Source: Candidatus Cloacimonas acidaminovorans str. Evry (GTDB lineage: Bacteria > Cloacimonadota > Cloacimonadia > Cloacimonadales > Cloacimonadaceae). From it: a DNA stretch of 64,000 nt. The stretch covers positions 1,588,654 to 1,652,653 of the forward strand of contig NC_020449.1 of assembly GCF_000146065.2 (NCBI RefSeq). Direction: 5' to 3'. The notes under the pieces are model-generated. The model was not told the origin of the DNA. It did no database searches and was given only the letters and a program-made list of their open reading frames with translations. A program made the position numbers and the translations under genes. Below, piece by piece: positions 1 to 64,000 of the stretch. Position 1 is the first letter of the stretch. Each line of letters opens with the position of its first letter.

Positions 1-2
1 TA

Positions 3-1076
3 TGCAATCTTGTTATTGCCAGACAACCTAATGATAATCCTTATAATTATCAACATATGCGCCTTATTCTAACTGCCACTTTGATGGGTTCTGCCTATTT
101 TGGTATTGATAAAGGACCCGATGATCATTCTGATACCTGGTGGTATGATGAATATAATGTTGATCTGGGACAACCTTTAGAAAGTGGACAAATATTAGGT
201 GAAAATCCTTTATACAATGGAAGTTTTGCTAATTTGAACTATTGGCAAACAGAAGTTCACTATCCTCTTAATCCTTCAAATAGTTTCCTATTAGGAAATG
301 AAGGAGGTAATACTTATGCTGAATGCCATATCAATAATACGGATGGAGTAAATTGGCATTATGCATTAAAACAAGATAATAATAGCTCTCTCTATTTTCT
401 TAAATATGAGCCCTATTTAATAGAATTTAGAGCTCGTGCCGATCATAATAGGATTATTCAAGTTACAGTTAGTGAGAACTTTGGCAATTATAACTGGCTT
501 ACAAGTGCAATAACTGTAGAACTTACTACAGAATGGCAAAATTATACCTTCATCGTAACATCAATGAATACTGCTAACTTAACGCCAAATCAAATAAGAT
601 TCATATTTTTTATGGGACAAGAAAATGGAACTGTTTGCATTGATGATGTTAGTATCAAACATATAAATATAAATCGTATTTTAAAACGCGAATTTGAGAA
701 TGGAATTGTCCTCTGTAATCCTACATCCACTTCTAAAACTATAAATCTTACAAGAACTTATTATCATTTTGAAGGTTCTCAGGCACCCCAAATTAATAAT
801 GGTTTGCCCTGTACATCTGTAAATCTTCCAGCTTATGATGGAGTTATTCTACTTTCTACACCTCCCCAACCTTTGGAAAGTCCAATAGTAACAATTAACA
901 AAACACCAGAGGGTATCCTTTTAAACTGGCAACCTGTATCTGGTGCAACTTCTTATAGAATATTGCGTTCTGATGATCCTTATACCGGCTTTGAAAACAT
1001 TGCTACTATTACAAATACTAACTTTCTTGATGTGCTTAGTAATCGTAAATTTTACAAAGTGATCGCTATACCCTGA
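3..1076 (+). CDS. C-terminal part of a secreted glycoside hydrolase-like protein (GHL15-type), 5' end outside window
   Basis: The frame is open from base 3 through the first in-window ATG at 57, so the gene starts upstream of the window. The first residues (LTATLMGSAYF, then WWYDEYNVDLGQPL) resemble the end of the TIM barrel of putative glycosyl hydrolase-like family 15, recognised from memory. Next comes a jelly-roll carbohydrate-binding module of CBM4/9 type (about residues 50-205 from the ATG at 57, ending CIDDVSIKH), a short strand block (FENGIVLCNPT...YDGVILL) and a fibronectin type III-like end. The CBM appears to sit inside the hydrolase's C-terminal beta-sandwich. The substrate is unknown. 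A 111-bp repeat begins 17 bp after the stop. Confidence 0.6.
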   Translation, partial: CNLVIARQPNDNPYNYQHMRLILTATLMGSAYFGIDKGPDDHSDTWWYDEYNVDLGQPLESGQILGENPLYNGSFANLNYWQTEVHYPLNPSNSFLLGNEGGNTYAECHINNTDGVNWHYALKQDNNSSLYFLKYEPYLIEFRARADHNRIIQVTVSENFGNYNWLTSAITVELTTEWQNYTFIVTSMNTANLTPNQIRFIFFMGQENGTVCIDDVSIKHININRILKREFENGIVLCNPTSTSKTINLTRTYYHFEGSQAPQINNGLPCTSVNLPAYDGVILLSTPPQPLESPIVTINKTPEGILLNWQPVSGATSYRILRSDDPYTGFENIATITNTNFLDVLSNRKFYKVIAIP

Positions 1077-1093
1077 ACAATGGTGCTATTTCT

Positions 1094-1204
1094 GTTTTAA
1101 CTCACAATTTTTTAATTGGGAAACCATTTATAGCGCGGTTGGAAGTGAAAAAGCAAGAAAATTGTTTATAATTGGGAAAGCAGTTGAAAATTGTGAGTCA
1201 AAAC
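1094..1204. repeat. Family A 111-bp element, copy 1
   Basis: The element starts GTTTTAACTCACAATTTT and ends AAAATTGTGAGTCAAAAC, which are inverted repeats of each other, and carries the internal landmarks GCGGTTGGAAGTG and ATTGGGAAAGCAG. It is almost identical to 2995-3105. No ORF is present, so it looks like a miniature inverted-repeat element. Confidence 0.85.
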
Positions 1205-1348
1205 TACCTCCAAAGATTCAGCCGTAATTCTCTTGACAAATTAAAGCATTTTCAAGATGAAATAATTATTCATAAAATTGATATCTTTTCAGTATCACCA
1301 TTAGAGAAAAAGATTCAAAGAAAAAAATGGAGTGAGGAGATTATAAAA

Positions 1349-2437
1349 ATGAAACGCTATCTTTATGTTATGCTATACCTTTTACTCATTATGGGCTGTT
1401 CCACAGTTCCCAAAGTAGTACCCCATCCTTGGAACAAAACTTTATCAGATGAGGAAATAATTCAGGGCTCTACAATTGCCATTGAAACAACTATTTTATC
1501 CACACCCTTAATTGGTTCCCAAGAATTATTGGAAGAGGAAATAGCGCAAAAAGCCAAATCACTTCTTGAAAGAAGAGGTTTTTATATTTCAAACAGCAAT
1601 TATCAATACAAGATGAAAGTTTTATTTTCCGTTGAAAAACAGCTGGAAACTATTACTACATCAATGGTTCAAAATTCTCATTATTCCGGATCGGGGATGA
1701 CCGTTAAAAGTGGTTATGGTATAACTTTGGCAAACCTTATTTCCGAAACTGTACAGGTCTCTAAAAGTGAAGTTTCCACCAATCAATATGATACTTATAC
1801 ATATAGCTTTGCTTGCGAGATTTATACAGCATCCGGAAAACTAATCTGGAAGAATGATGCAATTCAAAAAGCATATAAATTTAATGTCCTTGATTATATT
1901 ACTCCAATGCTACAAATTGCTTTTTCCAGTTTACCCAAAGATGAAAATATTTATCCTCGGGTCCCTAAAATTAAAGAGACACAGGTTAAAAACTTCCTTT
2001 CTGTAAAAGTTTATCAAACATACTTGCGTTGTCCTGCTTTACCTAATTTAATTTGTTTTGAAGATTACTGGTTAGATGATTATGAATACAAACCTCATAA
2101 ATTCAAACAAAATTATTCTAAAAATCCTCAAGCATTTATGGCTTATATTGATCTGTTACAAACAGCTGAATTTGCCATTCCAGGTTCAAAAATAAAAAAA
2201 TGGGATAATCCACTTGATATGAATAATTGGAGAACCGTCTATTTAATTGGGAAATATTATCTTGGTAATGATCAAAATCCAGTGAATATAGTAGTCAAAT
2301 TAAAAGGAACTCCATCCTTTTATGTGGTTTCCAAATGCAATATCGTCACTGATGAAGAATATAATTCATACTATCAGAAATATAATCTCTGGGTAAATAA
2401 ATTAACAGTATTCTTTGATTTTTTTGAAAAAGGATAA
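1349..2437 (+). CDS. Putative lipoprotein, family not recognised (362 aa)
   Basis: I do not recognise the family. The start chosen is the ATG at 1349, which has GAGGAG about 10 bases upstream and begins a lipoprotein signal peptide (MKRYLYVMLYLLLIMGC, with the lipobox cysteine at residue 17). The frame is open from 1172, but that part overlaps the family A repeat and has no ribosome binding site, so I leave it out. The mature protein has no transmembrane segment, and probably sits on the periplasmic face of a membrane. Residues about 60-200 (LLERRGFYISNSNYQYKM, then a YSFACEIYTASGKLIW strand pair) resemble small lipoprotein domains of the DUF4136 kind, but this is only a weak impression. Repeats flank it on both sides. 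Confidence 0.7.
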   Translation: MKRYLYVMLYLLLIMGCSTVPKVVPHPWNKTLSDEEIIQGSTIAIETTILSTPLIGSQELLEEEIAQKAKSLLERRGFYISNSNYQYKMKVLFSVEKQLETITTSMVQNSHYSGSGMTVKSGYGITLANLISETVQVSKSEVSTNQYDTYTYSFACEIYTASGKLIWKNDAIQKAYKFNVLDYITPMLQIAFSSLPKDENIYPRVPKIKETQVKNFLSVKVYQTYLRCPALPNLICFEDYWLDDYEYKPHKFKQNYSKNPQAFMAYIDLLQTAEFAIPGSKIKKWDNPLDMNNWRTVYLIGKYYLGNDQNPVNIVVKLKGTPSFYVVSKCNIVTDEEYNSYYQKYNLWVNKLTVFFDFFEKG

Positions 2438-2522
2438 TGGAAACTTATATATAAAATAGCGTTTTCAGATTTACAAGTTAATCGGAATTTCTATAAAAGC
2501 AGAAGTTCATATATGGAAAATA

Positions 2523-2572
2523 GTTCCGTAGGAACGACAGACATTAACGACGGGTTTTAACCCGGCGAAAAG
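2523..2572. repeat. Family B two-hairpin element, copy 1
   Basis: GTTCCGTAGGAACGACAG (a TTCC/GGAA hairpin), about 11 bases, then CGGGTTTTAACCCG (a second hairpin) and GCGAAAAG. Confidence 0.85.
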
Positions 2573-2609
2573 AGCATAGAAAATAGCTTATTTCCTTTTG
2601 GGAGAATGA

Positions 2610-2656
2610 GTTCCGTAGGAACGACAGATTTTATAGAAGGGTTTTAACCTGGAGAA
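2610..2656. repeat. Family B two-hairpin element, copy 2 (variant)
   Basis: It has the same GTTCCGTAGGAACGACAG start, but a divergent spacer (ATTTTATAGAA) and a shortened second arm (GGGTTTTAACCTGG). The spacer matches the copy fragment at 5256-5290. Confidence 0.8.
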
Positions 2657-2842
2657 GAAAAGACAATTTTTATATTTTAGTTGCGGTATTCTAATTTGCA
2701 ATAAACCGAATGCATTTATTTTTCAAATTTCGGCGAACTCCTTGGCAAAGTAGAAGTTGCCAATCCATTTGTTAAAAACTACATTTTTGGGGTTAAATAA
2801 AGTCCACTGTTTTCAGGATATCTCAGCTTTTTCCAACTTGAA

Positions 2843-2932
2843 TTACTAAAGCATTGCTTACCCATTACGGATGGGATTAGCAATGGGTAAGCAATGGGTA
2901 AGCAATGCTATTAAGGAAGAAAACGGAATTAT
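2843..2932. repeat. Family E hairpin built of 11-bp units, copy 1
   Basis: GCATTGCTTACCCATT on the left is complementary to the tandem units TGGGTAAGCAA TGGGTAAGCAA TGC on the right. The core reads in consecutive 11-base blocks. The tail TATTAAGGAAGAAA is shared with the copy at 51606-51688. Confidence 0.85.
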
Positions 2933-2994
2933 ATTTATTTAGTAGGAGTTAGGAAAATTCCGGGGAAAAGTGAAATTTTGTGTTGGTAGTTTCT

Positions 2995-3105
2995 ATTTTA
3001 ACTCACAATTTTTTAATTGGGAAACCAGCTAAAGCGCGGTTGGAAGTGAAAAAGCAAGAGGATTGTTTATAATTGGGAAAGCAGTTGAAAATTGTGAGTC
3101 AAAAC
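2995..3105. repeat. Family A 111-bp element, copy 2
   Basis: It differs from the copy at 1094-1204 by only a few bases (CAGCTAA for CATTTAT, AGAGG for AGAAA). The inverted ends are intact except for the first base. It is followed by a conserved tail (CTGAAAATCGTAA) that also follows the copy at 5628. Confidence 0.85.
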
Positions 3106-3180
3106 TTTCTCTGCTGAAAATCGTAAGTTAAAACCCAAATAATGCAGTAGAATGTGGGTTTATATTATATTATAATAAAA

Positions 3181-3230
3181 GTTCCGTAGGAACGACAGGT
3201 ATTAACGACGGGTTTTAACCCGGCGAAAAG
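3181..3230. repeat. Family B two-hairpin element, copy 3
   Basis: Full-length: GTTCCGTAGGAACGACAG, spacer, ACGGGTTTTAACCCGGCG. Confidence 0.85.
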
Positions 3231-3267
3231 AGTAAAGGAAACCACTTATCTCTTATTTTTAGAAAAA

Positions 3268-3317
3268 GTTCCGTAGGAACGACAGATACTAACGACGGGT
3301 TTTAACCCGGCGAAAAA
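3268..3317. repeat. Family B two-hairpin element, copy 4
   Basis: Full-length copy with the same two hairpins. It lies 22 bp outside the left end of the IS element. Confidence 0.85.
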
Positions 3318-3537
3318 ATGTCGCTACGAAAGGAAAAAAGGAGCTGTCTCACAACTAAAAAATTCTTTCCATAGGAAGGGGATAAAGATATTTTTGCCGG
3401 GTTTTGAATCGGAGATTTCATGAAAAACGGAGACTAAAGAGTAGTATTTCCCAAAAATTTATGGAGGAGATATATAGTTTCCTCCCAACTCGATTCATAA
3501 TCCGCTTTTTAGCAAGTTTCTAGCCTAATTTCCTCCT

Positions 3538-3940
3538 TTATGTTCCTGTCATTGTAGCCATTGAGGCATTATAGAATTTCTGGATGTTATGTCCAAGCAA
3601 GACCAGCAGCAACTGGTTTTTACATTTACTTAAGGATCTGACTGTAAAGCGACTAAATTTACTATTCCACTTAATAGAGGCAAACACCGCTTCCGGTTCA
3701 ATACATCGTTTTTTCATCAGTTTCTTTCCTTCTTTCGATTGAAGGTTATGAACCGTTTCTTGCCTCAGAGGACTCAAATAAGGATCATAGACCAAGTTTT
3801 TACCGCTCTTATTCTTATAGGGAATGCATTTCTGCACAAAGGGACAATCTTGGCAATCTTCACATCTATAACTCTTTACGGTTCTCTCCGGTCCATTAGC
3901 CCTAACCACTTCCTCATTATCTAAAGTCAATGTCTTACCC
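3538..3940 (-). pseudogene. IS1182-type transposase, C-terminal part (separated by frameshift)
   Basis: This frame supplies the C-terminal third of the transposase: GKTLTLD at the junction, then a four-cysteine segment (CEDCQDCPFVQKC) and the family's C-terminal helix region (FASIKWNSKFSRF). It has no start codon of its own that would make sense of the domain; the frame's first ATG at 3975 gives an unrelated reading of the upstream sequence. It rejoins the N-terminal part exactly at an in-frame AAT GGG TAA, where skipping one T restores PNGKTLTLD. A functional product would need a +1 shift at that stop, so I call it broken. Confidence 0.8.
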
Positions 3941-5143
3941 ATTAGGACAAACCCATTGATCCTTTGTTTCCTCATAGACGAAACCGGGTAATAAACTATC
4001 CCAGTAATCCCGTTTGTAATCCGGGGGCTTTAAGTAACTGACAATCTTCTTCTTATGGGTATAATCCAAATTTACTGAAATGCCATAAGCGGCATCTCCT
4101 ATTACCTGTTTGGGATAAGTACCCAAACTGGTATAATGAATATCCATTAGTGTAGTGTATTCTACTGCCTCCCGGGGTACATTATAGAGATGCACGGCAG
4201 TGACAAATTGGTTAGAAGTACTGATTGAGGATACATATCCCGGAGCTAATAAACTGTCTTTCATCCGGATAAAAGTGGCATCATTATCCGTTTTGGAGGC
4301 ACTGTTTCTATCTTTACCAATAATCTCAATTTGTTGATCGTATTTCTCTAGTTTGGGCACATCCAGTTTTTGTATCTTATTAAGCTCTGACAGTAAATGG
4401 TTGATATTTTTTATAGCAGGAGCGTTAGAAGGAAGGTGTGTTTTCAAAGTATCAACAGCTTTCTGCAGTTCTGATTGTGCCTTTTCCACTGCTTGAGCAA
4501 TCTCTTCCGGCTCAGCCTCTTCTACATTGAGTTCATTTAAAAATTCTAACTGAGTACCAACTTCTCTTAAATCTTGATCTCCATATTGAAGCTGTTCCTC
4601 TTCATTCAATTTTTTGATCCGGCAAAACAAATTATCCACTCTTGTCTTAACCTGCTCCTGATATCTGAGAGCCGACTTTTTCCAGATATAGGAATTCTTA
4701 CCAGCATTAGCTCTCAAGGTCGTGCCATCGATAAAACAAGAATCCAATTCCAGATAACCTTTTTCCTCTGCCATTAAAACGACCTTACAAAAAACCTCTG
4801 CCAATACATCCTTACATCTTGTCCAGGCAAAAGTATTGATCGTTCTGAAGTCCGGTTGCTGATCCCCTGTTAACCAAATAAAATTGATATTCTCCCTTAC
4901 TGCTTTGGCAATCTTACGACAAGTGTAGATACCATTCATATAAGCATAAACAATGATCTTTAACATCATCTTGGGATTATATGCCGGACTGCCTTCGGGA
5001 CTGTATTGAGCATGAAGCTTGGTTAAATCCATATTCTCAATCAGGTCATTAACAAAACGCACTAAATGATGCTCCGGAATTCTGGCATTGATGTCCAAAC
5101 CGAAGATGTCTGTTTGCTCTTGATTATATTCTCTGTAACTCAT
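3935..5143 (-). pseudogene. IS1182-type transposase, N-terminal part with DDE core
   Basis: The N-terminal 402 residues of a DUF772/DDE transposase: helix-turn-helix-like N-terminus (NINARIPEHHLV-type segment through SPAYNPKMMLKI), a coiled acidic insert (about residues 150-270) and the DDE core ending YEETKDQWVCPNG before TAA at 3935-3937. The start at 5143 (MSYREYNQEQ) has AGGAG 8 bases upstream; an in-frame ATG at 5185 lacks one. The rest of the protein continues in the next frame. Transposases of this family cut and paste their own element by recognising its terminal inverted repeats. Confidence 0.85.
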
Positions 5144-5255
5144 TTCTGAACTCCTGATGTTTATGAGACCATATTCCAAGAGCATTCAATATTGTCAAGT
5201 AAAATCTTATATCTTTTTATTGATTTTTATCTTATTTTAGTTTCGGGACAGCCCC

Positions 5256-5290
5256 GACAGATTTTATAGAAGGGTTTTAACCCTGAAAAT
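5256..5290. repeat. Truncated family B element abutting the IS right end
   Basis: GACAGATTTTATAGAAGGG followed by TTTTAACCCTG matches the second half of the copy at 2610-2656. The first hairpin (GTTCCGTAGGAAC) is missing and is replaced by the IS terminus. Confidence 0.75.
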
Positions 5291-5627
5291 AATAGGGAAA
5301 ATAAGAATATTTTACCAAGATAAGAAATACAATATAATAGATAGGGTAGCTATTTGGATAGGCAAAATATAATTATTTAACATCCAGGAACGGATTTAAC
5401 TCTATTATTCTTATAAATAAAATTCAAAAGCAGATACAGGATGATCAGGTTGTTTTTATTGGTATCACAGTATAATACATTGTAAAGAATATAATTGTTC
5501 ATTCGTAAATGATATAATTTTAAAAAGGGTATTCTTGCTTTTCCTTTTATCGTGTAAATATAGATTCTTTCATTACCGTATAATTTGTGAGATTGTTATA
5601 GCTCGGTTGTAAGTGTGCTTGCTTTCT
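5291..5627. other. AT-rich gene-free stretch
   Basis: I see no ORF, RNA or recognisable repeat here. It is simple AT-rich sequence between the IS scar and the next family A element. Confidence 0.6.
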
Positions 5628-5737
5628 GTTTTAACTCACAATTTTTCAGTTTGGAAACCAGTTAAAATGCGGTTGGAAGTGCGATAGTTCGTAGATTGTG
5701 GCTTTCTGGAAGGCAGGTGAAAATTGTGAGTCAAAAC
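5628..5737. repeat. Family A 111-bp element, copy 3 (diverged middle)
   Basis: The ends GTTTTAACTCACAATTTTT and AAAATTGTGAGTCAAAAC are intact. The interior keeps TGCGGTTGGAAGTG and then diverges from copies 1 and 2. Its tail (CTGAAAATCGTAAATTTAA) runs straight into a family C repeat. Confidence 0.8.
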
Positions 5738-5763
5738 TTTCTCAGCTGAAAATCGTAAATTTA

Positions 5764-6016
5764 ACGAGGGGCTTACGCCTCCATCGCTATCATTGTGTCG
5801 CCCTTACGGGCTTTTGGGAAAAGGGAAAGGTAAAAAGAATAGAAATTCGGGCTTTTATTTTAACGAGGGGCTTACGCCTCCATCGCTATCATTTTATCGC
5901 CCTGACGGGCTTTTGGGAAAAAGGAAAGGAAAAAAGAATAGAAATTGGGGCTTTCATTTTGACGAGGGGCTTACGCTTCCATCGCTATCATTGTGTCGCC
6001 CTGACGGGCTTTTATG
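5764..6016 (+). repeat. Three tandem family C elements
   Basis: There are three plus-oriented copies at about 5764, 5863 and 5962. Each reads ACGAGGGGCTTACGC, CCATCGCTATCATT, then a TCGCCCTGACGGGC hairpin and TTTT. They are joined by similar about 45-base spacers (GGGAAAAGGGAAAGG..., GAATAGAAATT). Reading frames through this region are repeat artefacts, not genes. Confidence 0.85.
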
Positions 6017-6018
6017 AA

Positions 6019-6126
6019 ATCTCAACCTTATAAACCTTCTCAACCTTCTAAACTCTCTAAGCCATCTCAACCTTCTCAACCCTCTAAACTCTCTAAACCA
6101 TCTCAACCTTTTCAACCCTCTCAACT
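6019..6126 (+). repeat. Family D 9-bp minisatellite
   Basis: About twelve units of CTCAACCTT/CTAAACCCT. It begins six bases after the third family C copy with the linker ATGAAAT. In a frame it reads as a Ser-Gln-Pro/Ser-Lys-Pro repeat, but there is no start or ribosome binding site. Confidence 0.85.
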
Positions 6127-6233
6127 TTTTTCATTCTAATTCTTTATCTCGCTTTGCAGAATTCCCTTGCCAAAAAATCACTTTCCCTATTGTATTACCA
6201 AGCAAGAAAATCAAGCCAAAGGACGGTTAGGAA

Positions 6234-8990
6234 ATGGCTGAGAAATTATATTTAATTGACGGTACGGCATTGTTATACAGGGCTCATTTTGCCTTCATTA
6301 AGAATCCCTTAATCAACAGCAAGGGAATACATACCAGTGCTATTTTTGGAGTAATAAATTCGTTTCTGCACATCCTGGAAAATACACAAGCGGCTTATGT
6401 AGCCATATCTTTTGACCGTAAAGCTCCTACTTTTCGGCATAATCTTTATGAGGCATACAAAGCTCAGCGTCCTCCTATGCCAGATGAACTTACGGCTCAA
6501 ATTGAACCCGTGAAACGATTTTTTGAGTTAATCGGCTTAAAGGAAATCGGTCTTGATGGTTATGAAGCGGATGACATTCTGGGTACTTTGGCAAAGCTAT
6601 ATAAGGATCAGTTTCAAATTGTGTTTTTAACCAGTGACAAGGATTACTGTCAATTGGTTGATGAGCGTTCAGTTATGCTTGATCCGATGAAAGATATTGT
6701 TTTGGATCGGGATGCCGTATATGCCAAATATGGTGTTTATCCGGAGCAGTTTATTGATTATCTTGCGCTTGTTGGAGACCCTTCTGACAACATTCCTGGT
6801 GTGAGCAGCATCGGACCTAAAACTGCTGCAATGCTACTTTCCGAATATCAAACGCTGGATAATATCTATGCCAATTTGGATAAGTTAAAACCACGCTTGC
6901 AGGAAGTTCTTCGGGAAAATAAGGAAAATGCCTATCTCTCAAAGCAATTAGCAAAAATTGACACCGATGTTCCGATTCCCAAACCCGATTTAGAACACCT
7001 GACTTTTTGGGCAAAGGATTTGAGAAAAGCGATTCCTTTGCTGGAGGAATATGAAATTAATTCCATTAAGCGGAAAATAGAGCTGAAATATCCGGAAACT
7101 AATACAACAAAACAACAAACCGAATATCAGGACGATATTTTTAAGGAAAAGGAAAAGCCACAAGAGGAAACGGCAGAAACAGAAGAAAAAATGCCTTTTT
7201 CAGCTGTTTTGGTTAACACTCTCAATTTTGTTACTCTGCTCAAAGAACTGAAAGAGGCAAAACAAATTTCTCTTGATACGGAAACGGATTCCCCCGAACC
7301 TATGCGGGCAAATTTGGTGGGAATATCTTTTTGCATGGATGAAAAGAAAGCATACTATCTTCCATTGGGACATCAACTTGCAGTAAATTTGCCGCTGCCG
7401 GAAGTTCTTCGCCATTTGGAAGATGCTTTAAAAGGAAAACTTTTACTGGGACATAACCTCAAGTTTGATTTAATAGTTCTTGCCCGCAATGGATTAGAAC
7501 TTGATAATCCACTGTTTGATACAATGCTGGCTGCTTATATTCTTGATCCTGGAACGCTGAATTACTCTCTGGAAACCTGCGCTCTGAATGAATTGAATTA
7601 TAAAATGATACCTATCAGTGACTTAATTGGCAAAGGCAAAAACCAGAGCACTTTTGATCTGGTAGAACCGGAAAAAGCATGTATATACTCTGCAGAAGAT
7701 GCCTGGGCTGTTTATAAGCTCTATCCTGTTTACCGGAGAAAAGTGGATTTTAGCGTTATGGCAAACCTTTTTGATACGATTGAACTACCCCTTATCAAGG
7801 TTTTACAACAGATGGAAATGAACGGAGTGGCAATTGACTGTTCTGTTTTAAGCGAAATTTCCCATCAGATAAATCTGGAACTGAAGACCCTGACAGATAA
7901 AATATATGCTTTTGCGGGATATGAATTTAACATCAATTCTACCCAGCAATTGGCAAAACTGCTCTTTGAAGAAAAAAAACTACCCTACGGTAGAAAAACC
8001 AAAACCGGCTATTCTACGGATAACAGTGTGCTGGAAGAACTTGCCATTGACTATGAAATTGCCGGAATAATTATTCAATACAGACAGCTTTCAAAACTGC
8101 AATCTACTTATGTAAGCGCTCTGCCTAAAATGATCAATCCCCAAACCGGAAGAATACATTCCTCTTTTAATCAAACCGTTACTTCCACAGGTCGCCTTTC
8201 TTCTTCCAACCCCAATCTACAAAATATACCCGTGCGCACAGAAATTGGACGCGAAATCCGGAAAGCATTTTGTGCCAAAGATGCAGAACACCTGATCCTG
8301 GATGCGGATTATTCACAAATAGAATTGCGTTTGCTGGCTCTGATGAGCGAAGATGAGGTCTTAATTGAGGCCTTTAAACAAGACCTGGATATTCATAAAA
8401 GAATGGCTGCCAAAATTTTTAATGTGGACATTGAAAAGGTTACTCCCGACCAAAGAAGAGCTGCAAAAACCATTAACTTTGGCATTCTCTACGGAATGGG
8501 ACAACGCAAACTTTCCCGTGAACTGGGAATCTCTCTCAATGAAGCAAAAGACATTATAGACGGTTACTATGCTCAATTCCCTTCCATTCGCAATTTTATC
8601 AACCAATGTGTAAATAAAGCTCGTCAACAACATTATGCGGAAACCCTTTTTGGCAGACGATTATACCTTCCTAATATAGACAGTAAAAATCAGGGACTAA
8701 AAAGCGAAGCGGAAAGAATTGCGGTTAATATGCCAATTCAAGGAACTGCAGCTGACCTGATTAAAATAGCTATGCTCAACATTCATAAGCAGATAGATAA
8801 ACGCGAAGACATCAAAATGATTCTCCAAGTCCATGATGAACTCCTTTTTGAGGTTCAGCAAGAAGCATTAGAAGAGACAAAAAATATCGTTAAGACCTGT
8901 ATGGAAAGTGCTTTACCCCCAAAATATGCGGAAAAAGTCCATCTGAAAACGGATGTGGGAGTAGGAAAAAATTGGTTTGAAGCACACTAA
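6234..8990 (+). CDS. polA: DNA polymerase I
   Basis: A 918-residue family A polymerase that fills gaps and removes primers in replication and repair. All three domains look active. The 5'-nuclease lies at about 1-290 (YEADDILGTLA, GDPSDNIPGVSSIGPKTA). The 3'-5' exonuclease at about 320-500 keeps DTETD, NLKFD and YSAED, whereas many bacterial PolAs have lost them. The polymerase domain has motif A DADYSQIELR at 690, motif B RRAAKTINFGILYG near 741 and motif C QVHDELL at 865. The start at 6234 has AGGA four bases upstream. It stands alone, preceded by repeats and facing a convergent lipoprotein gene. Confidence 0.97.
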   Translation: MAEKLYLIDGTALLYRAHFAFIKNPLINSKGIHTSAIFGVINSFLHILENTQAAYVAISFDRKAPTFRHNLYEAYKAQRPPMPDELTAQIEPVKRFFELIGLKEIGLDGYEADDILGTLAKLYKDQFQIVFLTSDKDYCQLVDERSVMLDPMKDIVLDRDAVYAKYGVYPEQFIDYLALVGDPSDNIPGVSSIGPKTAAMLLSEYQTLDNIYANLDKLKPRLQEVLRENKENAYLSKQLAKIDTDVPIPKPDLEHLTFWAKDLRKAIPLLEEYEINSIKRKIELKYPETNTTKQQTEYQDDIFKEKEKPQEETAETEEKMPFSAVLVNTLNFVTLLKELKEAKQISLDTETDSPEPMRANLVGISFCMDEKKAYYLPLGHQLAVNLPLPEVLRHLEDALKGKLLLGHNLKFDLIVLARNGLELDNPLFDTMLAAYILDPGTLNYSLETCALNELNYKMIPISDLIGKGKNQSTFDLVEPEKACIYSAEDAWAVYKLYPVYRRKVDFSVMANLFDTIELPLIKVLQQMEMNGVAIDCSVLSEISHQINLELKTLTDKIYAFAGYEFNINSTQQLAKLLFEEKKLPYGRKTKTGYSTDNSVLEELAIDYEIAGIIIQYRQLSKLQSTYVSALPKMINPQTGRIHSSFNQTVTSTGRLSSSNPNLQNIPVRTEIGREIRKAFCAKDAEHLILDADYSQIELRLLALMSEDEVLIEAFKQDLDIHKRMAAKIFNVDIEKVTPDQRRAAKTINFGILYGMGQRKLSRELGISLNEAKDIIDGYYAQFPSIRNFINQCVNKARQQHYAETLFGRRLYLPNIDSKNQGLKSEAERIAVNMPIQGTAADLIKIAMLNIHKQIDKREDIKMILQVHDELLFEVQQEALEETKNIVKTCMESALPPKYAEKVHLKTDVGVGKNWFEAH

Positions 8991-9046
8991 AGAATGAAAA
9001 ATGTAAAGGTAAAAAAGCTAATAAATCCTCTTCATCCCATACATAT

Positions 9047-9078
9047 TAAATCTGTGCAATCTGTGTTATCTGTGAGAG
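9047..9078. repeat. Short 9-bp-unit repeat (ATCTGTGNN)
   Basis: Three tandem units ATCTGTGCA ATCTGTGTT ATCTGTGAG lie between the convergent polA and lipoprotein genes. Related 9-base arrays are at 12402-12428 (AATCCGTGT) and 21626-21660 (AATCTGCGT). Confidence 0.65.
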
Positions 9079-9089
9079 ATAATCTTTTT

Positions 9090-9818
9090 TTAACTCTTTT
9101 CTACATTTTCGCTATGCTTTATTCGTTCCCTCCAATGTGATTTTTTCGGAAAGCGGAACATCCAATGAATCAGGAAAATAAGCAAGACAACAATTACAGC
9201 CCCAATAACCGTTAGAAACCAAGGAAAATCCTTTCGCAATTCAACAGTCATTAATTCCTGTTTATGCCACATTTTACGGGTATCAAAACTCCAGGTAACA
9301 GTCCCGTTTTCCCTGTCCACATTTTCCGGTAGGGCATTGGTAGAAATAATTTTCCAGGGAAGATGAACTTTGTATGTCCAAACAGGATTTTCGGGTTGCA
9401 GCATTCCCAATATATCTTCAATACCTTCTTCTTCCTCTCCCTGTTCCTGGCTTCCAAGTGCAATTCTGCGTTTGAAAGTAATTCTTCTGCCTGGCTCTTT
9501 ATTTAAGGTTATTTTCCCCCAAAAATCAGCAGCGCCTAATTGATCGTTTACATTATTGAAGGCCTCAATGCTTTTAAACTTGAAATTGATAGTGTAAATA
9601 ACATCAGGACCTTTTCTATGAATGTCGTAGGATTGTAAATTGATACCTGGTAATGCTGCTTTACGCATAATTTCTTCCGGATTTTCATAAGGTGAACGAT
9701 GAACTACACGAATAGTTGCATGTCCTGAACCGTTACGGTTAATCCATAGTTCTTCATCGTATTGAACGCATCCAGCTAAAAGCAGAAGCGCTAACAGCAG
9801 TATTACAAGGCGTTTCAT
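9090..9818 (-). CDS. Lipoprotein with C-terminal membrane anchor (LppM/DUF3153-like)
   Basis: 242 residues. It opens with a lipoprotein signal (LLALLLLAGC, lipidated Cys17). A beta-rich domain follows, beginning YDEELWINRNGSGHATIRV, a pattern seen in LppM/DUF3153-type lipoproteins of unknown function. The region 110-140 has an acidic stretch (EQGEEEEGIED). One transmembrane helix lies at about 203-222 (TVIGAVIVVLLIFLIHWMF), followed by a basic tail. A protein both lipidated at the N-terminus and anchored at the C-terminus would hold its domain close to the membrane surface. No neighbour suggests a pathway; it is divergent from the superoxide reductase operon. The function is not known. Confidence 0.75.
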   Translation of the reverse strand: MKRLVILLLALLLLAGCVQYDEELWINRNGSGHATIRVVHRSPYENPEEIMRKAALPGINLQSYDIHRKGPDVIYTINFKFKSIEAFNNVNDQLGAADFWGKITLNKEPGRRITFKRRIALGSQEQGEEEEGIEDILGMLQPENPVWTYKVHLPWKIISTNALPENVDRENGTVTWSFDTRKMWHKQELMTVELRKDFPWFLTVIGAVIVVLLIFLIHWMFRFPKKSHWRERIKHSENVEKS

Positions 9819-9921
9819 TCCCCAACCTTTTTCCTAATTTAATGCTTTGTAAAGCATAAAAACCAAAAGCGTTTTTTTTGGCAAGATAATTCTTGATTAT
9901 TCAACGGTAAAAAATTCTTGC

Positions 9922-9950
9922 TTGACAAAACTATCAATCTATCATAAAAG
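9922..9950 (+). promoter_or_regulatory. Sigma-70-type promoter for the superoxide reductase operon
   Basis: A perfect -35 TTGACA (9922-9927), 17-base spacer and TAAAAG (-10, four of six consensus matches) lie 32 bases upstream of the dfx start codon. I see no clear PerR or Fur operator. Confidence 0.55.
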
Positions 9951-9981
9951 GAAAAAGTATATTAACTTAAGGAGGAATAAG

Positions 9982-10359
9982 ATGATAGCTTTAAGACAAA
10001 TGTGGCATTGCCCGATTTGCGGAAATGTTGTTGAAGTAATTTATGTTGGCGGCGGCGAATTAGTTTGCTGTGGTCAACCAATGCAATTACTTAAAGAAAA
10101 TACTGTTGATGCCGCAGTAGAAAAACATATACCCGTTGTAACGGATTTGGGAGATAAAATTGAGGTCTCCGTTGGAAGCATCCCTCATCCGATGGAAGAA
10201 AAGCACTATATTACCTGTATTGAAGTGCTCATGGAAAAAAAGGTTTTACGCAAAGAACTGAAGCCAGGAGATGAACCTAAGGCAAAGTTTTGCGTGAAAA
10301 TGGACAAAGTTATTGCCGTGCGTGAATATTGCAATGTTCACGGTTTATGGAAAGCATAA
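9982..10359 (+). CDS. dfx: Desulfoferrodoxin (2Fe superoxide reductase)
   Basis: A cytoplasmic 125-residue enzyme that reduces superoxide to peroxide without making O2. The desulforedoxin-type Fe centre has Cys10, Cys13, Cys29 and Cys30 (CPIC...CC). The catalytic Fe site has Glu47-Lys48-His49, His69, His75, Cys117 and His120, nearly the numbering of the characterised 2Fe enzymes. The ATG at 9982 has GGAGG seven bases upstream; a longer in-frame start at 9922 lies on the promoter -35 and is rejected. It is first in an operon with rubrerythrin and rubredoxin, which can remove the peroxide formed and supply electrons. Confidence 0.96.
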   Translation: MIALRQMWHCPICGNVVEVIYVGGGELVCCGQPMQLLKENTVDAAVEKHIPVVTDLGDKIEVSVGSIPHPMEEKHYITCIEVLMEKKVLRKELKPGDEPKAKFCVKMDKVIAVREYCNVHGLWKA

Positions 10360-10379
10360 ACAATTAAAGGAGAAAAAAT

Positions 10380-10970
10380 ATGTCCAACAAAGAAACCAGA
10401 ACTGCCGAAAATCTGATGAAATCCTTTGCGGGAGAAAGTCAAGCCAGAATGAGATACCTTTATTCAGCTAAAACAGCTAAGAATGAGGGCTTTGAACAAA
10501 TTTCCAATATCTTTACAGAGACCGCGGAAAATGAAAAAGAACATGCCAAAATATTTTTCAAACATCTGCAAAAATTGGGTCTGGAAGGCGAAATGATCAA
10601 TATTATTTCATCCTATCCCGTTGGCTGGTCTGCAGATAGCACACTTAAAAATCTGGAATATGCAGCTAAGGGAGAAAATGAAGAATGGACAGAGCTTTAT
10701 CCCATCTTTGCCGATGTAGCTGAAGAAGAAGGTTTTAGCGATATTGCCCATTCCTGGAGAATGATAGCTAAAGTGGAAAGAGAGCATGAAAAGCGTTTTC
10801 GTAAGCTCTATGATAATGTGAAAAATCAAAGAGTGTTTATTCGTGAAGAAAAGGTCTTCTGGAAATGCTTGAATTGTGGTTACATCCATGAAGGAACGGA
10901 AGCACCTATAAGTTGTCCTTCCTGCAGTCACCCTCAAAGTTATTTTGAACTTTTTATAGAAAATTACTAA
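10380..10970 (+). CDS. rbr: Rubrerythrin
   Basis: 196 residues. The N-terminal four-helix ferritin-like domain (about 5-150) carries the diiron carboxylates: EN and GESQARMRY in helix 1, ENEKEH in helix 2, EEEG and [10 protein letters not shown] later. The C-terminal rubredoxin-like domain has the CxxC pairs (CLNCGY, CPSC) that bind one Fe. It acts as an NADH/rubredoxin-linked peroxidase in anaerobes. It lies 20 bases after dfx with its own AAAGGAG, and 20 bases before rubredoxin. No key residue appears missing. Confidence 0.95.
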
Positions 10971-10990
10971 ACTCTCAAGGAGACAATAAA

Positions 10991-11131
10991 ATGCAGAAAT
11001 ATCAATGTATGGCTTGTGGATGGATTTACGATCCTGCCGAAAACGACGACATTCCTTTTGAAGACCTGCCCGATGATTTTGTTTGCCCGGAATGTGGCGT
11101 CGGAAAAGATATGTTTGAACCCTTGGATTGA
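10991..11131 (+). CDS. Rubredoxin (46 aa)
   Basis: A small electron carrier translated as [19 protein letters not shown] through to FEPLD, with two CxxC pairs (CMAC near residues 6-9, CPEC near 32-35) that ligate one Fe. AAGGAG precedes the ATG by 7 bases. It is the last gene of the dfx-rbr operon and is followed at once by a terminator, so it probably feeds electrons to both upstream enzymes. The gap of 20 bases to rubrerythrin indicates co-transcription. Confidence 0.94.
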
Positions 11132-11150
11132 ATAAATCCGTTCCTGTTTA

Positions 11151-11182
11151 ACCGGGGAGAATCACATCTCCCCGGTGGTTTT
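11151..11182 (+). terminator. Rho-independent terminator after rubredoxin
   Basis: A perfect 10-bp stem ACCGGGGAGA / TCTCCCCGGT with a six-base loop, followed by GGTTTTTAT. Confidence 0.92.
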
Positions 11183-11212
11183 TATAATAACTGAAAATTT
11201 GTGAGGACAGAA

Positions 11213-11665
11213 ATGCAACGAAAGGACTTTGAGGAAATTCTGGATTTTGCCATAGCGCGTGAGCGGGAAGCAATTAAATTCTATCAGAATTTGCAAAACC
11301 AAGCCCAATTCCAGGATCAGAAAGAAATGCTAAAAGAACTGGAAGCAATGGAACAAAACCACATAACGATAATTGAAAAGCTACGCCAGACAGGTGTTAA
11401 AGACGAAGATATTCACAAAACTCCCAATTTGAAAATAAGCGAATACATTACAGCTGATCCGGAAACTTTAGACCTAAGCTATCAAAATATCCTTATTAAA
11501 GGTATGAAACGCGAAGAAACATCCTTTCTGCTTTATTCCGAAATGAGCGTAAAATTTCCCGATCCTGAAATATCTACCCTTTTCAGACACCTTGCCGCAG
11601 ATGAAGCACAACATAAAAAGTACTTTGAAAATTTATATGACGAATGGATGCGGAAAGGAAATTGA
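11213..11665 (+). CDS. Ferritin-like diiron protein (rubrerythrin-type, no rubredoxin domain)
   Basis: A 150-residue all-helical protein. Carboxylate/His motifs are spread as in ferritin-like diiron folds: EREAIKFYQ in helix 1, EAMEQNH in helix 2, KREETSFLLYSEM in helix 3 and DEAQHKKYFE in helix 4. The exact role (peroxidase, iron storage or sensing) cannot be read from sequence. GAGGAC lies about 8 bases before ATG 11213; an upstream GTG at 11201 overlaps this site and is less likely. The 3' end overlaps the tsaB frame. It lies just after the oxygen-defence operon terminator. A similar protein is encoded at 22059. Confidence 0.8.
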   Translation: MQRKDFEEILDFAIAREREAIKFYQNLQNQAQFQDQKEMLKELEAMEQNHITIIEKLRQTGVKDEDIHKTPNLKISEYITADPETLDLSYQNILIKGMKREETSFLLYSEMSVKFPDPEISTLFRHLAADEAQHKKYFENLYDEWMRKGN

Positions 11666-12336
11666 AACTTGCTCTTGATACTACTCAAAATTTCGGTTCC
11701 ATAGCTCTGGCAGACGAAAAGAGGGTTATTTACTCCGCCTATTTTGACATTAAAATAACCCATAGCGAAACCTTGATGCCGGCAATTGACTATGCTTTTC
11801 AATTCTGCAATGTAGAGCGCAAGGAACTGAAAGAAATCTATGTATGCATTGGTCCCGGTTCTTTTACAGGACTAAGAATTGGCTTAGCAACAGTCAAAGG
11901 AATTGCTTTTGCTTTGGGTCTTCCTCTTTATGCGTTTTCTTCTTTGGAACTTTCTGCTTTACCCGCAAGTCGTTTAGGTAAGAACATTTTATCTGCGATA
12001 GATGCTAAAATGAAAGAAGTGTATTTTTCCTATTACGATCAGGCAATTAAAGAAATTATCCCTCCTGCGATTATGAAACCGGAAGAACTTTGCCAATTGC
12101 ATTTAGACGATTTCATCCTTTGCGGAAGCGCTACGGAAATGCTTAGTCCCTTATTACAAAAAGCCGGATATAACTTCCATAATCTTAATCCTATTATGAA
12201 AATACCTTCTGCGGCAGGACTTTTTTTCTTGCCAGAAATGCTGCCGGAAAAATATGTTCCCCAAGACATTGAAAATTTGGAACCAATGTATTTGAGAGAA
12301 GCCCAAGCGCAGGTTAAAAAGAAGAAGGAAAATTGA
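11644..12336 (+). CDS. tsaB: tRNA threonylcarbamoyladenosine biosynthesis protein TsaB
   Basis: A 230-residue ASKHA-fold protein that partners TsaD and TsaE to make t6A37 in ANN-decoding tRNAs in the cytoplasm. The N-terminal KLKLALDTTQNFGSIAL and the family signature GPGSFTGLRIGLATVKGIA are clear. The start is uncertain. The ATG at 11644 overlaps the previous gene by 22 bases and lacks a good ribosome site. A TTG at 11662 would give the usual short leader, but AAAGGA is then too close. The overlap suggests translational coupling. tsaD and tsaE are not in the window. Confidence 0.9.
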   Translation: MDAERKLKLALDTTQNFGSIALADEKRVIYSAYFDIKITHSETLMPAIDYAFQFCNVERKELKEIYVCIGPGSFTGLRIGLATVKGIAFALGLPLYAFSSLELSALPASRLGKNILSAIDAKMKEVYFSYYDQAIKEIIPPAIMKPEELCQLHLDDFILCGSATEMLSPLLQKAGYNFHNLNPIMKIPSAAGLFFLPEMLPEKYVPQDIENLEPMYLREAQAQVKKKKEN

Positions 12337-12479
12337 AAAAAGTGAGAGGGAAAACAAAGAGATAAAGAGAAGAAGAGAAGAATTTTATAATTATTAATTT
12401 AATAATCCGTGTTAATCCGTTAAATCTATGTTGCTAATACATATTTTCGGTGTCTTCAGTGTAAAAAGGAGAATATAAA

Positions 12480-15400
12480 ATGCGAAAAACAATACTCTGC
12501 TTACTAATGCTAATCGTTAGCATCTCTATTATCTATGGAGATTACTTTGTCAATTTTGAAGGGACAAATGAAACAAAAACTTCTTATGCCTCAGGAAATG
12601 TAACTTTAAGCGGACTTTCCTGGAATATGACAGAGGTATTAATTGGAACTTTAGATAGCGACTGGAAAAATGGAACTCGTTCTGCCCGACTGCGGGGTCG
12701 TGGTACTTCAGCAATGACAATGCTGGAAAATAAAACTAACGGTTTAGGAACTCTTTCTTTTTATTATCGTCGTTATTCAACTGAAGCACAAGTTGACTGG
12801 AAAGTTGAATACAGCATTGATAATGGTAGTTCCTGGACTCAAATTGGTTCAACTTTTACAGCTCCAGCCAGCGATACACCCAGTTTATTTTCCGAACAGG
12901 TCAATGTAAGCGGTAATGTTAGAATCAGGATCAAACGAGCTACGGAATCAGGAACAACGGATAAACGCTTAAATATTGATGATATAACCTTAACAGATTA
13001 TACTGCTGCCGAACCGACTCTTATTCTTGATCCTACTGTTTTAATAGGATTTACTTATGACCTGGGAGAAGGACCTTCTGCTTCACAATCATATACCTTA
13101 TCCGGTGCTTATTTAAGTCCTTCATCCGGTAATATAACTATCACCGGTTCCAGTAGTTTTGAGGTCTCTGCTGATAATGTAACTTTTTCTAATAGTTTCT
13201 CTTTACCTTATAGTGGAGGCATTCTTTCCCCCGCAACTTTATATGTGCGTCTGAAAGCAGGACTAAGTGAGGGTAATTATCTAAATGAAAACATCACTCA
13301 TAGTGGAGGTGGTGCCTCAGTTTTCTTGGCTGTTAGTGGGTCTGTAACTTCCACCTCTGTTTTACTCACTGCAGAGGGTTATTTGGAAGATTTCACCTCC
13401 TTTACTTCTCTGGAAAGTTTGCCTTTTGGATGGACTTTAAGTGACCAATATACCTACGGAGGAGATTTTGGAACAGGTTCTGCAGGTGGATTAAGAGGTA
13501 ACGGAGTTTTGGGAATTCAGCTTACGGCTTCGGCTCCCAATAATGCTTTAACTGCCACTCTTACCTTAAAAAATCAAACCGGAGCCACTATCAATAACCT
13601 TAATGTTGCCTATCAGGGAAAAGTTGCCAGAACGGATCAGACAGGAACTCCCAAATGGGTAGTCAGTGTAAACGGAACCGAAATTCCTGAATTGGAATAT
13701 TCTACAGCGGAAGGAATTAATCAACAAAAAAGTGCAATTGTAACCGGTTTAAATGTAGCTGTAGGAGAAAATATTATTATTCAATGGTTTACAACGAGTG
13801 CAGGAACCAGTGGAACCAGAAGACAAATTGGCATTGACGATGTAAACATCAATACTAATATTCCAGTTAATCCCCTGATCAATGTTACAGCCAATTTAGT
13901 TACTTTTCAAACAGCTCAAGGCACACCATCCGAACCGCAAAGTTATTTTATCAGCGGAATTGACCTTAGCCAAAATATCAATATTTCTGCTCCCAACGGT
14001 TTTGAGATTTCTGTAGATGGAGGTTTAACTTATGCTACCTACACAAGTGTTCTTTCTACTTATGAAGGAAATGTTTTTGTCAGGATGACTGGAACTGCTG
14101 TCGGAACTTTTGGCGGAAACATTATTCATACCAGTTCGGGGGCTACGGATGTTTATCTTCCTGTAGCAGGAATAGTTACCGGAGCAACAGGTTATGCTGT
14201 TGATTTATTCTTTTCCGAATACATTGAAGGGACCAGCTATAACAAAGCCATTGAAATATTTAATGGAACTGGCGCGGCTATTGACTTATCGGATTATAAA
14301 GTAGAGTTATATGCAAATGGTTCAAGCACTGCAAACAATACTTTAGTATTAAGCGGAACCCTGGAAAACGATGATGTATATGTTATTTCCCATCCAAACG
14401 CTAATGAAGATATCTTAGCCATTACAGATCAGACAAATATGGTAGCTAATTTTAACGGTAACGATGCCTTAGCGTTAGTAAAAATAAGCACGGGAGCTTA
14501 TGTTGATATTTTCGGTGTAATCGGAAACGACCCTGGAACTGCCTGGTTAGGTGAAAACAATTATACTACCTTAAATTCCACCTTGGTAAGAAAGTCCTCT
14601 GTAGCTCAAGGCATAACCCAAAATCCAACAGGCACAGGTGCTTACGCTTTTACTACTTTGGTTACCGAATGGGATTTATACCCTGTGGATACAATAGACA
14701 ATCTTGGCTATCATAATTTCGCTACCACACCTCAAGAAATAGAACCGCCAACATTGCAAGCTTCAAATTTAATTGCTTATCCTGGCAATACGGATATAAC
14801 TTTGGAATGGACTCCGGGAAATGGAGCAAGAAGATTAATTAAAATCAACACTATCAATTCATTTACCCCTCCTGTTGACGGTAGCAATCCTACTGCCAAC
14901 AATGTTTACAGTGGCAACGGAGAACAGGTTATCTTCAATGGAGCAACTCAAATTGTGGAAGGAATTCCGTTAAATGGCTGTAATGTATCCGGTCTTACTC
15001 CTGCAACTACATATTGGTTCAGGAGTTATGAATACAACGGCAGTGGCAGTTATACTCGTTATAATACTTCGGAGGCAATAAACAATCCTATTTCCGCAAC
15101 TACAACAAATACCCAAAGCAGTGGCTATTATGCCGGAATTACAGGTTATGGAAGCACTTTGAAGACAAATCTGCATAATTTAATTCGGACTACACATACC
15201 ACCCGTTATTCTTACGATGCTTTGTGGATTAAATTGCCCTACACCGATGAAGACCCTAATAATACTGATAATATTATTGAAATCTACACCGGTTGGAGTG
15301 TTCCCAAATCCTATTATGGAGGAGGAACTTCACAATGGAATAGAGAGCATACCTGGAGTAAAAGTCATGGTGATTTTGGGGAAACACCACCTGCTGGAAC

Positions 15401-16646
15401 GGATTTACATCATTTGCGTCCCTGCGATTCTACTGTAAATTCTGCCAAAAGTAATAAGGATTTTGATTATGCTCCGAACCCTTATATTGATTCTTCACCC
15501 TATAATGGTTACTCTTCAGATACTGGCTGTAATACATCTACTTATGCCTGGGAACCGAGAGATGAGGATAAAGGTGATGTAGCCAGAATGATTATGTATA
15601 TGGCAATCCGTTATGAAGGAACCGACACTTCTTTTGATCTGGAAATTGTAGATAATATAAATACCAGCGGACCTAATTATGGAAAGCTTTCTACTTTACT
15701 GCAATGGCATATTATTGATCCTCCGGATGCCCGTGAAATGCAACGTAATAATCGTATTCAGGAACTTCAGGGAAATCGGAATCCCTTTATTGATGAGCCA
15801 ATGTATGCCTATCAAATTTGGGCTCCTATGCCTTTAAATCCGACTAATATTACTCAGACAGGTTTCACTGCTAATTGGACAGCTCCCATTTCTGCTACAA
15901 AGTATTATTTTCAGCTGGCTACTGATGCCAATTTTACGAATATTGTTCCCGGTTATGATAATCTGGATGTTGGTTTAACTCTTTCCCGCAATATCAGTGG
16001 TTTATCTAATGGGTATACTTATTATTATCGTTTGCGTTCCTATTTTACAAGTGGTTACAGTATGTATTCACCTTATCAGGAAGTTACTCTTACCTTACCT
16101 GCATCGGCACAACTTTCTTCCGGAACCGCATTAACGGAAGGAAACCTGAATGGAGCTATTTTACAATTGACTTTAACCAATACCACCTGGAGAGATAACA
16201 CCTTGCTGATTAGTAGTTTTACTCTAAATAATGCTCCTGCAGGTCTTTCTCTTTTAAGCGTGCAATATCTCAGTGCTACAGCCGCTCAAATAGTTTTAAG
16301 CTTTGATAATACCGATTTTGACGCTAATATTCTTAATTTTAGCGTTACCATCAATGCTTTAGAAATAAATAATGGCTCCAATCTAACTACCAACACTTTA
16401 ACGATTATAGCTTATATAGAATGCCCTCTATCCATACAGATTCAGGGTTCGCAGTTGATATTAAATATCCAAGAGGTCTCCGGCGCCAATCTTTACAAGG
16501 TCTTTTCCAGCACTGATCCCTACGGTGTTTATACGGAAATAAGCACCAGCGGAATTTTTGATCCTCTTGTTCCCAATCGTTGGAGTTATACCATTCCTGC
16601 TGATGAACGCAGATTTTACAGGTCTGCTGCTGTCCGCAATCCTTAA
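12480..16646 (+). CDS. Large secreted endonuclease I with lamin-tail and Fn3-like modules
   Basis: A 1388-residue extracellular protein. After a signal peptide (MRKTILCLLMLIVSISIIYG) there are beta-sandwich modules ending RLNIDDITL, then two related repeats of a SYTLSG...SFEVSADN / SYFISG...GFEISVDGG type around residues 180-280 and 470-560. A lamin-tail domain (about 570-740, FSEYIEG...IEIFNGTGAAIDLSDYKVELY) and an Fn3-like domain follow. The endonuclease I domain at about 881-1113 has the His-Me finger WNREHTWSKSHG (953 on) and GTDLHHLRPCDSTVNS. More Fn3-like modules end the protein. Such enzymes degrade extracellular DNA. I see no canonical FlgD/Por sorting domain at the C-terminus. AAGGAG precedes the ATG. 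It is monocistronic. Confidence 0.88.
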   Translation: MRKTILCLLMLIVSISIIYGDYFVNFEGTNETKTSYASGNVTLSGLSWNMTEVLIGTLDSDWKNGTRSARLRGRGTSAMTMLENKTNGLGTLSFYYRRYSTEAQVDWKVEYSIDNGSSWTQIGSTFTAPASDTPSLFSEQVNVSGNVRIRIKRATESGTTDKRLNIDDITLTDYTAAEPTLILDPTVLIGFTYDLGEGPSASQSYTLSGAYLSPSSGNITITGSSSFEVSADNVTFSNSFSLPYSGGILSPATLYVRLKAGLSEGNYLNENITHSGGGASVFLAVSGSVTSTSVLLTAEGYLEDFTSFTSLESLPFGWTLSDQYTYGGDFGTGSAGGLRGNGVLGIQLTASAPNNALTATLTLKNQTGATINNLNVAYQGKVARTDQTGTPKWVVSVNGTEIPELEYSTAEGINQQKSAIVTGLNVAVGENIIIQWFTTSAGTSGTRRQIGIDDVNINTNIPVNPLINVTANLVTFQTAQGTPSEPQSYFISGIDLSQNINISAPNGFEISVDGGLTYATYTSVLSTYEGNVFVRMTGTAVGTFGGNIIHTSSGATDVYLPVAGIVTGATGYAVDLFFSEYIEGTSYNKAIEIFNGTGAAIDLSDYKVELYANGSSTANNTLVLSGTLENDDVYVISHPNANEDILAITDQTNMVANFNGNDALALVKISTGAYVDIFGVIGNDPGTAWLGENNYTTLNSTLVRKSSVAQGITQNPTGTGAYAFTTLVTEWDLYPVDTIDNLGYHNFATTPQEIEPPTLQASNLIAYPGNTDITLEWTPGNGARRLIKINTINSFTPPVDGSNPTANNVYSGNGEQVIFNGATQIVEGIPLNGCNVSGLTPATTYWFRSYEYNGSGSYTRYNTSEAINNPISATTTNTQSSGYYAGITGYGSTLKTNLHNLIRTTHTTRYSYDALWIKLPYTDEDPNNTDNIIEIYTGWSVPKSYYGGGTSQWNREHTWSKSHGDFGETPPAGTDLHHLRPCDSTVNSAKSNKDFDYAPNPYIDSSPYNGYSSDTGCNTSTYAWEPRDEDKGDVARMIMYMAIRYEGTDTSFDLEIVDNINTSGPNYGKLSTLLQWHIIDPPDAREMQRNNRIQELQGNRNPFIDEPMYAYQIWAPMPLNPTNITQTGFTANWTAPISATKYYFQLATDANFTNIVPGYDNLDVGLTLSRNISGLSNGYTYYYRLRSYFTSGYSMYSPYQEVTLTLPASAQLSSGTALTEGNLNGAILQLTLTNTTWRDNTLLISSFTLNNAPAGLSLLSVQYLSATAAQIVLSFDNTDFDANILNFSVTINALEINNGSNLTTNTLTIIAYIECPLSIQIQGSQLILNIQEVSGANLYKVFSSTDPYGVYTEISTSGIFDPLVPNRWSYTIPADERRFYRSAAVRNP

Positions 16647-16660
16647 TGATCTGGAATTGA

Positions 16661-17118
16661 CAAGGTTTTTGGGTTGAGAAGGTTTAGAGGGTTTTGAAGG
16701 TTGAGAAGGTTTAGATGGTTGTGAAGGTTGAGAGGGTTGAGAAGGTTTAGAAAGTTTAGAGTGTAGAGATACCTTAAAGCCCAGAGGGCGATACAATGAT
16801 AGCGATGGGTGCGTAAGCCCCTCGGAAAAAAAGTTTGAGAGGGTTGAAAAGGTTTAGAAGGTTGAGATTTCATCAAAGCCCGGAGGGCGATACAATGATA
16901 GCGATGGGTGCGTAAGCCCCTCGGGAAAAAAGGTTGAGAGGGTTGAAACTGTTTAGAAGGTTGAGATTTCATCAAAGCCCAGAGGGCGATACAATGATAG
17001 CGATGGGTGCGTAAGCCCCTCGGGAAATGAAAGCTCCGAGTTCCTTTTTTCACCACATCTGGAAAAATAAGCCCCTTAGGGCGACACAATGATGTAGAAG
17101 GTGGCGTAAGCCCCTCGG
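16661..17118 (-). repeat. Array of four family C elements interleaved with 9-bp minisatellite D
   Basis: On the minus strand, C copies end at 16776-16824, 16875-16924, 16974-17024 and 17068-17118. Family D arrays of GGTTGAGAA/GGTTTAGAG units occupy 16661-16770, 16829-16870 and 16931-16968, each directly downstream of a C element. The linkers are ATGAAAT or AAGGTAT. Proline/serine-rich reading frames through here are artefacts of the repeats. Confidence 0.85.
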
Positions 17119-17144
17119 AAAATTCACGATGTAAACAGCGGGAG

Positions 17145-17256
17145 GTTTTGACTTACAATTTTCACCTTCCTTCAATATTCCCACACCCTGCAATCATTTT
17201 TAACATACAACCACAATTTTTATTGGTCTCCAAACCGAAAAATTGTGAGTTAAAAC
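17145..17256 (-). repeat. Family A element, copy 4 (inverted, diverged interior)
   Basis: It has GTTTTGACTTACAATTTTC at the left and AAATTGTGAGTTAAAAC at the right. The interior retains only the purine/pyrimidine layout of other copies. The orientation is opposite to copies 1-3. Confidence 0.75.
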
Positions 17257-17314
17257 AGAAACAAAATAGTTGTGTATGAATTTCTGCTTTTTTGCTTTAT
17301 GCAGCGGATGAGAT

Positions 17315-17356
17315 TCCCATATCATTCCCATATCGCGATATGGGAATGATATGGGA
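17315..17356. repeat. Perfect 42-bp palindrome (family I)
   Basis: TCCCATATCATTCCCATATC, then GCGATATGGGAATGATATGG and GA, is self-complementary over all 42 bases. The arms consist of 11-base units (CCCATATCATT), and the right side continues with degraded units (GATATGGGAGT, CATATCGGAGT) to about 17372. Confidence 0.9.
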
Positions 17357-17500
17357 GTCATATCGGAGTATTATTGAAATAATTTTGGGATTTATTTGGG
17401 AATGATATTTATTCTGTGTGCTAATGGAAAGCTGTGATTTGAGTTAGCAAGTTCATTCTGCAAAAAAGAATGTGCCGACACAGTTTTTAAAAAATGTTTT

Positions 17501-17612
17501 GTTTTGACTCACAATTTTTCAGATATATTAAACAGTTGCAGAATGGTTGTAAGCGAGAAAAGAATGTGGGGTGTGGTTACATTGAAGGCAGGTGAAAATT
17601 GTAAGTCAAAAC
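17501..17612 (+). repeat. Family A element, copy 5
   Basis: GTTTTGACTCACAATTTTTC at the left and AAAATTGTAAGTCAAAAC at the right, with GAATGGTTGTAAGCG and GAAGGCAGGTG inside. It is followed by a short spacer and then a family C copy, as for the copy at 5628. Confidence 0.8.
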
Positions 17613-17638
17613 CTTCCACCGATTAAATCGTGAATTTT

Positions 17639-17872
17639 ACGAGGGGCTTACGCCACCATCTACATCATTGTATCGCCCTGACGGGCTTTTGGAAAAGGGG
17701 AAGATAAAAGGAAAAAGGAACTCCGGGCTTACATTTTCCGAGGGGCTTACGCACCCATCGCTATCATTGTGTCGCCCTACGGGCTTTAAGGTATCTCAAC
17801 CTTCTCAACCCTCTAAACCTTCTAAACCTTCTAAACCTTCTCAACCCTCTCAACCCTCTCAACCTCTTCTAT
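17639..17872 (+). repeat. Two family C elements followed by 9-bp minisatellite D
   Basis: C copies lie at 17639-17690 and 17739-17788, with a linker containing GGAACTCCGGGCTTACATTT. A D array of about nine CTCAACCCT/CTAAACCTT units runs from 17790 to 17872. The array ends close to the 3' end of the minus-strand mlaF-like gene. Confidence 0.85.
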
Positions 17873-17882
17873 TTAGTTCTGT

Positions 17883-18590
17883 TCAGTAGCAGATTTCAGA
17901 TAAATCAATAACCTGCGTTGCTATTTCGCCTGTAAAATCATCGTCACTGGTGCCAATTAACATTTCCTGCAAACAGAGCTCTTCCCTATTTCCGCTTTTG
18001 GTGTATCCGGAGGACGCTGTTCCTCCTCTTTTTTTACTATGTTTCTGCAAAAAACCCAAAAGCAATCTTCTTTCTTCTTTATTGAACAAATAATAGGGAT
18101 CGTCAATCAACATAATCTTCGGTTTCAAGAGTAAAGACCGAATAAAGCAAAAATACTTGCGCTCTGCTGGGCTTAAATATGCAGGTCTTAATTCCCATCC
18201 GCAATTCAAATTCAGCTCTTCCATCAAAAGTTTCAGTTCTTGTTCAAAAGCATTATAGTCCTCGCTGGCAAACCTTTTGTTCCAAGGTAGCAGCAGATTC
18301 TCTCGCAAGGAAAGATTGGAAAGCATTATCCCTTCATCAAACACGAGGGAAAAGGTGGAAATAAGGGAATTTTGCCTACAATATTCCTCCAGGGAAATGC
18401 CATCCAGCAAGATATTGCCTTCATCCAAATTATACAATCCCATTAAAGCAATTAAAATAGTAGATGAATACTTTTCACAGGGATCATAAAGCACAGTACA
18501 ACCATCTGTGGTAAAATTAAGATTGAAATTGTGCAATAAACCATTTATAGAAACATTCTTAAAGGCAATATGCACTATGCACCTATCCAA
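17883..18590 (-). CDS. MlaF-like ABC ATPase subunit lacking catalytic residues
   Basis: 235 residues with the layout of an ABC nucleotide-binding domain, paired with the MlaE permease that precedes it (16-base overlap). The Walker A site is degraded: DPCEKYSST stands where GPNGAGKST is expected, so the P-loop glycines and the lysine are gone. The signature is LSPAER rather than LSGGQ. Walker B is present (KIMLIDDP near 160). The H-loop histidine is absent (LIGTSDDDF). A palindromic repeat is translated in frame as part of the C-terminal loop (RGGTASSGYTKSG). It may be a pseudo-ATPase with a structural role or a decaying gene. The reading frame is fully open, which argues against simple decay. 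Confidence 0.72.
   Translation of the reverse strand: MDRCIVHIAFKNVSINGLLHNFNLNFTTDGCTVLYDPCEKYSSTILIALMGLYNLDEGNILLDGISLEEYCRQNSLISTFSLVFDEGIMLSNLSLRENLLLPWNKRFASEDYNAFEQELKLLMEELNLNCGWELRPAYLSPAERKYFCFIRSLLLKPKIMLIDDPYYLFNKEERRLLLGFLQKHSKKRGGTASSGYTKSGNREELCLQEMLIGTSDDDFTGEIATQVIDLSEICY
18002..18026 (-). repeat. In-frame palindromic element inside the mlaF-like gene
   Basis: The core GGAGGACGCTGTTCCTCC, preceded by TGTATCC, matches 23 of 25 bases in batE at 52536-52560. It encodes GGTASSGYT in a loop of the ATPase-like protein. Confidence 0.75.
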
Positions 18591-19336
18591 AATAGCCAGG
18601 AAATAATTAAATCCAAAATAAGCACGGAAAAAATAGAAATAACCACTGCCTTGATAGTGCGTTGCGGAACTTCCGTTGATGCCCTGTAAACACTCATCCC
18701 TTCATAAGAGGCAGTTATGGCTATTACAAAGCCGAAAATAACGGATTTGAGGATGGTCATTAAAATATAAGGAAAGGTTAAAACCGACAAAAAATCATTC
18801 ATAAATGCCCCAAATGATAAATGATTGAAAAACTGAGCAAAGAGCCAACCACCTAAAACAGCAATTATATTGAAATAAAGGGTTAATACCAGCATAGAAA
18901 TTACTACCCCCAAAATACGCGAGACAACAAGATAACCCATCGGCGCGATGTCAAAGGATTTCAACAATTGCATTTCCCTGTTCACAACCATATTTCCCAA
19001 CTCGGTAGAAATCGCTGTTCCACTTCTGGCTATTACTACTAAAGCGGTTATAATTCCACTCAATTCTCCAACTACAACCCTCACCAAAATTATGTGCACC
19101 CAAATCCCCTGCCCGAAATTGCTCAAAAAAGCATAACCCTGCATAATGGTTAAACAGCCAATTGCCAAAGCAATAAAACCGATTAAAGGCAGCGCCTCCA
19201 CTCCCGTAAACAAAATTTGCCGAATAACCACTAACAAACTTACATGCCTGTTATGTTTGATATGCAATAACTCGGTTACTGTTTCTTCCAAAAACAAAAA
19301 AAAGTCCCTGAGGGACTTTTTTCTATTGTGTTGCAT
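18575..19336 (-). CDS. mlaE: MlaE-family lipid transport permease
   Basis: 253 residues with about five to six membrane helices. It carries the MlaE family core ARSGTAISTELGNMVVNREM (residues about 103-122, the loop that contacts the ATPase) and a conserved end (KAVVISIFSVLILDL). MlaE permeases move phospholipids between inner and outer membranes together with an ATPase (MlaF) and an MCE protein (MlaD). The ATPase-like gene follows with an overlap. No MCE gene is in the window, so the complex may be incomplete here. The first codons overlap a terminator-like hairpin at 19298-19322; a TTG further down could be an alternative start. Gene assignment is firm, the start less so. Confidence 0.88.
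   Translation of the reverse strand: MQHNRKKSLRDFFLFLEETVTELLHIKHNRHVSLLVVIRQILFTGVEALPLIGFIALAIGCLTIMQGYAFLSNFGQGIWVHIILVRVVVGELSGIITALVVIARSGTAISTELGNMVVNREMQLLKSFDIAPMGYLVVSRILGVVISMLVLTLYFNIIAVLGGWLFAQFFNHLSFGAFMNDFLSVLTFPYILMTILKSVIFGFVIAITASYEGMSVYRASTEVPQRTIKAVVISIFSVLILDLIISWLFWIGA
19298..19322 (-). terminator. Terminator-like hairpin inside the start of mlaE
   Basis: AAAAAAGTCC CTGAG GGACTTTTTT is flanked by A and T runs on both strands. On the minus strand it lies 42-66 bases after the small secreted protein's stop and within codons 5-13 of mlaE. It could end the upstream transcript or attenuate mlaE. Confidence 0.7.
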
Positions 19337-19363
19337 AAGTTACATCACTGCTCTAAAAGGTTG

Positions 19364-19720
19364 TTATTTCAGAATAAGCGTCTTCTTTAAGGAAGTATAC
19401 CGGGTAGAAAAATTAACTACGACAAGATATTCGCCATCAGGAACATAATTGCCACAGCTATCAGTCCTTTCCCAATTTAAATAAATGTCCTTACCCACAA
19501 AACCTTCGTATAGATCGCAAATAACTTTGCCATCACAGCTCTGAATCTGAACATTGATATTAAGAGGAACAGACACAGCTAAAGAAATTACACATTCCTT
19601 AAACATAGGATTGGGAGTAATGTCAAAACTCTCAATAGGAGAGCCCTTATAAGCATACCCAGCTGTGGCTATCAACATTAACATTGCCATCAGCGCCAGA
19701 ATGAGCATCGTTTTTTTCAT
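19364..19720 (-). CDS. Small secreted protein made of a signal peptide and a FlgD-like Ig domain
   Basis: 118 residues. The ATG at 19720 follows AAGGAG by 8 bases; an in-frame GTG at 19729 is less likely. A signal peptide (KKTMLILALMAMLMLIATAGYA) is followed by one beta-sandwich. The sandwich has the features of FlgD-like or T9SS-type C-terminal domains: DITPNPM, DGKVICDLYEG, LNWERTDSCGNYVPDGEYLVVV and a final KKTLILK. Normally this domain ends a much larger secreted protein; here it stands alone. A terminator-like hairpin follows. It could be a remnant of a larger protein or a small independent surface component. Role not known. Confidence 0.75.
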   Translation of the reverse strand: MKKTMLILALMAMLMLIATAGYAYKGSPIESFDITPNPMFKECVISLAVSVPLNINVQIQSCDGKVICDLYEGFVGKDIYLNWERTDSCGNYVPDGEYLVVVNFSTRYTSLKKTLILK

Positions 19721-19761
19721 TTTATTCACTCCTTATTTAATGCCTGATTAAAAAGCAAGTT

Positions 19762-20679
19762 TCATTCCTCTTTGCTATTAAACTTATCTTCTATCAGTTT
19801 TATAGCTCCTAAAACTCCTGCCTTATTGCCATTTATTGCTTTAGCAACCTTTACTTTAGCACTATGTGCAGCTGGCAATCTTTTTCTTATCTCACTTTCC
19901 AATTCCTCTATATAATATAATCCCAAATCCATAGCTCCGCCACCAATAATTATTATTTCCGGATCAAGACAAGTAGCAAGACAGGATAAAGCAATGGCTA
20001 ACATAAGTTGACCCTGCTTAATGTAATCCGCTACTACTGTATCGGTTTCCTTTATAGCAAGGATGGCAGATAAATCCATTTCCGCATAACGGGGATTTTT
20101 TAACGCCAAGCGTCGGCGTAAACCCTCTCCTGAAGAATACGCTTCCAAACAGCCATTTTTCCCACAATTGCATTTTAATCCTTTATCCACAATGCATATA
20201 TGACCTAATTCACCGGCAAAACCATAAGCACCGTGATAAATTTTGCCGTCAATAACTATTCCGCAACCGATACCACTGCCGACAGTAACACCAATAACAT
20301 AATTCTTTTTTTGCGTATACGACTCGGCTAAAGCCATCAAATTGGCATCGTTATCAAAAGCGAAAGGAATATTACAATTTTCGGGAAGCAATTCACGCGG
20401 ATGGTGCTCCACCCAAAAAGGCAAATTGGGATTGTTTTCTGTTACCAAACCCGTGGTTTTATCTATTGCACCTGGCATTCCGATTCCGATTCCCTTTATA
20501 TTGTTAAGCCCGATTTTACTGTCAACATCGTTAAACAACTCTTTCGCCACAGCAAAGAAGTCATCTATGTTTTTCCTTTGCAGAACAAGGGTTTGATAGG
20601 ATTGTAAACCTTCTTCACAGTTGCCCCAGCCATACTTAAAACTGGAACCTCCAATATCTATGCCTAAAAATATATTCAT
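19762..20679 (-). CDS. ROK-family sugar kinase (glucokinase-like)
   Basis: 305 residues, a cytoplasmic ASKHA kinase. It shows the N-terminal phosphate loop LGIDIGGSSFKYGW, the catalytic Asp in FDNDANLMALAE, the ROK signature region GAYGFAGELGHICI and the zinc motif CNCGKNGCLE. It has no DNA-binding N-terminal extension, so it is a kinase rather than a ROK repressor. Glucokinase is the likeliest activity, but N-acetylmannosamine or fructose kinases look similar at this level. It stands alone between the small secreted protein and the tRNA cluster, with no sugar genes nearby. Confidence 0.9.
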   Translation of the reverse strand: MNIFLGIDIGGSSFKYGWGNCEEGLQSYQTLVLQRKNIDDFFAVAKELFNDVDSKIGLNNIKGIGIGMPGAIDKTTGLVTENNPNLPFWVEHHPRELLPENCNIPFAFDNDANLMALAESYTQKKNYVIGVTVGSGIGCGIVIDGKIYHGAYGFAGELGHICIVDKGLKCNCGKNGCLEAYSSGEGLRRRLALKNPRYAEMDLSAILAIKETDTVVADYIKQGQLMLAIALSCLATCLDPEIIIIGGGAMDLGLYYIEELESEIRKRLPAAHSAKVKVAKAINGNKAGVLGAIKLIEDKFNSKEE

Positions 20680-20720
20680 CGGTTACCTTATTACTTCATT
20701 TCTTAAATAAAAATCACTTT

Positions 20721-20775
20721 GTTATTCCTTTTTGCCATTCCTGCGACCTTTTTGTCATTCCCGCAAAAGAAAGAA
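20721..20775. repeat. Partial copies of a GTCATTCC(CGC) repeat
   Basis: It holds TTGCCATTCCTGCGACC and TTTTGTCATTCCCGCAAAAG, with related pieces at 21437-21470 (TTTTGTCATTCC, AGCAGGAATCCAGA) and 51304-51326. It lies between the ROK gene and the tRNA-His gene. Confidence 0.55.
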
Positions 20776-20779
20776 TAAA

Positions 20780-20855
20780 TGGGGTGGGTGATGGGATTTG
20801 AACCCACAACGCCCGGAACCACAATCCGGTGCTCTGCCGTTGAACTACACCCACC
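20780..20855 (-). tRNA. tRNA-His (anticodon GTG)
   Basis: The cloverleaf reads GGTGGGTGTAGTTCAACGGC onward, with anticodon loop TTGTGGT between CCGGA and TCCGG. The T-arm GTGGGTTCAAATCCCAT, the 3' CCA and the extra 5' G opposite C73 typical of tRNA-His are all present. Confidence 0.96.
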
Positions 20856-20895
20856 ACAATTTTATCTTATTTATTATCTGAAATAGAACCTCAAA

Positions 20896-20972
20896 TGGCA
20901 CGCCAGAAGGGATTCGAACCCCCGACCCGCAGCTTAGAAGGCTGCTGCTCTATCCTACTGAGCTACTGGCGC
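20896..20972 (-). tRNA. tRNA-Arg (anticodon TCT)
   Basis: GCGCCAG acceptor stem, D-arm AGCTCAGTAGGATAGAGCA, anticodon stem GCAGC/GCTGC around CTTCTAA, T-arm GGGGGTTCGAATCCCTT and encoded CCA. Confidence 0.96.
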
Positions 20973-20980
20973 AAAAAAAA

Positions 20981-21057
20981 TGGTAGCGGCGCAGGGATTT
21001 GAACCCCGGACCTGCGGATTATGATTCCGACGCTCTAACCAGCTGAGCTACACCGCC
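20981..21057 (-). tRNA. tRNA with CAT anticodon, probably elongator tRNA-Met
   Basis: GGCGGTG acceptor stem, AGCTCAGCTGGTTAGAGC D-arm, loop ATCATAA with anticodon CAT, T-arm GGGGTTCAAATCCCT and encoded CCA. The anticodon stem has a T-C mismatch at its first pair. CAT could also be the lysidine-modified tRNA-Ile2; sequence alone does not settle this. Confidence 0.88.
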
Positions 21058-21087
21058 ACTTTTCTTTTATAAGATAGTCCACTTTAT

Positions 21088-21134
21088 ATAGGGGTGACAA
21101 ATTCAATTTTTTGTCACTTATTTAAAACCCCTAT
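21088..21134. repeat. Nested inverted repeat between two tRNA genes
   Basis: The outer arms are ATAGGGGT (21088) and ACCCCTAT (21127). The inner arms are GTGACAA (21094) and TTGTCAC (21111). It lies in the about 120-base gap between the fMet and CAT tRNAs, so it may be a processing or termination hairpin. Confidence 0.6.
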
Positions 21135-21180
21135 TCCTAAAAAAAAGAGTTCGTCTTATAAAAGCCAAACTCTAAAAAAT

Positions 21181-21256
<76 letters not shown>

Positions 21257-21269
21257 TTATCAATTTATC

Positions 21270-21298
21270 CTTAAAAAATAAAACCTCATTTCTGTCAA
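21270..21298 (-). promoter_or_regulatory. Candidate promoter for the tRNA cluster
   Basis: On the minus strand a perfect TTGACA (21293-21298) is followed after 17 bases by TTTAAG (21270-21275), 13 bases before tRNA-fMet. All four tRNAs run downstream on this strand. Confidence 0.5.
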
Positions 21299-21678
21299 GC
21301 AAAAAATTACGGAATAGCCAAAAGGCGAGAAATCAAAGGGTCAAGGTTTCTTGAGGTCAAGGGGTCAAGGGGTCTTGAGGTCTTGAGGTATTTAGGTCAA
21401 GGGGTCAAGAGGTTTAGAGGTCTAATATCATTTTCCCCTTTTGTCATTCCTATAAAAGCAGGAATCCAGACAAGCTTACTTTTATCAGGAAGCATTTACG
21501 CCTTCATTACTTTTCTCTTGGAAATAACTTTATCGGCGTATATGTCTCATAACGGAATAGCAACATTGATTTAACTGATTCAAACAGATTATAAATTAAT
21601 AATTATAAATCCTGCTGATCCAATCAATCCTGTCATCTGCGTAATCAGCGAAATCTGCGTGAAATAAGTCGTCGTCAT

Positions 21679-21747
21679 TAGTCCTCACTGCCAAATGAGT
21701 TTGTGGGATGTGTAAAAGTTATTTGGGCAGTGACAACTCCTGACTTA
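21679..21747. repeat. Family J hairpin element, copy 1
   Basis: AGTCCTCACTGCCAAATGAG pairs through CACTGCCAAAT with ATTTGGGCAGTG near its end, followed by ACAACTCCTGACTT. The second copy is at 24080-24148. Confidence 0.75.
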
Positions 21748-22058
21748 CTTCATCCTTCTCTTTTCTTCTTTTTCTCTTTGTCTCTTTTCCTCTTTGTTAA
21801 TATAATCTTTTCCTCTTTTCCTCTTTGTTAATATTCTCTCTTTTTCTCTTTATCCCTTTGTTAATATTGTCTCTTTATCTCTTTATTTTCCATCTCTCCA
21901 TCTCGCCATCTCACTTTTTCATTCTTCTCTTTTTCTCTTTTTCTCTTTGTTAATATAAACTTTTTCTCTTTATTTTCCATCTCTCCACCTCGCATTATAT
22001 CCCGTTTGCTTTTTTTGCCCAATCCGATTATTATGTTATTAACAGGGAGGTGAAACAA

Positions 22059-22526
22059 ATGACTTTAGAAGATAGTTACCGGATGGTGATAGCGGAAGAG
22101 ATCAGAGCACAAAAGATGTATCAGGCATTAGCAAAGAGTTTTGCCAAGCCCGAAACCAGCAATGTATTCAAGGAACTGGTCGTTTTAGAAAAAATGCATG
22201 AGGAAAAGGTGAGGTCTGCTTTTGCCAAAGAGTTTCCCGGGCAAACAATAACTCTACAGGAAGAACCGATTAAAGAAATGCAAGGTGTAAATTTGAATGA
22301 TCCGCAGGTGGTCTTGGAATTTGCCATCACCAAAGAAGAAGAATCCGTTGAGCTCTATAAAAATATGGCAGAGCAGACCAGGGAACCCGAAATTAAGAAA
22401 CAACTACTGCAATTTGCTAAGGAAGAAGAAGGTCACAAGTCAATTTTACTTTCGGAAATTCAGCGTTTGCAGGGTGCTTTACAGTGGTTTGATCCTTCCG
22501 AATTATCCGGATTGATGGAGGATTGA
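22059..22526 (+). CDS. Ferritin-like/rubrerythrin-type diiron protein
   Basis: 155 residues in two ferritin-like helical pairs. The first half has AEEIRAQKMYQAL and VLEKMHEEKV. The second has ITKEEESVELYKNMAE and FAKEEEGHKSIL. The Glu/His spacing suits a diiron site. The protein lacks the rubredoxin domain of the enzyme at 10380 and resembles the one at 11213. The start at ATG 22059 has GGGAGG 8 bases upstream; the in-frame GTG at 22050 overlaps that site. It ends 11 bases before rarA, so the two are probably co-transcribed. A stress-related role is inferred from the family only. Confidence 0.8.
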   Translation: MTLEDSYRMVIAEEIRAQKMYQALAKSFAKPETSNVFKELVVLEKMHEEKVRSAFAKEFPGQTITLQEEPIKEMQGVNLNDPQVVLEFAITKEEESVELYKNMAEQTREPEIKKQLLQFAKEEEGHKSILLSEIQRLQGALQWFDPSELSGLMED

Positions 22527-22537
22527 GCTTTTAGATA

Positions 22538-23851
22538 ATGGCAAATAAAGATCAAAGCACTCTTTTTGATAGAGAAGAATTAAGCACTAAGACAGTTCCG
22601 CTGGCTGAAAAATTAAGACCTCAAACACTGGAAGAGCTATTAGGTCAGACAAAGCTGATAGCTGAAAATTCGCCTTTAAGGCAGATGATTGAAAGCGGAG
22701 AGTATCATTCCTTTATTTTATGGGGTCCTCCGGGTAGCGGAAAAACAACCATTGCCAGGATTATAGAGAAAAACAGCGGTTACAATTTTATCCGTTTTTC
22801 AGCTGTTCTTGCCAGCATCAGTGATGTAAAAGCAGTGATGAAAGAAGCGGATTATCTGCATCGGACGCAAAACAAGCGCAGTATTTTGTTCATTGATGAA
22901 ATTCACCGTTTTAATAAAAGTCAGCAGGATGCCTTTCTGCCTTATGTGGAAAGTGGAGCCATTATTTTAATCGGAGCAACAACGGAAAATCCATCTTTTG
23001 AAGTGATTCCGGCATTGCTTTCCCGGTGCACTGTTTTTGTGCTGGAGGCATTGAGTGAAAATGACCTGAAAATAATATTGAAGCGCGGTTTTGCAGAATT
23101 GAAATTGGAAGAGGATGAAGAAATTATAAACTGGATGGCTCAAAATGCCGGAGGTGATGCCAGAAGGGTCTTGAACGATTTGGAGCTGGTTTTGCCTTAT
23201 CTGCAAAAGAAACCGCATCCGAAAACTGAGGAACTGGCAAAATTCCTGGCGAAAAAGACAATGTTCTATGATAAAAACCGCGAGGAACATTATAACCTGA
23301 TTTCCGCATTACATAAATCGCTAAGAGGTTCAGACCCGCAAGCGGGACTTTACTGGCTGGCAAGAATGTTGGAAGCAGGGGAAGACCCGCGTTATATTGT
23401 GCGTCGTTTGATTCGTTTTGCCAGCGAAGATGTGGGTTTGGCAGATCCGAATGCCTTGGTTCAGGCAATTGCAGTAAAGGAAGCTGTTCTTTTTATAGGA
23501 ATGCCTGAAGCAAGTACTGCTTTGGCTCAATTGGTGGTTTATTTGGCTACTGCACCTAAAAGTAATGCCCTTTATACGGCTTATGAAGAAGCAGCGGAAG
23601 ATGCCAGAAAAACAAGTCACTACGGTGTTCCTTTGCATATTAGAAATGCGCCCACGCAATTGATGAAAGACCTGAATTATGGTAAGGATTATCATTACGA
23701 CCATGAATATGAATACAAGTATTATTACCAGAAGTATTTCCCCGAACAGATGCCGGAAAAGATATATTATAAACCGGGAACTTACGGTTTTGAAAAAGAA
23801 ATTCAGAAACGGATTGACTGGTGGGCTAAACTAAAAAAGGAACAAAAATAA
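22538..23851 (+). CDS. rarA: Replication-associated recombination protein A (AAA+ ATPase)
   Basis: 437 residues of the RarA/MgsA/WRNIP1 family, which acts at stalled replication forks and is related to clamp-loader ATPases. It begins with PLAEKLRPQTLEELLGQTKL. Walker A GPPGSGKT is at 63-70, Walker B FIDEIHRFNKSQQDA near 118-132 and sensor 1 GATTENPSFEV after that. The C-terminal tetramerisation region includes SLRGSDPQAGLYWLARML and ends with the family's YGFEKEIQKRIDWW. It follows the ferritin-like gene by 11 bases. The stop codon is immediately followed by the stem of a candidate minus-strand RNA. Confidence 0.95.
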   Translation: MANKDQSTLFDREELSTKTVPLAEKLRPQTLEELLGQTKLIAENSPLRQMIESGEYHSFILWGPPGSGKTTIARIIEKNSGYNFIRFSAVLASISDVKAVMKEADYLHRTQNKRSILFIDEIHRFNKSQQDAFLPYVESGAIILIGATTENPSFEVIPALLSRCTVFVLEALSENDLKIILKRGFAELKLEEDEEIINWMAQNAGGDARRVLNDLELVLPYLQKKPHPKTEELAKFLAKKTMFYDKNREEHYNLISALHKSLRGSDPQAGLYWLARMLEAGEDPRYIVRRLIRFASEDVGLADPNALVQAIAVKEAVLFIGMPEASTALAQLVVYLATAPKSNALYTAYEEAAEDARKTSHYGVPLHIRNAPTQLMKDLNYGKDYHYDHEYEYKYYYQKYFPEQMPEKIYYKPGTYGFEKEIQKRIDWWAKLKKEQK

Positions 23852-23935
23852 AGGGAGCAGCCAATGCAATATTAGATACTGACTCGAAGTCAACTTTATA
23901 ATTCTTTGCCGCTGCTCCCAAAATTTGGTAACGCA
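23838..23935 (-). ncRNA. Candidate small RNA, antisense to the rarA 3' end
   Basis: On the minus strand a promoter-like TTGCTT (23964-23969), 16-base spacer and TATACT (23942-23947) precede a region with a perfect closing stem. The stem is GGGAGCAGC (minus strand of 23911-23919) pairing with GCTGCTCCC (minus strand of 23853-23861). An internal TGACT-TCG-AGTCA hairpin lies in the loop, and the 3' side runs into TTTATTTTTG. I recognise no known RNA family. A long-loop terminator for rarA is less likely because no T-run follows on the plus strand. Confidence 0.4.
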
Positions 23936-24079
23936 ATTTATAGTATAATCCGGAAAAAGAAAAAAGCAAGAAAAAAAAGCAGAAATCGGAAAAAATATTT
24001 TTGGTGAGGGACTTATAGTGTGCCTAAGTATTTTATTGAGAGATGATTAAGGGAGCTAAAATTATTTGGGGGACATTCA

Positions 24080-24148
24080 TAAGTCCTCTCCGCCAAATGA
24101 ATTTGTGGGAAGGGTAAAAGTTATTTTGGCAGTGACAACTCCTGACTT
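24080..24148. repeat. Family J hairpin element, copy 2
   Basis: It shares GCCAAATGAATTTGTGGGA, GTAAAAGTTATTT and GGCAGTGACAACTCCTGACT with the copy at 21679-21747. It lies in the 565-base gene-free gap after rarA, with families H and F next to it. Confidence 0.75.
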
Positions 24149-24184
24149 TTCCGGAGGGTATATTTTTTCCTCATCCTTAATTAT

Positions 24185-24231
24185 AACCCATCATCAACCC
24201 AATCTAAAGGATGGGTGGAGGATGAGTTGTA
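24185..24231. repeat. Family H hairpin of 11-bp units, copy 1
   Basis: Consecutive 11-base blocks AACCCATCATC, AACCCAATCTA, AAGGATGGGTG, GAGGATGAGTT. The first two are approximately complementary to the last two. A longer relative is at 63293-63367. Confidence 0.7.
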
Positions 24232-24262
24232 AGTAGGTAAGATTTTATCTTTTTAAAGGGTT

Positions 24263-24349
24263 TAACTCCAATAATACAGTTGAAGGAAAATGGGCTGACA
24301 ACTTCCAATTTGCCAATCCATTTATTCTGAACTGCATTAGTTGGGTTTA
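24263..24349. repeat. Family F long inverted repeat, full copy
   Basis: The left arm 24264-24301 (ACTCCAATAATACAGTTG...) and right arm 24311-24348 (...AACTGCATTAGTTGGGTT) are imperfect complements over about 38 bases. Half copies occur at 2747-2810, 3133-3165, 34358-34412 and 51480-51550. Confidence 0.75.
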
Positions 24350-24416
24350 TGAATACGGAAATGGTATAAAAGCATACTGAACAACCGCAGGCATTATTTT
24401 CCCGGTAAGTTCAATA

Positions 24417-25190
24417 TTAGTTGGAGATACCTCTTTGGGCGTTTTGGACAAACTGGATAAAGATTATCTGTTCAGGTGTAGGATTTGGTATTTGAAGTGC
24501 TTTTTCCAATGCTTGAGAAGTATTTAATCCACTGCGATAAAAGAGATTATATATTTCCTTGATAGCGGCAATTGTCTCGCTGGTAAAGCCCTTTCTCATC
24601 ATACCAATGCTATTCAGTCCAACTGTCTTATAGGGATTTCCCTGTCCGCGAGAAAAAGGAACAATATCTTTGTTTGTTGCCGAAGCCCCACCCACAAAGG
24701 CATAAGCACCAATATGGACAAACTGGTGAATTGCCGTTAAACCGCCAACCGTGGCAAAATCACCAATATGAATATGTCCTCCGCACTGAACCACATTGGC
24801 AATAACGCAACCGGAACCGATTTGACAGTTGTGAGCAATATGCGCATATTCCATTAAAAGGTTGTTATCGCCAACAACGGTATCCTCCTCCATTTGATTA
24901 CTGCAATTGATAGTAACAAATTCGCGAATGGTATTGTTACTGCCTACCCGCAAACGGGTTGGTTCACCTTTATATTTCAAATCCTGAGGTTCAGTTCCCA
25001 AAACGGCGTAGGGGAAAATTTTATTTCCGTCTCCTATAATTGTGTTTCCCAAAATAGTAACATTGGCAATCAGGTTATTATTTGAGCCCAATACAACATC
25101 TTTTCCGATATGACAATAGGGACCGATGTAACAGTTATCGCCAATAACCGCGCCTTCTTCCATAATTGCAGTAGGGTGAATAATAGTCAT
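24417..25190 (-). CDS. lpxA: UDP-N-acetylglucosamine O-acyltransferase
   Basis: 257 residues. It catalyses the first step of lipid A synthesis, moving a 3-hydroxyacyl chain from acyl-carrier protein to UDP-GlcNAc in the cytoplasm. The left-handed beta-helix hexapeptides fill residues 1-190 (IHPTAIMEEGAVIGDNCYIG). The catalytic-His segment is AHIAHNCQIG near 118, with GGLTAIHQF and QGNPYKTVGLNSIGMMRKGF typical of LpxA. The C-terminal helical part ends the protein. It overlaps the upstream lpxC-fabZ stop by four bases (ATGA) and is the last gene of the operon. Terminators are not obvious after it; an inverted repeat lies 68 bases on. Confidence 0.96.
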   Translation of the reverse strand: MTIIHPTAIMEEGAVIGDNCYIGPYCHIGKDVVLGSNNNLIANVTILGNTIIGDGNKIFPYAVLGTEPQDLKYKGEPTRLRVGSNNTIREFVTINCSNQMEEDTVVGDNNLLMEYAHIAHNCQIGSGCVIANVVQCGGHIHIGDFATVGGLTAIHQFVHIGAYAFVGGASATNKDIVPFSRGQGNPYKTVGLNSIGMMRKGFTSETIAAIKEIYNLFYRSGLNTSQALEKALQIPNPTPEQIIFIQFVQNAQRGISN

Positions 25191-26581
25191 TTTTCTCTCT
25201 CCATAATCATAGCCAAAAAGTCACCTTCAGCAACTTTTTCTCCTTCAACGAATGTTTCTCCGTGCATTTTTGCCAAAGACCTTTTTAGGGAAATCACTTT
25301 CAGTTCATAACGCAGTGTATCTCCAGGTAAAACAGGTTTCCGAAATTTTACATTATCAATACTAGCAAAATAAGCAACATAATTTTGAGGATTATCCATT
25401 TGATTAAGTAACATTATTCCACCTGCCTGAGCCATTCCTTCAATAATTAGAACTCCCGGCATAATAGGATGACCGGGAAAATGACCCTGGAAAAAGGGTT
25501 CGTTGATAGTAACATTTTTAATGCCTACAAGTGACTCTCCTGGAATGAATTCAATAATTTTATCTACCAGCAAAAAAGGATAGCGATGCGGTAAAATCCG
25601 CAAAATAGCATTGATATCAAAGACCACATCTTTGGATTTGTCTTTTTGGTATATCTTTTGGAGCTGGTGTTTTTTCTGTATTTGTCGCAACTTTTTCACC
25701 AGTTCCACATTGGTTTTATGTCCACTACGCGCTGCCAGAATATGCCCTTTAATAGGAACTCCCAAAAGAGCTATATCGCCAATCAAATCAACAACTTTGT
25801 GCCGGACGAATTCGTTGTAATACCTTAAAGGATGGCTGTTCAATATACCTTCTGGTGAAACAGTAATCGGTTTATGATAACCAAAAATATCCTGCAAGTG
25901 CTTCAATTCTGCTTCGCTGATATTAGGTTCGGCAATAACCAACGCATTTTCCAGAGAACCACCTTTTATTAAACCCATATTTTTCAGTTCCAGAATCTCG
26001 TTGATAAAACAAAAAGTGCGGGCTCCTGCAAAATCCTTTTCATAATTATCCAAAGAAGGCAACCAGGTATATTGCGTTCCCAGATAAGGATGTTTGTAAT
26101 CAATCATAAAGGTTATTTTCAGTTCATTGGAAGGCACAATTACAATATCCACATTATCTTCCGGAGCGGAAAAACTGATAGGCGAATCCAGCTCAAAATA
26201 TTCCCGTTCACTATCCTGTTGCACAATTCCGCATTGCCGTAAAAGATTTAAGAAAACAACGGCGGAACCATCTGCCACAGGTGCTTCAGGTCCGTTTATT
26301 TCAATGCAGATATTATCAATTCTCATTCCGGCAATGGCAGAAAGAACATGTTCAATAGTGGCTACAGTAGCGCCATTGATGCCAATTGTTGTGCCCCGGG
26401 AAATATCTACAACATGATCAATATCGGCAGGAATTTTGGGTTTTCCGGGTAAATCGGTTCGGATAAAAACAATTCCTTCATCCGCTTTTGCGGGTTTGAA
26501 TCTGATCGTGCTAATTTCTCCGGAGTGCAATCCAATTCCTGTATAAGTTGATTCTCCACCAATTGTTTGTTTGTATTCCAT
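25187..26581 (-). CDS. lpxC-fabZ: Bifunctional LpxC deacetylase / FabZ dehydratase fusion
   Basis: 464 residues. The N-terminal part (about 1-300) is the zinc deacetylase of lipid A synthesis. IEHVLSAIAGMRIDN has the metal His near 78, HKVVDLIGDIALLG has the second His and Asp, and HILAARSGHKTN has the catalytic His. The C-terminal part (about 315-464) is a hot-dog dehydratase with LPHRYPFLLVDKI (active His near 330) and IIEGMAQAGG (active Glu near 380). The fusion is known in Bacteroidetes and relatives, and couples lipid A commitment to hydroxyacyl-ACP supply. It shares one base with the lpxD stop (TAATG). Confidence 0.96.
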   Translation of the reverse strand: MEYKQTIGGESTYTGIGLHSGEISTIRFKPAKADEGIVFIRTDLPGKPKIPADIDHVVDISRGTTIGINGATVATIEHVLSAIAGMRIDNICIEINGPEAPVADGSAVVFLNLLRQCGIVQQDSEREYFELDSPISFSAPEDNVDIVIVPSNELKITFMIDYKHPYLGTQYTWLPSLDNYEKDFAGARTFCFINEILELKNMGLIKGGSLENALVIAEPNISEAELKHLQDIFGYHKPITVSPEGILNSHPLRYYNEFVRHKVVDLIGDIALLGVPIKGHILAARSGHKTNVELVKKLRQIQKKHQLQKIYQKDKSKDVVFDINAILRILPHRYPFLLVDKIIEFIPGESLVGIKNVTINEPFFQGHFPGHPIMPGVLIIEGMAQAGGIMLLNQMDNPQNYVAYFASIDNVKFRKPVLPGDTLRYELKVISLKRSLAKMHGETFVEGEKVAEGDFLAMIMEREK

Positions 26582-27630
26582 TATTTTTCTCCGTTCTCAG
26601 TTTCTTGTTTTTTTGCCTTCAGGTAAAAATGATACATTTCGGGTAAATTCTTTTGCACAGCCATAATCCGCTTTGTAAGGTTCGCCTCCAGAGCGGGATA
26701 GCCAAAATACCTTCCGTCATCGGGAATATTAGTAGAAACACCTGATTGAGCTCCAACCATAGCTCTGTTCCCTATTTGCAAGTGATCGGCAATTCCTACC
26801 TGACCTGCAAGATAAACATAATCACCTACAACGGTGCTTCCTGCCAAGCCAACTTGAGCACAAAGAATACTATGCTCTCCAATAATGCAATTATGACCAA
26901 CCTGAACCAGGTTGTCTATTTTAGTGCCATTGCCGATTATAGTGCTGCCTAAAGTAGCTCTATCAATACAACTATTAGCTCCAATTTCTACACCATCGCC
27001 AATAACAACATTTCCTACCTGCGGAATTTTTTGCTGAATGCCCTCAATTAGCATAAAACCAAAACCATCTGCGCCGATAATTACTCCGCTATGAAGAATA
27101 CAATTCCTACCGATAACGCAATCATCATAAACGCAAACATTTGGATAGAGCTTGGTGCCCGCTCCTACAGAAACATTTTTTCCCAGAGAACATCCTTCGC
27201 CAATAATCACTCCCTTGCCTAAAATACAACCACTACCGATAACAACATTGCTTCCTATTGCCACTTCTCCTTCAAAACGAACATCTTCTGCCACAATTGC
27301 TGTTGGTTGAATTGCATAAATAAAGTCCTTATTTTCCTGTTCCAGCCACCAGCTAATCAATCGCATTAGTGAATAATAGGGCTTTTGAACAAGCAGTAAA
27401 GCTCTTTCCGGAAGCTCGGAAATAAATTTCTCCGTAGTAATAATCAAGCCGGCAGAACTGGCTTTCACTTTTTCCAGAAGTTTTTCCTGCTCTAAGAAAA
27501 TAATGGTTTGTTCATCCGCTTCTTCCGGTTCGCCAACTTTACAAAGGACAGATGGTATTTTGCCTTTCAGTTCTCCCTGGCAGATTTGAGTAAGAAGTTC
27601 ACTATTTATAGGAGTGTTAAAACGCTTCAT
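26581..27630 (-). CDS. lpxD: UDP-3-O-acylglucosamine N-acyltransferase
   Basis: 349 residues. It adds the N-linked hydroxyacyl chain in the third step of lipid A synthesis. An N-terminal uridine-binding domain (about 1-100, with [11 protein letters not shown]) is followed by the beta-helix ([20 protein letters not shown] on). The catalytic-His motif is [10 protein letters not shown] near 245, followed by the LpxD-specific QVGIADH and a C-terminal helix ([13 protein letters not shown]). It overlaps ompH by four bases upstream and lpxC-fabZ by one base downstream, so translation is coupled through the cluster. Confidence 0.96.
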
Positions 27631-28256
27631 AATTTATCCGGCTTAAATTCATCACCGAAACCCTCAGGTGGCTTAATTTCAGGAGGTATTTCACCTTCCG
27701 GTTTGGGAGGTTCTGGTGTTGTTCCTTCAGTTGGTTTTATCGTATCTTTATTCAGCTCCAGTAAAATCTGATCAGTTAAATCCAAAGCGGGAAGAGCATA
27801 AAGGACACTGCCCATACTAACATCAAAAATCATTGTGTATTTTTCGTCTTCGGCAATTTTTTTAATGAGGTTATGGATTTTCAAGGTTAAAGGATCAATA
27901 AGTTCGCGATAACGCTGTTCCGCCTTTCCCCCATCACCAAAATATTCTTCCAGAAGGCGCCCTGCTTCCGCTTTTTTGGTATCAATCCTACTTTGAGCTT
28001 CTCTTTTAGCGGCATCGTTCATCGTTAGTTTGCGGATTTCAAAATCGCGCTCCATTTGTTTGATTTCTTCATCCAGCGATTTAATTTGATTTGTCCAGTT
28101 CTGTTTATCCAACGCAAATAACCTGGCTACTTCCGCTGCTTCGTTACTATCCAAGAGCAGACGGTCGGTATTTACAAAACCAAGCTTAACGGGTTGGGCA
28201 TAAGCAAAAGCAAATAGTGCTAACAGAACTGATAGAGTTAAGATATATTTTTTCAT
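27627..28256 (-). CDS. OmpH/Skp-like periplasmic chaperone
   Basis: A 209-residue secreted protein. The start at ATG 28256 ([20 protein letters not shown] signal peptide) follows GAGGAG by 5 bases; a TTG at 28277 in the same frame is less likely. The mature part opens with the OmpH motif [12 protein letters not shown], then charged coiled-coil helices (about 45-130) and the family's C-terminal strand region ([15 protein letters not shown]). It ends with a proline-rich tail ([20 protein letters not shown]) unusual for Skp. Skp holds unfolded outer-membrane proteins in the periplasm. Sitting directly before lpxD, as in many Gram-negatives, links protein and lipid A assembly. Confidence 0.88.
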
Positions 28257-28286
28257 TGTTTCTCCTCTTCTGAACAAGGTATAAAG

Positions 28287-29741
28287 TTAATCCTGAAGTG
28301 GAAAAATCGGCTCCAGCATTTTAACTGCGCGAGCATCATCCACTCTTCTTACAGGAGTTGTTAAAGGAGCTTCCTTAACAAGTTCTGGATTTTCTTTGCA
28401 CTCTGCAGCAATTTCTATCATTGCAGTGGCAAAGGCATCCAAACTTTCCAGGGATTCTGTTTCTGTTGGTTCCACCATCATTGCTTCCGGAATGATGAGT
28501 GGAAAATATATAGTAGGTGCATGGAACCCTTTATCTAAAAGGCGTTTGGCTATATCCAAAGTAGTAATTCCCGATTCTTTCTTTTGCCTGGTTCCATCCA
28601 TCACAAATTCATGCATACAGGGTTCCTGATGTTCAATATGATAATATGGATTCAAGCGTTTCATAAGGTAATTGGCATTCAATATGGCATTTTCGGAAAC
28701 CCTTTGTAAACCTTCCGCTCCTAACATTTTAATATAGATATAGGCACGGATTAAAACAGCGAAATTACCATAAAAACTATGCACTTTGCCAATGGAGGTC
28801 TTTTCATTTGAAAAAGAAAGATGATAGCCCTTTTCGTCTTTAGTAATAACGGGAACAGGCAAAAAAGGCAGTAACTTCTCATTTACAGCTACAGGACCTG
28901 AACCGGGACCTCCCCCTCCATGAGGTGTGGCAAAGGTCTTATGCAAATTGAAGTGCATCAAATCAAAACCGATTTTCCCGGGCTGAACTATTCCCAAAAG
29001 GGCATTTAAGTTAGCTCCGTCCATATACATTAAGGCATCAACACTATGAATAATATCAGCTATTTCTTCAATTTGGGTTTCAAAAAGTCCCAAGGTACTG
29101 GGATTGGTAATCATAATTCCCGCTGTATTTTCATTTACCAATTCGCGCAATTTGGCAATGTTACAACGACCTTTTTCATTAGAAGCAAGTTCCACTGTTT
29201 TATAGCCCACCAAACTACAGGTGGCAGGATTAGTTCCATGCGCACTATCAGGAATGATGATTGTATCTTTATGCGTATTTCCTTTGGCTTTATGATAGGC
29301 AGAAACAATTTTGATACCGGTAAATTCACCTTGAGCTCCGGCAGAGGGTTGTAATGTAACACCTGCCATTCCAGCAATTTCAGCCAGGTCTTTTTGGAGT
29401 TCATACATCAGTTCCAAAGCGCCTTGCAGTGTTTCTTCCGGCTGATAAGGATGCAAAGAAGTAAAAGCTGAATCCCTAATTAGGGTTTCGTGAAGCTTGG
29501 GATTATACTTCATTGTGCAACTGCCCAAAGGATATAAACCCTTTTCTATAAAATGATTTTTCTGGGAAAGAGTAATATAATGCCGCATCACATCCAGTTC
29601 GCTGACTTCGGGTAGACGAGCTTTTTTGGTTCTTAGCATTGTTTCCGGAAACATTGTTGCCACAGGAATATCTATTTCCCGCTTGGGTAAAGTTACCCCT
29701 TTTCTGCCGTCAGTGCTATGTTCAAAAATGGTTTTGCTCAT
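28287..29741 (-). CDS. gcvPB: Glycine dehydrogenase (decarboxylating) subunit 2
   Basis: 484 residues, the PLP-bearing half of the two-subunit P-protein of the glycine cleavage system. It decarboxylates glycine and passes the aminomethyl group to lipoyl-GcvH. The PLP lysine lies in NLHKTFATPHGGGGPGSG near residue 266. Other landmarks are SCTMKYNP, TLQPSAGAQGE and DSAHGTNPA. It overlaps gcvPA by four bases. The ompH start lies 30 bases downstream, so the lipid A cluster may be co-transcribed. gcvH and gcvT are not in the window. Confidence 0.96.
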   Translation of the reverse strand: MSKTIFEHSTDGRKGVTLPKREIDIPVATMFPETMLRTKKARLPEVSELDVMRHYITLSQKNHFIEKGLYPLGSCTMKYNPKLHETLIRDSAFTSLHPYQPEETLQGALELMYELQKDLAEIAGMAGVTLQPSAGAQGEFTGIKIVSAYHKAKGNTHKDTIIIPDSAHGTNPATCSLVGYKTVELASNEKGRCNIAKLRELVNENTAGIMITNPSTLGLFETQIEEIADIIHSVDALMYMDGANLNALLGIVQPGKIGFDLMHFNLHKTFATPHGGGGPGSGPVAVNEKLLPFLPVPVITKDEKGYHLSFSNEKTSIGKVHSFYGNFAVLIRAYIYIKMLGAEGLQRVSENAILNANYLMKRLNPYYHIEHQEPCMHEFVMDGTRQKKESGITTLDIAKRLLDKGFHAPTIYFPLIIPEAMMVEPTETESLESLDAFATAMIEIAAECKENPELVKEAPLTTPVRRVDDARAVKMLEPIFPLQD

Positions 29742-31081
29742 TTTACAACCTCCCGCATTGCTTGGACGAAACTGTCAATTTCTGCTTTGGTTTTCTTTTC
29801 CGTTACGGCAATCATCAGTTCATCAGGTTTTCCGTAAGGAGCAAGGTCAATCCCAGCATAGATATTCTCAGATAATAGAGCTTTAATTATTTCTTCCGCT
29901 TTCTTCGGAGTTTTAAGCACAAATTCTTTGAAGAAATATGTCTTTGGATAGGCAAGAGCCAAACCGGGGATTTTACAGAGTTCGTTTGCCGTATAATGTG
30001 CTTTTTGAGCGGATTGAGTGGCTATTTCAACAAGACCTTCTTTCCCTAATAAACATAAATAAACCACTGCTGACAAAGTGCAAAGCGATTCATTGGAACA
30101 GATATTGGAAGTGGCTTTTGCCCGACGGATATGTTGCTCTCTTGCCTGCAGAGTTAAAACATAAGCTTTTTTACCATCCTTATCTATGGTTCCGCCAACA
30201 ATTCTACCAGGCATTAAACGAGCCATATCCAGTTTAGTAGCAAAAAAACCAAAGAGCGGACCCCCAAAAAACATATTATTGCCAAGCGCCTGACCTTCTC
30301 CAACTGCAATATCTGCATTATATTCTGCAGGAGGCATAAGGATAGCTAAGGAAACAGGATCAGCACAGGCAATAAGTAAACATTTAGGGTTTTTATGCAC
30401 GATACTTTCAATTGCCTTGGCATCCTCTATGTTGCCATAAAAATTAGGGGTCTGAATAACTACACTGCCAATTGTATCATTTAGCATACTTGCTAAGGCA
30501 GATAAATCCGTTACTCCATCTTTTTCGGGAGCAAATAAAAGTTCAATTCCATTACCTTCAGTATAGGCCTTAATTAATTGAACATAATTCGGATTTAAGG
30601 TTGCAGGCAAAATGGCTTTGGTTAAATGATTTTTACGCACAGCCATTAAAATTGCTTCCGCTATTGAGCTTGCGCCATCATACATTCCAGCATTGGCAAT
30701 TTCCATCCCTGTAAGTTCACAAATCAAGGTCTGATATTCAAATATATACTGAAGTGTGCCCTGGCTAACTTCTGCCTGATAAGGAGTGTAGGCAGTAAGA
30801 AATTCGGGACGGGAAACAATTGTCTCTATTGCAGAAGGGACAAAATGATCGTAAATTCCACCGCCTAAAAAGGAATTTACCTTTTCGCAGGAAATATTTT
30901 TGCCCTTTTTGGCTTGGATATTTTTAGTTATTTCCAGTTCAGAAAGGGGCTCAGATAGGGTAAGCGGTTTTTTCATTCTTAATTCTTCGGGAATTGCGGT
31001 AAGCAAATCCTCAAATTTGTTTACGCCGATTGTCTTCAGGATTTTTTGCCTATCTCTTTCAGTATTAGATATATAGGGCAT
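29738..31081 (-). CDS. gcvPA: Glycine dehydrogenase (decarboxylating) subunit 1
   Basis: 447 residues, the non-PLP half of the split P-protein: FLGGGIYDHFVPS, TPYQAEVSQGTLQ and GMEIANAGMYDGASS are family signatures. It forms an alpha2-beta2 complex with the product of gcvPB. AAGGAG is 6 bases before the ATG. Upstream on the minus strand I see TTGACA near 31150 without a convincing -10, and I found no glycine riboswitch features. A two-subunit enzyme is common in anaerobes and thermophiles. The pathway can run either way: glycine fermentation or synthesis. Confidence 0.96.
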   Translation of the reverse strand: MPYISNTERDRQKILKTIGVNKFEDLLTAIPEELRMKKPLTLSEPLSELEITKNIQAKKGKNISCEKVNSFLGGGIYDHFVPSAIETIVSRPEFLTAYTPYQAEVSQGTLQYIFEYQTLICELTGMEIANAGMYDGASSIAEAILMAVRKNHLTKAILPATLNPNYVQLIKAYTEGNGIELLFAPEKDGVTDLSALASMLNDTIGSVVIQTPNFYGNIEDAKAIESIVHKNPKCLLIACADPVSLAILMPPAEYNADIAVGEGQALGNNMFFGGPLFGFFATKLDMARLMPGRIVGGTIDKDGKKAYVLTLQAREQHIRRAKATSNICSNESLCTLSAVVYLCLLGKEGLVEIATQSAQKAHYTANELCKIPGLALAYPKTYFFKEFVLKTPKKAEEIIKALLSENIYAGIDLAPYGKPDELMIAVTEKKTKAEIDSFVQAMREVVK

Positions 31082-31205
31082 TATTGCTCCTTGTGTTAAT
31101 TACATTTCTTTCTATTCTTTACTTGAAAATTAAAAGCGTTGAATATGTCAATTGCTTTTTAGAATGCTATTATATCAGCAACGCCGAGAGCAAAGGGCAG
31201 AGGGC

Positions 31206-31272
31206 CTCTAAACCCTCTAAACCTTCTCAACCATCTCAACCCTCTAAACCTTCTCAACTCTCTAAACCCTCT
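31206..31272 (+). repeat. Family D 9-bp minisatellite without a family C partner
   Basis: About seven CTAAACCCT/CTCAACCAT units lie between the divergent gcvPA promoter region and the 3' end of the metalloprotease gene. The sequence before it (AGAGCAAAGGGCAGAGGG) resembles 34470-34500. Confidence 0.75.
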
Positions 31273-31292
31273 TTAATTTTATATTCTTCATT

Positions 31293-32682
31293 TTACATTC
31301 CCTTCAGTTTCAGCAGTTTTGTTGTAACAATCTTTCCGTTTGTTTCCAGACGGCAAAAGTATAATCCGCTACCGACTTTATTTCCTGAAGAATCCTTTCC
31401 GTTCCATTCCAGTTCATAATTTCCGGCTTTTTTATTTTCCGCCTGCAGAGTTGTAACTTTCTGACCTTTAATATTGTAAATGGATAGATTTACTTTACTG
31501 CTTTCGGGCAGGGAATATTTGATTTTATTGGTTTCGGTAAAGGGATTGGGGTAGCTGGAAAGAGATAAATTTACAGCAGGAATACAAGGATCATCGGAAG
31601 CAACATTAGGTTTTTGTAAAAGCAATTCTATTCCTGCAGAGCCAACAACGCCTCTACCTAAAGCATCAGTCCATATTCTATTGGGCTCTGTAATCCAGCT
31701 GTGACCACAGGAGGCATTTTGGTCAAAACAGATATTTTGATATTCAAAAAGGTCTAATATTACGGCAATCTGACCTGAAATGCTTGTTGTATCAGATATT
31801 GTGTATACAAAGTTGGGATCATAACCAGTATTAAAAATATAACCGATGCTCAATAAAACCTGTTCCGTAATTGCTCCATTGGCAAAACGATTTATTTGAG
31901 CAACAACAAGTCCCGGAATATCAGGTTCTCCCCAGGGATCAGGAGTTATCTTAAAACGAAGACCTTTTACAAGGTATTCCTGAGTTCCCAAATCCATATT
32001 TACGGCAACTTTTATGGGAATAGCACCCCGAGAGTATTCTGTCCAAAGCGGTTCAGGAGAAATCCAGGAAAACCAATTTTGCAGGTTAGGATCAATTATC
32101 CGGTAATAAACATTCAGGTTTGTAGTCAGATTGGAAGCAGAAAAAGCGGTTATTCCTATATTATGAACTCCTGCAGTTAAAAGGTTACCATTAATTTCAC
32201 CGGAAAAAGGTTCGCTATCTGCCGTATAAACTAAAACACCATCAAGCGTATATTCCACTCTTAACAAAGCGTTTGCGGGATCAGTTATCTGGAGATTTAG
32301 CTGAATTGTTTCCGCTGGTAAAATAGAACCACTGGCAGGAGATATAGAACTAATTACAGGAGCCATTGATTCAGTTGGTGAAGCCAGAGTAAAACTAATG
32401 GTTTCTCCTGCAGAAGTGATATTTTTGAGATTTATCGGAAAAGTGTTTCCATTATTTAAAAAGGACTGAGGATTGGTATAAACATTAAAGGCAGTTCTAT
32501 AATTATCAGCGCTGAAAGGGGCTTCAGCAACCAATCCATTATGGGTTAAAGTTCCATTGGGTCTATAAACATAAATTCCCTCAGGGGGTCCATCAGCATT
32601 GCCTTCAAACCTTTGATCAATTCTATAAATCAATAGTCCCGAGCCGGGTAATTTCTCTTCAAAAACATCACTCCCCTTTTTT
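31293..32682 (-). pseudogene. M6-family secreted metalloprotease, C-terminal part with sorting domain (after frameshift)
   Basis: This frame continues the protease from GSDVFEEKLPGSGLLIYRID, finishing the catalytic domain (about 80 residues). It then carries Ig-like modules (ISSISPASGSILPAETIQL) and a FlgD/Por-type C-terminal sorting domain (SSYPNPFTETNKIKYSLPE..., SSGNKVGSGLYFCRL, final KLLKLKGM). It has no start of its own at the natural boundary. The break is in an A6-G4 homopolymer run (32673-32682); removing one base would fuse both parts into one protein of about 860 residues. Confidence 0.8.
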
Positions 32683-33873
32683 CCGGTATTCAAACACAAG
32701 AAATTCATAATTGGAGCCGGGAATAGGATACATATACACATTATTGGTTGGAGATGTAACAGGATTTAAGGTATAGGTATTACCAATTTGAGCAAGCGGA
32801 AGAGAACTAATCCATTGACCATAAAAATATTTCATAAACATACATATATGACCTTCCCCACTTTCCATTATATCCCAACAACCAACCGGAGTTAAGCCAT
32901 CATATTCATAATGATAAAGGTCTGGAGCGCCAACACTATGAAACATTTCATGACAAAGAGTAGTTACATCGTTTTGGTCTTCCGGCTGAAATGTATAATC
33001 CTGAATCCGTTTATTGCGTATAGAAACATTATGGCTAAACAAAACCCAGCGGTGTGCCCATAAAAGATCAGACCAGGCAGAATGAGGTCCCCGAATAATA
33101 AAACAGACATTATCCACGCGTCCATCATTATCAGCATCAATATTTAAAGAGGCAGGAACTTGAGAGGCAACAGCATAAACAGCATTCATAAGTAAGTTGT
33201 GTTCTCTATATGTTCTTGTATCATCATCAATATAACCATTAGGATTGGTAACTGCATTATAGGGAAGATAATAACTACGGGGATGAGTATCCTGATAAGA
33301 AAGATTAATTATATCCGCACAGGCAGGATAGTGATAAGTCATAAATTGCAGTTGATTGTAACTAACTTTCTGAAAATAGCTCCGTAAGCTGACTGCATTA
33401 TCTCCAACTTCATTAAAACGGGCATTATATACCGAGCGGGGAATTTCAAATTCGGTTTGATCACTGAAGCGGATATAGATGCATAAATTGTTTACATTCC
33501 CGATATTGGGTCCGCGTTCATTTCTTCTTTTTTGCGCATTCATAAAATCAATTTTTCTCTGCCTTGCTTCCCTGGAAATATTGATATGGGGAATTAAACC
33601 ATAAGCAGAAGGGTCAATTGTGCCATAACGATAGGCAGAAGGAACAGGTTCACCTTTTTCCAAAATCGTATAATAGTAATAGCCGTCAACAGGACTTTGG
33701 ATAATCGTGTAGCCGTTGGCATCGTGTAAACGGTTGGCATATTCATCACCACTGGCAAAAAGGTTTAAAACGGAACCATCAGGTTGAGTGACAGAAGAAG
33801 GAATATTCCAAAAAGGAGCCCCGAAACTTAAAAGGGGAAATATACTTACCAAGATACACAGATATTTTTTCAT
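32668..33873 (-). CDS. M6-family secreted metalloprotease, N-terminal catalytic part (frameshifted gene)
   Basis: 401 residues ending prematurely at TGA (32668-32670) just after VFEYRKKGE. A signal peptide (MKKYLCILVSIFPLLSFG) leads into a propeptide-like region and the immune-inhibitor-A/M6 catalytic domain. The zinc site is HEMFHSVGAPD (near 306), with the downstream WDIMESG turn. The remainder, including the Ig modules and sorting domain, is in the next frame. Without it the product would be secreted but neither anchored nor complete. The start at 33873 has AAGGAGA upstream. The cause may be a sequencing error in a homopolymer, a real pseudogene, or a phase-variable tract. Confidence 0.85.
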   Translation of the reverse strand: MKKYLCILVSIFPLLSFGAPFWNIPSSVTQPDGSVLNLFASGDEYANRLHDANGYTIIQSPVDGYYYYTILEKGEPVPSAYRYGTIDPSAYGLIPHINISREARQRKIDFMNAQKRRNERGPNIGNVNNLCIYIRFSDQTEFEIPRSVYNARFNEVGDNAVSLRSYFQKVSYNQLQFMTYHYPACADIINLSYQDTHPRSYYLPYNAVTNPNGYIDDDTRTYREHNLLMNAVYAVASQVPASLNIDADNDGRVDNVCFIIRGPHSAWSDLLWAHRWVLFSHNVSIRNKRIQDYTFQPEDQNDVTTLCHEMFHSVGAPDLYHYEYDGLTPVGCWDIMESGEGHICMFMKYFYGQWISSLPLAQIGNTYTLNPVTSPTNNVYMYPIPGSNYEFLVFEYRKKGE

Positions 33874-34229
33874 TTTTATCTCCTTATGTATAAATAAAGC
33901 AATTATTATACCTATTGAAGGATAAAATCAAGAGTTCAAGAGATTTTGGGGTCTTGAGGTCGGGAAGTCATTAAGTTAAGAGGGTATGAAGTCCAGGAGT
34001 AAATAAATAGAGAAGTTTATAGAAAAAGAAGTAGCAGGGATGTTATCTTTTCCGGAACTGGGCAATTTTAATTCCGCATTTATTTGGTCATTATCTTATT
34101 TTATGGATGAAAAGTCCTTTGTCAATTCTGCAAAAGCAGTAATTCATATAGTGTCATAAAACATTTATGCATTTTCAAACAGAAATTTATAATAGTTTTC
34201 ACTTGCTTTCTTGAAGGTGTAAAAACTAT

Positions 34230-34314
34230 GTAACAATTAAGTAACAATTCCGTAACGAGACAACGGAAGTGTTACGGAAGTGTTACAGAAGTGTTACGGA
34301 AGTGTTACGGAGTC
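34230..34314. repeat. Family G hairpin of eight 11-bp units, copy 1
   Basis: It divides exactly into GTAACAATTAA, GTAACAATTCC, GTAACGAGACA, four units of the form ACGGAAGTGTT (one reading ACAGAAGTGTT) and ACGGAGTCAAG. GTAACAATTCCGTAAC pairs with GTTACGGAAGTGTTAC with one mismatch. An inverted copy is at 63649-63718. Confidence 0.88.
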
Positions 34315-34357
34315 AAGTAGGAAGGCATTAAAATATAAGAGGTTATACATCTAATTT

Positions 34358-34412
34358 TAACCCAAATAATGCAGTTGAGGAAAAATGGGTTGGCAAATTC
34401 CGATTTGCCATA
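34358..34412. repeat. Half copy of family F
   Basis: AACCCAAATAATGCAGTTGA, then GGAAAAATGGGTTGGCAAA and GATTTGCCA, match the left arm and loop of the full copy at 24263. It runs directly into a family C element. Confidence 0.7.
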
Positions 34413-34418
34413 ATTTTC

Positions 34419-34469
34419 CGAGGGGCTTACGCACCCTTCTACATTATTGTGTCGCCCTGAAGGGCTTTT
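34419..34469 (+). repeat. Family C element
   Basis: CGAGGGGCTTACGCACCC, TCTACATTATTGTG, then TCGCCCTGAAGGGC and TTTT. Confidence 0.85.
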
Positions 34470-34517
34470 AGCAGAGGGCTAAGAGCGAAGAGCAGAGAGT
34501 TTTTTCCCCATTTGTAA

Positions 34518-34654
34518 CGAGGGGCTTACGCACCCATCGCTATAGAAGTTTCGCCCTTCGGGCTTTTTGGAATCTCAACTTTCTCAACTCTCTAAACCCT
34601 CTCAACCTTCTAAACCTTCTCAACTTTCTCAACCCTCTCAACCTTCTAAACTCT
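34518..34654 (+). repeat. Family C element followed by 9-bp minisatellite D
   Basis: The C part is at 34518-34567, with CTATAGAAGTT in place of CTATCATTGTG. The linker TTGGAAT is followed by about nine CTCAACTTT/CTAAACCCT units. Confidence 0.85.
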
Positions 34655-34710
34655 TTTTTGCGATTGGTTAACAAGGATGCCAACCTTCCGAAAAATAAAG
34701 CTCTTCCGGC

Positions 34711-34741
34711 TATAAAAAAGCGGAGGAACAATATCCTCCGC
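34711..34741 (-). terminator. Rho-independent terminator of the pilus operon
   Basis: On the minus strand, GCGGAGGA pairs perfectly with TCCTCCGC across a six-base loop, followed by TTTTTTATA. It lies 29 bases after the pilC stop. Confidence 0.92.
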
Positions 34742-34769
34742 ATATAAAATATTTTTATATTTTCTTAAC

Positions 34770-36023
34770 TTAACGCAGTCCCTGGGACATTGCCTCTCCC
34801 AAGTCAAAGATTGGCAGATAGATAACTACGATAATACTTCCTACGATAACAGCCATAAAAATGATTAAAAGTGGTTCTATTAGCGAAGTTAAGCGGTCTA
34901 TAACGGAATCCACAAGTTTTTCATAGAATTCTGCAGCTTTGGATAATAATTTATCCATATCTCCTGTTTCTTCCCCGGTAGCAATCATTTGCAATAAAGT
35001 AGGAGGAAACATTCCTGTTCTGCGGAAAGCATTAGCCACGCCATAACCCTCTTTCACCATCACTCTGGCTTTACGAACTGCACTTTCAATAACGGCATTC
35101 TGAACAACATTTTCGGTTAGTTCCATCGTATCCATAATAGGAACTCCGGCAGCCATTAGAATACTGAAAGTTCGGGAAAATTTACTCATAATGGAATTAG
35201 AAATAACTTTCCCGATTACTGGAATTTTCAGTTTTATGGAATCAAAAACATAGCGTCCCTTATCGGTAAGATTTATCAGGAAAAAGGTAAAAATTACCAG
35301 CAGCACAATAACTATAAACATAAATACATTATTGGTGATAAAATGGCTGATATTTATAGCTAATGTAGTTGGAGCCGGAAGATCAGCATGGAAATTGGCA
35401 TACACATCGGCAAACATTGGAATAATGTAATAGAACATTCCCCAGACCACAAAGCAGAGGAAAATAACAATGAAAATTGGATAAGCTAAAGCACTGTAAA
35501 CCTTACGCCTGGTATCTTCCATCTTTTCCAAATAGTCCGCTAATTCATCCAAAACCGTATGCAGGGTTCCGGAAACTTCTCCTGCAGTAACTAAAGCTAT
35601 ATATAGCGGATTAAACACTCCCGGATGTTGTTGCATTGCTTCGGAAAGAGAATATCCTTTACGGATATCATCCGAGAGCTTACGCAGGACTTTGGCAAAT
35701 TTTTTGCTTTTCTCTTCCTTTTCCAGGTCTGATATAGCTTTTTCAATAGTAAGACCTGCTGAAAACATAGTAGAAAGCTGACGCGTAAAAAAAACGAGGG
35801 ATTTTAAGCTTACGCCGGTTCTGAATTTATAGATAGCCAGCATAACTTTGTCAAAGAGAGAAAGTTTTCCTTTAAAAGCACCTTCCGCTGCAGCTTTCAC
35901 ACTGATAATAGTGTTACCTTCTTTGGCAAGTTTGTCTTCAGCCATATCAAGGGTTTCAGCTTTGAGCATACCCTCAATTCTGGCTCCCTTGGCATCCTTA
36001 ATGATATAGGCAAAATTGGGCAT
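34770..36023 (-). CDS. pilC: Type IV pilus inner-membrane platform protein (PilC/GspF)
   Basis: 417 residues. It starts with the usual N-terminal motif FAYIIKDAKGARIEGMLKAE. Two homologous cytoplasmic T2SF domains (about 70-190 and 270-395) each end in membrane helices. FFTRQLSTMFSAGLTIEKAI and FSRTFSILMAAGVPIMDTME are the paired signatures, and MIATGEETGDMDKLLSKAAEFYE closes the second. It transmits ATPase motion to pilin insertion. It is the last gene of the pilus operon, 24 bases after pilB, with a terminator following. Confidence 0.95.
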   Translation of the reverse strand: MPNFAYIIKDAKGARIEGMLKAETLDMAEDKLAKEGNTIISVKAAAEGAFKGKLSLFDKVMLAIYKFRTGVSLKSLVFFTRQLSTMFSAGLTIEKAISDLEKEEKSKKFAKVLRKLSDDIRKGYSLSEAMQQHPGVFNPLYIALVTAGEVSGTLHTVLDELADYLEKMEDTRRKVYSALAYPIFIVIFLCFVVWGMFYYIIPMFADVYANFHADLPAPTTLAINISHFITNNVFMFIVIVLLVIFTFFLINLTDKGRYVFDSIKLKIPVIGKVISNSIMSKFSRTFSILMAAGVPIMDTMELTENVVQNAVIESAVRKARVMVKEGYGVANAFRRTGMFPPTLLQMIATGEETGDMDKLLSKAAEFYEKLVDSVIDRLTSLIEPLLIIFMAVIVGSIIVVIYLPIFDLGEAMSQGLR

Positions 36024-36047
36024 AGCGATTTACCTTCCTCAAATTTA

Positions 36048-37757
36048 TTATTCAACTACAGTCATCTTGATGACTTCCTTGATTGTGGTTATTCCCTTTT
36101 TCATTTTAGTGATAGCAGCATCGTGAAGAGTCCGCATACCATTTCTTAATGCCGCTTCCCGAATAAGGTCTTGATTTCCGCCTTCATAGATAATCCTGCG
36201 GATTTCAGGATTTATGGTCAGCAATTCAAAGATACCTTCTCGTCCCGAATAACCGGTATTATCACAATGAACACATCCCGTTCCAATCTTAAAATTGATT
36301 TTACTTGCTTCTTCAGGCGTTAAACCGGCATCCTGAATTTCCTGCTCCGTAGGGATATAATCCTTGATACAATACTTACAAATTTTACGCACTAAACGTT
36401 GTGCCATCACCAGTGATAAGGAAGAACCAACAAGATAGGGTTTAATGCCAATATCTATCATACGGGTAATAGTTGCAGGAGCATCATTGGCATGCAAAGT
36501 AGTAAAAACCAGGTGACCGGTTAATGAAAATTTAATAGCAATATCAGCTGTTTCTTCATCACGAATTTCTCCAATGAGAACAATATCGGGGTCTTGACGC
36601 AAAACTGAACGCAAAGCAGAACCGAAGGTGAGACCTATCTGCTCTTTGGTTTCAATTTGCGTTACTCCTTCCAGACGGTATTCAACGGGGTCTTCCACAG
36701 TTATAATATTAGATTCTATGTTTTCTATTTCTTTTAGTGCCGCGTGAAGAGTAGTGGATTTTCCGCTTCCTGTAGGTCCTGAAACAATAATAATGCCATA
36801 AGGACGACGGATAATTTTTTTAAAGATATCCATATCGTCTTCTTCAAATCCTAAAGTGGTAAGTTTGAATCCAAATTCTCCCTTATCTAAAAGACGCATC
36901 ACTACTTTTTCACCTAAAACAGTAGGAGTAATGGAAACACGAACATCTACACTTTTCATCGCGGTTTTTAGGGAAATATGACCATCTTGAGGCAAACGGC
37001 GTTCGGCAATATTCAATTTACTCATAACCTTAACCAGGGAAATCAAACTGGGATGCATTCCTATCGGAGGCGTCATAACTTCGCGCAAGGCACCATCTAC
37101 CCGATAACGAATCCGTGATATTTTCGTTAAAGGTTCAATATGAATATCCGTAGCTCCGGCTTTAATTGCCTCATTGATGATAAGATTGATCATCTTAACT
37201 ACTGGTGCATCTACATCTTCCGTAGCAGCAGCAATAGTGATTTCGTTCTCGTCTTCATCCACTGCTACAAATTCAAAACCACCTACGGCATCTTCTACCT
37301 CAGTAGTTGTCCGAATACTTTTATAATACTTTTCTATGGCATCCTGTAAAGAAGAATTGCCAATTAAAACCGGCTTGATATTTTTGCCCAATATTTTTTC
37401 CAAGCTGTCCGAAACAATCAAGTTTTCCGGATCTGTCATTGCTACTACTACTCCATCGCCCTCTTCGCGTAAAGCCAAAACTTTATTTTCTTTGGCGTAG
37501 GGCTCCGGAATTGAACTTACAATATTTATATCCAGGTCCATTAATTCTTTATCTTGAACAACATCATAGCCAAGTTGTTTATGTAATGCTTCAAGAAGTT
37601 CATTTTCTGTTAGATAACCCAGCTTGATAAGTGTCTCACCCAATTTCAAGCCGAAATTTCCCTGCTTGAGCAATGCATCTTTCAATTGTTCTTCTGTGAT
37701 ATATCCCTCGTGCACCAGGATATCTCCCAGACGGGCAAATTGTGGATTATAAACCAT
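36048..37757 (-). CDS. pilB: Type IV pilus assembly ATPase (PilB/GspE)
   Basis: 569 residues. An N-terminal MshEN-type domain (about 1-150, LGDILVHEGYITEEQLKDAL) leads to the secretion ATPase core. Walker A GPTGSGKSTTLH is near 326, the Asp box and Walker B VLIGEIRDEETA near 395, and the His box TTLHANDAPATI follows. A tetracysteine zinc element (CKYC near 460, CVHC near 496) marks an extension motor rather than PilT. It powers pilus polymerisation at the inner membrane. A 114-base gap with a hairpin separates it from the Ig-domain gene upstream. Confidence 0.95.
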   Translation of the reverse strand: MVYNPQFARLGDILVHEGYITEEQLKDALLKQGNFGLKLGETLIKLGYLTENELLEALHKQLGYDVVQDKELMDLDINIVSSIPEPYAKENKVLALREEGDGVVVAMTDPENLIVSDSLEKILGKNIKPVLIGNSSLQDAIEKYYKSIRTTTEVEDAVGGFEFVAVDEDENEITIAAATEDVDAPVVKMINLIINEAIKAGATDIHIEPLTKISRIRYRVDGALREVMTPPIGMHPSLISLVKVMSKLNIAERRLPQDGHISLKTAMKSVDVRVSITPTVLGEKVVMRLLDKGEFGFKLTTLGFEEDDMDIFKKIIRRPYGIIIVSGPTGSGKSTTLHAALKEIENIESNIITVEDPVEYRLEGVTQIETKEQIGLTFGSALRSVLRQDPDIVLIGEIRDEETADIAIKFSLTGHLVFTTLHANDAPATITRMIDIGIKPYLVGSSLSLVMAQRLVRKICKYCIKDYIPTEQEIQDAGLTPEEASKINFKIGTGCVHCDNTGYSGREGIFELLTINPEIRRIIYEGGNQDLIREAALRNGMRTLHDAAITKMKKGITTIKEVIKMTVVE

Positions 37758-37795
37758 TATTTTTCCTTATAACAAAATTATTCAGTTTATTCTCA

Positions 37796-37847
37796 ATTCG
37801 CGGGTTGTTTTTTTCAGCACTAAAGTTCCGAATATTCCAACCCGCAA
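37796..37847 (-). promoter_or_regulatory. Hairpin in the gap before pilB
   Basis: GCGGGTTG near 37801 pairs with CAACCCGC near 37839, with a T-rich loop side. It is the only sizeable gap inside the pilus operon, so it may be a processing site, weak terminator or mRNA stabiliser. Confidence 0.35.
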
Positions 37848-37871
37848 ATCGGGAAAATTAATATGTATTCT

Positions 37872-40127
37872 TTACCAGGGTGCAGTACCCGGGAATTTGA
37901 TCAGAGTGACAACAGTTTCACGATTGAGCAAAGCTTCTAATAATGTTGCTCTTACCCTCATTGGAACAGGTTGGGGAATTTCTTCCACTGGCGGAGGAGC
38001 TTCTGCAGGACTAAAGGCAATTCTGGCAATGGCATATCCATTTTGGTTGGTTAACAATCGCCAATATTCGTTAGGAAGAGAATCAGGATCATATATAGCA
38101 TTAGTGCTGTAAATAAAATGACCGCCATCCAACCCCAGGAATATTACCTTGGCATTGCTTATCTGACAACCTTGTGCATCCGTAAGATAAAAGTAGATAT
38201 CCGAAAATTCATAGCTTGTTTGGTTCAAATCATACATCAATACTGGCGGTTGTGCTTCTATATTTGCTTCAGGACCATTTAAGGGTAAAACACAAGGTGT
38301 GTCACCAAAAATAGGAACACCATAAGGATCATCGCCACAATTGGCACGAATAGTTATTGTGTGATATGTTAAAGTCCCATCGTAGGTTACATAAGTGTAG
38401 GCAACACCGGCAGTAGAATCACCTTCAGCATTCTGGTTACCAACGCGCGCCGACGCTTCTATTTCACAATTTTCATTGTCCACAATTGAGAACCATACAG
38501 TTGTTCCCCAATCAACAGGGTTATTATATATATCTTTAACTATGGCACCACATTGGACACGCCATAATCCACCTCCTAATTCCTGTCCGGAATCAAATCC
38601 GCTAACGAAGGAAATAATTCCACCTGGAACCGGAGGTCCTGAATGAATTACAATATTCGTTTTCAAGGCATAAATATAACGATTTCCATTTTCACTTACC
38701 CAGGAGACCTTAATTTTTACAATACCGGATTCTGTTCCGCTATTTACTGAAACCTGGGCTTCACCTCCATTGGAGATAACCTCCACCGAATCCTGCTGAG
38801 GATAACCATTAATATTGGCACCCGCAGGCGCATTTATATTGGCTATTTTAAAGTAAACTTTTTGAGGAACATCAATCAGATTCCCATTTATATCTCTTAA
38901 TTTTACCCGTAATATTGCCGATTCCACGCCACCCGTATTGGCTACATTCAAGTTAATCTGACTGGATTGAGTAAAATCCAACGAGTACAATTCACTGGAA
39001 TTTATCATAAAAATGGTAACTGCCTTTAAAGTATCATTATTGGCAGATGCCTGAATGGAGGCAGCTCCAGCAGATAATCCCGGTGTAAACCTAACAGAAG
39101 CAATACCATCAAGTTGAGTATTTTGCGTAACTGTCTGCGTTGTATTCAAAAAAGAACCTATATCTGTGGAAAATGTAACCGGCTGATAGGGACAGGCATT
39201 ATGGTAACTATCTGTTAATTGCGCTTTAATAAAAATCCAGTTAGGACTGTTAACAGAACTTGTATCTGCTTCTATAAGTTCATTATCCACTTGAACATAA
39301 GATCTTAATCTTATATTGGTAGGATTTCCTGGTTCAATTATTATTTCCTGAGTAGCGAAAGCACCTCCAACTGTTGCTGTAATTATTGCTTGTTCTTCCC
39401 CTGGCATAGTTGTGGCATGAGTTCCGGAATTGTATTTTACCGTAGCTCGTCCATTATAGGTTCCTACTACGGCACTTGTGCCAATTTCATTACCTCCGCT
39501 ATCTACAAAGTAACCCTTATCGTTACAACTGAAAGTTACTAATGTATTATTGGGAACCTCTTGCCCTTCTGCATTCGTAGGAATTGCAATTACAGTTATT
39601 ACCTGCATAATAGACATTGTATAGGGTGGAGCAAGATCCTTAAGTCTCAGTACAACATTTTCAACCGGAGGAATTTCTTTAATTTCCACATTTATTGCAG
39701 TGGAATCCTGCCAGATTAAAGTATCGCCACTGGCATCATAATTGCGAACTATAGCTGAAATAGTAGCGATACCGATATCTCCGTCATCATAGAAAGTAGT
39801 TTTAGCTACACCACTGCTATCGGTAGGGACATCAGAAATAATCCTGCCCAGATTGGTTTTAAATTTTACTATCTGATTAGGAACTCCAAAACCCTCACCA
39901 TCTTTTATTTCCGCAGAAACAATAGAGTAGGTGATATTGTAATCGGCATAAATTATATCCGGATTAGCTGTCATTCTGGTTATATACCTTTCCTGTGATG
40001 TGGACGGAGGTAAAGGAACCGGAGCTAAAATTGGTGGAGGATTTCGTTTATCGCAACTTGCACTGAAACTGACCAGGATGATCAGCAGGAGTGTAAGAAT
40101 TGACATTAGGGAGCTATACTTTTTCAT
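37872..40127 (-). CDS. Ig-domain (invasin/Big-like) lipoprotein in the pilus operon
   Basis: 751 residues. The ATG at 40127 overlaps the secretin's end region; its GAGGAGG site lies in the secretin's last codons. An alternative ATG at 40151 lacks a site. A lipoprotein signal (LLLIILVSFSASC) precedes a proline-rich linker and a series of Ig-like domains of bacterial Big_1/invasin type. Examples are VPNQIVKFKTNLGRI...DSSGVAKTTF, VPNNTLVTFSCNDKGYF and CPYQPVTFSTDIGSF...DGIASVRFTPG. Its place between the secretin and pilB suggests a role in the pilus machine, perhaps as an outer-membrane or secretin-associated adhesin. That is inference; I know no standard pilus gene of this form. Confidence 0.8.
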   Translation of the reverse strand: MKKYSSLMSILTLLLIILVSFSASCDKRNPPPILAPVPLPPSTSQERYITRMTANPDIIYADYNITYSIVSAEIKDGEGFGVPNQIVKFKTNLGRIISDVPTDSSGVAKTTFYDDGDIGIATISAIVRNYDASGDTLIWQDSTAINVEIKEIPPVENVVLRLKDLAPPYTMSIMQVITVIAIPTNAEGQEVPNNTLVTFSCNDKGYFVDSGGNEIGTSAVVGTYNGRATVKYNSGTHATTMPGEEQAIITATVGGAFATQEIIIEPGNPTNIRLRSYVQVDNELIEADTSSVNSPNWIFIKAQLTDSYHNACPYQPVTFSTDIGSFLNTTQTVTQNTQLDGIASVRFTPGLSAGAASIQASANNDTLKAVTIFMINSSELYSLDFTQSSQINLNVANTGGVESAILRVKLRDINGNLIDVPQKVYFKIANINAPAGANINGYPQQDSVEVISNGGEAQVSVNSGTESGIVKIKVSWVSENGNRYIYALKTNIVIHSGPPVPGGIISFVSGFDSGQELGGGLWRVQCGAIVKDIYNNPVDWGTTVWFSIVDNENCEIEASARVGNQNAEGDSTAGVAYTYVTYDGTLTYHTITIRANCGDDPYGVPIFGDTPCVLPLNGPEANIEAQPPVLMYDLNQTSYEFSDIYFYLTDAQGCQISNAKVIFLGLDGGHFIYSTNAIYDPDSLPNEYWRLLTNQNGYAIARIAFSPAEAPPPVEEIPQPVPMRVRATLLEALLNRETVVTLIKFPGTAPW

Positions 40128-40128
40128 T

Positions 40129-41529
40129 TTACTCCTCCTCTTCTTCTTCATATTGAATTAGAGTTCGGGTTAAACGCTTATCCAATTTTGGCGTTGGAGC
40201 GGTTTCCTGCATAGAAACAAGCCGAGGAGTTATTTCTATGATCAAATCGGTGTTTTCTACCAGTTCATATCTATGCTGGAATATTTTGCCAATTAACGGC
40301 AAATCGCCCAACAAAGGAATTTTGTTAATCTTTTGCGTAATATTAGAATTTAGCAATCCACCAACAATTATTTTATGCTCGTTAGGAACAGTTACTGCTG
40401 AAGAAACTCTGCGGACTTTAGTGCGGGGTATATATCCTCCAACCAGTTCTGTAACTGAACTTACTTCTGGATTGATGTTCATTGTAATATTGCCGTCTTT
40501 ATTTACCTTAGGTGTAACATTGAGAATGATCCCTGTTTCAGAACGTTCTACCTGCAGCTGATTTTCCTTATCTGTAACAACGAAGGGAACTACTTCTCCA
40601 ATATGCATAGTGGCAAGTTCTCCATTTAGAGCTGTAACCCTTGTATCAGTAAGCAATTGAGCAGCATTATTTTCCAGCAACCAGTCAATAGTAACATCAA
40701 AAGCAGTTAACTGACGGCTGAAATGTCCAATATCATGAAAACCGTTTATGCGCTGAAAATATTGTTCATCAGGAATAACTCCAAAATCAGTAGGATCGCC
40801 ATGTGGTAAATAACCTGTGGCGTCAGAATAATTATATGGCAAGCCGGTTCCATATTGGTTTACAGGATCTTCTGCCAGAATTGTAGTAAGATGATTTAGC
40901 TTACTCCAGTCAACTCCAATTTGTTTTGCTTCATTAAGGTGAACTTCAATTAAACGGACTCTTATTTCTATCTGTTGTTGTTGTGTGTCAATTGATTTAA
41001 CCAATTTTTCTATTTCTTTGAAGGTCTCCGGATTGCCATAAACCATTAAGGCATTTTGTCCTTCCAAGGGGGTAATCTTCCCGCTTGTATTTTGAAGGGC
41101 ATCGCTAACTTTCTTGGCATCCAGATTGTTTAGAAAAATGATGTCACTGCGTTCACCGATTTCTTCCATAATGTTCTGTTTTTGGCCCACAAGGAAAGTG
41201 TTGGAGCCAATTACCCGATAAGATAAACCGGCAGAGCTTGCAACCAGAGAGACAGCTGTTTCAATAGGTACATCGTTAATATTGATAGTAACTCTCTTTT
41301 CTTCTTTCTCTGCTGTTCCTGCCTGATCAATAGCCAGAACAATATTGGTGTTGCTCAATCTGGAAAGAGCTTTAAACACCGAGGAAAGAGTTGCATCATC
41401 TGCGTTAAAAGTCACTTTTGTATCCAGGATAGGGTCTCTTCTTTGCTGAGCACTAAGTGTGATACAAGCCAAAAAAGATAGCACGAGGACAAGTGTAATA
41501 TGACTTTTGAATTTTCTAATGTGTTTCAT
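40129..41529 (-). CDS. pilQ: Type IV pilus secretin (PilQ/GspD family)
   Basis: 466 residues, smaller than most PilQ proteins and without AMIN domains. The ATG at 41529 follows GGGAG by 6 bases. A signal peptide (about 1-28, ending ITLSA) leads to an N-terminal STN/N0-like domain (VTFNADDATLSSVFKAL), an N1-like domain (IIFLNNLDAKKVSDAL...NALMVYGNPETFKEIEKLV) and the secretin beta-barrel (about 260-445). The barrel has VPNEHKIIVGGLLN, KIPLLGDLPLIGKIF and TDLIIEITPRLV. It forms the outer-membrane pore. The last residues are six glutamates whose codons double as the next gene's ribosome site. Confidence 0.95.
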   Translation of the reverse strand: MKHIRKFKSHITLVLVLSFLACITLSAQQRRDPILDTKVTFNADDATLSSVFKALSRLSNTNIVLAIDQAGTAEKEEKRVTININDVPIETAVSLVASSAGLSYRVIGSNTFLVGQKQNIMEEIGERSDIIFLNNLDAKKVSDALQNTSGKITPLEGQNALMVYGNPETFKEIEKLVKSIDTQQQQIEIRVRLIEVHLNEAKQIGVDWSKLNHLTTILAEDPVNQYGTGLPYNYSDATGYLPHGDPTDFGVIPDEQYFQRINGFHDIGHFSRQLTAFDVTIDWLLENNAAQLLTDTRVTALNGELATMHIGEVVPFVVTDKENQLQVERSETGIILNVTPKVNKDGNITMNINPEVSSVTELVGGYIPRTKVRRVSSAVTVPNEHKIIVGGLLNSNITQKINKIPLLGDLPLIGKIFQHRYELVENTDLIIEITPRLVSMQETAPTPKLDKRLTRTLIQYEEEEEE

Positions 41530-41556
41530 ATTTACTCCCAGTATCATTATATTTAA

Positions 41557-42096
41557 TTACCAATTCCCGCTGGTGCCACTACCATAAGTCGTTTCTTCAA
41601 TTGGTTTGGCAGGTCGGGGAGCGAGTTCAGTAGTAGTAATTGTTCCATTATAACTATAGCGGATACTATTATCTTGGATATCTAAAATATGGCGTCCTTT
41701 CACTGTATTTCCTATGTGTGCTTCAAGAAGCTCACCTTGATATTCAATATAAGCGATTTTGTTGCCATATTCATCACGAGCCGTAGCGGCTAAACGGAAA
41801 GTGTTTTTCAACATTTCCTGGTATTCTTTCTCTCTATCCACTTTGTCCTTGATGATGTTTCCTTGACGCAAGGGGTCTTTAGACGAATTGAATACAAACA
41901 TTTTACGGTCTTGGATAGAATTTTCTATGGACTTAATTTTGGTTAAAAGAGTATCCGAAACAGATTCTTTTGTATGAACCGATTTTTCCGGAATTTTGCT
42001 CCAAGTATTGTATAAACTTACAAGACGAACAGCCATAACAAAAAGAGAGAGAACGATTAGGGCTATTGCCAGGTCTTTTATAAATTTCTGTTGCAT
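41557..42096 (-). CDS. PilP/GspC-like periplasmic pilus protein
   Basis: 179 residues. One N-terminal membrane helix (about 9-28) is followed by a linker and a compact beta domain (about 75-160). KDPLRQGNII, LAATARDEYGNKIAYIEYQG and LEAHIGNTVKGRHILDI fit the homology region of PilP/GspC proteins that ties the inner-membrane PilN-PilO complex to the secretin. Unlike PilP of Pseudomonas it has no lipobox. Assignment rests on this pattern plus its position between pilO and pilQ. It ends 28 bases before pilQ. Confidence 0.8.
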   Translation of the reverse strand: MQQKFIKDLAIALIVLSLFVMAVRLVSLYNTWSKIPEKSVHTKESVSDTLLTKIKSIENSIQDRKMFVFNSSKDPLRQGNIIKDKVDREKEYQEMLKNTFRLAATARDEYGNKIAYIEYQGELLEAHIGNTVKGRHILDIQDNSIRYSYNGTITTTELAPRPAKPIEETTYGSGTSGNW

Positions 42097-42097
42097 C

Positions 42098-42649
42098 TTA
42101 TGCCTCCCGTTTTACCTTGAATACAGAGAGTTCTAAGGTAACCCTATAACGATTTGGAGCATTGGGAGCAGTAACCTCTTTATCGGAAACTGCAAGCGGG
42201 CTGATATCCAATGCTTGAATTTTGATAATATTATCCATAGATTCCAAATCGGATATAAACTGCCCGATTTGCACATAAGTAGCTTCCAGTTCCAGATTAT
42301 ATGTTGTTTCTACCAAACCTGGAAGTGAGAATTTATTGCTGTCGGAAAGTTTATTAATAGTAATAGTTCGCTGGTCAGCCAAACGACCAATGGTGGTCTT
42401 AAAAGCATTAATTTCATCAAAGCTAAAACTGGCTTCCCTGGTTAAACTATTATCTATAATACGGGAAAACTGGCTTAATTGCTGATCCATAATTCGTGCA
42501 CTGTTTAGTTTTTCCTGAGCATTTTTTATTTTTTTATCCAGTTCGTTAATCTTATGTTGTTTTGCAGTAACACTGTTTATAGTAAACATAAAGAACAGTA
42601 TTGTAATCAGCAAGATGCACAGAATGAATATCAGGTATTTTTCTCTCAT
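42098..42649 (-). CDS. PilO-like pilus inner-membrane protein
   Basis: 183 residues. A membrane helix (YLIFILCILLITILFFMF) is followed by a coiled coil (about 30-75) and a ferredoxin-like domain (LELEATYVQIGQFISDLESM...IKIQALDIS), the PilO layout. It pairs with PilN in the inner membrane to align PilM and PilP. The four-base overlap with the upstream pilN-like gene supports the assignment; sequence identity to any named PilO cannot be judged by eye. Confidence 0.82.
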   Translation of the reverse strand: MREKYLIFILCILLITILFFMFTINSVTAKQHKINELDKKIKNAQEKLNSARIMDQQLSQFSRIIDNSLTREASFSFDEINAFKTTIGRLADQRTITINKLSDSNKFSLPGLVETTYNLELEATYVQIGQFISDLESMDNIIKIQALDISPLAVSDKEVTAPNAPNRYRVTLELSVFKVKREA

Positions 42650-43239
42650 CGTATTCCTCCCTCAGATGCTTCCTTGCTATAGCATTCAATTACAAATTCC
42701 AGGATAGCAGTATCTTTAATAATCTGTCGGGTTATAAAGCCCGATTTAATTCTGGGAAAATCATTACTGATTTCTTCATTGGCTTTTAACCGATCAATAA
42801 AACTCTGAATTAAATCTAATTCTTTTACATTTTTATCAACTTCGGTAATGCCGTTAAGAGTAAGGACACCATTATTGTAGGTAAATTTTCTCACCGCCAG
42901 CTTTTCATCTATCTCATTACTTAAGGCAACCATTTTTTTAGCCCAGAAGATACGATTATTAAATGTTTCCGCAAGCTTATCAAGGTCTTTACTGGAAAGA
43001 TAGTCCTCACTTGTTTCATAGCTTGCCAATTCTTTCTGCAATTCATTCAGGTATCTCTGTCGGTTTTCAACTCTTGTATTAATCATACCATTGATGTAAA
43101 TCCATGCCGCAATAAGAATAACGAGCCCAACAACAAAGATTATTACAGCATTAATAAATTGCTTTTTTTCGCGTTCGGCTTGCAAACGCATTTCACCATA
43201 TTTATTCAGGTTGATTTTAAAATAAAATGTAGGTTCCAT
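42646..43239 (-). CDS. PilN-like pilus inner-membrane protein
   Basis: 197 residues. The cytoplasmic N-terminus begins PTFYFKINLNKYGE, the short peptide with which PilN binds PilM (canonical INLL replaced by INLN). A membrane helix (AVIIFVVGLVILIAAWIYI), coiled coil and ferredoxin-like domain (FTYNNGVLTLNGITEVDKNV) follow. It lies 15 bases after pilM and overlaps pilO. Confidence 0.85.
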   Translation of the reverse strand: MEPTFYFKINLNKYGEMRLQAEREKKQFINAVIIFVVGLVILIAAWIYINGMINTRVENRQRYLNELQKELASYETSEDYLSSKDLDKLAETFNNRIFWAKKMVALSNEIDEKLAVRKFTYNNGVLTLNGITEVDKNVKELDLIQSFIDRLKANEEISNDFPRIKSGFITRQIIKDTAILEFVIECYSKEASEGGIR

Positions 43240-43254
43240 CAGAAAAATCCTCCC

Positions 43255-44325
43255 TTATTCCAACCGCATAGCCAGCCCTATTGCCAAAGCAAGTTGGGGG
43301 TCTTTTTTGTCCTGGAATTTTTCCGGCATTTCCACATTGATAAAGGGCATAAAAATCTCCGTCGGAATTGCTACTTTTTCTTCTATGAATTCTTTTAAAC
43401 CCTTAAGTTTGGCAGTTCCGCCCATTAAATAGATTTTGCGGAAATCACTGTTATCTGCTTCTTTAACATAGAAGCGCAAGGAACGACGAACTTCATCCAC
43501 AATGGAATCCTCGGTAGGTTTCTCAGTAATATCAAGCATACTAACTGTTTGAACATTTTCTACGGCAGGATTATCCCCCAAACCAAATTCCAGTTTATGG
43601 TGCTCAGCTTCAGCCCATTCCAGCTGTCTTTTACGCATAATATCCCGCGTAAAATTATAACCGCCGTAAGGAATATCACGAGCAAATAATTTGGCTCCTG
43701 GTCCCCAGATAATCATATTTGTTCTATGCGCACCAAGATTTAACAAAATATAAACTCCATCTTCCACAAAAGTATTCAGAATAAAGCTGTTTACAACAGC
43801 CAGAGAATCAATATCTACAATATTGGGTGCTAAACCCGCGGTCATTAAAACATTGGTATGTTCATTCAATACCTCTTTGGAAGTAGCAGCCAGCAGGATA
43901 TTCATATTGTTGGTTTTTTCTTCCAAACTAATGACCTGATAATCCAGAATCATATCTGTCCCACTAATAGGAATGTGTTTCTTAGCTTCAAAAAACAGAG
44001 CCGATTCCAGTTCCTCATCAGGGAGAAAGATGGTTTTGATTTGTTTAATACTCGTATTATCACCTCCGATGGAAGTAACCAAATGCTGAATTCGTTTGGG
44101 ATTAATTTTTAGTGTGTTCAGCATTTCACAGAGAACGGGTCCATAACGCTCCGGAAGTAAATCACTGGGAACATATTCAGTTCCGGTAGCAACCGTGGGG
44201 CTAATTTCATAGTTCAGCAGTTTAAATCCTTCATGCAATTTCTTCAGGTGAACAATTTTAATGCTGTGAGTTCCAATATCAATTCCCACGGTTTCTTTGA
44301 ATCGAGGTTGTTTTTTTTTCTTCAT
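43255..44325 (-). CDS. pilM: Type IV pilus actin-like protein PilM
   Basis: 356 residues with an FtsA/actin-like fold, cytoplasmic. The phosphate-1 loop is VGIDIGTHSIKIVHL near 14-28. DIDSLAVVNSF and LLNLGAHRTNMII form the second phosphate region, and IYLMGGTAKLKGLKEFIEE the adenosine loop. PilM binds the PilN N-terminus and organises the inner-membrane platform. It lies 41 bases after the PilX-like gene. Confidence 0.93.
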   Translation of the reverse strand: MKKKKQPRFKETVGIDIGTHSIKIVHLKKLHEGFKLLNYEISPTVATGTEYVPSDLLPERYGPVLCEMLNTLKINPKRIQHLVTSIGGDNTSIKQIKTIFLPDEELESALFFEAKKHIPISGTDMILDYQVISLEEKTNNMNILLAATSKEVLNEHTNVLMTAGLAPNIVDIDSLAVVNSFILNTFVEDGVYILLNLGAHRTNMIIWGPGAKLFARDIPYGGYNFTRDIMRKRQLEWAEAEHHKLEFGLGDNPAVENVQTVSMLDITEKPTEDSIVDEVRRSLRFYVKEADNSDFRKIYLMGGTAKLKGLKEFIEEKVAIPTEIFMPFINVEMPEKFQDKKDPQLALAIGLAMRLE

Positions 44326-44366
44326 TCTTCCTCTTTATCTTTCATTATTTATTACTTTATTTGTTT

Positions 44367-46325
44367 CTATATTAAGCTCTTAGGCGGTTTCTTCAAATAC
44401 CAGCTTCCCTGTTCCAAGGGTAACCGTTCTCCCTGCTTTTTGAAATAGGGCCAAAAAGGTGGTTTAACTCTATACATTCGGGAATCATAGTTATAGTTCT
44501 TTTTATAACCAATTTGCCCTCCTCCTGCTCCAGGATAGTGACGACACTGCAAAGTTACATTCACAGTGGGATTTTGGAACAGCTGAACAACGGTTGCCAT
44601 AGTGGAACAAGGCCCACCGCACATATCTATAGAAGGTTTCCAAACACCGCTATTGGAAGGATATTCGGTATCATTCATACTTCTATGAACAAAACCACGA
44701 CGGCGTTGATTAACTCCTCCCCAAATACTTATCGTTCCCCTTTCCATATAAGGATTTGCTTCAGGCCAAATAGGATTGTACCAGGGAAAATCCAAATCGG
44801 CGGGCCAGGGATGAGCAGTTGACTGGGGCCAATAATGACGATGCAGATCAATCATATCAAATACAATAGGTCCTACATCCGGATCATCGGTTGAAGGATT
44901 GAATTTTACAGCCGGAATTGAGCCATGCGGATGTTGATATTCAAAGGTAAAGACCCCGTCTTCAAAGCTATTACCATTTCCTTTTCCAAGAGCTGCCATA
45001 GCAGCATAAATCCAGATTCCGCCTACCGGATTGGAACTATCAGAACCCATATTAGTATGGATACGAAGAGAATCAGCAGGATTGCGATAGGCATATTTTA
45101 TAATAATGGATTTCTCCGATACTAAACCTAACATATCCCTGGTGTTGGACAATGGATCGCTACCTCGGGGAGTACCTGCATATAATAAATCTCCAATCAA
45201 CCACATCGTATCCGCAGAAGCCCAGGTTTGAAAACCCCTGATTGTCCCTTTTATCCAAAGTTTACTTTCTACATAGTAAGCTCTTCCGTTATGTGCACTA
45301 AATGGAGCTAACGGTACCCAGGTTGTATCAGTTGTAGGAAAACGATTTATGGCAGTTTCTGAACCGGGAGCATAAGGATAACCATTGGGATAATTATTCA
45401 GATATAAAGGAATCTGTTGGCGCCTGTGAGTTATGTTACCCTGCCAACCAGATACATTGTAGTCATCAATATCTATAACCATTATCCTGTCTTCGCTATA
45501 TGATGGGCCTACTCTTTGTCCATTTTGACGGATTTCAACCATATTCTCCGGGAATTCATATTCATCATAATGTTCAATTAAACCACCCCGAAAGATAGCT
45601 TCTTCGGGATAGGAACTGGGGGTGGAGATTATTTCTCCTGCTGTAGTTACTAAAGCTAAAAAGGTAGGCCAGCTATTATTATTTCCACCTCCTAACTGTT
45701 TTATCTGAATATCGGTATTGCTATGGACAGGACCGTTTATTACATCATAGCCATAAAAATAGACATTCGTATCATTGGGAGACATTTCATTATCAGTAAA
45801 ATACATAAAGACAGGTCCCGTATCCTGAACTAAAGATAATTCTCCATATTTACGGGTTAGCGGCAGATTTTTTCTTCCATAATATACATCGGAAGTTCCC
45901 GTTTTTCCTTCTACCAAAGACCTAATTTTATAATAGGTAGTACTGGCACCTGTTTGGCTCGCCTGGATTTCGCCTCCAACTTCTACAACTTCTGACTCCA
46001 ACTCTTTATATATTTTATTAATAAGGGATTGCATTTTGTATGTTTTTTGGAAGTCGCTTCCTCTCATTCCAATTTTTCTTTCCGGTGTTCTAACTCCTCC
46101 TACAATTTCAGGATCGCGCTTAGCAGCTACTTTCAGATATGCTTCACCTCTACTTGCTTCTGTCCGAAGAAAATGAATACTTTGAATGTCTTCCAGTTCT
46201 GCCATTGTAGCCATAGTATCACGAAATGCAATACTGGACATAGTTAAGCCACTCATTGCTCCAATTACAACCAGGAGCATTGCAATGGCAATATTTCCGC
46301 TTTCGCTTTTAAGGATGTTTATCAT
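44367..46325 (-). CDS. Large PilX-like pilus protein (652 aa)
   Basis: The N-terminus (SESGNIAIAMLLVVIGAMSG) looks like a PilX-type prepilin helix: a short leader ending in Gly10, then a hydrophobic stretch lacking Glu5. The remaining about 600 residues are a big beta-rich, Trp/Tyr/Pro-rich region that I do not recognise (IWGGVNQRRRGFVHRSMND, NGPVHSNTDIQIKQLGGG). PilX proteins are normally under 200 residues, so this is a minor-pilin tip carrying a large passenger, perhaps an adhesin comparable to PilY1 in role. PilY1 motifs and calcium loops are not evident. It is flanked by prepilins and pilM. Confidence 0.78.
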   Translation of the reverse strand: MINILKSESGNIAIAMLLVVIGAMSGLTMSSIAFRDTMATMAELEDIQSIHFLRTEASRGEAYLKVAAKRDPEIVGGVRTPERKIGMRGSDFQKTYKMQSLINKIYKELESEVVEVGGEIQASQTGASTTYYKIRSLVEGKTGTSDVYYGRKNLPLTRKYGELSLVQDTGPVFMYFTDNEMSPNDTNVYFYGYDVINGPVHSNTDIQIKQLGGGNNNSWPTFLALVTTAGEIISTPSSYPEEAIFRGGLIEHYDEYEFPENMVEIRQNGQRVGPSYSEDRIMVIDIDDYNVSGWQGNITHRRQQIPLYLNNYPNGYPYAPGSETAINRFPTTDTTWVPLAPFSAHNGRAYYVESKLWIKGTIRGFQTWASADTMWLIGDLLYAGTPRGSDPLSNTRDMLGLVSEKSIIIKYAYRNPADSLRIHTNMGSDSSNPVGGIWIYAAMAALGKGNGNSFEDGVFTFEYQHPHGSIPAVKFNPSTDDPDVGPIVFDMIDLHRHYWPQSTAHPWPADLDFPWYNPIWPEANPYMERGTISIWGGVNQRRRGFVHRSMNDTEYPSNSGVWKPSIDMCGGPCSTMATVVQLFQNPTVNVTLQCRHYPGAGGGQIGYKKNYNYDSRMYRVKPPFWPYFKKQGERLPLEQGSWYLKKPPKSLI

Positions 46326-46344
46326 AATATTAAACCTCCCAAAT

Positions 46345-46992
46345 TTAATTTGTAGGAGATGGTCTTTCCATATTTTTCATCGCCATAATTGTTTTATAAT
46401 GCACACTTTTAAATTCATTTTGGCGAATCTTAACCTTGGCTTTGAAATCAACATTTATTACACAGAGCTTTTCATTCGGTCTATATTTAAAAATCGCGTT
46501 ATTAGCATTGGCATCACTAATTAAAAAGTCCTCAATAATCACCCTATCTTTCAAACCTTTTTCGGGAAAAAGAATAGTAGGCGATGATGAATCTGTTCCC
46601 CGATGTCTGTATTCCATTTTTATAAAACCGTCATGCAAATAATATCTCACATAATCATTAGGATAGAGGTCTGAAATCGGGGGCTTAATTTCTATTCCTT
46701 TACTGACACCTGGAATAGTTGTCATTCTAATAAGTTTAAGCTCCCGGGCACTGGTAATTCCCATAAATTCAATATCCGAAGAACGCGAACCAATATGTTG
46801 ACCGTATTTTAAGACATTTAAAAAAGAAACCATATCCTTTTGTAAATCCACATAAGCACTCAGTTCCTGATATTTACGAAAGAAAACGCCAATTCCTACA
46901 GCGGCTGTTAAAATCAGCAAAGAAGAAATTGCAATAACTGCAACCGTTTCTGTTAATGTAAATCCCTTCTCGTTAAATATCATTCGCTTCAT
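46345..46992 (-). CDS. Minor prepilin-like protein
   Basis: About 215 residues. The class III signal NEKG/FTLTETVAVIAISSL has the cleavage Gly and Glu5. The start is one of two adjacent ATGs (46995 or 46992); AGGGG lies about 7 bases before the second. The frame is open further upstream (to 47079), but that overlaps the preceding gene. The mature part has a globular region with an HDGFIKMEYRHRG strand pair. It is probably a minor pilin (PilW/GspJ-like in size). Confidence 0.82.
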   Translation of the reverse strand: MKRMIFNEKGFTLTETVAVIAISSLLILTAAVGIGVFFRKYQELSAYVDLQKDMVSFLNVLKYGQHIGSRSSDIEFMGITSARELKLIRMTTIPGVSKGIEIKPPISDLYPNDYVRYYLHDGFIKMEYRHRGTDSSSPTILFPEKGLKDRVIIEDFLISDANANNAIFKYRPNEKLCVINVDFKAKVKIRQNEFKSVHYKTIMAMKNMERPSPTN

Positions 46993-47002
46993 CATCCATC
47001 CC

Positions 47003-47479
47003 CTATTCGTAAAAATCTTCCCGCAAACGGACATAGTGTTCTTTTTCCGTTGCAGGATCAATCCATCTGATTTCGCCAATCAAGTAGGTAAAATCATAAT
47101 TTCCGCTCATATAATTTTCCCTATCTTTACCGACTGATATGGAGATAGTTCCATTCACAGTCACTTCATCCGTCTGTTCAATTATTACGGGCATATTTGT
47201 GAAGGGGCGAAAGATACCCTCTTTCATATAGAGAGTATATTGCTTTTCCAGTTCACCTGTAAGCATCAGAGTTGCAACTCTATGACGATAATTTTTGGTT
47301 ACTTGCCTATCGGCATACATTATTCCAATATATATCGTTATAATCATTACAGCCATCACTATTGCTACAACCAGGACTTCCGCCAAACTATACCCTCCCT
47401 GAGAACTCAGCAAACCAAACACTCCGTTTGCTTTTTTTGTTTTATTGTTCTCAGGTAGGATATAAATATCTTTCGGCAT
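47003..47479 (-). CDS. Minor prepilin-like protein with long leader
   Basis: 158 residues. The cleavage motif SSQGG/YSLAEVLVVAIVMAVM has Glu5, but the leader of about 29 residues (PKDIYILPENNKTKKANGVFG) is longer than usual. It could be a PilV/GspI-like minor pilin. It begins two bases after the pilT stop and ends just before the next prepilin's ribosome site. Confidence 0.8.
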   Translation of the reverse strand: MPKDIYILPENNKTKKANGVFGLLSSQGGYSLAEVLVVAIVMAVMIITIYIGIMYADRQVTKNYRHRVATLMLTGELEKQYTLYMKEGIFRPFTNMPVIIEQTDEVTVNGTISISVGKDRENYMSGNYDFTYLIGEIRWIDPATEKEHYVRLREDFYE

Positions 47480-47481
47480 AC

Positions 47482-48537
47482 CTAAAAACCTGCTCCTGTA
47501 GCAAATTGTTTAGGATTATCCGCAAATTCTTCCGCAATTGTTCTTTCAATCAGATTATTCATTACCAGGTTATACAAAGATTGATCTCTGGTTTGCATTC
47601 CTTCCTTGGTGCTTGCTTGAATTATAGACGGTATCTGATAGGTTTTTTCTTCACGGATCAGATTTCGCACAGCAGCATTAGCAATCATTATTTCTACAGC
47701 CGGAACACGACCTTTACCATCTTTGGTAGGTAACAAAGTTTGTGCTATAACCGCTTCCAGGGATTCCGAAAGCATTGAACGCACCTGCTGTTGTTGTTCC
47801 TTAGGAAACATATCTATTATCCGGTCTATGGATTTTGTGCAGCTTCCGGTATGCAAAGTAGCAAAAACCAAGTGACCTGTTTCAGCAGCTGTTAATGCTA
47901 AAGATACCGTCTCCAGATCACGCATTTCACCGACTAAAATCACATCCGGGTCTTCACGCAAGGCACTTCTTAAGGCAGCTGTAAAGCTCCAGGTATCATG
48001 ACCCAGTTCACGCTGATTGATTAAGCTGTTTTTACTGCGGTGGACAAATTCAATAGGGTCTTCAATAGTAATAATATGGCAGTTACGGCTATCATTTATA
48101 GTATCAATCATTGTAGCCAAAGTAGTTGATTTTCCGCTTCCCGTAGGTCCTGTAACCAGAATCAGCCCTTTTTCTTTTGTAGTTAAGCGCTTTAAGATAT
48201 CGGGCAGATGGAGTTCCTCATAACTTTTTATCTCATTAGGAATCACTCTGAAAGCACAGGAAACACCATTTATCTGGTGAAAAGCGTTCACTCTGAATCG
48301 GACATCATTGCTCAATTTCGTGGAAAAGTCAATTTCCAGATTCTTTTTAAAGAGAGCTTGCTGTGATTCGTTCATCACTCCGTAAACAAGTGTTTCCACC
48401 TCTTCCGGACTTTGAATTGGCAGATTTAATTTTTTCATTCTGCCATTTACCCGAACCATAGGATGTGAGCCAGCCGCTATATGAAGGTCAGACGCACCTG
48501 CTTCTGCAGTAAAGCGCAGTAATTCATGGATTGTCAA
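47482..48537 (-). CDS. pilT: Twitching motility retraction ATPase PilT
   Basis: 351 residues. The N-terminal PAS-like domain begins IHELLRFTAEAGASDLHIAAG. The ATPase core has GPTGSGKSTTLATM near 128, VILVGEMRDLETVSLAL near 200 and the PilT-specific AVRNLIREEKTYQI near 280. It has no zinc tetracysteine, as expected for a retraction motor. It drives pilus disassembly at the inner membrane. It lies 19 bases after the major pilin gene. Its presence argues for a retractable pilus rather than a pure type II secretion system. Confidence 0.95.
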   Translation of the reverse strand: MTIHELLRFTAEAGASDLHIAAGSHPMVRVNGRMKKLNLPIQSPEEVETLVYGVMNESQQALFKKNLEIDFSTKLSNDVRFRVNAFHQINGVSCAFRVIPNEIKSYEELHLPDILKRLTTKEKGLILVTGPTGSGKSTTLATMIDTINDSRNCHIITIEDPIEFVHRSKNSLINQRELGHDTWSFTAALRSALREDPDVILVGEMRDLETVSLALTAAETGHLVFATLHTGSCTKSIDRIIDMFPKEQQQQVRSMLSESLEAVIAQTLLPTKDGKGRVPAVEIMIANAAVRNLIREEKTYQIPSIIQASTKEGMQTRDQSLYNLVMNNLIERTIAEEFADNPKQFATGAGF

Positions 48538-48556
48538 TTTACTGTCCTCCTAAGAG

Positions 48557-48994
48557 TTAGTCAGTTTCCATTCCTCCGGTTTCGGGATTAGTCCAAGTAT
48601 CAACTCCGTAACCATGGAATTTAGCATCGGTAACATCGTACCAAACCTGTTTTCCTTCACCACCAGCAAAGTCCTGAGTGGAAGTGGCAATAAATTTTTT
48701 CGGGGGGTTACCGACAACTTCAAATTTCCAGTTTTTAACAGTACTTTCACCCAAACTGGCTTCTTTTAATGCCTGTTCCATAGAAAAACCTTCTGTGGTT
48801 CCGTTGGTTTGCATATAGATATCGTATGTTTTACGAATGGTGTTTATTGCAGTTTGTGCTTCTGTACTACGGGATTTTTCTACATAACGCAAATAGCGGG
48901 GAACTGCCAATGCAGCCAAAATGGCTACAATAATAACCACCACTAAGATTTCAATTAGGGTAAAACCCTTTTGATTTTTCAGTTTCCTGAGCAT
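48557..48994 (-). CDS. pilA: Major type IV pilin (PilA/GspG-like)
   Basis: 145 residues. It has a short basic leader (MLRKLKNQKG), cleavage before F, and the helix FTLIEILVVVIIVAILAALA with Glu5. The globular part has WKFEVVGNPPKKFIATSTQD and a GYGVDTWTNPE end; no cysteine pair is visible. First gene of the operon, directly behind a sigma-54-like promoter, with AGGAGG 12 bases before the ATG. A GspG pseudopilin is possible in principle, but pilT next door favours a pilus. Confidence 0.92.
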   Translation of the reverse strand: MLRKLKNQKGFTLIEILVVVIIVAILAALAVPRYLRYVEKSRSTEAQTAINTIRKTYDIYMQTNGTTEGFSMEQALKEASLGESTVKNWKFEVVGNPPKKFIATSTQDFAGGEGKQVWYDVTDAKFHGYGVDTWTNPETGGMETD

Positions 48995-49038
48995 TTGTTT
49001 ATCCTCCTATGGGATTGTTTTTTTTGTTATTTGTATAA

Positions 49039-49054
49039 TGCACAATGCGTGCCA
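49039..49054 (-). promoter_or_regulatory. Sigma-54-type promoter upstream of pilA
   Basis: On the minus strand TGGCACGCATTGTGCA fits TGGCAC-N5-TTGCA, with one mismatch. The essential GG and GC pairs are exactly 10 bases apart. The predicted start lies near 49027, leaving a leader of about 33 bases. Confidence 0.6.
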
Positions 49055-49129
49055 AAACCTCAGCAAAAATTAAAACCGATGTATTGTTATCAGTTTATGC
49101 CTCTATAAATGTCTTGACTTCTTCTGCCC

Positions 49130-49152
49130 TTTTACAAATGTGACATTTATTA
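49130..49152 (+). promoter_or_regulatory. Operator-like palindrome before the SurA-like gene
   Basis: AAATGTGACATTT is a 13-base palindrome with a central G, lying between a TTGACT (near 49113) and the ribosome site AAGGAG. Its binding protein is not identifiable. Confidence 0.3.
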
Positions 49153-49176
49153 AGCAATATAATAAGGAGTATAAGA

Positions 49177-51216
49177 ATGTTCCGTCATCTACATTTTTAC
49201 CTGGGGATTGTATTGATGCTCGTCAGTATATTTTTGACAGCAGAAAATGTACCCGTTACATTAAGTAAAAATAACTCAAATAACGATTCGGATATATTGG
49301 CAGAATATAACGGTGGAGTTATTACCCGTAAAGATATTGAACTAAAAATTTCCAAACTGCCTCCTCAGTATCAATCACGGTATAAAACTGTGGGAGGGCA
49401 GATGGAAGTGCTAAATGCTATTGCTGCCGAAGAGGTTTTTTACCAAAAAGCCAGGCAGATGGGTTTGGAAAATGATCCTATCGTTTTGGAACATATTTCT
49501 GCCATAGAAAAGCGTTTTTATATTCAGGAATATTATAAACGCAATGTATCTGATTTAGTATTTATTACTGATGACGATTTGCTTTCCTATTATAATCAAA
49601 ATCTATCACAATTCTACCAATATCCTTATATCACTATTGATTATATCCAAGCCGAAAACGAAGATGCTGCAAAAAAGGCATTGGCAGAATTGAAAAAAGG
49701 TATCTCTTTTGCAACTGTCTCCGATACATATAACCAAAATAGTTATGCCAAGGGCTTAAAAGGCAGAATTAAAAATGTCCGTTTAAACGGTAATATTCCA
49801 GGTATTGGCAACGATATTGAATTGGAAAACATTATTCGCAATGCTCAAGTGGATACCCTTAACTTTATTGGTCCCGTAAAAACCGATTACGGTTGGCATA
49901 TTTTAAGAATAGTGGACTGGATTGAAGGTTACCAAAAGGATTTTAACGAAGTTAAGCCCGAAATTGAACAGCGTGTTCGTCCTATGAAAGAACGAGAGCT
50001 GCTAAATGCTTTAACGGATAATCTGAAAATAAAGTATGCTGTAATTATAGACAGCGCTATCGTAAATACCATTAGCTTGGATCCTAATAAACGAAACAGT
50101 AATAAACCCATTCTGGATAATATCATCGTAAGTTCCAGCGAACCGAGGTTACAATATACTGTGCGTCAATTACTGCAGAATTTTGATAAACTTTCTCCTC
50201 AGGAACAGCTTTTTATAAATAAGGGTGGGGGAATTAATCTGCTAATAGAGCAAGAACTTACACAGGGTCTTATGTATCTGGAAGCTAAAGCTAATGGCTA
50301 TGAAAAATATTTTTCCGAAAATGAAGATTATCTTCAAGCAAAAAGATCTTATGTCCTGCGCCGTGCCTTTGAAAAACTGGTTTCCGACACCATAGAAATT
50401 ACAGACGAAGAAATTGCTGAACGCTATGAACGCGAAAAAGAAAGATTTTCCACTCCTGCATATAGAACTATTGAAGTGCTCTTCTTTGATAATAAAAAAG
50501 ATGCCAATACTGCCTGGAAAAAATACAGCAAAGCATACAAGAAACATAATGAACAAAAAATGCAGGAAATTATTAAAAAATATTCTCTTAAACCGGAAAA
50601 TGCCATTTTGGATCATCAATACAATAATGGAATTATTACCGGATTTGGACAGGATGCCGAATTCTCCAGTCAAATTTGGAATAATCCGGTTGGTTATTTA
50701 AGCCCTGTTTTTACTTCCGCCAGAGGAGATATTGTTTTCTTCCGCACTCTGAAAGAAACACCCAGTTCTTATAAAAGCAAAGAAGAAACAGAAACCCAAT
50801 TACGAAGAATGATAAAATCCGAAAAAGAAAAAGCAAAAATGGAAGAAGTTACGGAAAACCTCTTTGTGGAATTCAATATGAAAAAATATCCCGAACGCAT
50901 CACCCTTACTATGACTGCTGAAGAACTTTTCAACTATGCCGATAATGCTGCCAGACAACGCAATTTCAAAGATGCTATTATGTATTATGACCAAATTATT
51001 AATAATTACAAAAATAACTCCGATGACTATAAAGCTTCCTTTATGAAGGCATTCCTAATTGCCGAAGAAATGAAACAAAAAGACCTGGCTCTGCAACTTT
51101 TTAAGGAATTTCTCCAAAAATACCCTACCGGTGACCTTAATGATTCCGCACAATTTATGATTGACAGCTTAGAAGGAAGAGTTCCGGAGGATTTTGAACC
51201 TCTCAGAGAAGATTAG
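49177..51216 (+). CDS. SurA-like peptidyl-prolyl isomerase/chaperone with C-terminal TPRs
   Basis: 679 residues, periplasmic. A signal peptide (YLGIVLMLVSIFLTA) is followed by a SurA-type helical N-domain (ILAEYNGGVITRKDIELKI..., LNAIAAEEVFYQKARQMGL). A parvulin domain lies at about 150-250 (AEELKKGISFATVSDTY-like segment through FIGPVKTDYGWHILRI). A second helical/parvulin-like region runs to about 550, and TPR-like helices end the protein (YADNAARQRNFKDAIMYYDQ). It should help fold outer-membrane proteins. The second parvulin lacks the usual GWH-type end, so only one domain may be active. AAGGAG precedes the ATG. It is divergent from pilA and convergent with batE. Confidence 0.88.
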   Translation: MFRHLHFYLGIVLMLVSIFLTAENVPVTLSKNNSNNDSDILAEYNGGVITRKDIELKISKLPPQYQSRYKTVGGQMEVLNAIAAEEVFYQKARQMGLENDPIVLEHISAIEKRFYIQEYYKRNVSDLVFITDDDLLSYYNQNLSQFYQYPYITIDYIQAENEDAAKKALAELKKGISFATVSDTYNQNSYAKGLKGRIKNVRLNGNIPGIGNDIELENIIRNAQVDTLNFIGPVKTDYGWHILRIVDWIEGYQKDFNEVKPEIEQRVRPMKERELLNALTDNLKIKYAVIIDSAIVNTISLDPNKRNSNKPILDNIIVSSSEPRLQYTVRQLLQNFDKLSPQEQLFINKGGGINLLIEQELTQGLMYLEAKANGYEKYFSENEDYLQAKRSYVLRRAFEKLVSDTIEITDEEIAERYEREKERFSTPAYRTIEVLFFDNKKDANTAWKKYSKAYKKHNEQKMQEIIKKYSLKPENAILDHQYNNGIITGFGQDAEFSSQIWNNPVGYLSPVFTSARGDIVFFRTLKETPSSYKSKEETETQLRRMIKSEKEKAKMEEVTENLFVEFNMKKYPERITLTMTAEELFNYADNAARQRNFKDAIMYYDQIINNYKNNSDDYKASFMKAFLIAEEMKQKDLALQLFKEFLQKYPTGDLNDSAQFMIDSLEGRVPEDFEPLRED

Positions 51217-51368
51217 GAAAGTTGCAGTTTCTTTGCGGAAAAACAACATCTTGTAGTTCATCGTAACTTATATCATTTCTGAAAATATATAATATCCATT
51301 TGTGAATGACAAGCTCTTTGTCATTCCTGAGAAAGGAGAAGAGTCATTATCTCCTTTCCCGAGAACGA

Positions 51369-51418
51369 GTTCCGTAGGAACGACAGATATTAACAACGGG
51401 TTTTAACCCGGTGAAAAA
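51369..51418. repeat. Family B two-hairpin element, copy 6
   Basis: GTTCCGTAGGAACGACAG, ATATTAACAA, CGGGTTTTAACCCG, GTGAAAA. It is full-length and 46 kb from the other copies. Confidence 0.85.
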
Positions 51419-51605
51419 AACAAATATGTTATTTGGTTAGGTAAATTCTGCTTCACTATAAATAGAGGACATTCATTTTCCAGAATTCTGTGAATTCTTT
51501 AGCAAAGAAAGAGGTTGCCAACCCATTTTTCCTCAAAGGCATTATTCAGAATAAAATAACTATATCTTAAACATAGAAAAGGAGATAACTGGTTCTGCCA
51601 AGTAG

Positions 51606-51688
51606 CATTACTGAAGCATTGCTTACCCATTGCTAATGCCATCCGTAATGGGTAAGCAATGGGTAAGCAATGCTATTAAGGAAGAAAT
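51606..51688. repeat. Family E hairpin of 11-bp units, copy 2
   Basis: The blocks GCATTGCTTAC, CCATTGCTAAT, GCCATCCGTAA, TGGGTAAGCAA, TGGGTAAGCAA and TGCTATTAAGG run in register. The centre differs from copy 1 at 2843, but the arms are the same. It lies 27 bases after the batE stop. Confidence 0.85.
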
Positions 51689-51714
51689 TATGGCTGTATA
51701 TCTAACTGCTTATT

Positions 51715-52569
51715 TCAGATAACTTTCCTTACAGCTTCCTTATTCAGGCGTCCCATTTGGTTATTGGGCAGGCGCACTACATAATAGTTTCCGTTATCTT
51801 GAACAATTTTCACTATCAATCCCGAATGGACGGTCTGAATAACATTATTATTTGCGGGAGATAGAAGTTCCGTTTGGCGCACAATAACTACAGCACTACG
51901 GTTATGTTGTTGGTGATGAAGTTTTATACCCAAGGTTACAAACGCGGAAACACAAAGCAATAAACAAAAAGTTAGGGTTAAAATAGGCAAAGCTCTTTCC
52001 TTTTCCGGATTATAAAAAAGCAACCAGCATAGCGATACAGCAGACAGAAATAAAAAAACAAGACCCAGTATAGCCAAACGATTTACGGAAAGGTAATTTA
52101 GCACTTTAAACAGCACTTGCACCAAAAACAGCTGTTCAGGATACAAATCTGCATCCGGACTATAGTGAATGGAAAGTTCAAGATTGGTTCTTGCTGGTGA
52201 ATGGGCAGAATTTATATTTAATGCTTTCAAAAAGTATAAATTAGCCATCCCGATTTCACCCCGCGAGAAAAATTCTACCCCTAAATTATAAAACAAATCG
52301 GGATTCTTTTTTTGTTCCGCAAGGCGAATTGCCTTATCCAAAGTATCTGGCAAAGGAGTAAGCTCTCCTGAACCGCTAAAGTTTGTTGTTTGTAAAGAGT
52401 CAGCTTGAGCAAAAAGGGTTGGGCAAAACAGGATAATAACCAAAACCAGGAGTATACTAAGCTCGCTATAGCTCCACATTTTGGGTAGTCGGAGCTTGCT
52501 GTAGCTCTGCAAATTGGAAGAGTTTTTTTTATTGTGGAGGAACAGCGTCCTCCAGCTACACTTTTTCAT
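51715..52569 (-). CDS. batE: BatE-like TPR/SH3 membrane protein with repeat-derived N-terminus
   Basis: 284 residues, the last gene of the aerotolerance operon. The mature part has TPR helices (DLFYNLGVEFFSRGEIGMAN), two membrane helices (about 165-215) and an SH3-like domain (ANNNVIQTVHSGLIVKIV) ending the protein, the BatE layout. The ATG at 52569 has AGGAG 6 bases upstream and overlaps batD by four bases. Residues 4-35, between MKK and the hydrophobic LSILLVLVIILFCPTLFA, come from a palindromic element inserted in frame. A later ATG at 52479 could restore a normal signal peptide, but has no ribosome site. Confidence 0.85.
   Translation of the reverse strand: MKKCSWRTLFLHNKKNSSNLQSYSKLRLPKMWSYSELSILLVLVIILFCPTLFAQADSLQTTNFSGSGELTPLPDTLDKAIRLAEQKKNPDLFYNLGVEFFSRGEIGMANLYFLKALNINSAHSPARTNLELSIHYSPDADLYPEQLFLVQVLFKVLNYLSVNRLAILGLVFLFLSAVSLCWLLFYNPEKERALPILTLTFCLLLCVSAFVTLGIKLHHQQHNRSAVVIVRQTELLSPANNNVIQTVHSGLIVKIVQDNGNYYVVRLPNNQMGRLNKEAVRKVI
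52470..52560 (-). repeat. In-frame palindromic element at the start of batE
   Basis: The 25 bases at 52536-52560 match 18002-18026 at 23 positions (core GGAGGACGCTGTTCCTCC). The rest, with AGAGCTACAGCAAGCTCCGA and GGAGCTATAGCGAGCTT, is a second palindromic part. It separates the MKK start from the hydrophobic signal segment. Confidence 0.75.
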
Positions 52570-54347
52570 TTGCTACTCCTGTTTTTTCTATTTTTACTTA
52601 AGCGACTGAATCCTGTAAAGATTTTGCGAATACGAGCCAGGTCTTCTTCCAAATTTACCGCTCTATCTGTTTCCGGCATAAATCTTGCTGCCTGACTGTG
52701 AGACAGGAAAATTTGAATTTCATTCAGCAACCATTCGGGGATATTTTTTTCATCTAATGCTTGTAGTTTTTCCTGGGTAGAAAGATGATTGGAAAGTTTA
52801 TATTTGGAAGCAAGATATTGAAACAATGCCTTTTCCGCCAGGGGATAGAAATCCAGAGAAAGATTTTTAGCAGCTGCGGTTGCCGGTTTCAAATAATGCA
52901 GGAGGACTTTTTCCGCTTTTAACGAAGCATAGCGTTCGGGATTATCCCTTTTCATTTTTCTCTCCACTGCCACAAAGGAAACAACTATGGTCGCTAAAAC
53001 AATCAAAACCACCAGAATCCAATACCAGGGCTGTTTTACATAAGGAACATAATCCGGGTAGCTTTCCCTGCTTATTTTAGGCAACATTGCCTTCGGATTG
53101 CGGGATTGTCTTAAACGGCTGAAATAACTTAACACATTTGCCGAAGAAACCTTTATTTGTTCTTTGGGACTGCGGTATATTTTATAGCTGCCGCTGTCGT
53201 TATCAAACCAAGCAAAATTGAGTTCGGGAAGCTCATAAACCCCTTTGTCTTGAGGAATTAAGGTGTAATAATAAGTTCTGGTTCCTTCAATTCCGGCATT
53301 CAAATTATCAATAACCATTGGAGTGGAAACCTGAAAACCTTTTCCGGAAGCAAATTGAGGAGCGGAAAACTGGTTAAAATTACCCCTCCCTTCAATTTTC
53401 AGGGTAAAAGTAATTGTTTCTCCCAAGGAAAGTTCCTTCCGGGAAAGAGAATGACTTAGCTTAAAATTTCCTACCGCACCTCCAAAAGAAGGTGGCACAT
53501 TATTTGTGGGTAAAGGCAAAACATCAATGATGCCTCCTTCGCTTTGGAGATTTTTATTTAAAAGTCCAAAACCGTAAAGACGGGCATAACCCTCTAAAAT
53601 CGGTGCCTGTAAGCGTCCTTCTCTATTAGGAATAATGGCTAATCTTTTAATCAGAGCCCTTTTATACTGTTTTCCATTGATGGTTACTTCTTCATAATTT
53701 AACATCGTTGGCTGTTCATAAGTGCTTTTTCCATAGCCATCCGAGTCAATTTCATTTTCCAGGTTGAAAGAACCAACCATTTCATCGGTATAAAGATAAT
53801 AGGAAACAATAGCAGGAAAACCACGATAGACCCTCTGCGCTTTAGGTAAAGCCAAAATAAAAGTATCCCCTGCCCATCCTTCTCTATCACCCCCAAAAAA
53901 AGAATCGTCAAAGCCAAAAGGTATAATTCCCGGAACCGGAGGTGAACTTTGACCAGGAGTTTTTTGTTCTGCCTTAACAACTTCAACAGAAATGGGACGC
54001 GTAGCATAATACTTTCCATTTACTTTCACCTGAAAGGAAGGAATGGTAGTTGTTCCCGTCTTCAAAGGAAAATAGATGAAACGATAGGTCTCCGAAAATT
54101 CGGAAATTAACTTTGTTCCTTCCAAAACAACCGAACTGCTTGAGGAACTGGTCATATTACGAAAACTGAATAAAGGAATAGAAGGTGGAGTTGGTTCTTG
54201 AACTTTAATCCGGTTATCGTCAGAAATCTTTAAAATCAATTCCAGTTGTTCATTTAAATTGATAGTATTTTTATTCACGGATAAATCCACTTTCAAAGCA
54301 GAAAGCACAAGGGGAAACAGCAAAACCAGAAGAAGTGCCTTTTTCAT
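52566..54347 (-). CDS. batD: BatD-like protein (oxygen tolerance)
   Basis: About 593 residues. A signal peptide (MKKALLLVLLFPLVLSA) precedes Ig-like BatD repeats: VDLSVNKNTINLNEQLELIL, then FSGSYRFIYFPLKTG-type strands and GETITFTLKIEGRGNFNQF. One membrane helix (WILVVLIVLATIVVSFVAV, near 445) and a cytoplasmic tail follow. A longer frame starts at ATG 54359, overlapping batC; both are possible. BatD is the periplasmic scaffold of the Bat complex together with the BatA and BatB von Willebrand proteins. Confidence 0.9.
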   Translation of the reverse strand: MKKALLLVLLFPLVLSALKVDLSVNKNTINLNEQLELILKISDDNRIKVQEPTPPSIPLFSFRNMTSSSSSSVVLEGTKLISEFSETYRFIYFPLKTGTTTIPSFQVKVNGKYYATRPISVEVVKAEQKTPGQSSPPVPGIIPFGFDDSFFGGDREGWAGDTFILALPKAQRVYRGFPAIVSYYLYTDEMVGSFNLENEIDSDGYGKSTYEQPTMLNYEEVTINGKQYKRALIKRLAIIPNREGRLQAPILEGYARLYGFGLLNKNLQSEGGIIDVLPLPTNNVPPSFGGAVGNFKLSHSLSRKELSLGETITFTLKIEGRGNFNQFSAPQFASGKGFQVSTPMVIDNLNAGIEGTRTYYYTLIPQDKGVYELPELNFAWFDNDSGSYKIYRSPKEQIKVSSANVLSYFSRLRQSRNPKAMLPKISRESYPDYVPYVKQPWYWILVVLIVLATIVVSFVAVERKMKRDNPERYASLKAEKVLLHYLKPATAAAKNLSLDFYPLAEKALFQYLASKYKLSNHLSTQEKLQALDEKNIPEWLLNEIQIFLSHSQAARFMPETDRAVNLEEDLARIRKIFTGFSRLSKNRKNRSSK

Positions 54348-54349
54348 TT

Positions 54350-54934
54350 TTACCACCATTTATCCGTTTTTAAGCTTTGTTTAGAGCGCAGTTGCTGTCT
54401 GTCCGTACTTTCTTTATTATCCAATCCTTCCAGAATATTACGGATTGCTTCCTTTTTCTTATCGTCCTTATTCTGTTGTAATCCAACCGCTGGAGGGGGT
54501 TGTTTATTCATTTTACGTAAAGTAAGCTCATAATTTGCCCGTAAATCATCATCTTCAGGATTTAATAATAGTGCTTCTTTATAATCCCTCAGAGCTTTAC
54601 TATAATCCTGTTGTTTATAGGCAATATTGCCGCGATCGTAAAGAATATCCTTTTTATCTTTGGCGCTATTTAAGGCAATTGTGGCAGCTGAATCCGCTTC
54701 CGCAAAACGGTTTTGCCGATATAAACATTTTGCCAGATTGGCATTAGCGGGAGCATCGTTTTTAGTAGAATTTTTACGGAATAGGTTTTCTGCTTGGGGA
54801 TATTTTTTTGCCCTGTAAAATGGCTCTGCAAATGCTTGACGCACTACCTTGGGTCGGAAAATCAATTCCAGAATCAGCAAAGCCAGAATAACCGCTATAA
54901 TTATTATGATGTTACGCCTTGTTTTAGTGCTCAT
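54350..54934 (-). CDS. batC: BatC-like TPR protein
   Basis: 194 residues. One N-terminal membrane helix (NIIIIIAVILALLILELIF) is followed by three or so TPR units (YPQAENLFRKN, YRQNRFAEADSAA, YKQQDYSKALRDYKEALLL). A Gln/Lys-rich tail ends DKWW. It overlaps batB by 11 bases. TPR proteins in this slot assemble with BatA/B. Confidence 0.87.
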   Translation of the reverse strand: MSTKTRRNIIIIIAVILALLILELIFRPKVVRQAFAEPFYRAKKYPQAENLFRKNSTKNDAPANANLAKCLYRQNRFAEADSAATIALNSAKDKKDILYDRGNIAYKQQDYSKALRDYKEALLLNPEDDDLRANYELTLRKMNKQPPPAVGLQQNKDDKKKEAIRNILEGLDNKESTDRQQLRSKQSLKTDKWW

Positions 54935-55919
54935 TGCTTTTCTCCGCAGCCATAATGCCGCGTTTTCGTTTACGGGGGTCTATAAAACTTTCTATCATTA
55001 ATAAGATAATCGCCAAAATGCCAAAGAGGTAATATTGTTCCTTTAAAATGGTTACTTTCTTTCCTCTGCGAGTGCTTTCGCTTTCATAGATGCGTTTCAA
55101 AATCAGCTGAATTTCTTCTCCGCCAGGAGTTACACGATAATATTCACCTTCCGTTATCCGGGCAATTTCTTGAAGGGTTGCCTCATCCAGTTTACTTTTC
55201 ACTTCTTCACCGGTTTCCGGATGACGAATAATTGTTCCTTCAGGGCTACCAACCCCCATAGTATAGACCCGGATGCCTTTTGTTTTTAGGATTCTTGCTT
55301 CTCTGAGAGCAGAATGCTGAAGGTCTTCCCCATCCGAAATCAAAACAAGGGTTTTGGATTTTGAGCCCTCGGGAAAGGCATTTTCTGCCAAACGCAAAGC
55401 ACTTCCAATATCGGTTCCGGGAATTTCTACAGTATTACTGTTCAAGCCATTTAGCACAATTCTAACTGCTTCATAGTCATCTGTTAAGGGACATTGCAAA
55501 GTTGCCGTTCCGGCAAAAGCAATAATTCCAATCCGGTCGGTCTTAACCTGCTCTAAAAAACTGCCAATCTGTAAAATAGCACGCAACAATCTACTGGGCA
55601 TCATATCCGTAGCATCCATACTTTTAGAAACATCAAGGGCAAAAATAATATCCATTCCACTACTTTGTAATTCCTTGTTTTCATAATCCCATTGAGGTCT
55701 TGCCAGCGCTATTATGATACAACTTAAAGCCAAAATAGAAAGAAAAAGCTTGAAACCCGTCCAAAAAGGAGAATGGGAATGATAATAATGCTCCCTTAAA
55801 TGTAATTCGGCATATTTGGCAAAACGCCGCTTTAATTTTCTTTCCCTTCCGATTAGCAACAGCAGAAATACCAAGCATAACGCTAAAAGTGCCAGATAAG
55901 AAGGATTGGCAATATTCAT
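54924..55919 (-). CDS. batB: BatB, von Willebrand factor A membrane protein
   Basis: 331 residues. Membrane helices lie at the N-terminus (about 5-22 and 53-75) and C-terminus. The VWA domain at about 88-285 has the metal site FALDVSKSMDATDM (DxSxS), a Thr in PGTDIG and the Asp of LISDGEDLQ. It has the DxSxS-T-D triad needed for Mg binding. It overlaps batA by four bases and batC by eleven. Bat proteins promote survival under oxygen or envelope stress in Bacteroides and Leptospira; the molecular task is still unclear. Confidence 0.93.
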   Translation of the reverse strand: MNIANPSYLALLALCLVFLLLLIGRERKLKRRFAKYAELHLREHYYHSHSPFWTGFKLFLSILALSCIIIALARPQWDYENKELQSSGMDIIFALDVSKSMDATDMMPSRLLRAILQIGSFLEQVKTDRIGIIAFAGTATLQCPLTDDYEAVRIVLNGLNSNTVEIPGTDIGSALRLAENAFPEGSKSKTLVLISDGEDLQHSALREARILKTKGIRVYTMGVGSPEGTIIRHPETGEEVKSKLDEATLQEIARITEGEYYRVTPGGEEIQLILKRIYESESTRRGKKVTILKEQYYLFGILAIILLMIESFIDPRKRKRGIMAAEKSNEH

Positions 55920-56917
55920 AACTGTTCCGGCAACACAGGTAAAATAAATATTTTTAACAGCAGTTCAAGCACTAAAAAGGCAAAAGCCAGCCACAAAAAA
56001 GGCATAAACTGCTCACTGTAATTATAGCGAAATTGAGTTGTAAAAAGGGTCTTTTCCAGACGGTCAATTTCATTCATAATATCTGCAAGACCTTTAGCAT
56101 CGGTTGCTAATGCCGCTTTCCCCGTTCCCGTGGTCTCTGCTATTTTATTCAAGGTCTCCATATCAAGATCAATATAGGTATTAATATAACGCGTGCCAAA
56201 AATAGGGTCAGAATAAGGAAACGGAACTAAACCTTTACTTCCTACTCCAATAGGATAAACTTTTATTCCCAATTCCTTAGCCATTCCAGCCGCGGTTAAA
56301 GGGTCTATTTCTCCGGTATTGCTAACTCCATCGGTAATCAAAATAATCACTTTGCTTTTGGCAGTACTATTTTTCAAACGGGCTACCGCTTTTGCCAAAC
56401 CCATTCCGATAGCTGTTGCCGATGCCTCTTCATTCACTTTTAACTTATCCAGGGAATTTAGCATTGCCAAATGGTCAAAAGTTAGCGGAACCTGCGTTAA
56501 AGCATATTCCGAAAAAGCCACTAAGCCAAATCTATCATTGGGACGCCTTTTCACAAAATCCTTGGCTACACTTACAGCTGCACTTAAACGATTTTTAGGA
56601 GCAAAATCCATTGCTAACATTGAACCACTGATATCTATAGCCATTACAATATCCACACCTTTATTACTTAAATCCCGGGTTTTTATTCCCCAACGCGGTT
56701 GCGCTACCGCAATACATAAAAATAACAAGATGAAAGAACGCAAAACAGGATACAAATAACGGTAAGGATATTGACTGCGTGATAGATAGCGTAGCTGTTT
56801 TACCCGCGAATGAGGTAAATAAAGACGCCGCTTCTTTTGAAAGACAAATTCCCAAATAAGGTATAATGGTATTACCAATAAAAGTAAAAGCAACCAGGGA
56901 TGACCGAATTTAAGCAT
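55916..56917 (-). CDS. batA: BatA, von Willebrand factor A membrane protein
   Basis: 333 residues from ATG 56917 (MLKFGHPWLLLLLL), preceded by GGAAACGG; an earlier in-frame start at 56941 lies inside the upstream gene. Two N-terminal helices, then a VWA domain with MAIDISGSMLAMDF (DxSxS) and LITDGVSNTG (Asp), and a C-terminal helix (FLWLAFAFLVLELLL). It pairs with BatB. The gene start overlaps the stop of the upstream gene. Confidence 0.93.
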   Translation of the reverse strand: MLKFGHPWLLLLLLVIPLYLIWEFVFQKKRRLYLPHSRVKQLRYLSRSQYPYRYLYPVLRSFILLFLCIAVAQPRWGIKTRDLSNKGVDIVMAIDISGSMLAMDFAPKNRLSAAVSVAKDFVKRRPNDRFGLVAFSEYALTQVPLTFDHLAMLNSLDKLKVNEEASATAIGMGLAKAVARLKNSTAKSKVIILITDGVSNTGEIDPLTAAGMAKELGIKVYPIGVGSKGLVPFPYSDPIFGTRYINTYIDLDMETLNKIAETTGTGKAALATDAKGLADIMNEIDRLEKTLFTTQFRYNYSEQFMPFLWLAFAFLVLELLLKIFILPVLPEQL

Positions 56918-57800
56918 TTTCCGTTTCCTGAGTTTGTTCACTGAAACTTAGCAGATAGTTCCTCAACCATAATGTGTTTTCTTCAATTTCACCGGCAGAA
57001 GGTTCACGCTTGGCAAACTTAACCAAATCACAATAATTAATAAAGTTCCTTATTTCCTGTGCTTTGGGAATATTTCTCCGGTTTAAACTAACTGCAATTT
57101 CCCTTCCTGTCATCTCCAGAGCGGGAAAACGATAGGTCTCTTCCAAAAAAGCACGCAAAATATTAGATAGGCGGAAATGGTATAAAACCGTTTCTCCTTT
57201 CGCAGGTAAATTCTCTGCTATAAGTTCATCCAATGCTTTTAATGCCTTTTCCCAGGCAGGTAAAACCGGTTCTCTAATCACCGGTTGAGCAATATATTCC
57301 CGTTTGGGTTTTTCCGGTCGCTTCAACCAAAGATAAATTCCCCCTGCCAAGGCAAGCAAAATCAGCAATAGATAAACCCAGAATGGCTGTTGCAGGGGAT
57401 ATTTTTTCAGGGGCTTAATATCCCGTAAAAGAGTATCTCCTTCCGCTAAAACGGAAAGCACATAAATTCTGAAGCCATCTGTGTAAACAGGAGTTACACT
57501 ACTGTCAACAGGTTGTATTTCTATCCGGGGAAAAGATAAAGCACCTGTATTTAAAGGAACTATTTTTATTATCCAACAACGGGGATTTTTTTCATCCCGC
57601 TTACTTTCCAGAATAGCAAAATCCTCTAATGTATCGGGTATGGAAACACCTTTTATGGCAAAATCGGTAGTAATTTTAAAGAGAAAAGGAGTGCCTACTT
57701 TTAAACTATCCGCACCCTGAAGTTCCTGACTTAATTCAGCCCGGATAAATAAGGGAAACAATAAAAACAGAAAAGACACAATTACTTTTATTCTTTTCAT
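56910..57800 (-). CDS. DUF4381-like membrane protein of the Bat operon
   Basis: 296 residues. A signal peptide (IKVIVSFLFLLFPLFIRA), an extracytoplasmic beta domain (VGTPFLFKITTDFAIKGVS), one membrane helix near 140-158 (FWVYLLLILLALAGGIYLWL) and a cytoplasmic helical region (ILRAFLEETYRFPALEMTGREI). The TGREI-type segment and position between the DUF58 and batA genes fit DUF4381-type Bat-associated proteins. Its exact function is not known. It overlaps DUF58 by four bases and batA by eight. Confidence 0.8.
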   Translation of the reverse strand: MKRIKVIVSFLFLLFPLFIRAELSQELQGADSLKVGTPFLFKITTDFAIKGVSIPDTLEDFAILESKRDEKNPRCWIIKIVPLNTGALSFPRIEIQPVDSSVTPVYTDGFRIYVLSVLAEGDTLLRDIKPLKKYPLQQPFWVYLLLILLALAGGIYLWLKRPEKPKREYIAQPVIREPVLPAWEKALKALDELIAENLPAKGETVLYHFRLSNILRAFLEETYRFPALEMTGREIAVSLNRRNIPKAQEIRNFINYCDLVKFAKREPSAGEIEENTLWLRNYLLSFSEQTQETENA

Positions 57801-58681
57801 CTTCTCCTTTCCCTTAAAGTGAAGAACTTTCTTAAGGAATTGATATAGGACTCGGAAGTGCGGATAAGCAGATAGTCACAATTGCATTTACGAAAGAATT
57901 CTTCCAAGTCCTTCTGTTCTTTATTTACTATTTCTTGATATGCTTTACGCAGTTTAGGATCGGAACTGTTTATCCAAACTTCCTCTCCTGTTTCCGGGTC
58001 TTGCAAAGATAAAATGCCTGCCCGGGGAAGTTCCAGTTCGCTATCATCCAAAACTCTTATAGCAATTACATCATTCTTGGTAGCCAGAATTTTGAGGGAA
58101 TGTTCATAACCAGAATCTATCCAATCCGAAATAATAAACAGAATACAGCGTTTTTTCAGCATTTTATGGGCATATTCACAGGCAACCTGCAAAGAGGTCT
58201 TTTTGCTTTTGGGTTCATAATAGAGAACTTCTCTGAGGATTGCCAAAGCGTTATTCCGTCCCTTACGGGGTGGCAGAAACTTTTCCACTCTGTCCGAAAA
58301 AAGGATAAGACCTGCCAAATCCTGATTAGCAACGGCTGAAAAAGCCAAAGCTGCAACCAGTTCTGCAATCCTTTCTCTTTTAATCATACTGCGAGTGCCA
58401 AATTCCTGTGAAGCACTAACATCTACTAAAAAAACCACCCTCAACTCTCTGGTTTCCCGATATTTTTTAATGTAAAGTTGTCCCAAACGCGCAGAAACAT
58501 TCCAGTCAATATCTCTGTAATTATCTCCCGGTTGATATTCACGCACCTCAGAAAATTCCAAACCCTGACCTTTGAACCGACTGTGATATTCTCCTCTGAA
58601 TATTTCCGCAACAGGATTGCGAGTGCGAATTTCTATCCTGCGAATCTTTTTCAGGATATCAGAAACGCTTTGGGTAAACAT
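57797..58681 (-). CDS. DUF58-domain protein of the MoxR/Bat operon
   Basis: 294 residues, soluble. VAEIFRGEYHSRFKGQGLEF then SEVREYQPGDNYRDIDWNVS is the DUF58 hallmark, and a VWA-like fold follows (VVFLVDVSASQEFG, IISDWIDSGYE). Partner of the MoxR ATPase, which lies 13 bases upstream. Such pairs are thought to act as chaperone/activator units for VWA proteins, here BatA and BatB. Confidence 0.92.
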   Translation of the reverse strand: MFTQSVSDILKKIRRIEIRTRNPVAEIFRGEYHSRFKGQGLEFSEVREYQPGDNYRDIDWNVSARLGQLYIKKYRETRELRVVFLVDVSASQEFGTRSMIKRERIAELVAALAFSAVANQDLAGLILFSDRVEKFLPPRKGRNNALAILREVLYYEPKSKKTSLQVACEYAHKMLKKRCILFIISDWIDSGYEHSLKILATKNDVIAIRVLDDSELELPRAGILSLQDPETGEEVWINSSDPKLRKAYQEIVNKEQKDLEEFFRKCNCDYLLIRTSESYINSLRKFFTLRERRR

Positions 58682-58694
58682 AATCCCCTATATT

Positions 58695-59681
58695 TTATGG
58701 AACTTCTATTTCGTCCAGAATGCGATTGATGATATCTTCGCTGGTAATTTCTTCGGCTTCAGCTTCGTAGGTAAGAATAATGCGATGCCTTAAAACATCT
58801 TTTGCTATCATTTTTATGTCATCGGGAATTACATAAGCCCTACCTGAAATGTAAGCATTCGTTTTAGCAGCTCTTGCCAGGAAAATTGTAGCTCGGGGAG
58901 AAGCACCAAATTCAATCAGACCCTTCAAATCGTTTAAACGCGGATAGCGTTCCGGATGGCGGGTTGAGTTGACAAGCTGTAAAATATAATCTTTCAACTT
59001 TTCTTCCATATACACCTTATGCATCACTTCCCTCATTTCTTCAATATCTTTGGGACTTAGCACTTTCTGCAAGGGAATGGGCTGTTCATTAACCATTCTT
59101 TCCAGGATTTGCCTTTCTTCATCGTAGGCAGGATATTTAATCTTCAGCTTCATAAAAAACCGGTCTATCTGCGCTTCCGGAAGCGGATAAGTTCCTTCCT
59201 GCTCAATAGGATTTTGAGTTGCCATCACAAAAAACGGATTGGGCAAAGGAAAAGTGTTATCCCCTAAAGTAACCTGCCGTTCCTGCATTGCTTCCAAAAG
59301 AGCCGATTGCACTTTGGAAGGAGCTCTGTTAATTTCATCCGCTAAGATGAAATTGGCAAAGACAGGACCTTTTTTCACGCTAAAATCCCCGCTTTTAGGA
59401 TTGTATATCATTGTGCCTGTTATATCTGCAGGCAACAAATCCGGAGTAAACTGAATGCGGGAATAGGAAGCATCAAAAACGGATGCCAGCGATGAAATAA
59501 TCAGGGTCTTTGCCAAACCTGGAACACCTTCAATCAAAATGTGACCATTTGCTATAATTCCAATCAGCAAGCGGTCTATAATTTCCTGTTGGCCAACTAT
59601 CACTCTGGCAATTTCAGAACGCACATTACCCAATACAGCAGAACTTTTTTCTACCTCGTTTTGGATTGCCTCAATTAACAT
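58695..59681 (-). CDS. MoxR-family AAA+ ATPase
   Basis: 328 residues. Walker A GVPGLAKT near 51-58, Walker B LADEINRAPSKVQSALLEAM, sensor 1 VMATQNPIEQEGTYPLPEAQ and the arginine finger RF after DRF. It is the first gene of the eight-gene operon (moxR, DUF58, DUF4381-like, batA, B, C, D, E) with no large gaps. MoxR ATPases act with VWA proteins as assembly factors. Confidence 0.94.
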   Translation of the reverse strand: MLIEAIQNEVEKSSAVLGNVRSEIARVIVGQQEIIDRLLIGIIANGHILIEGVPGLAKTLIISSLASVFDASYSRIQFTPDLLPADITGTMIYNPKSGDFSVKKGPVFANFILADEINRAPSKVQSALLEAMQERQVTLGDNTFPLPNPFFVMATQNPIEQEGTYPLPEAQIDRFFMKLKIKYPAYDEERQILERMVNEQPIPLQKVLSPKDIEEMREVMHKVYMEEKLKDYILQLVNSTRHPERYPRLNDLKGLIEFGASPRATIFLARAAKTNAYISGRAYVIPDDIKMIAKDVLRHRIILTYEAEAEEITSEDIINRILDEIEVP

Positions 59682-59751
59682 TAAACCCCCATAAAAGTTT
59701 ATTGGTTAGATAGTTATTTAGTGCTTTAGTTATGCCTTTATTAACCCAAAA

Positions 59752-59783
59752 ATCGGGAATCCGGCAAAACCGCGATTCCCGAT
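59752..59783 (-). terminator. Rho-independent terminator after rpmB
   Basis: On the minus strand ATCGGGAATC and GATTCCCGAT form a perfect 10-bp stem across a 12-base loop, followed by TTTTTGGG. Confidence 0.88.
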
Positions 59784-59828
59784 AAACATATTTCTCTGCT
59801 TGATTATAAGCTAAAAAACCGATTGTTA

Positions 59829-60020
59829 TTATACGGCTTTGCGGACTTTATTGGCTTTCAGGCAAGAACTGCAAACCTTAATTTTCTTAGTTCCGCCATC
59901 AATGGCAACACGAATTTCGTGCAAATTAGGATAAAACCTGCGCTTGGTAGCATTTAAAGCATGACTGCGATGATTACCTACCTGAGCTGTTTTTCCACAT
60001 ATATCACATACTTTGGACAT
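59829..60020 (-). CDS. rpmB: 50S ribosomal protein L28
   Basis: 63 residues. [20 protein letters not shown] is a typical L28 start, and the family's core [24 protein letters not shown] follows. It retains the zinc-ribbon cysteines (VCDIC near 5-8, VCSSC near 50-53) of the C+ form. It stands alone, 67 bases after the histidine kinase stop, with a terminator behind it. The ribosome site is GGGAAG. Confidence 0.96.
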
Positions 60021-60086
60021 AATTCACTTCCCGTTTTTTCTTATAATAAAAACCACAAAAAAGAGGGCTCTGTTTTTGACAAGCAA

Positions 60087-61202
60087 TTATTTAGTGCTCT
60101 GCGGAATACGAATATCAAATCTACTGCCATGTGGTTCTACAGGAATATATTCCAAACGCCCATAATGCTCCTGAACAAGTTTTTTACAAATAGCCAAACC
60201 TAAACCCGTTCCCTGTGTTTTACCATCTGTAACGAAGGGCTGAAATAATTCTTCCTTCACTTTTCGGGAAACACCTGGTCCGTTATCAATTACCGAAATC
60301 TGTAACCACCCGGAAGAAACACTGCTGATAATCTTGATTTCACCTGCTTCAGGAATGGCTTCCAAGGCATTTTTAATGAGGTTTATTAAGACCCTGCGAA
60401 TTTTCCCTTCATCAAAATAGACACAATCATTAACCTTGTTTTCCACTACAAAAATGATCTTGCGTTCTTTAAAAGAAGCGGAATAAAGTTCACTTACCTC
60501 CCGTAAAAAGCTATCCAAATTAACTTTCTGAATCAGGGGAGGACTTTCTGTTCCTCTGGCAAAATCCAAAATTTCATGCACCAGCTGGTCTATCAGTTTT
60601 GTCTGTTTAACAATGTTATCCGTAAATTCAGCGCTTTCGGGAAAAATATTCTCCAGCAACTGTGCCGTTAGCACAATAACTGTTAAGGGGGTTTTAATAT
60701 CGTGAATAATTTTGCTGGCTGCCAATCCAATAGCCATTAAACGGTTCTTTTTCAGCATTTCATCCATCAGTTCTACAAATCTTTCATTAGTATTACGCAA
60801 GCGACTGGAAATTACCTTAGTTAAATTCAACATTATTATCGGATAAGCAAAGAGCATATCACTAAATGCCTCCCGGGGAATAACCATTAGCTCTACATCT
60901 TCTGTAGCTACAACACTGGCAGAACGGGTACTATCTTCAATAATACCCATCTCGCCAAAAAAATCTCCCGCTTCCAAGGTTGAGAGCTGAGTGAAAGGTA
61001 TGTCGGGATTGCTTAAGTCCTTATCTATTTCCACCTTGCCCTTAGAGATGAAAAAGAGATTATCGCTGAGGGAATGTTCTGTGATTATTGACTCTCCTTT
61101 CTTAAATTTAATCCGCTCCAAATCTTTAGTCAGTTCTTCCACTACTTCTTCAGAGAGGCCGCTGAATATCCCTATATTGGTCTTTTGCATCGTGTCCTGC
61201 AT
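60087..61202 (-). CDS. Histidine kinase with N-terminal cyclic-nucleotide-binding domain
   Basis: About 371 residues, no membrane segment. The start at 61202 has AGGAA 5 bases upstream; the frame extends to 61256. The cNMP-binding fold covers about 10-140 (FKKGESIITEHSLSDNLFFI, GDFFGEMGIIEDSTRSASV). The phosphate-cassette arginine of CRP is in STRSASV, so binding of a nucleotide is possible. The kinase half has the H-box ASKIIHDIKTPLTVI, N-box NLIKNALEAIPE, G1 DNGPGVS and G2 GTGLGLAIC. No response regulator lies nearby, so its partner is unknown. Confidence 0.9.
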   Translation of the reverse strand: MQDTMQKTNIGIFSGLSEEVVEELTKDLERIKFKKGESIITEHSLSDNLFFISKGKVEIDKDLSNPDIPFTQLSTLEAGDFFGEMGIIEDSTRSASVVATEDVELMVIPREAFSDMLFAYPIIMLNLTKVISSRLRNTNERFVELMDEMLKKNRLMAIGLAASKIIHDIKTPLTVIVLTAQLLENIFPESAEFTDNIVKQTKLIDQLVHEILDFARGTESPPLIQKVNLDSFLREVSELYSASFKERKIIFVVENKVNDCVYFDEGKIRRVLINLIKNALEAIPEAGEIKIISSVSSGWLQISVIDNGPGVSRKVKEELFQPFVTDGKTQGTGLGLAICKKLVQEHYGRLEYIPVEPHGSRFDIRIPQSTK

Positions 61203-61366
61203 ATTTTCCTCACATCTTCTAACCTCATTAACTTTATATATTATATAATAAATCACCCTCCTCTTTTGTCAAGTTTTAATCATTTTTTTTATAATTTTTC
61301 TATTGCAAGTTCCGATATAAATATGCAATTTATATTAATCCGGGTAGTTAGTCAATTCCGTGTCAC

Positions 61367-62320
61367 TTAATTTACTTGAGCCGGTGGTTTTCTTCCTTTC
61401 ATAACGGCAATGGCATTTTCTGCCGCCAAAAGTGCCATTTTGGTTCTGGTTTCAATGCTGGCAGAGCCGATATGAGGTAGTAAAACCACATTTTCCAAAG
61501 CCAAAAGTTCCTGGGGGATATCGGGTTCATTTTCGTAAACATCCAGTCCTGCGGAAAAAATGCGTTTTTCAGAAAGCGCTTTAATCAGTTCTTTTTCATC
61601 AATAACTGCTCCTCTGGAAGTGTTTATGAGCACAGCATTTTCTTTCATTAAGGCAAATTCCTCTTTGCCGATAAGGTGAAATGTCTCTTTTGTTAAGGGC
61701 AGGTGCAGGGTAATGATATCCGCTTCTTTCAGCAGTGTTTGCAAATCCGTTTCCGTTGTTTCAAAAGGCAAAGTATTGGAAACGGAAACATCATTATAAT
61801 AGATAATCCGCATTGCAAAACCGGTAGCGCGTTTGGCAACTGCCTGACCAATTCTTCCCATTCCTATTATCCCGAGTGTTTTGCCGTAAACATCAAGTCC
61901 TAACATCAGCATTGGTTCCCAACCTTTAAAGTTTCCCTTGCGCAAGAAACGCTCACTTTCCGAAATTCTTCTGCAGGTTGCCAAAATAAGAGCCCAAGTA
62001 AGATCGGCAGTGGTTTCTGTTAAAACGCCCGGTGTATTACAGACAGCAATTCCGAGTTGAGTGGCATATTCCACTTCAATATTGTTGTAGCCAACTGCGT
62101 AAGAGGAAATAACTTTCAATTTTGGAGCCGCGGAGATAACTTCTTTATCTATATTATCGGTTAATAAACAAATAAGTGCCTCAGCATCTTTCACTCCTTC
62201 AATCAGTTCCTGATGAGTTAAAGCGCGGTTATAAGGATTGATTTTCAGAGTAAATTTTTCCTCCAAACGCTTTATTGCGGGTTCTGGAATACGGCGAGTT
62301 AAAAATAATATCGGTTTCAT
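61367..62320 (-). CDS. D-isomer 2-hydroxyacid dehydrogenase (glyoxylate/hydroxypyruvate reductase-like)
   Basis: 317 residues, cytoplasmic NAD(P)-dependent enzyme. The Rossmann loop is LGIIGMGRIGQAVAKRA. The catalytic Arg lies in INTSRGAVIDEKELI, the Glu in GLDVYENEPDIP, and the His in LLPHIGSASIETR. Substrate could be glyoxylate, hydroxypyruvate or another 2-keto acid; 3-phosphoglycerate is less likely because the C-terminal ACT domain is absent. It overlaps the nitroreductase gene by four bases, so the two are co-translated. Confidence 0.92.
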   Translation of the reverse strand: MKPILFLTRRIPEPAIKRLEEKFTLKINPYNRALTHQELIEGVKDAEALICLLTDNIDKEVISAAPKLKVISSYAVGYNNIEVEYATQLGIAVCNTPGVLTETTADLTWALILATCRRISESERFLRKGNFKGWEPMLMLGLDVYGKTLGIIGMGRIGQAVAKRATGFAMRIIYYNDVSVSNTLPFETTETDLQTLLKEADIITLHLPLTKETFHLIGKEEFALMKENAVLINTSRGAVIDEKELIKALSEKRIFSAGLDVYENEPDIPQELLALENVVLLPHIGSASIETRTKMALLAAENAIAVMKGRKPPAQVN

Positions 62321-63153
62321 AGATACCTCACAAAATCACTAACCTGGTGCCTTTCCGGAACAGGAAAATGTTCTGCCGGGTAGCCAATCGGAGTTAAACA
62401 GGCAATATAATCCTGATGGGGAATGCCAAGAAGGTCTTTAATTTCATCTTTATCCATATCGGTAACCCAGCAAGTTCCCAAGCCATAAGCTTTTGCAGAA
62501 AGCAATAAATGGTAAGCAGCAATACAGGCATCCTGAATTTTCCGATGAGAGATATCACCTTGAGAGGCAACGGCAATAGCAAAAGGAGAAGCTAAAATCG
62601 GCTTACCGGAAGGACCACGCAGGGCGACAATCTTTTCTAAAATTTCTCTATTCTTAATCACTACATAGTAATAACCTTGCAGATTGCAGGCAGTTGGAGA
62701 ATAGCGACAAAGTTCAAAAACCTTGTTTAAAAGCTCATCCGAAACCGGTTCCGAAGTGTATTGGCGAATACTGCGGCGGGTTTTTAAGCCCTCATCCAAA
62801 GTAAGATAGGGCTCCAATTGCTGTTCAAAACACTGAAATTCCAAAGTCCTGCCTTCAGGATCAGTTGCCCAAAAATGATAAATTTTAAATGCCGGATTTT
62901 CCTGCGGCGCTGTTTTAGCTATATTTTTCAGCTTGGTATAAGCGCTATCAACTTGTTCTCTACCGTCAAAAAAGAAGGTAATTGTGCCGCAAATTTCACT
63001 ACTTTCGCCTGTGCAGAAACCAAGTAATTGATTACCGGCTTTAAAAATTACACAGGAATCCTGTTCTAACCAGACAGGAAGTGCCAGCAGAGAAGCGTAA
63101 AAATTCCTTATCAGACCCAATTCCCTTGTTTTGAAAAATACCATTCCGTTCAT
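62317..63153 (-). CDS. Fusion of a VOC/glyoxalase-like domain with a nitroreductase
   Basis: 278 residues. Residues 1-115 look like one VOC (glyoxalase/bleomycin resistance) module: MVFFKTRELGLIRNFYASLL, FWATDPEGRTLEFQCFE with the family's closing Glu. Residues 125-278 form an FMN nitroreductase: TRRSIRQYTSEPVSDELL, RYSPTACNLQGYYYVVI and GLGTCWVTDMDKDEI. The second ATG at 63153 lies 5 bases after AGGAG and is chosen over 63156. I know of these domains separately, but not of this order. The VOC half may bind the substrate that the flavin half reduces. It is linked to the hydroxyacid dehydrogenase. Confidence 0.85.
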   Translation of the reverse strand: MNGMVFFKTRELGLIRNFYASLLALPVWLEQDSCVIFKAGNQLLGFCTGESSEICGTITFFFDGREQVDSAYTKLKNIAKTAPQENPAFKIYHFWATDPEGRTLEFQCFEQQLEPYLTLDEGLKTRRSIRQYTSEPVSDELLNKVFELCRYSPTACNLQGYYYVVIKNREILEKIVALRGPSGKPILASPFAIAVASQGDISHRKIQDACIAAYHLLLSAKAYGLGTCWVTDMDKDEIKDLLGIPHQDYIACLTPIGYPAEHFPVPERHQVSDFVRYL

Positions 63154-63292
63154 CATATCTCCTTTTTTCCTATTTATAATATATTTTAATCTATTTCAGG
63201 TTGGAAGGCAAATCCGATTGATTTGGACACCATTATTTGAGTTTATAGCTACAAGTTTAACCCTGCACAGCAATAGGAACTTACTTACTTAC

Positions 63293-63367
63293 TTACAACC
63301 CATCATCTACCCCATCCTCCACTCAGCATCTACCCATCCTAAAGGTTGGGTTGATGTTGGGTTTGAA
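63293..63367. repeat. Family H hairpin of 11-bp units, copy 2
   Basis: The blocks ACCCATCATCT, ACCCCATCCTC, CACTCAGCATC, TACCCATCCTA, AAGGTTGGGTT and GATGTTGGGTT keep an 11-base register. The last two are approximately complementary to the first four. Confidence 0.75.
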
Positions 63368-63434
63368 GCAAGGAACGCTTAGAAATATTTTCTGATTGGA
63401 TTTGGAATAAAGGGAAAATCTTTACCTTCTTTAT

Positions 63435-63516
63435 CCGAGTGGTTTACGCACCCATCGTTATCGTTGTATCGGGACAGCTCCGACACAATCATAGCGATGG
63501 TGGTGTAAGCCCCTCG
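63435..63516. repeat. Two family C half elements head to head
   Basis: CCGAGTGGTTTACGCACCCA and the reverse-oriented CATAGCGATGGTGGTGTAAG face each other. They meet at TCGGGACAGCTCCGACA, which resembles the IS right end and its flank at 5244-5260. Confidence 0.75.
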
Positions 63517-63648
63517 TAAAAAATAAGAAACAACCATCTATCTTTTTCCACTGTTTCCCAGTATAAATATCCTGAAAATCTTTTTCATCCCATTCCTCCC
63601 AGAGCTAATAAATCTTGATAGTTATTTGCTTGATATATAGTAAATTCT

Positions 63649-63718
63649 GTAACGACTCCGTAACACTTCCGTAACACTTCCGTTGTCTCGTTACGGAATT
63701 GTTACTTGGTTGTTACTT
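63649..63718. repeat. Family G hairpin of 11-bp units, copy 2 (inverted)
   Basis: The reverse-complement layout of 34230-34314, with two rather than four of the central units: GTAACACTTCC, GTAACACTTCC, GTTGTCTCGTT, ACGGAATTGTT, ACTTGGTTGTT. Confidence 0.85.
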
Positions 63719-63948
63719 TGTTATAAGAAGATGAAGCAAGCTGAAAAAGATAATAAATTAAAGGCGAAGCAGTTAACAGGAGTGCGGTAAATGATAATGT
63801 TCTTCCCTTTTGGCTAATCGGGATTCGGTAACTCCATAATTAAATACTATTATTATAAGATTTTATTTTCTTATTGAAATGAAAATCTTGAATACTTGTC
63901 GTTCCTGTGGAATTCTTTCGGAAAAAAGGAACTCGGGGTTTACATTTC

Positions 63949-64000
63949 CCGAGGGGCTTACGCACCCATCGCTATTATTGTGTCGCCCTGAAGAGCTTTT
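63949..64000 (+). repeat. Family C element at the window edge
   Basis: CCGAGGGGCTTACGCACCCA, TCGCTATTATTG, then TCGCCCTGAAGAGCTTTT. It is preceded by the GGAACTCGGGGTTTACATTT linker also seen at 17020-17049 and 17715-17738. Confidence 0.85.

Follow-up and report, generated by a model that had tools for sequence, protein, structure and literature searches.

The stretch of DNA analysed here (the window, 64,000 nucleotides from Candidatus Cloacimonas acidaminovorans str. Evry) contains a permease gene of the MlaE family and, directly after it, a gene encoding a degenerate ATPase. Both open reading frames were confirmed on the minus strand where the first-pass annotation had placed them, and two genes that are syntenic in the family lie upstream of the pair:

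17883-18590, minus strand: pseudo-ATPase, a degenerate MlaF/MceG-like nucleotide-binding domain (NBD), 235 amino acids from TTG (Pfam ABC_tran)
18575-19336, minus strand: MlaE-family permease "MlaE2" of system C, 253 amino acids (Pfam MlaE)
19364-19729, minus strand: small FlgD-Ig/secretion-tail-like protein (Pfam match on an orthologue)
19762-20679, minus strand: ROK-family sugar kinase-like protein

MlaE2 is a full-length MlaE protein (Pfam PF02405, 190 bits, 5e-56, 212 of 212 positions) with MlaE and YrbE1A as its solved structural relatives, and it scores under the cut-offs of TIGR00056 (133 versus 212 bits) and NF033619 (113 versus 315 bits). The pseudo-ATPase matches ABC_tran (PF00005) at 40.8 bits against a cut-off of 25. 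At the gene junction, GCATAGTGCAT, the permease stop codon TAG overlaps a GTG at 18575 in a shared TAGTG, an arrangement that points to translational coupling of the two genes. Because this GTG agrees with the starts of the orthologues, the real protein probably begins there and is about 230 residues long.

The motifs of the pseudo-ATPase were read against those of an intact MlaF from the same genome (LGSSGCGKTTL, LFQSG, ELSGGM, CDEPS and VTHEL), and the aligned counterparts are YDPCEKYSSTI, VFDEG, YLSPAE, IDDPY and GTSDD. The protein has no Walker A motif, Q-loop glutamine, LSGGQ signature, catalytic glutamate or H-loop histidine, and of these motifs the Walker B aspartate alone is retained. 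The positions, assigned by alignment and, for the Q-loop and H-loop, also by conservation, are as follows:

18459-18485, minus strand: former Walker A, DPCEKYSST, residues 36-44
18336-18338, minus strand: Q-loop position, Asp85 for glutamine, within the conserved FDEGIMLSNLSLRENLLLP block
18162-18176, minus strand: former LSGGQ signature, now LSPAE, residues 139-143
18099-18104, minus strand: Walker B Asp163, retained, and Asp164 for the catalytic glutamate
17976-18038, minus strand: low-confidence insertion of about 21 residues (AlphaFold, repeat search)
17946-17948, minus strand: H-loop position, Ser215 for histidine, in the family motif SxDDDF

The first-pass annotation had described the Walker A lysine and the H-loop histidine as lost, and the comparison bears this out, with the P-loop lysine and glycine gone and a serine at the histidine position. 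Its statement that Walker B is kept is correct for the aspartate and incorrect for the catalytic glutamate, and the changes in the Q-loop and the signature are additional to what it had listed. The window protein and the members of families f1 and f11 also end about 25 residues before MlaF1, whereas those of f13, f10 and f9 are longer. The window protein thus has no MlaF-type C-terminal extension, the segment of about 25 residues that MlaF requires for assembly of MlaFEDB (PMC7367683).

The insertion harbors a dispersed 24-bp repeat, GGTGTANCCGGAGGACGCTGTTCC (core 18000-18023). The genome has 17 copies of it at up to 3 mismatches, against 0 in a control with the reversed sequence, and the repeat is similar to the palindromic or REP-like elements that invade coding frames. 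A separate set of repeats occupies intergenic sites, where arrays of a 9-bp unit, CAACC[CT]TCT or AAACC[CT]TCT, lie at 16660-17130, 17640-17880, 5740-6140, 31180-31310 and 34390-34660. These arrays adjoin 99-bp repeats with AGGGGCTTACGC...TCGCCCT and lie both downstream of the pair and between other genes.

The AlphaFold model of the pseudo-ATPase has an intact nucleotide-binding-domain fold (pLDDT 91.7). Its best Foldseek match is MceG of the Mce1 complex (8fed_H), and further matches are other NBDs, among them MlaF (6xbd_I and 7d06_B), with a TM score of 0.75 to MlaF. The Q-loop region of ABC transporters faces the coupling helix of the permease. In MlaE this helix lies between TM2 and TM3 and binds MlaF (PMC7790496). 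Its motif in the window permease is NREMQLL, in contrast to the EExDA-type TEEIDAL of MlaE1 and SEQIDAL of MlaE3, and the alanine is replaced by leucine in all 41 system-C permeases.

Orthologues of the permease are present in 41 of 125 genomes of the phylum at 43-89% identity, and wherever the flank is readable an ATPase-like gene follows directly; the reading frames are open. Among the system-C ATPases of Cloacimonadota the Walker A lysine is found in 7/40, the first signature glycine in 0/40, the catalytic glutamate in 5/40 and the H-loop histidine in 0/40. The MlaF1 proteins of the same genomes have all motif residues in 21/21 (the window genome counted), and so do the MlaF2 proteins with the exception of the first signature glycine (19/21). 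The losses are graded, with a lysine in a GKS or GKE P-loop kept in f10, f5 and f9, the Q-loop glutamine in f13, and mainly the Walker B aspartate in f1, the family of the window genome, where it is found in 22 of 25 proteins. The first-pass annotation had reasoned that orthologues with an intact GxxGxGKST would point to a local mutation or a sequencing error. No intact P-loop occurs in the 25 aligned orthologues of the window protein's own family, and only distant proteins of Cloacimonadota (f10, f5 and f9) and Spirochaetes have one; a local event or error is therefore excluded.

Selection on the system-C pair is purifying, with an omega of 0.08-0.14 where it is measurable (f13 pairs). Between the window pair (G000) and its nearest relative (G003), dN is 0.35 for the pseudo-ATPase versus 0.07 for the permease, about fivefold, and because dS is saturated no dN/dS is given for this comparison. 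Within f1 the former P-loop and signature have entropies of 1.93 and 2.09, both looser than the protein mean of 1.74. The Q-loop block facing the transmembrane domain, FDEGIMLSNLSLRENLLLP, is as tight (0.56) as its equivalent in the active MlaF1 (0.55), and the replacement motifs LIDDPYYLLN and SxDDDF are conserved.

That no MCE gene is present, as the first-pass annotation had stated, is true of the window and not of the genome, which encodes a dedicated MCE protein, MCE2, at G000:C1:187694-188773, 1.42 Mb from the pair. MCE2 matches PF02470 at 1.2e-8; in a phmmer search YebT chains rank first, weakly. Orthologues of MCE2 were found in 41 genomes, 40 of which also have a system-C permease; the two genes are both present in 40 genomes, single in 1 and 1, and both missing in 83, a distribution for which Fisher's test gives 2e-30, a value that overstates independence since the genomes are related. 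Joint absence also occurs inside genera g1, g7 and g8 and across all of g6. The MCE2 gene stands immediately after the pseudo-ATPase gene, in one operon, in 27 of 40 genomes, and a TPR lipoprotein gene comes next where flanks were read, which gives the core order MlaE2, pseudo-ATPase, MCE2 and TPR lipoprotein. In this genome the operon is in two parts, with the first two genes in the window and the other two 1.42 Mb away. Judged by order and co-occurrence, the four genes belong together. No gene for a STAS protein (MlaB) was found in this conserved core operon, and outside the four genes the neighbors in f13 and other lineages are different. A gene for a FabI-like enoyl-ACP reductase lies after the lipoprotein gene in several f1 operons (L096:1878-2642, with orthologues in L093, L094, L103, L105 and L106), a possible link of system C to fatty-acid supply.

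The first-pass annotation had proposed looking elsewhere in the genome, a single contig of 2,246,820 bases, for further mlaE, mlaF and mlaD genes, and the search returned three MlaE genes, three MCE genes and two intact MlaF genes. System A is a complete operon of a STAS-MlaE fusion (MlaE1), intact MlaF1 and MCE1; it is MlaE1, and not MlaE2, that carries the fused STAS-like N-terminal part. System B is dispersed here, with an orphan MlaE3, an orphan intact MlaF2 and MCE3 far apart (L091:4984-5700, L037:4432-5223); in many f10 genomes MlaF2 adjoins MCE3, and we infer that MlaE3 is part of this system. Some MlaE1 matches (G115:C13, G111:C205, G114:C147, G036:C28 and G035:C50) and several MlaE3 matches have a single stop codon (TAG, TGA or TAA) in the matched or extended frame, which may reflect an overlapping neighboring frame, an assembly error or a pseudogene. 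We considered MCE1 and MCE3 as partners of system C and rejected both, MCE1 as part of a canonical operon and MCE3 as near universal and beside MlaF2 in many genomes. A hidden dedicated ATPase was likewise rejected, because the clearly MlaF-like sequences among its roughly 33 ABC domains are limited to MlaF1 and the orphan MlaF2 in this genome. Both of these are near universal in the phylum, with or without system C, and so neither tracks it.

In a wider scan that covered 84,980 species genomes, the system-C permease turned up in Ignavibacteriota, Bacteroidota, Spirochaetota, Bdellovibrionota, Aminicenantes, Acidobacteriota, Nitrospirota, Kiritimatiellota and others. Nearly all of these permease genes have an adjacent ATPase-like gene, and most have genes for MCE2 and the lipoprotein as well. 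Cultured bacteria with the operon include Psychrosphaera sp. B3R10 and Alkalispirochaeta alkalica, in both of which the ATPase retains the Walker A lysine. In the permease tree the system-C proteins form a clade apart from MlaE1 and MlaE3. The Walker A lysine is present in 15/15 Spirochaete ATPases (the histidine in 8/15) and in 0/12 of those from Ignavibacteria/Chlorobi, so that the ATPases form a series from near-intact (Spirochaetes) through half-dead (f10) to dead (f1 and Ignavibacteria). The permease tree calls for at least 4 switches in Walker A state; by itself it does not tell loss from gain, and the exact number is uncertain because the tree was built quickly and includes several long branches.

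A pair of NBDs makes up two composite ATP sites, and in each of them one subunit contributes the P-loop, Walker B and histidine while its partner contributes the signature. As a homodimer, the pseudo-ATPase has no ATP site. If it paired with MlaF1 or MlaF2, the mixed dimer would also be without a complete site in lineages that have lost both P-loop and signature, the window lineage included, because the P-loop would be missing from one site and the signature from the other. With no site in either dimer, MlaE2 would be free of ATP hydrolysis, or a full MlaF homodimer would replace the pseudo-ATPase. Of the options raised by the first-pass annotation, either passive lipid movement or a non-catalytic subunit with an ATPase encoded elsewhere may therefore apply.

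We prefer the reading, to which we give about an even chance, that the pair makes up the inner-membrane part of a third, accessory MCE system in which the pseudo-ATPase acts as a clamp and lipids pass without ATP hydrolysis by the system itself. The clamp role is suggested because the NBD fold and the Q-loop block, which contacts the coupling helix of MlaE, are both kept. The pseudo-ATPase would clamp the MlaE2 dimer and an MCE2 hexamer in a state that is fixed or slowly gated, lipids would pass between the inner and outer membranes by a long MCE2 bridge, and the TPR lipoprotein would serve the outer-membrane end. Lipid supply or demand would provide the driving force, with no ATP hydrolyzed by the system C complex. 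The long bridge is a guess, because the AlphaFold model of MCE2 (mean pLDDT 60.6) is confident for the TM helix and the MCE domain alone. The K47A and E170Q mutants of E. coli MlaF do not complement (PMC7367683), and loss of such residues would therefore kill a normal Mla pump. Some points weigh against this reading. Walker B mutants of M. tuberculosis MceG destabilize Mce1 and Mce4 (PMC9947336), and an ATP-dead scaffold is thus not automatically stable; the newly conserved blocks of f1 may make it so. The f10, f5 and f9 proteins, with their lysine in a GKS- or GKE-type P-loop, might bind ATP, and a homodimer of MlaF1 or MlaF2 could dock on MlaE2.

The main rival explanation, which we consider rather unlikely, is that MlaE2 is powered by intact MlaF1 or orphan MlaF2, and that the pseudo-ATPase, in the role of assembly chaperone, placeholder or inhibitor, gives way to it. 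Both proteins are intact and occur nearly throughout the phylum, MlaF2 is encoded apart from any MlaE permease here, so that work in trans already seems to occur, and Mce1 and Mce4 appear to use a common ATPase, MceG (PMC9947336). However, the mixed dimer would lack a complete ATP site where P-loop and signature are both lost, the coupling-helix motif of MlaE2 is unlike those of MlaE1 and MlaE3, the pseudo-ATPase accompanies its permease wherever the flank is readable, and MlaF1 and MlaF2 are there regardless of system C, which no ATPase tracks. It is improbable, in our view, that MlaE2 and the pseudo-ATPase transport no lipid themselves and instead regulate MCE2 or the other MCE systems as a sensor or gate that responds, for example, to the supply of lipid or acyl-ACP. 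New motifs such as LIDDPYYLLN and SxDDDF would be expected for a new ligand or partner, and genes for a FabI-like protein, a ROK kinase and an amidohydrolase lie near in several f1 genomes. Nevertheless, the neighbors past the four core genes vary in f13 and other lineages, and the conservation of a whole MCE protein and a lipoprotein alongside the pair in different phyla matches a transporter layout.

Some pseudo-enzymes prove active, and the conserved acidic motifs and the Walker B aspartate of most f1 proteins would suit slow binding and hydrolysis of nucleotide by way of the replacement residues; we hold this to be very improbable, as the f1 P-loop and signature are, unlike an active site, unconstrained. 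Decay of the locus, another suggestion of the first-pass annotation, or a local mutation or sequencing error has next to no chance of being the explanation. The faster divergence of the pseudo-ATPase over its permease, the dispersed repeat inside its frame and the absence of system C from 83 of 125 genomes would fit decay, but the conservation data refute it, since the pair is retained in 41 genomes with open frames, the same motif losses and a low omega, the block facing the transmembrane domain is sharply conserved and the fold is confidently predicted.

Degenerate ABC proteins and ATPase-free MCE conduits both have precedents that differ from system C. Pqi/Let (YebST)-type systems are MCE lipid conduits that operate with a partner in the inner membrane and lack an ABC ATPase; in contrast to system C, the partner is PqiA or LetA and not MlaE with an NBD, and each MCE protein has several MCE domains. 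The components of PqiABC are set out in PMC10897342. MlaFEDB of E. coli and A. baumannii resembles system C in its MlaE-type permease, its MlaF-type NBD fold and its co-encoded MCE protein, but its MlaF is an active ATPase whose K47A and E170Q forms are dead in vivo (PMC7367683). Mycobacterial Mce1 and Mce4 share with system C the YrbE/MlaE permeases and long MCE proteins, as well as having an ATPase encoded apart from the permeases; their MceG is active and shared, whereas MlaE2 has a dead NBD of its own that goes with a single permease clade, and no active ATPase follows system C across genomes. The minimal MlaEFD system of Veillonella parvula has a similar three-gene layout, with an MCE protein of double length proposed to span the periplasm and an mlaF that, unlike the dead ATPase of system C, closely resembles that of model diderms; the sections of that paper drawn on here do not describe a TPR lipoprotein or a dead ATPase (PMC10665443). 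Single degenerate sites are well known from heterodimeric ABC exporters, and TAP, TM287/288, BmrCD and MRP1 have NBDs without catalytic residues as system C does (PMC7756269), yet they retain one canonical site and system C encodes only dead NBDs, although an MlaF from outside the system might join it. Searches of an open-access literature collection turned up no description of a catalytically dead ATPase in an MCE system, of a degenerate MlaF or of a Cloacimonadota MCE system.

Carried beyond the phylum, our preferred reading would mean that a widespread MCE class, present at the least in Cloacimonadota, Ignavibacteriota and Aminicenantes/Acidobacteria, has lost ATPase activity repeatedly and become an ATP-independent transenvelope lipid conduit whose former motor is a structural or ligand-sensing clamp, a proposal that we put at a little short of an even chance. 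The direction and the energy source of phospholipid movement between the membranes of diderms are an open question, and the natural series of MlaE-MCE operons, intact apart from an ATPase that ranges from near-intact to dead, is a ready test of whether lipid transport by MCE systems needs ATP. It also makes it unsafe to annotate every neighbor of an MlaE gene as part of an ATP-driven pump.
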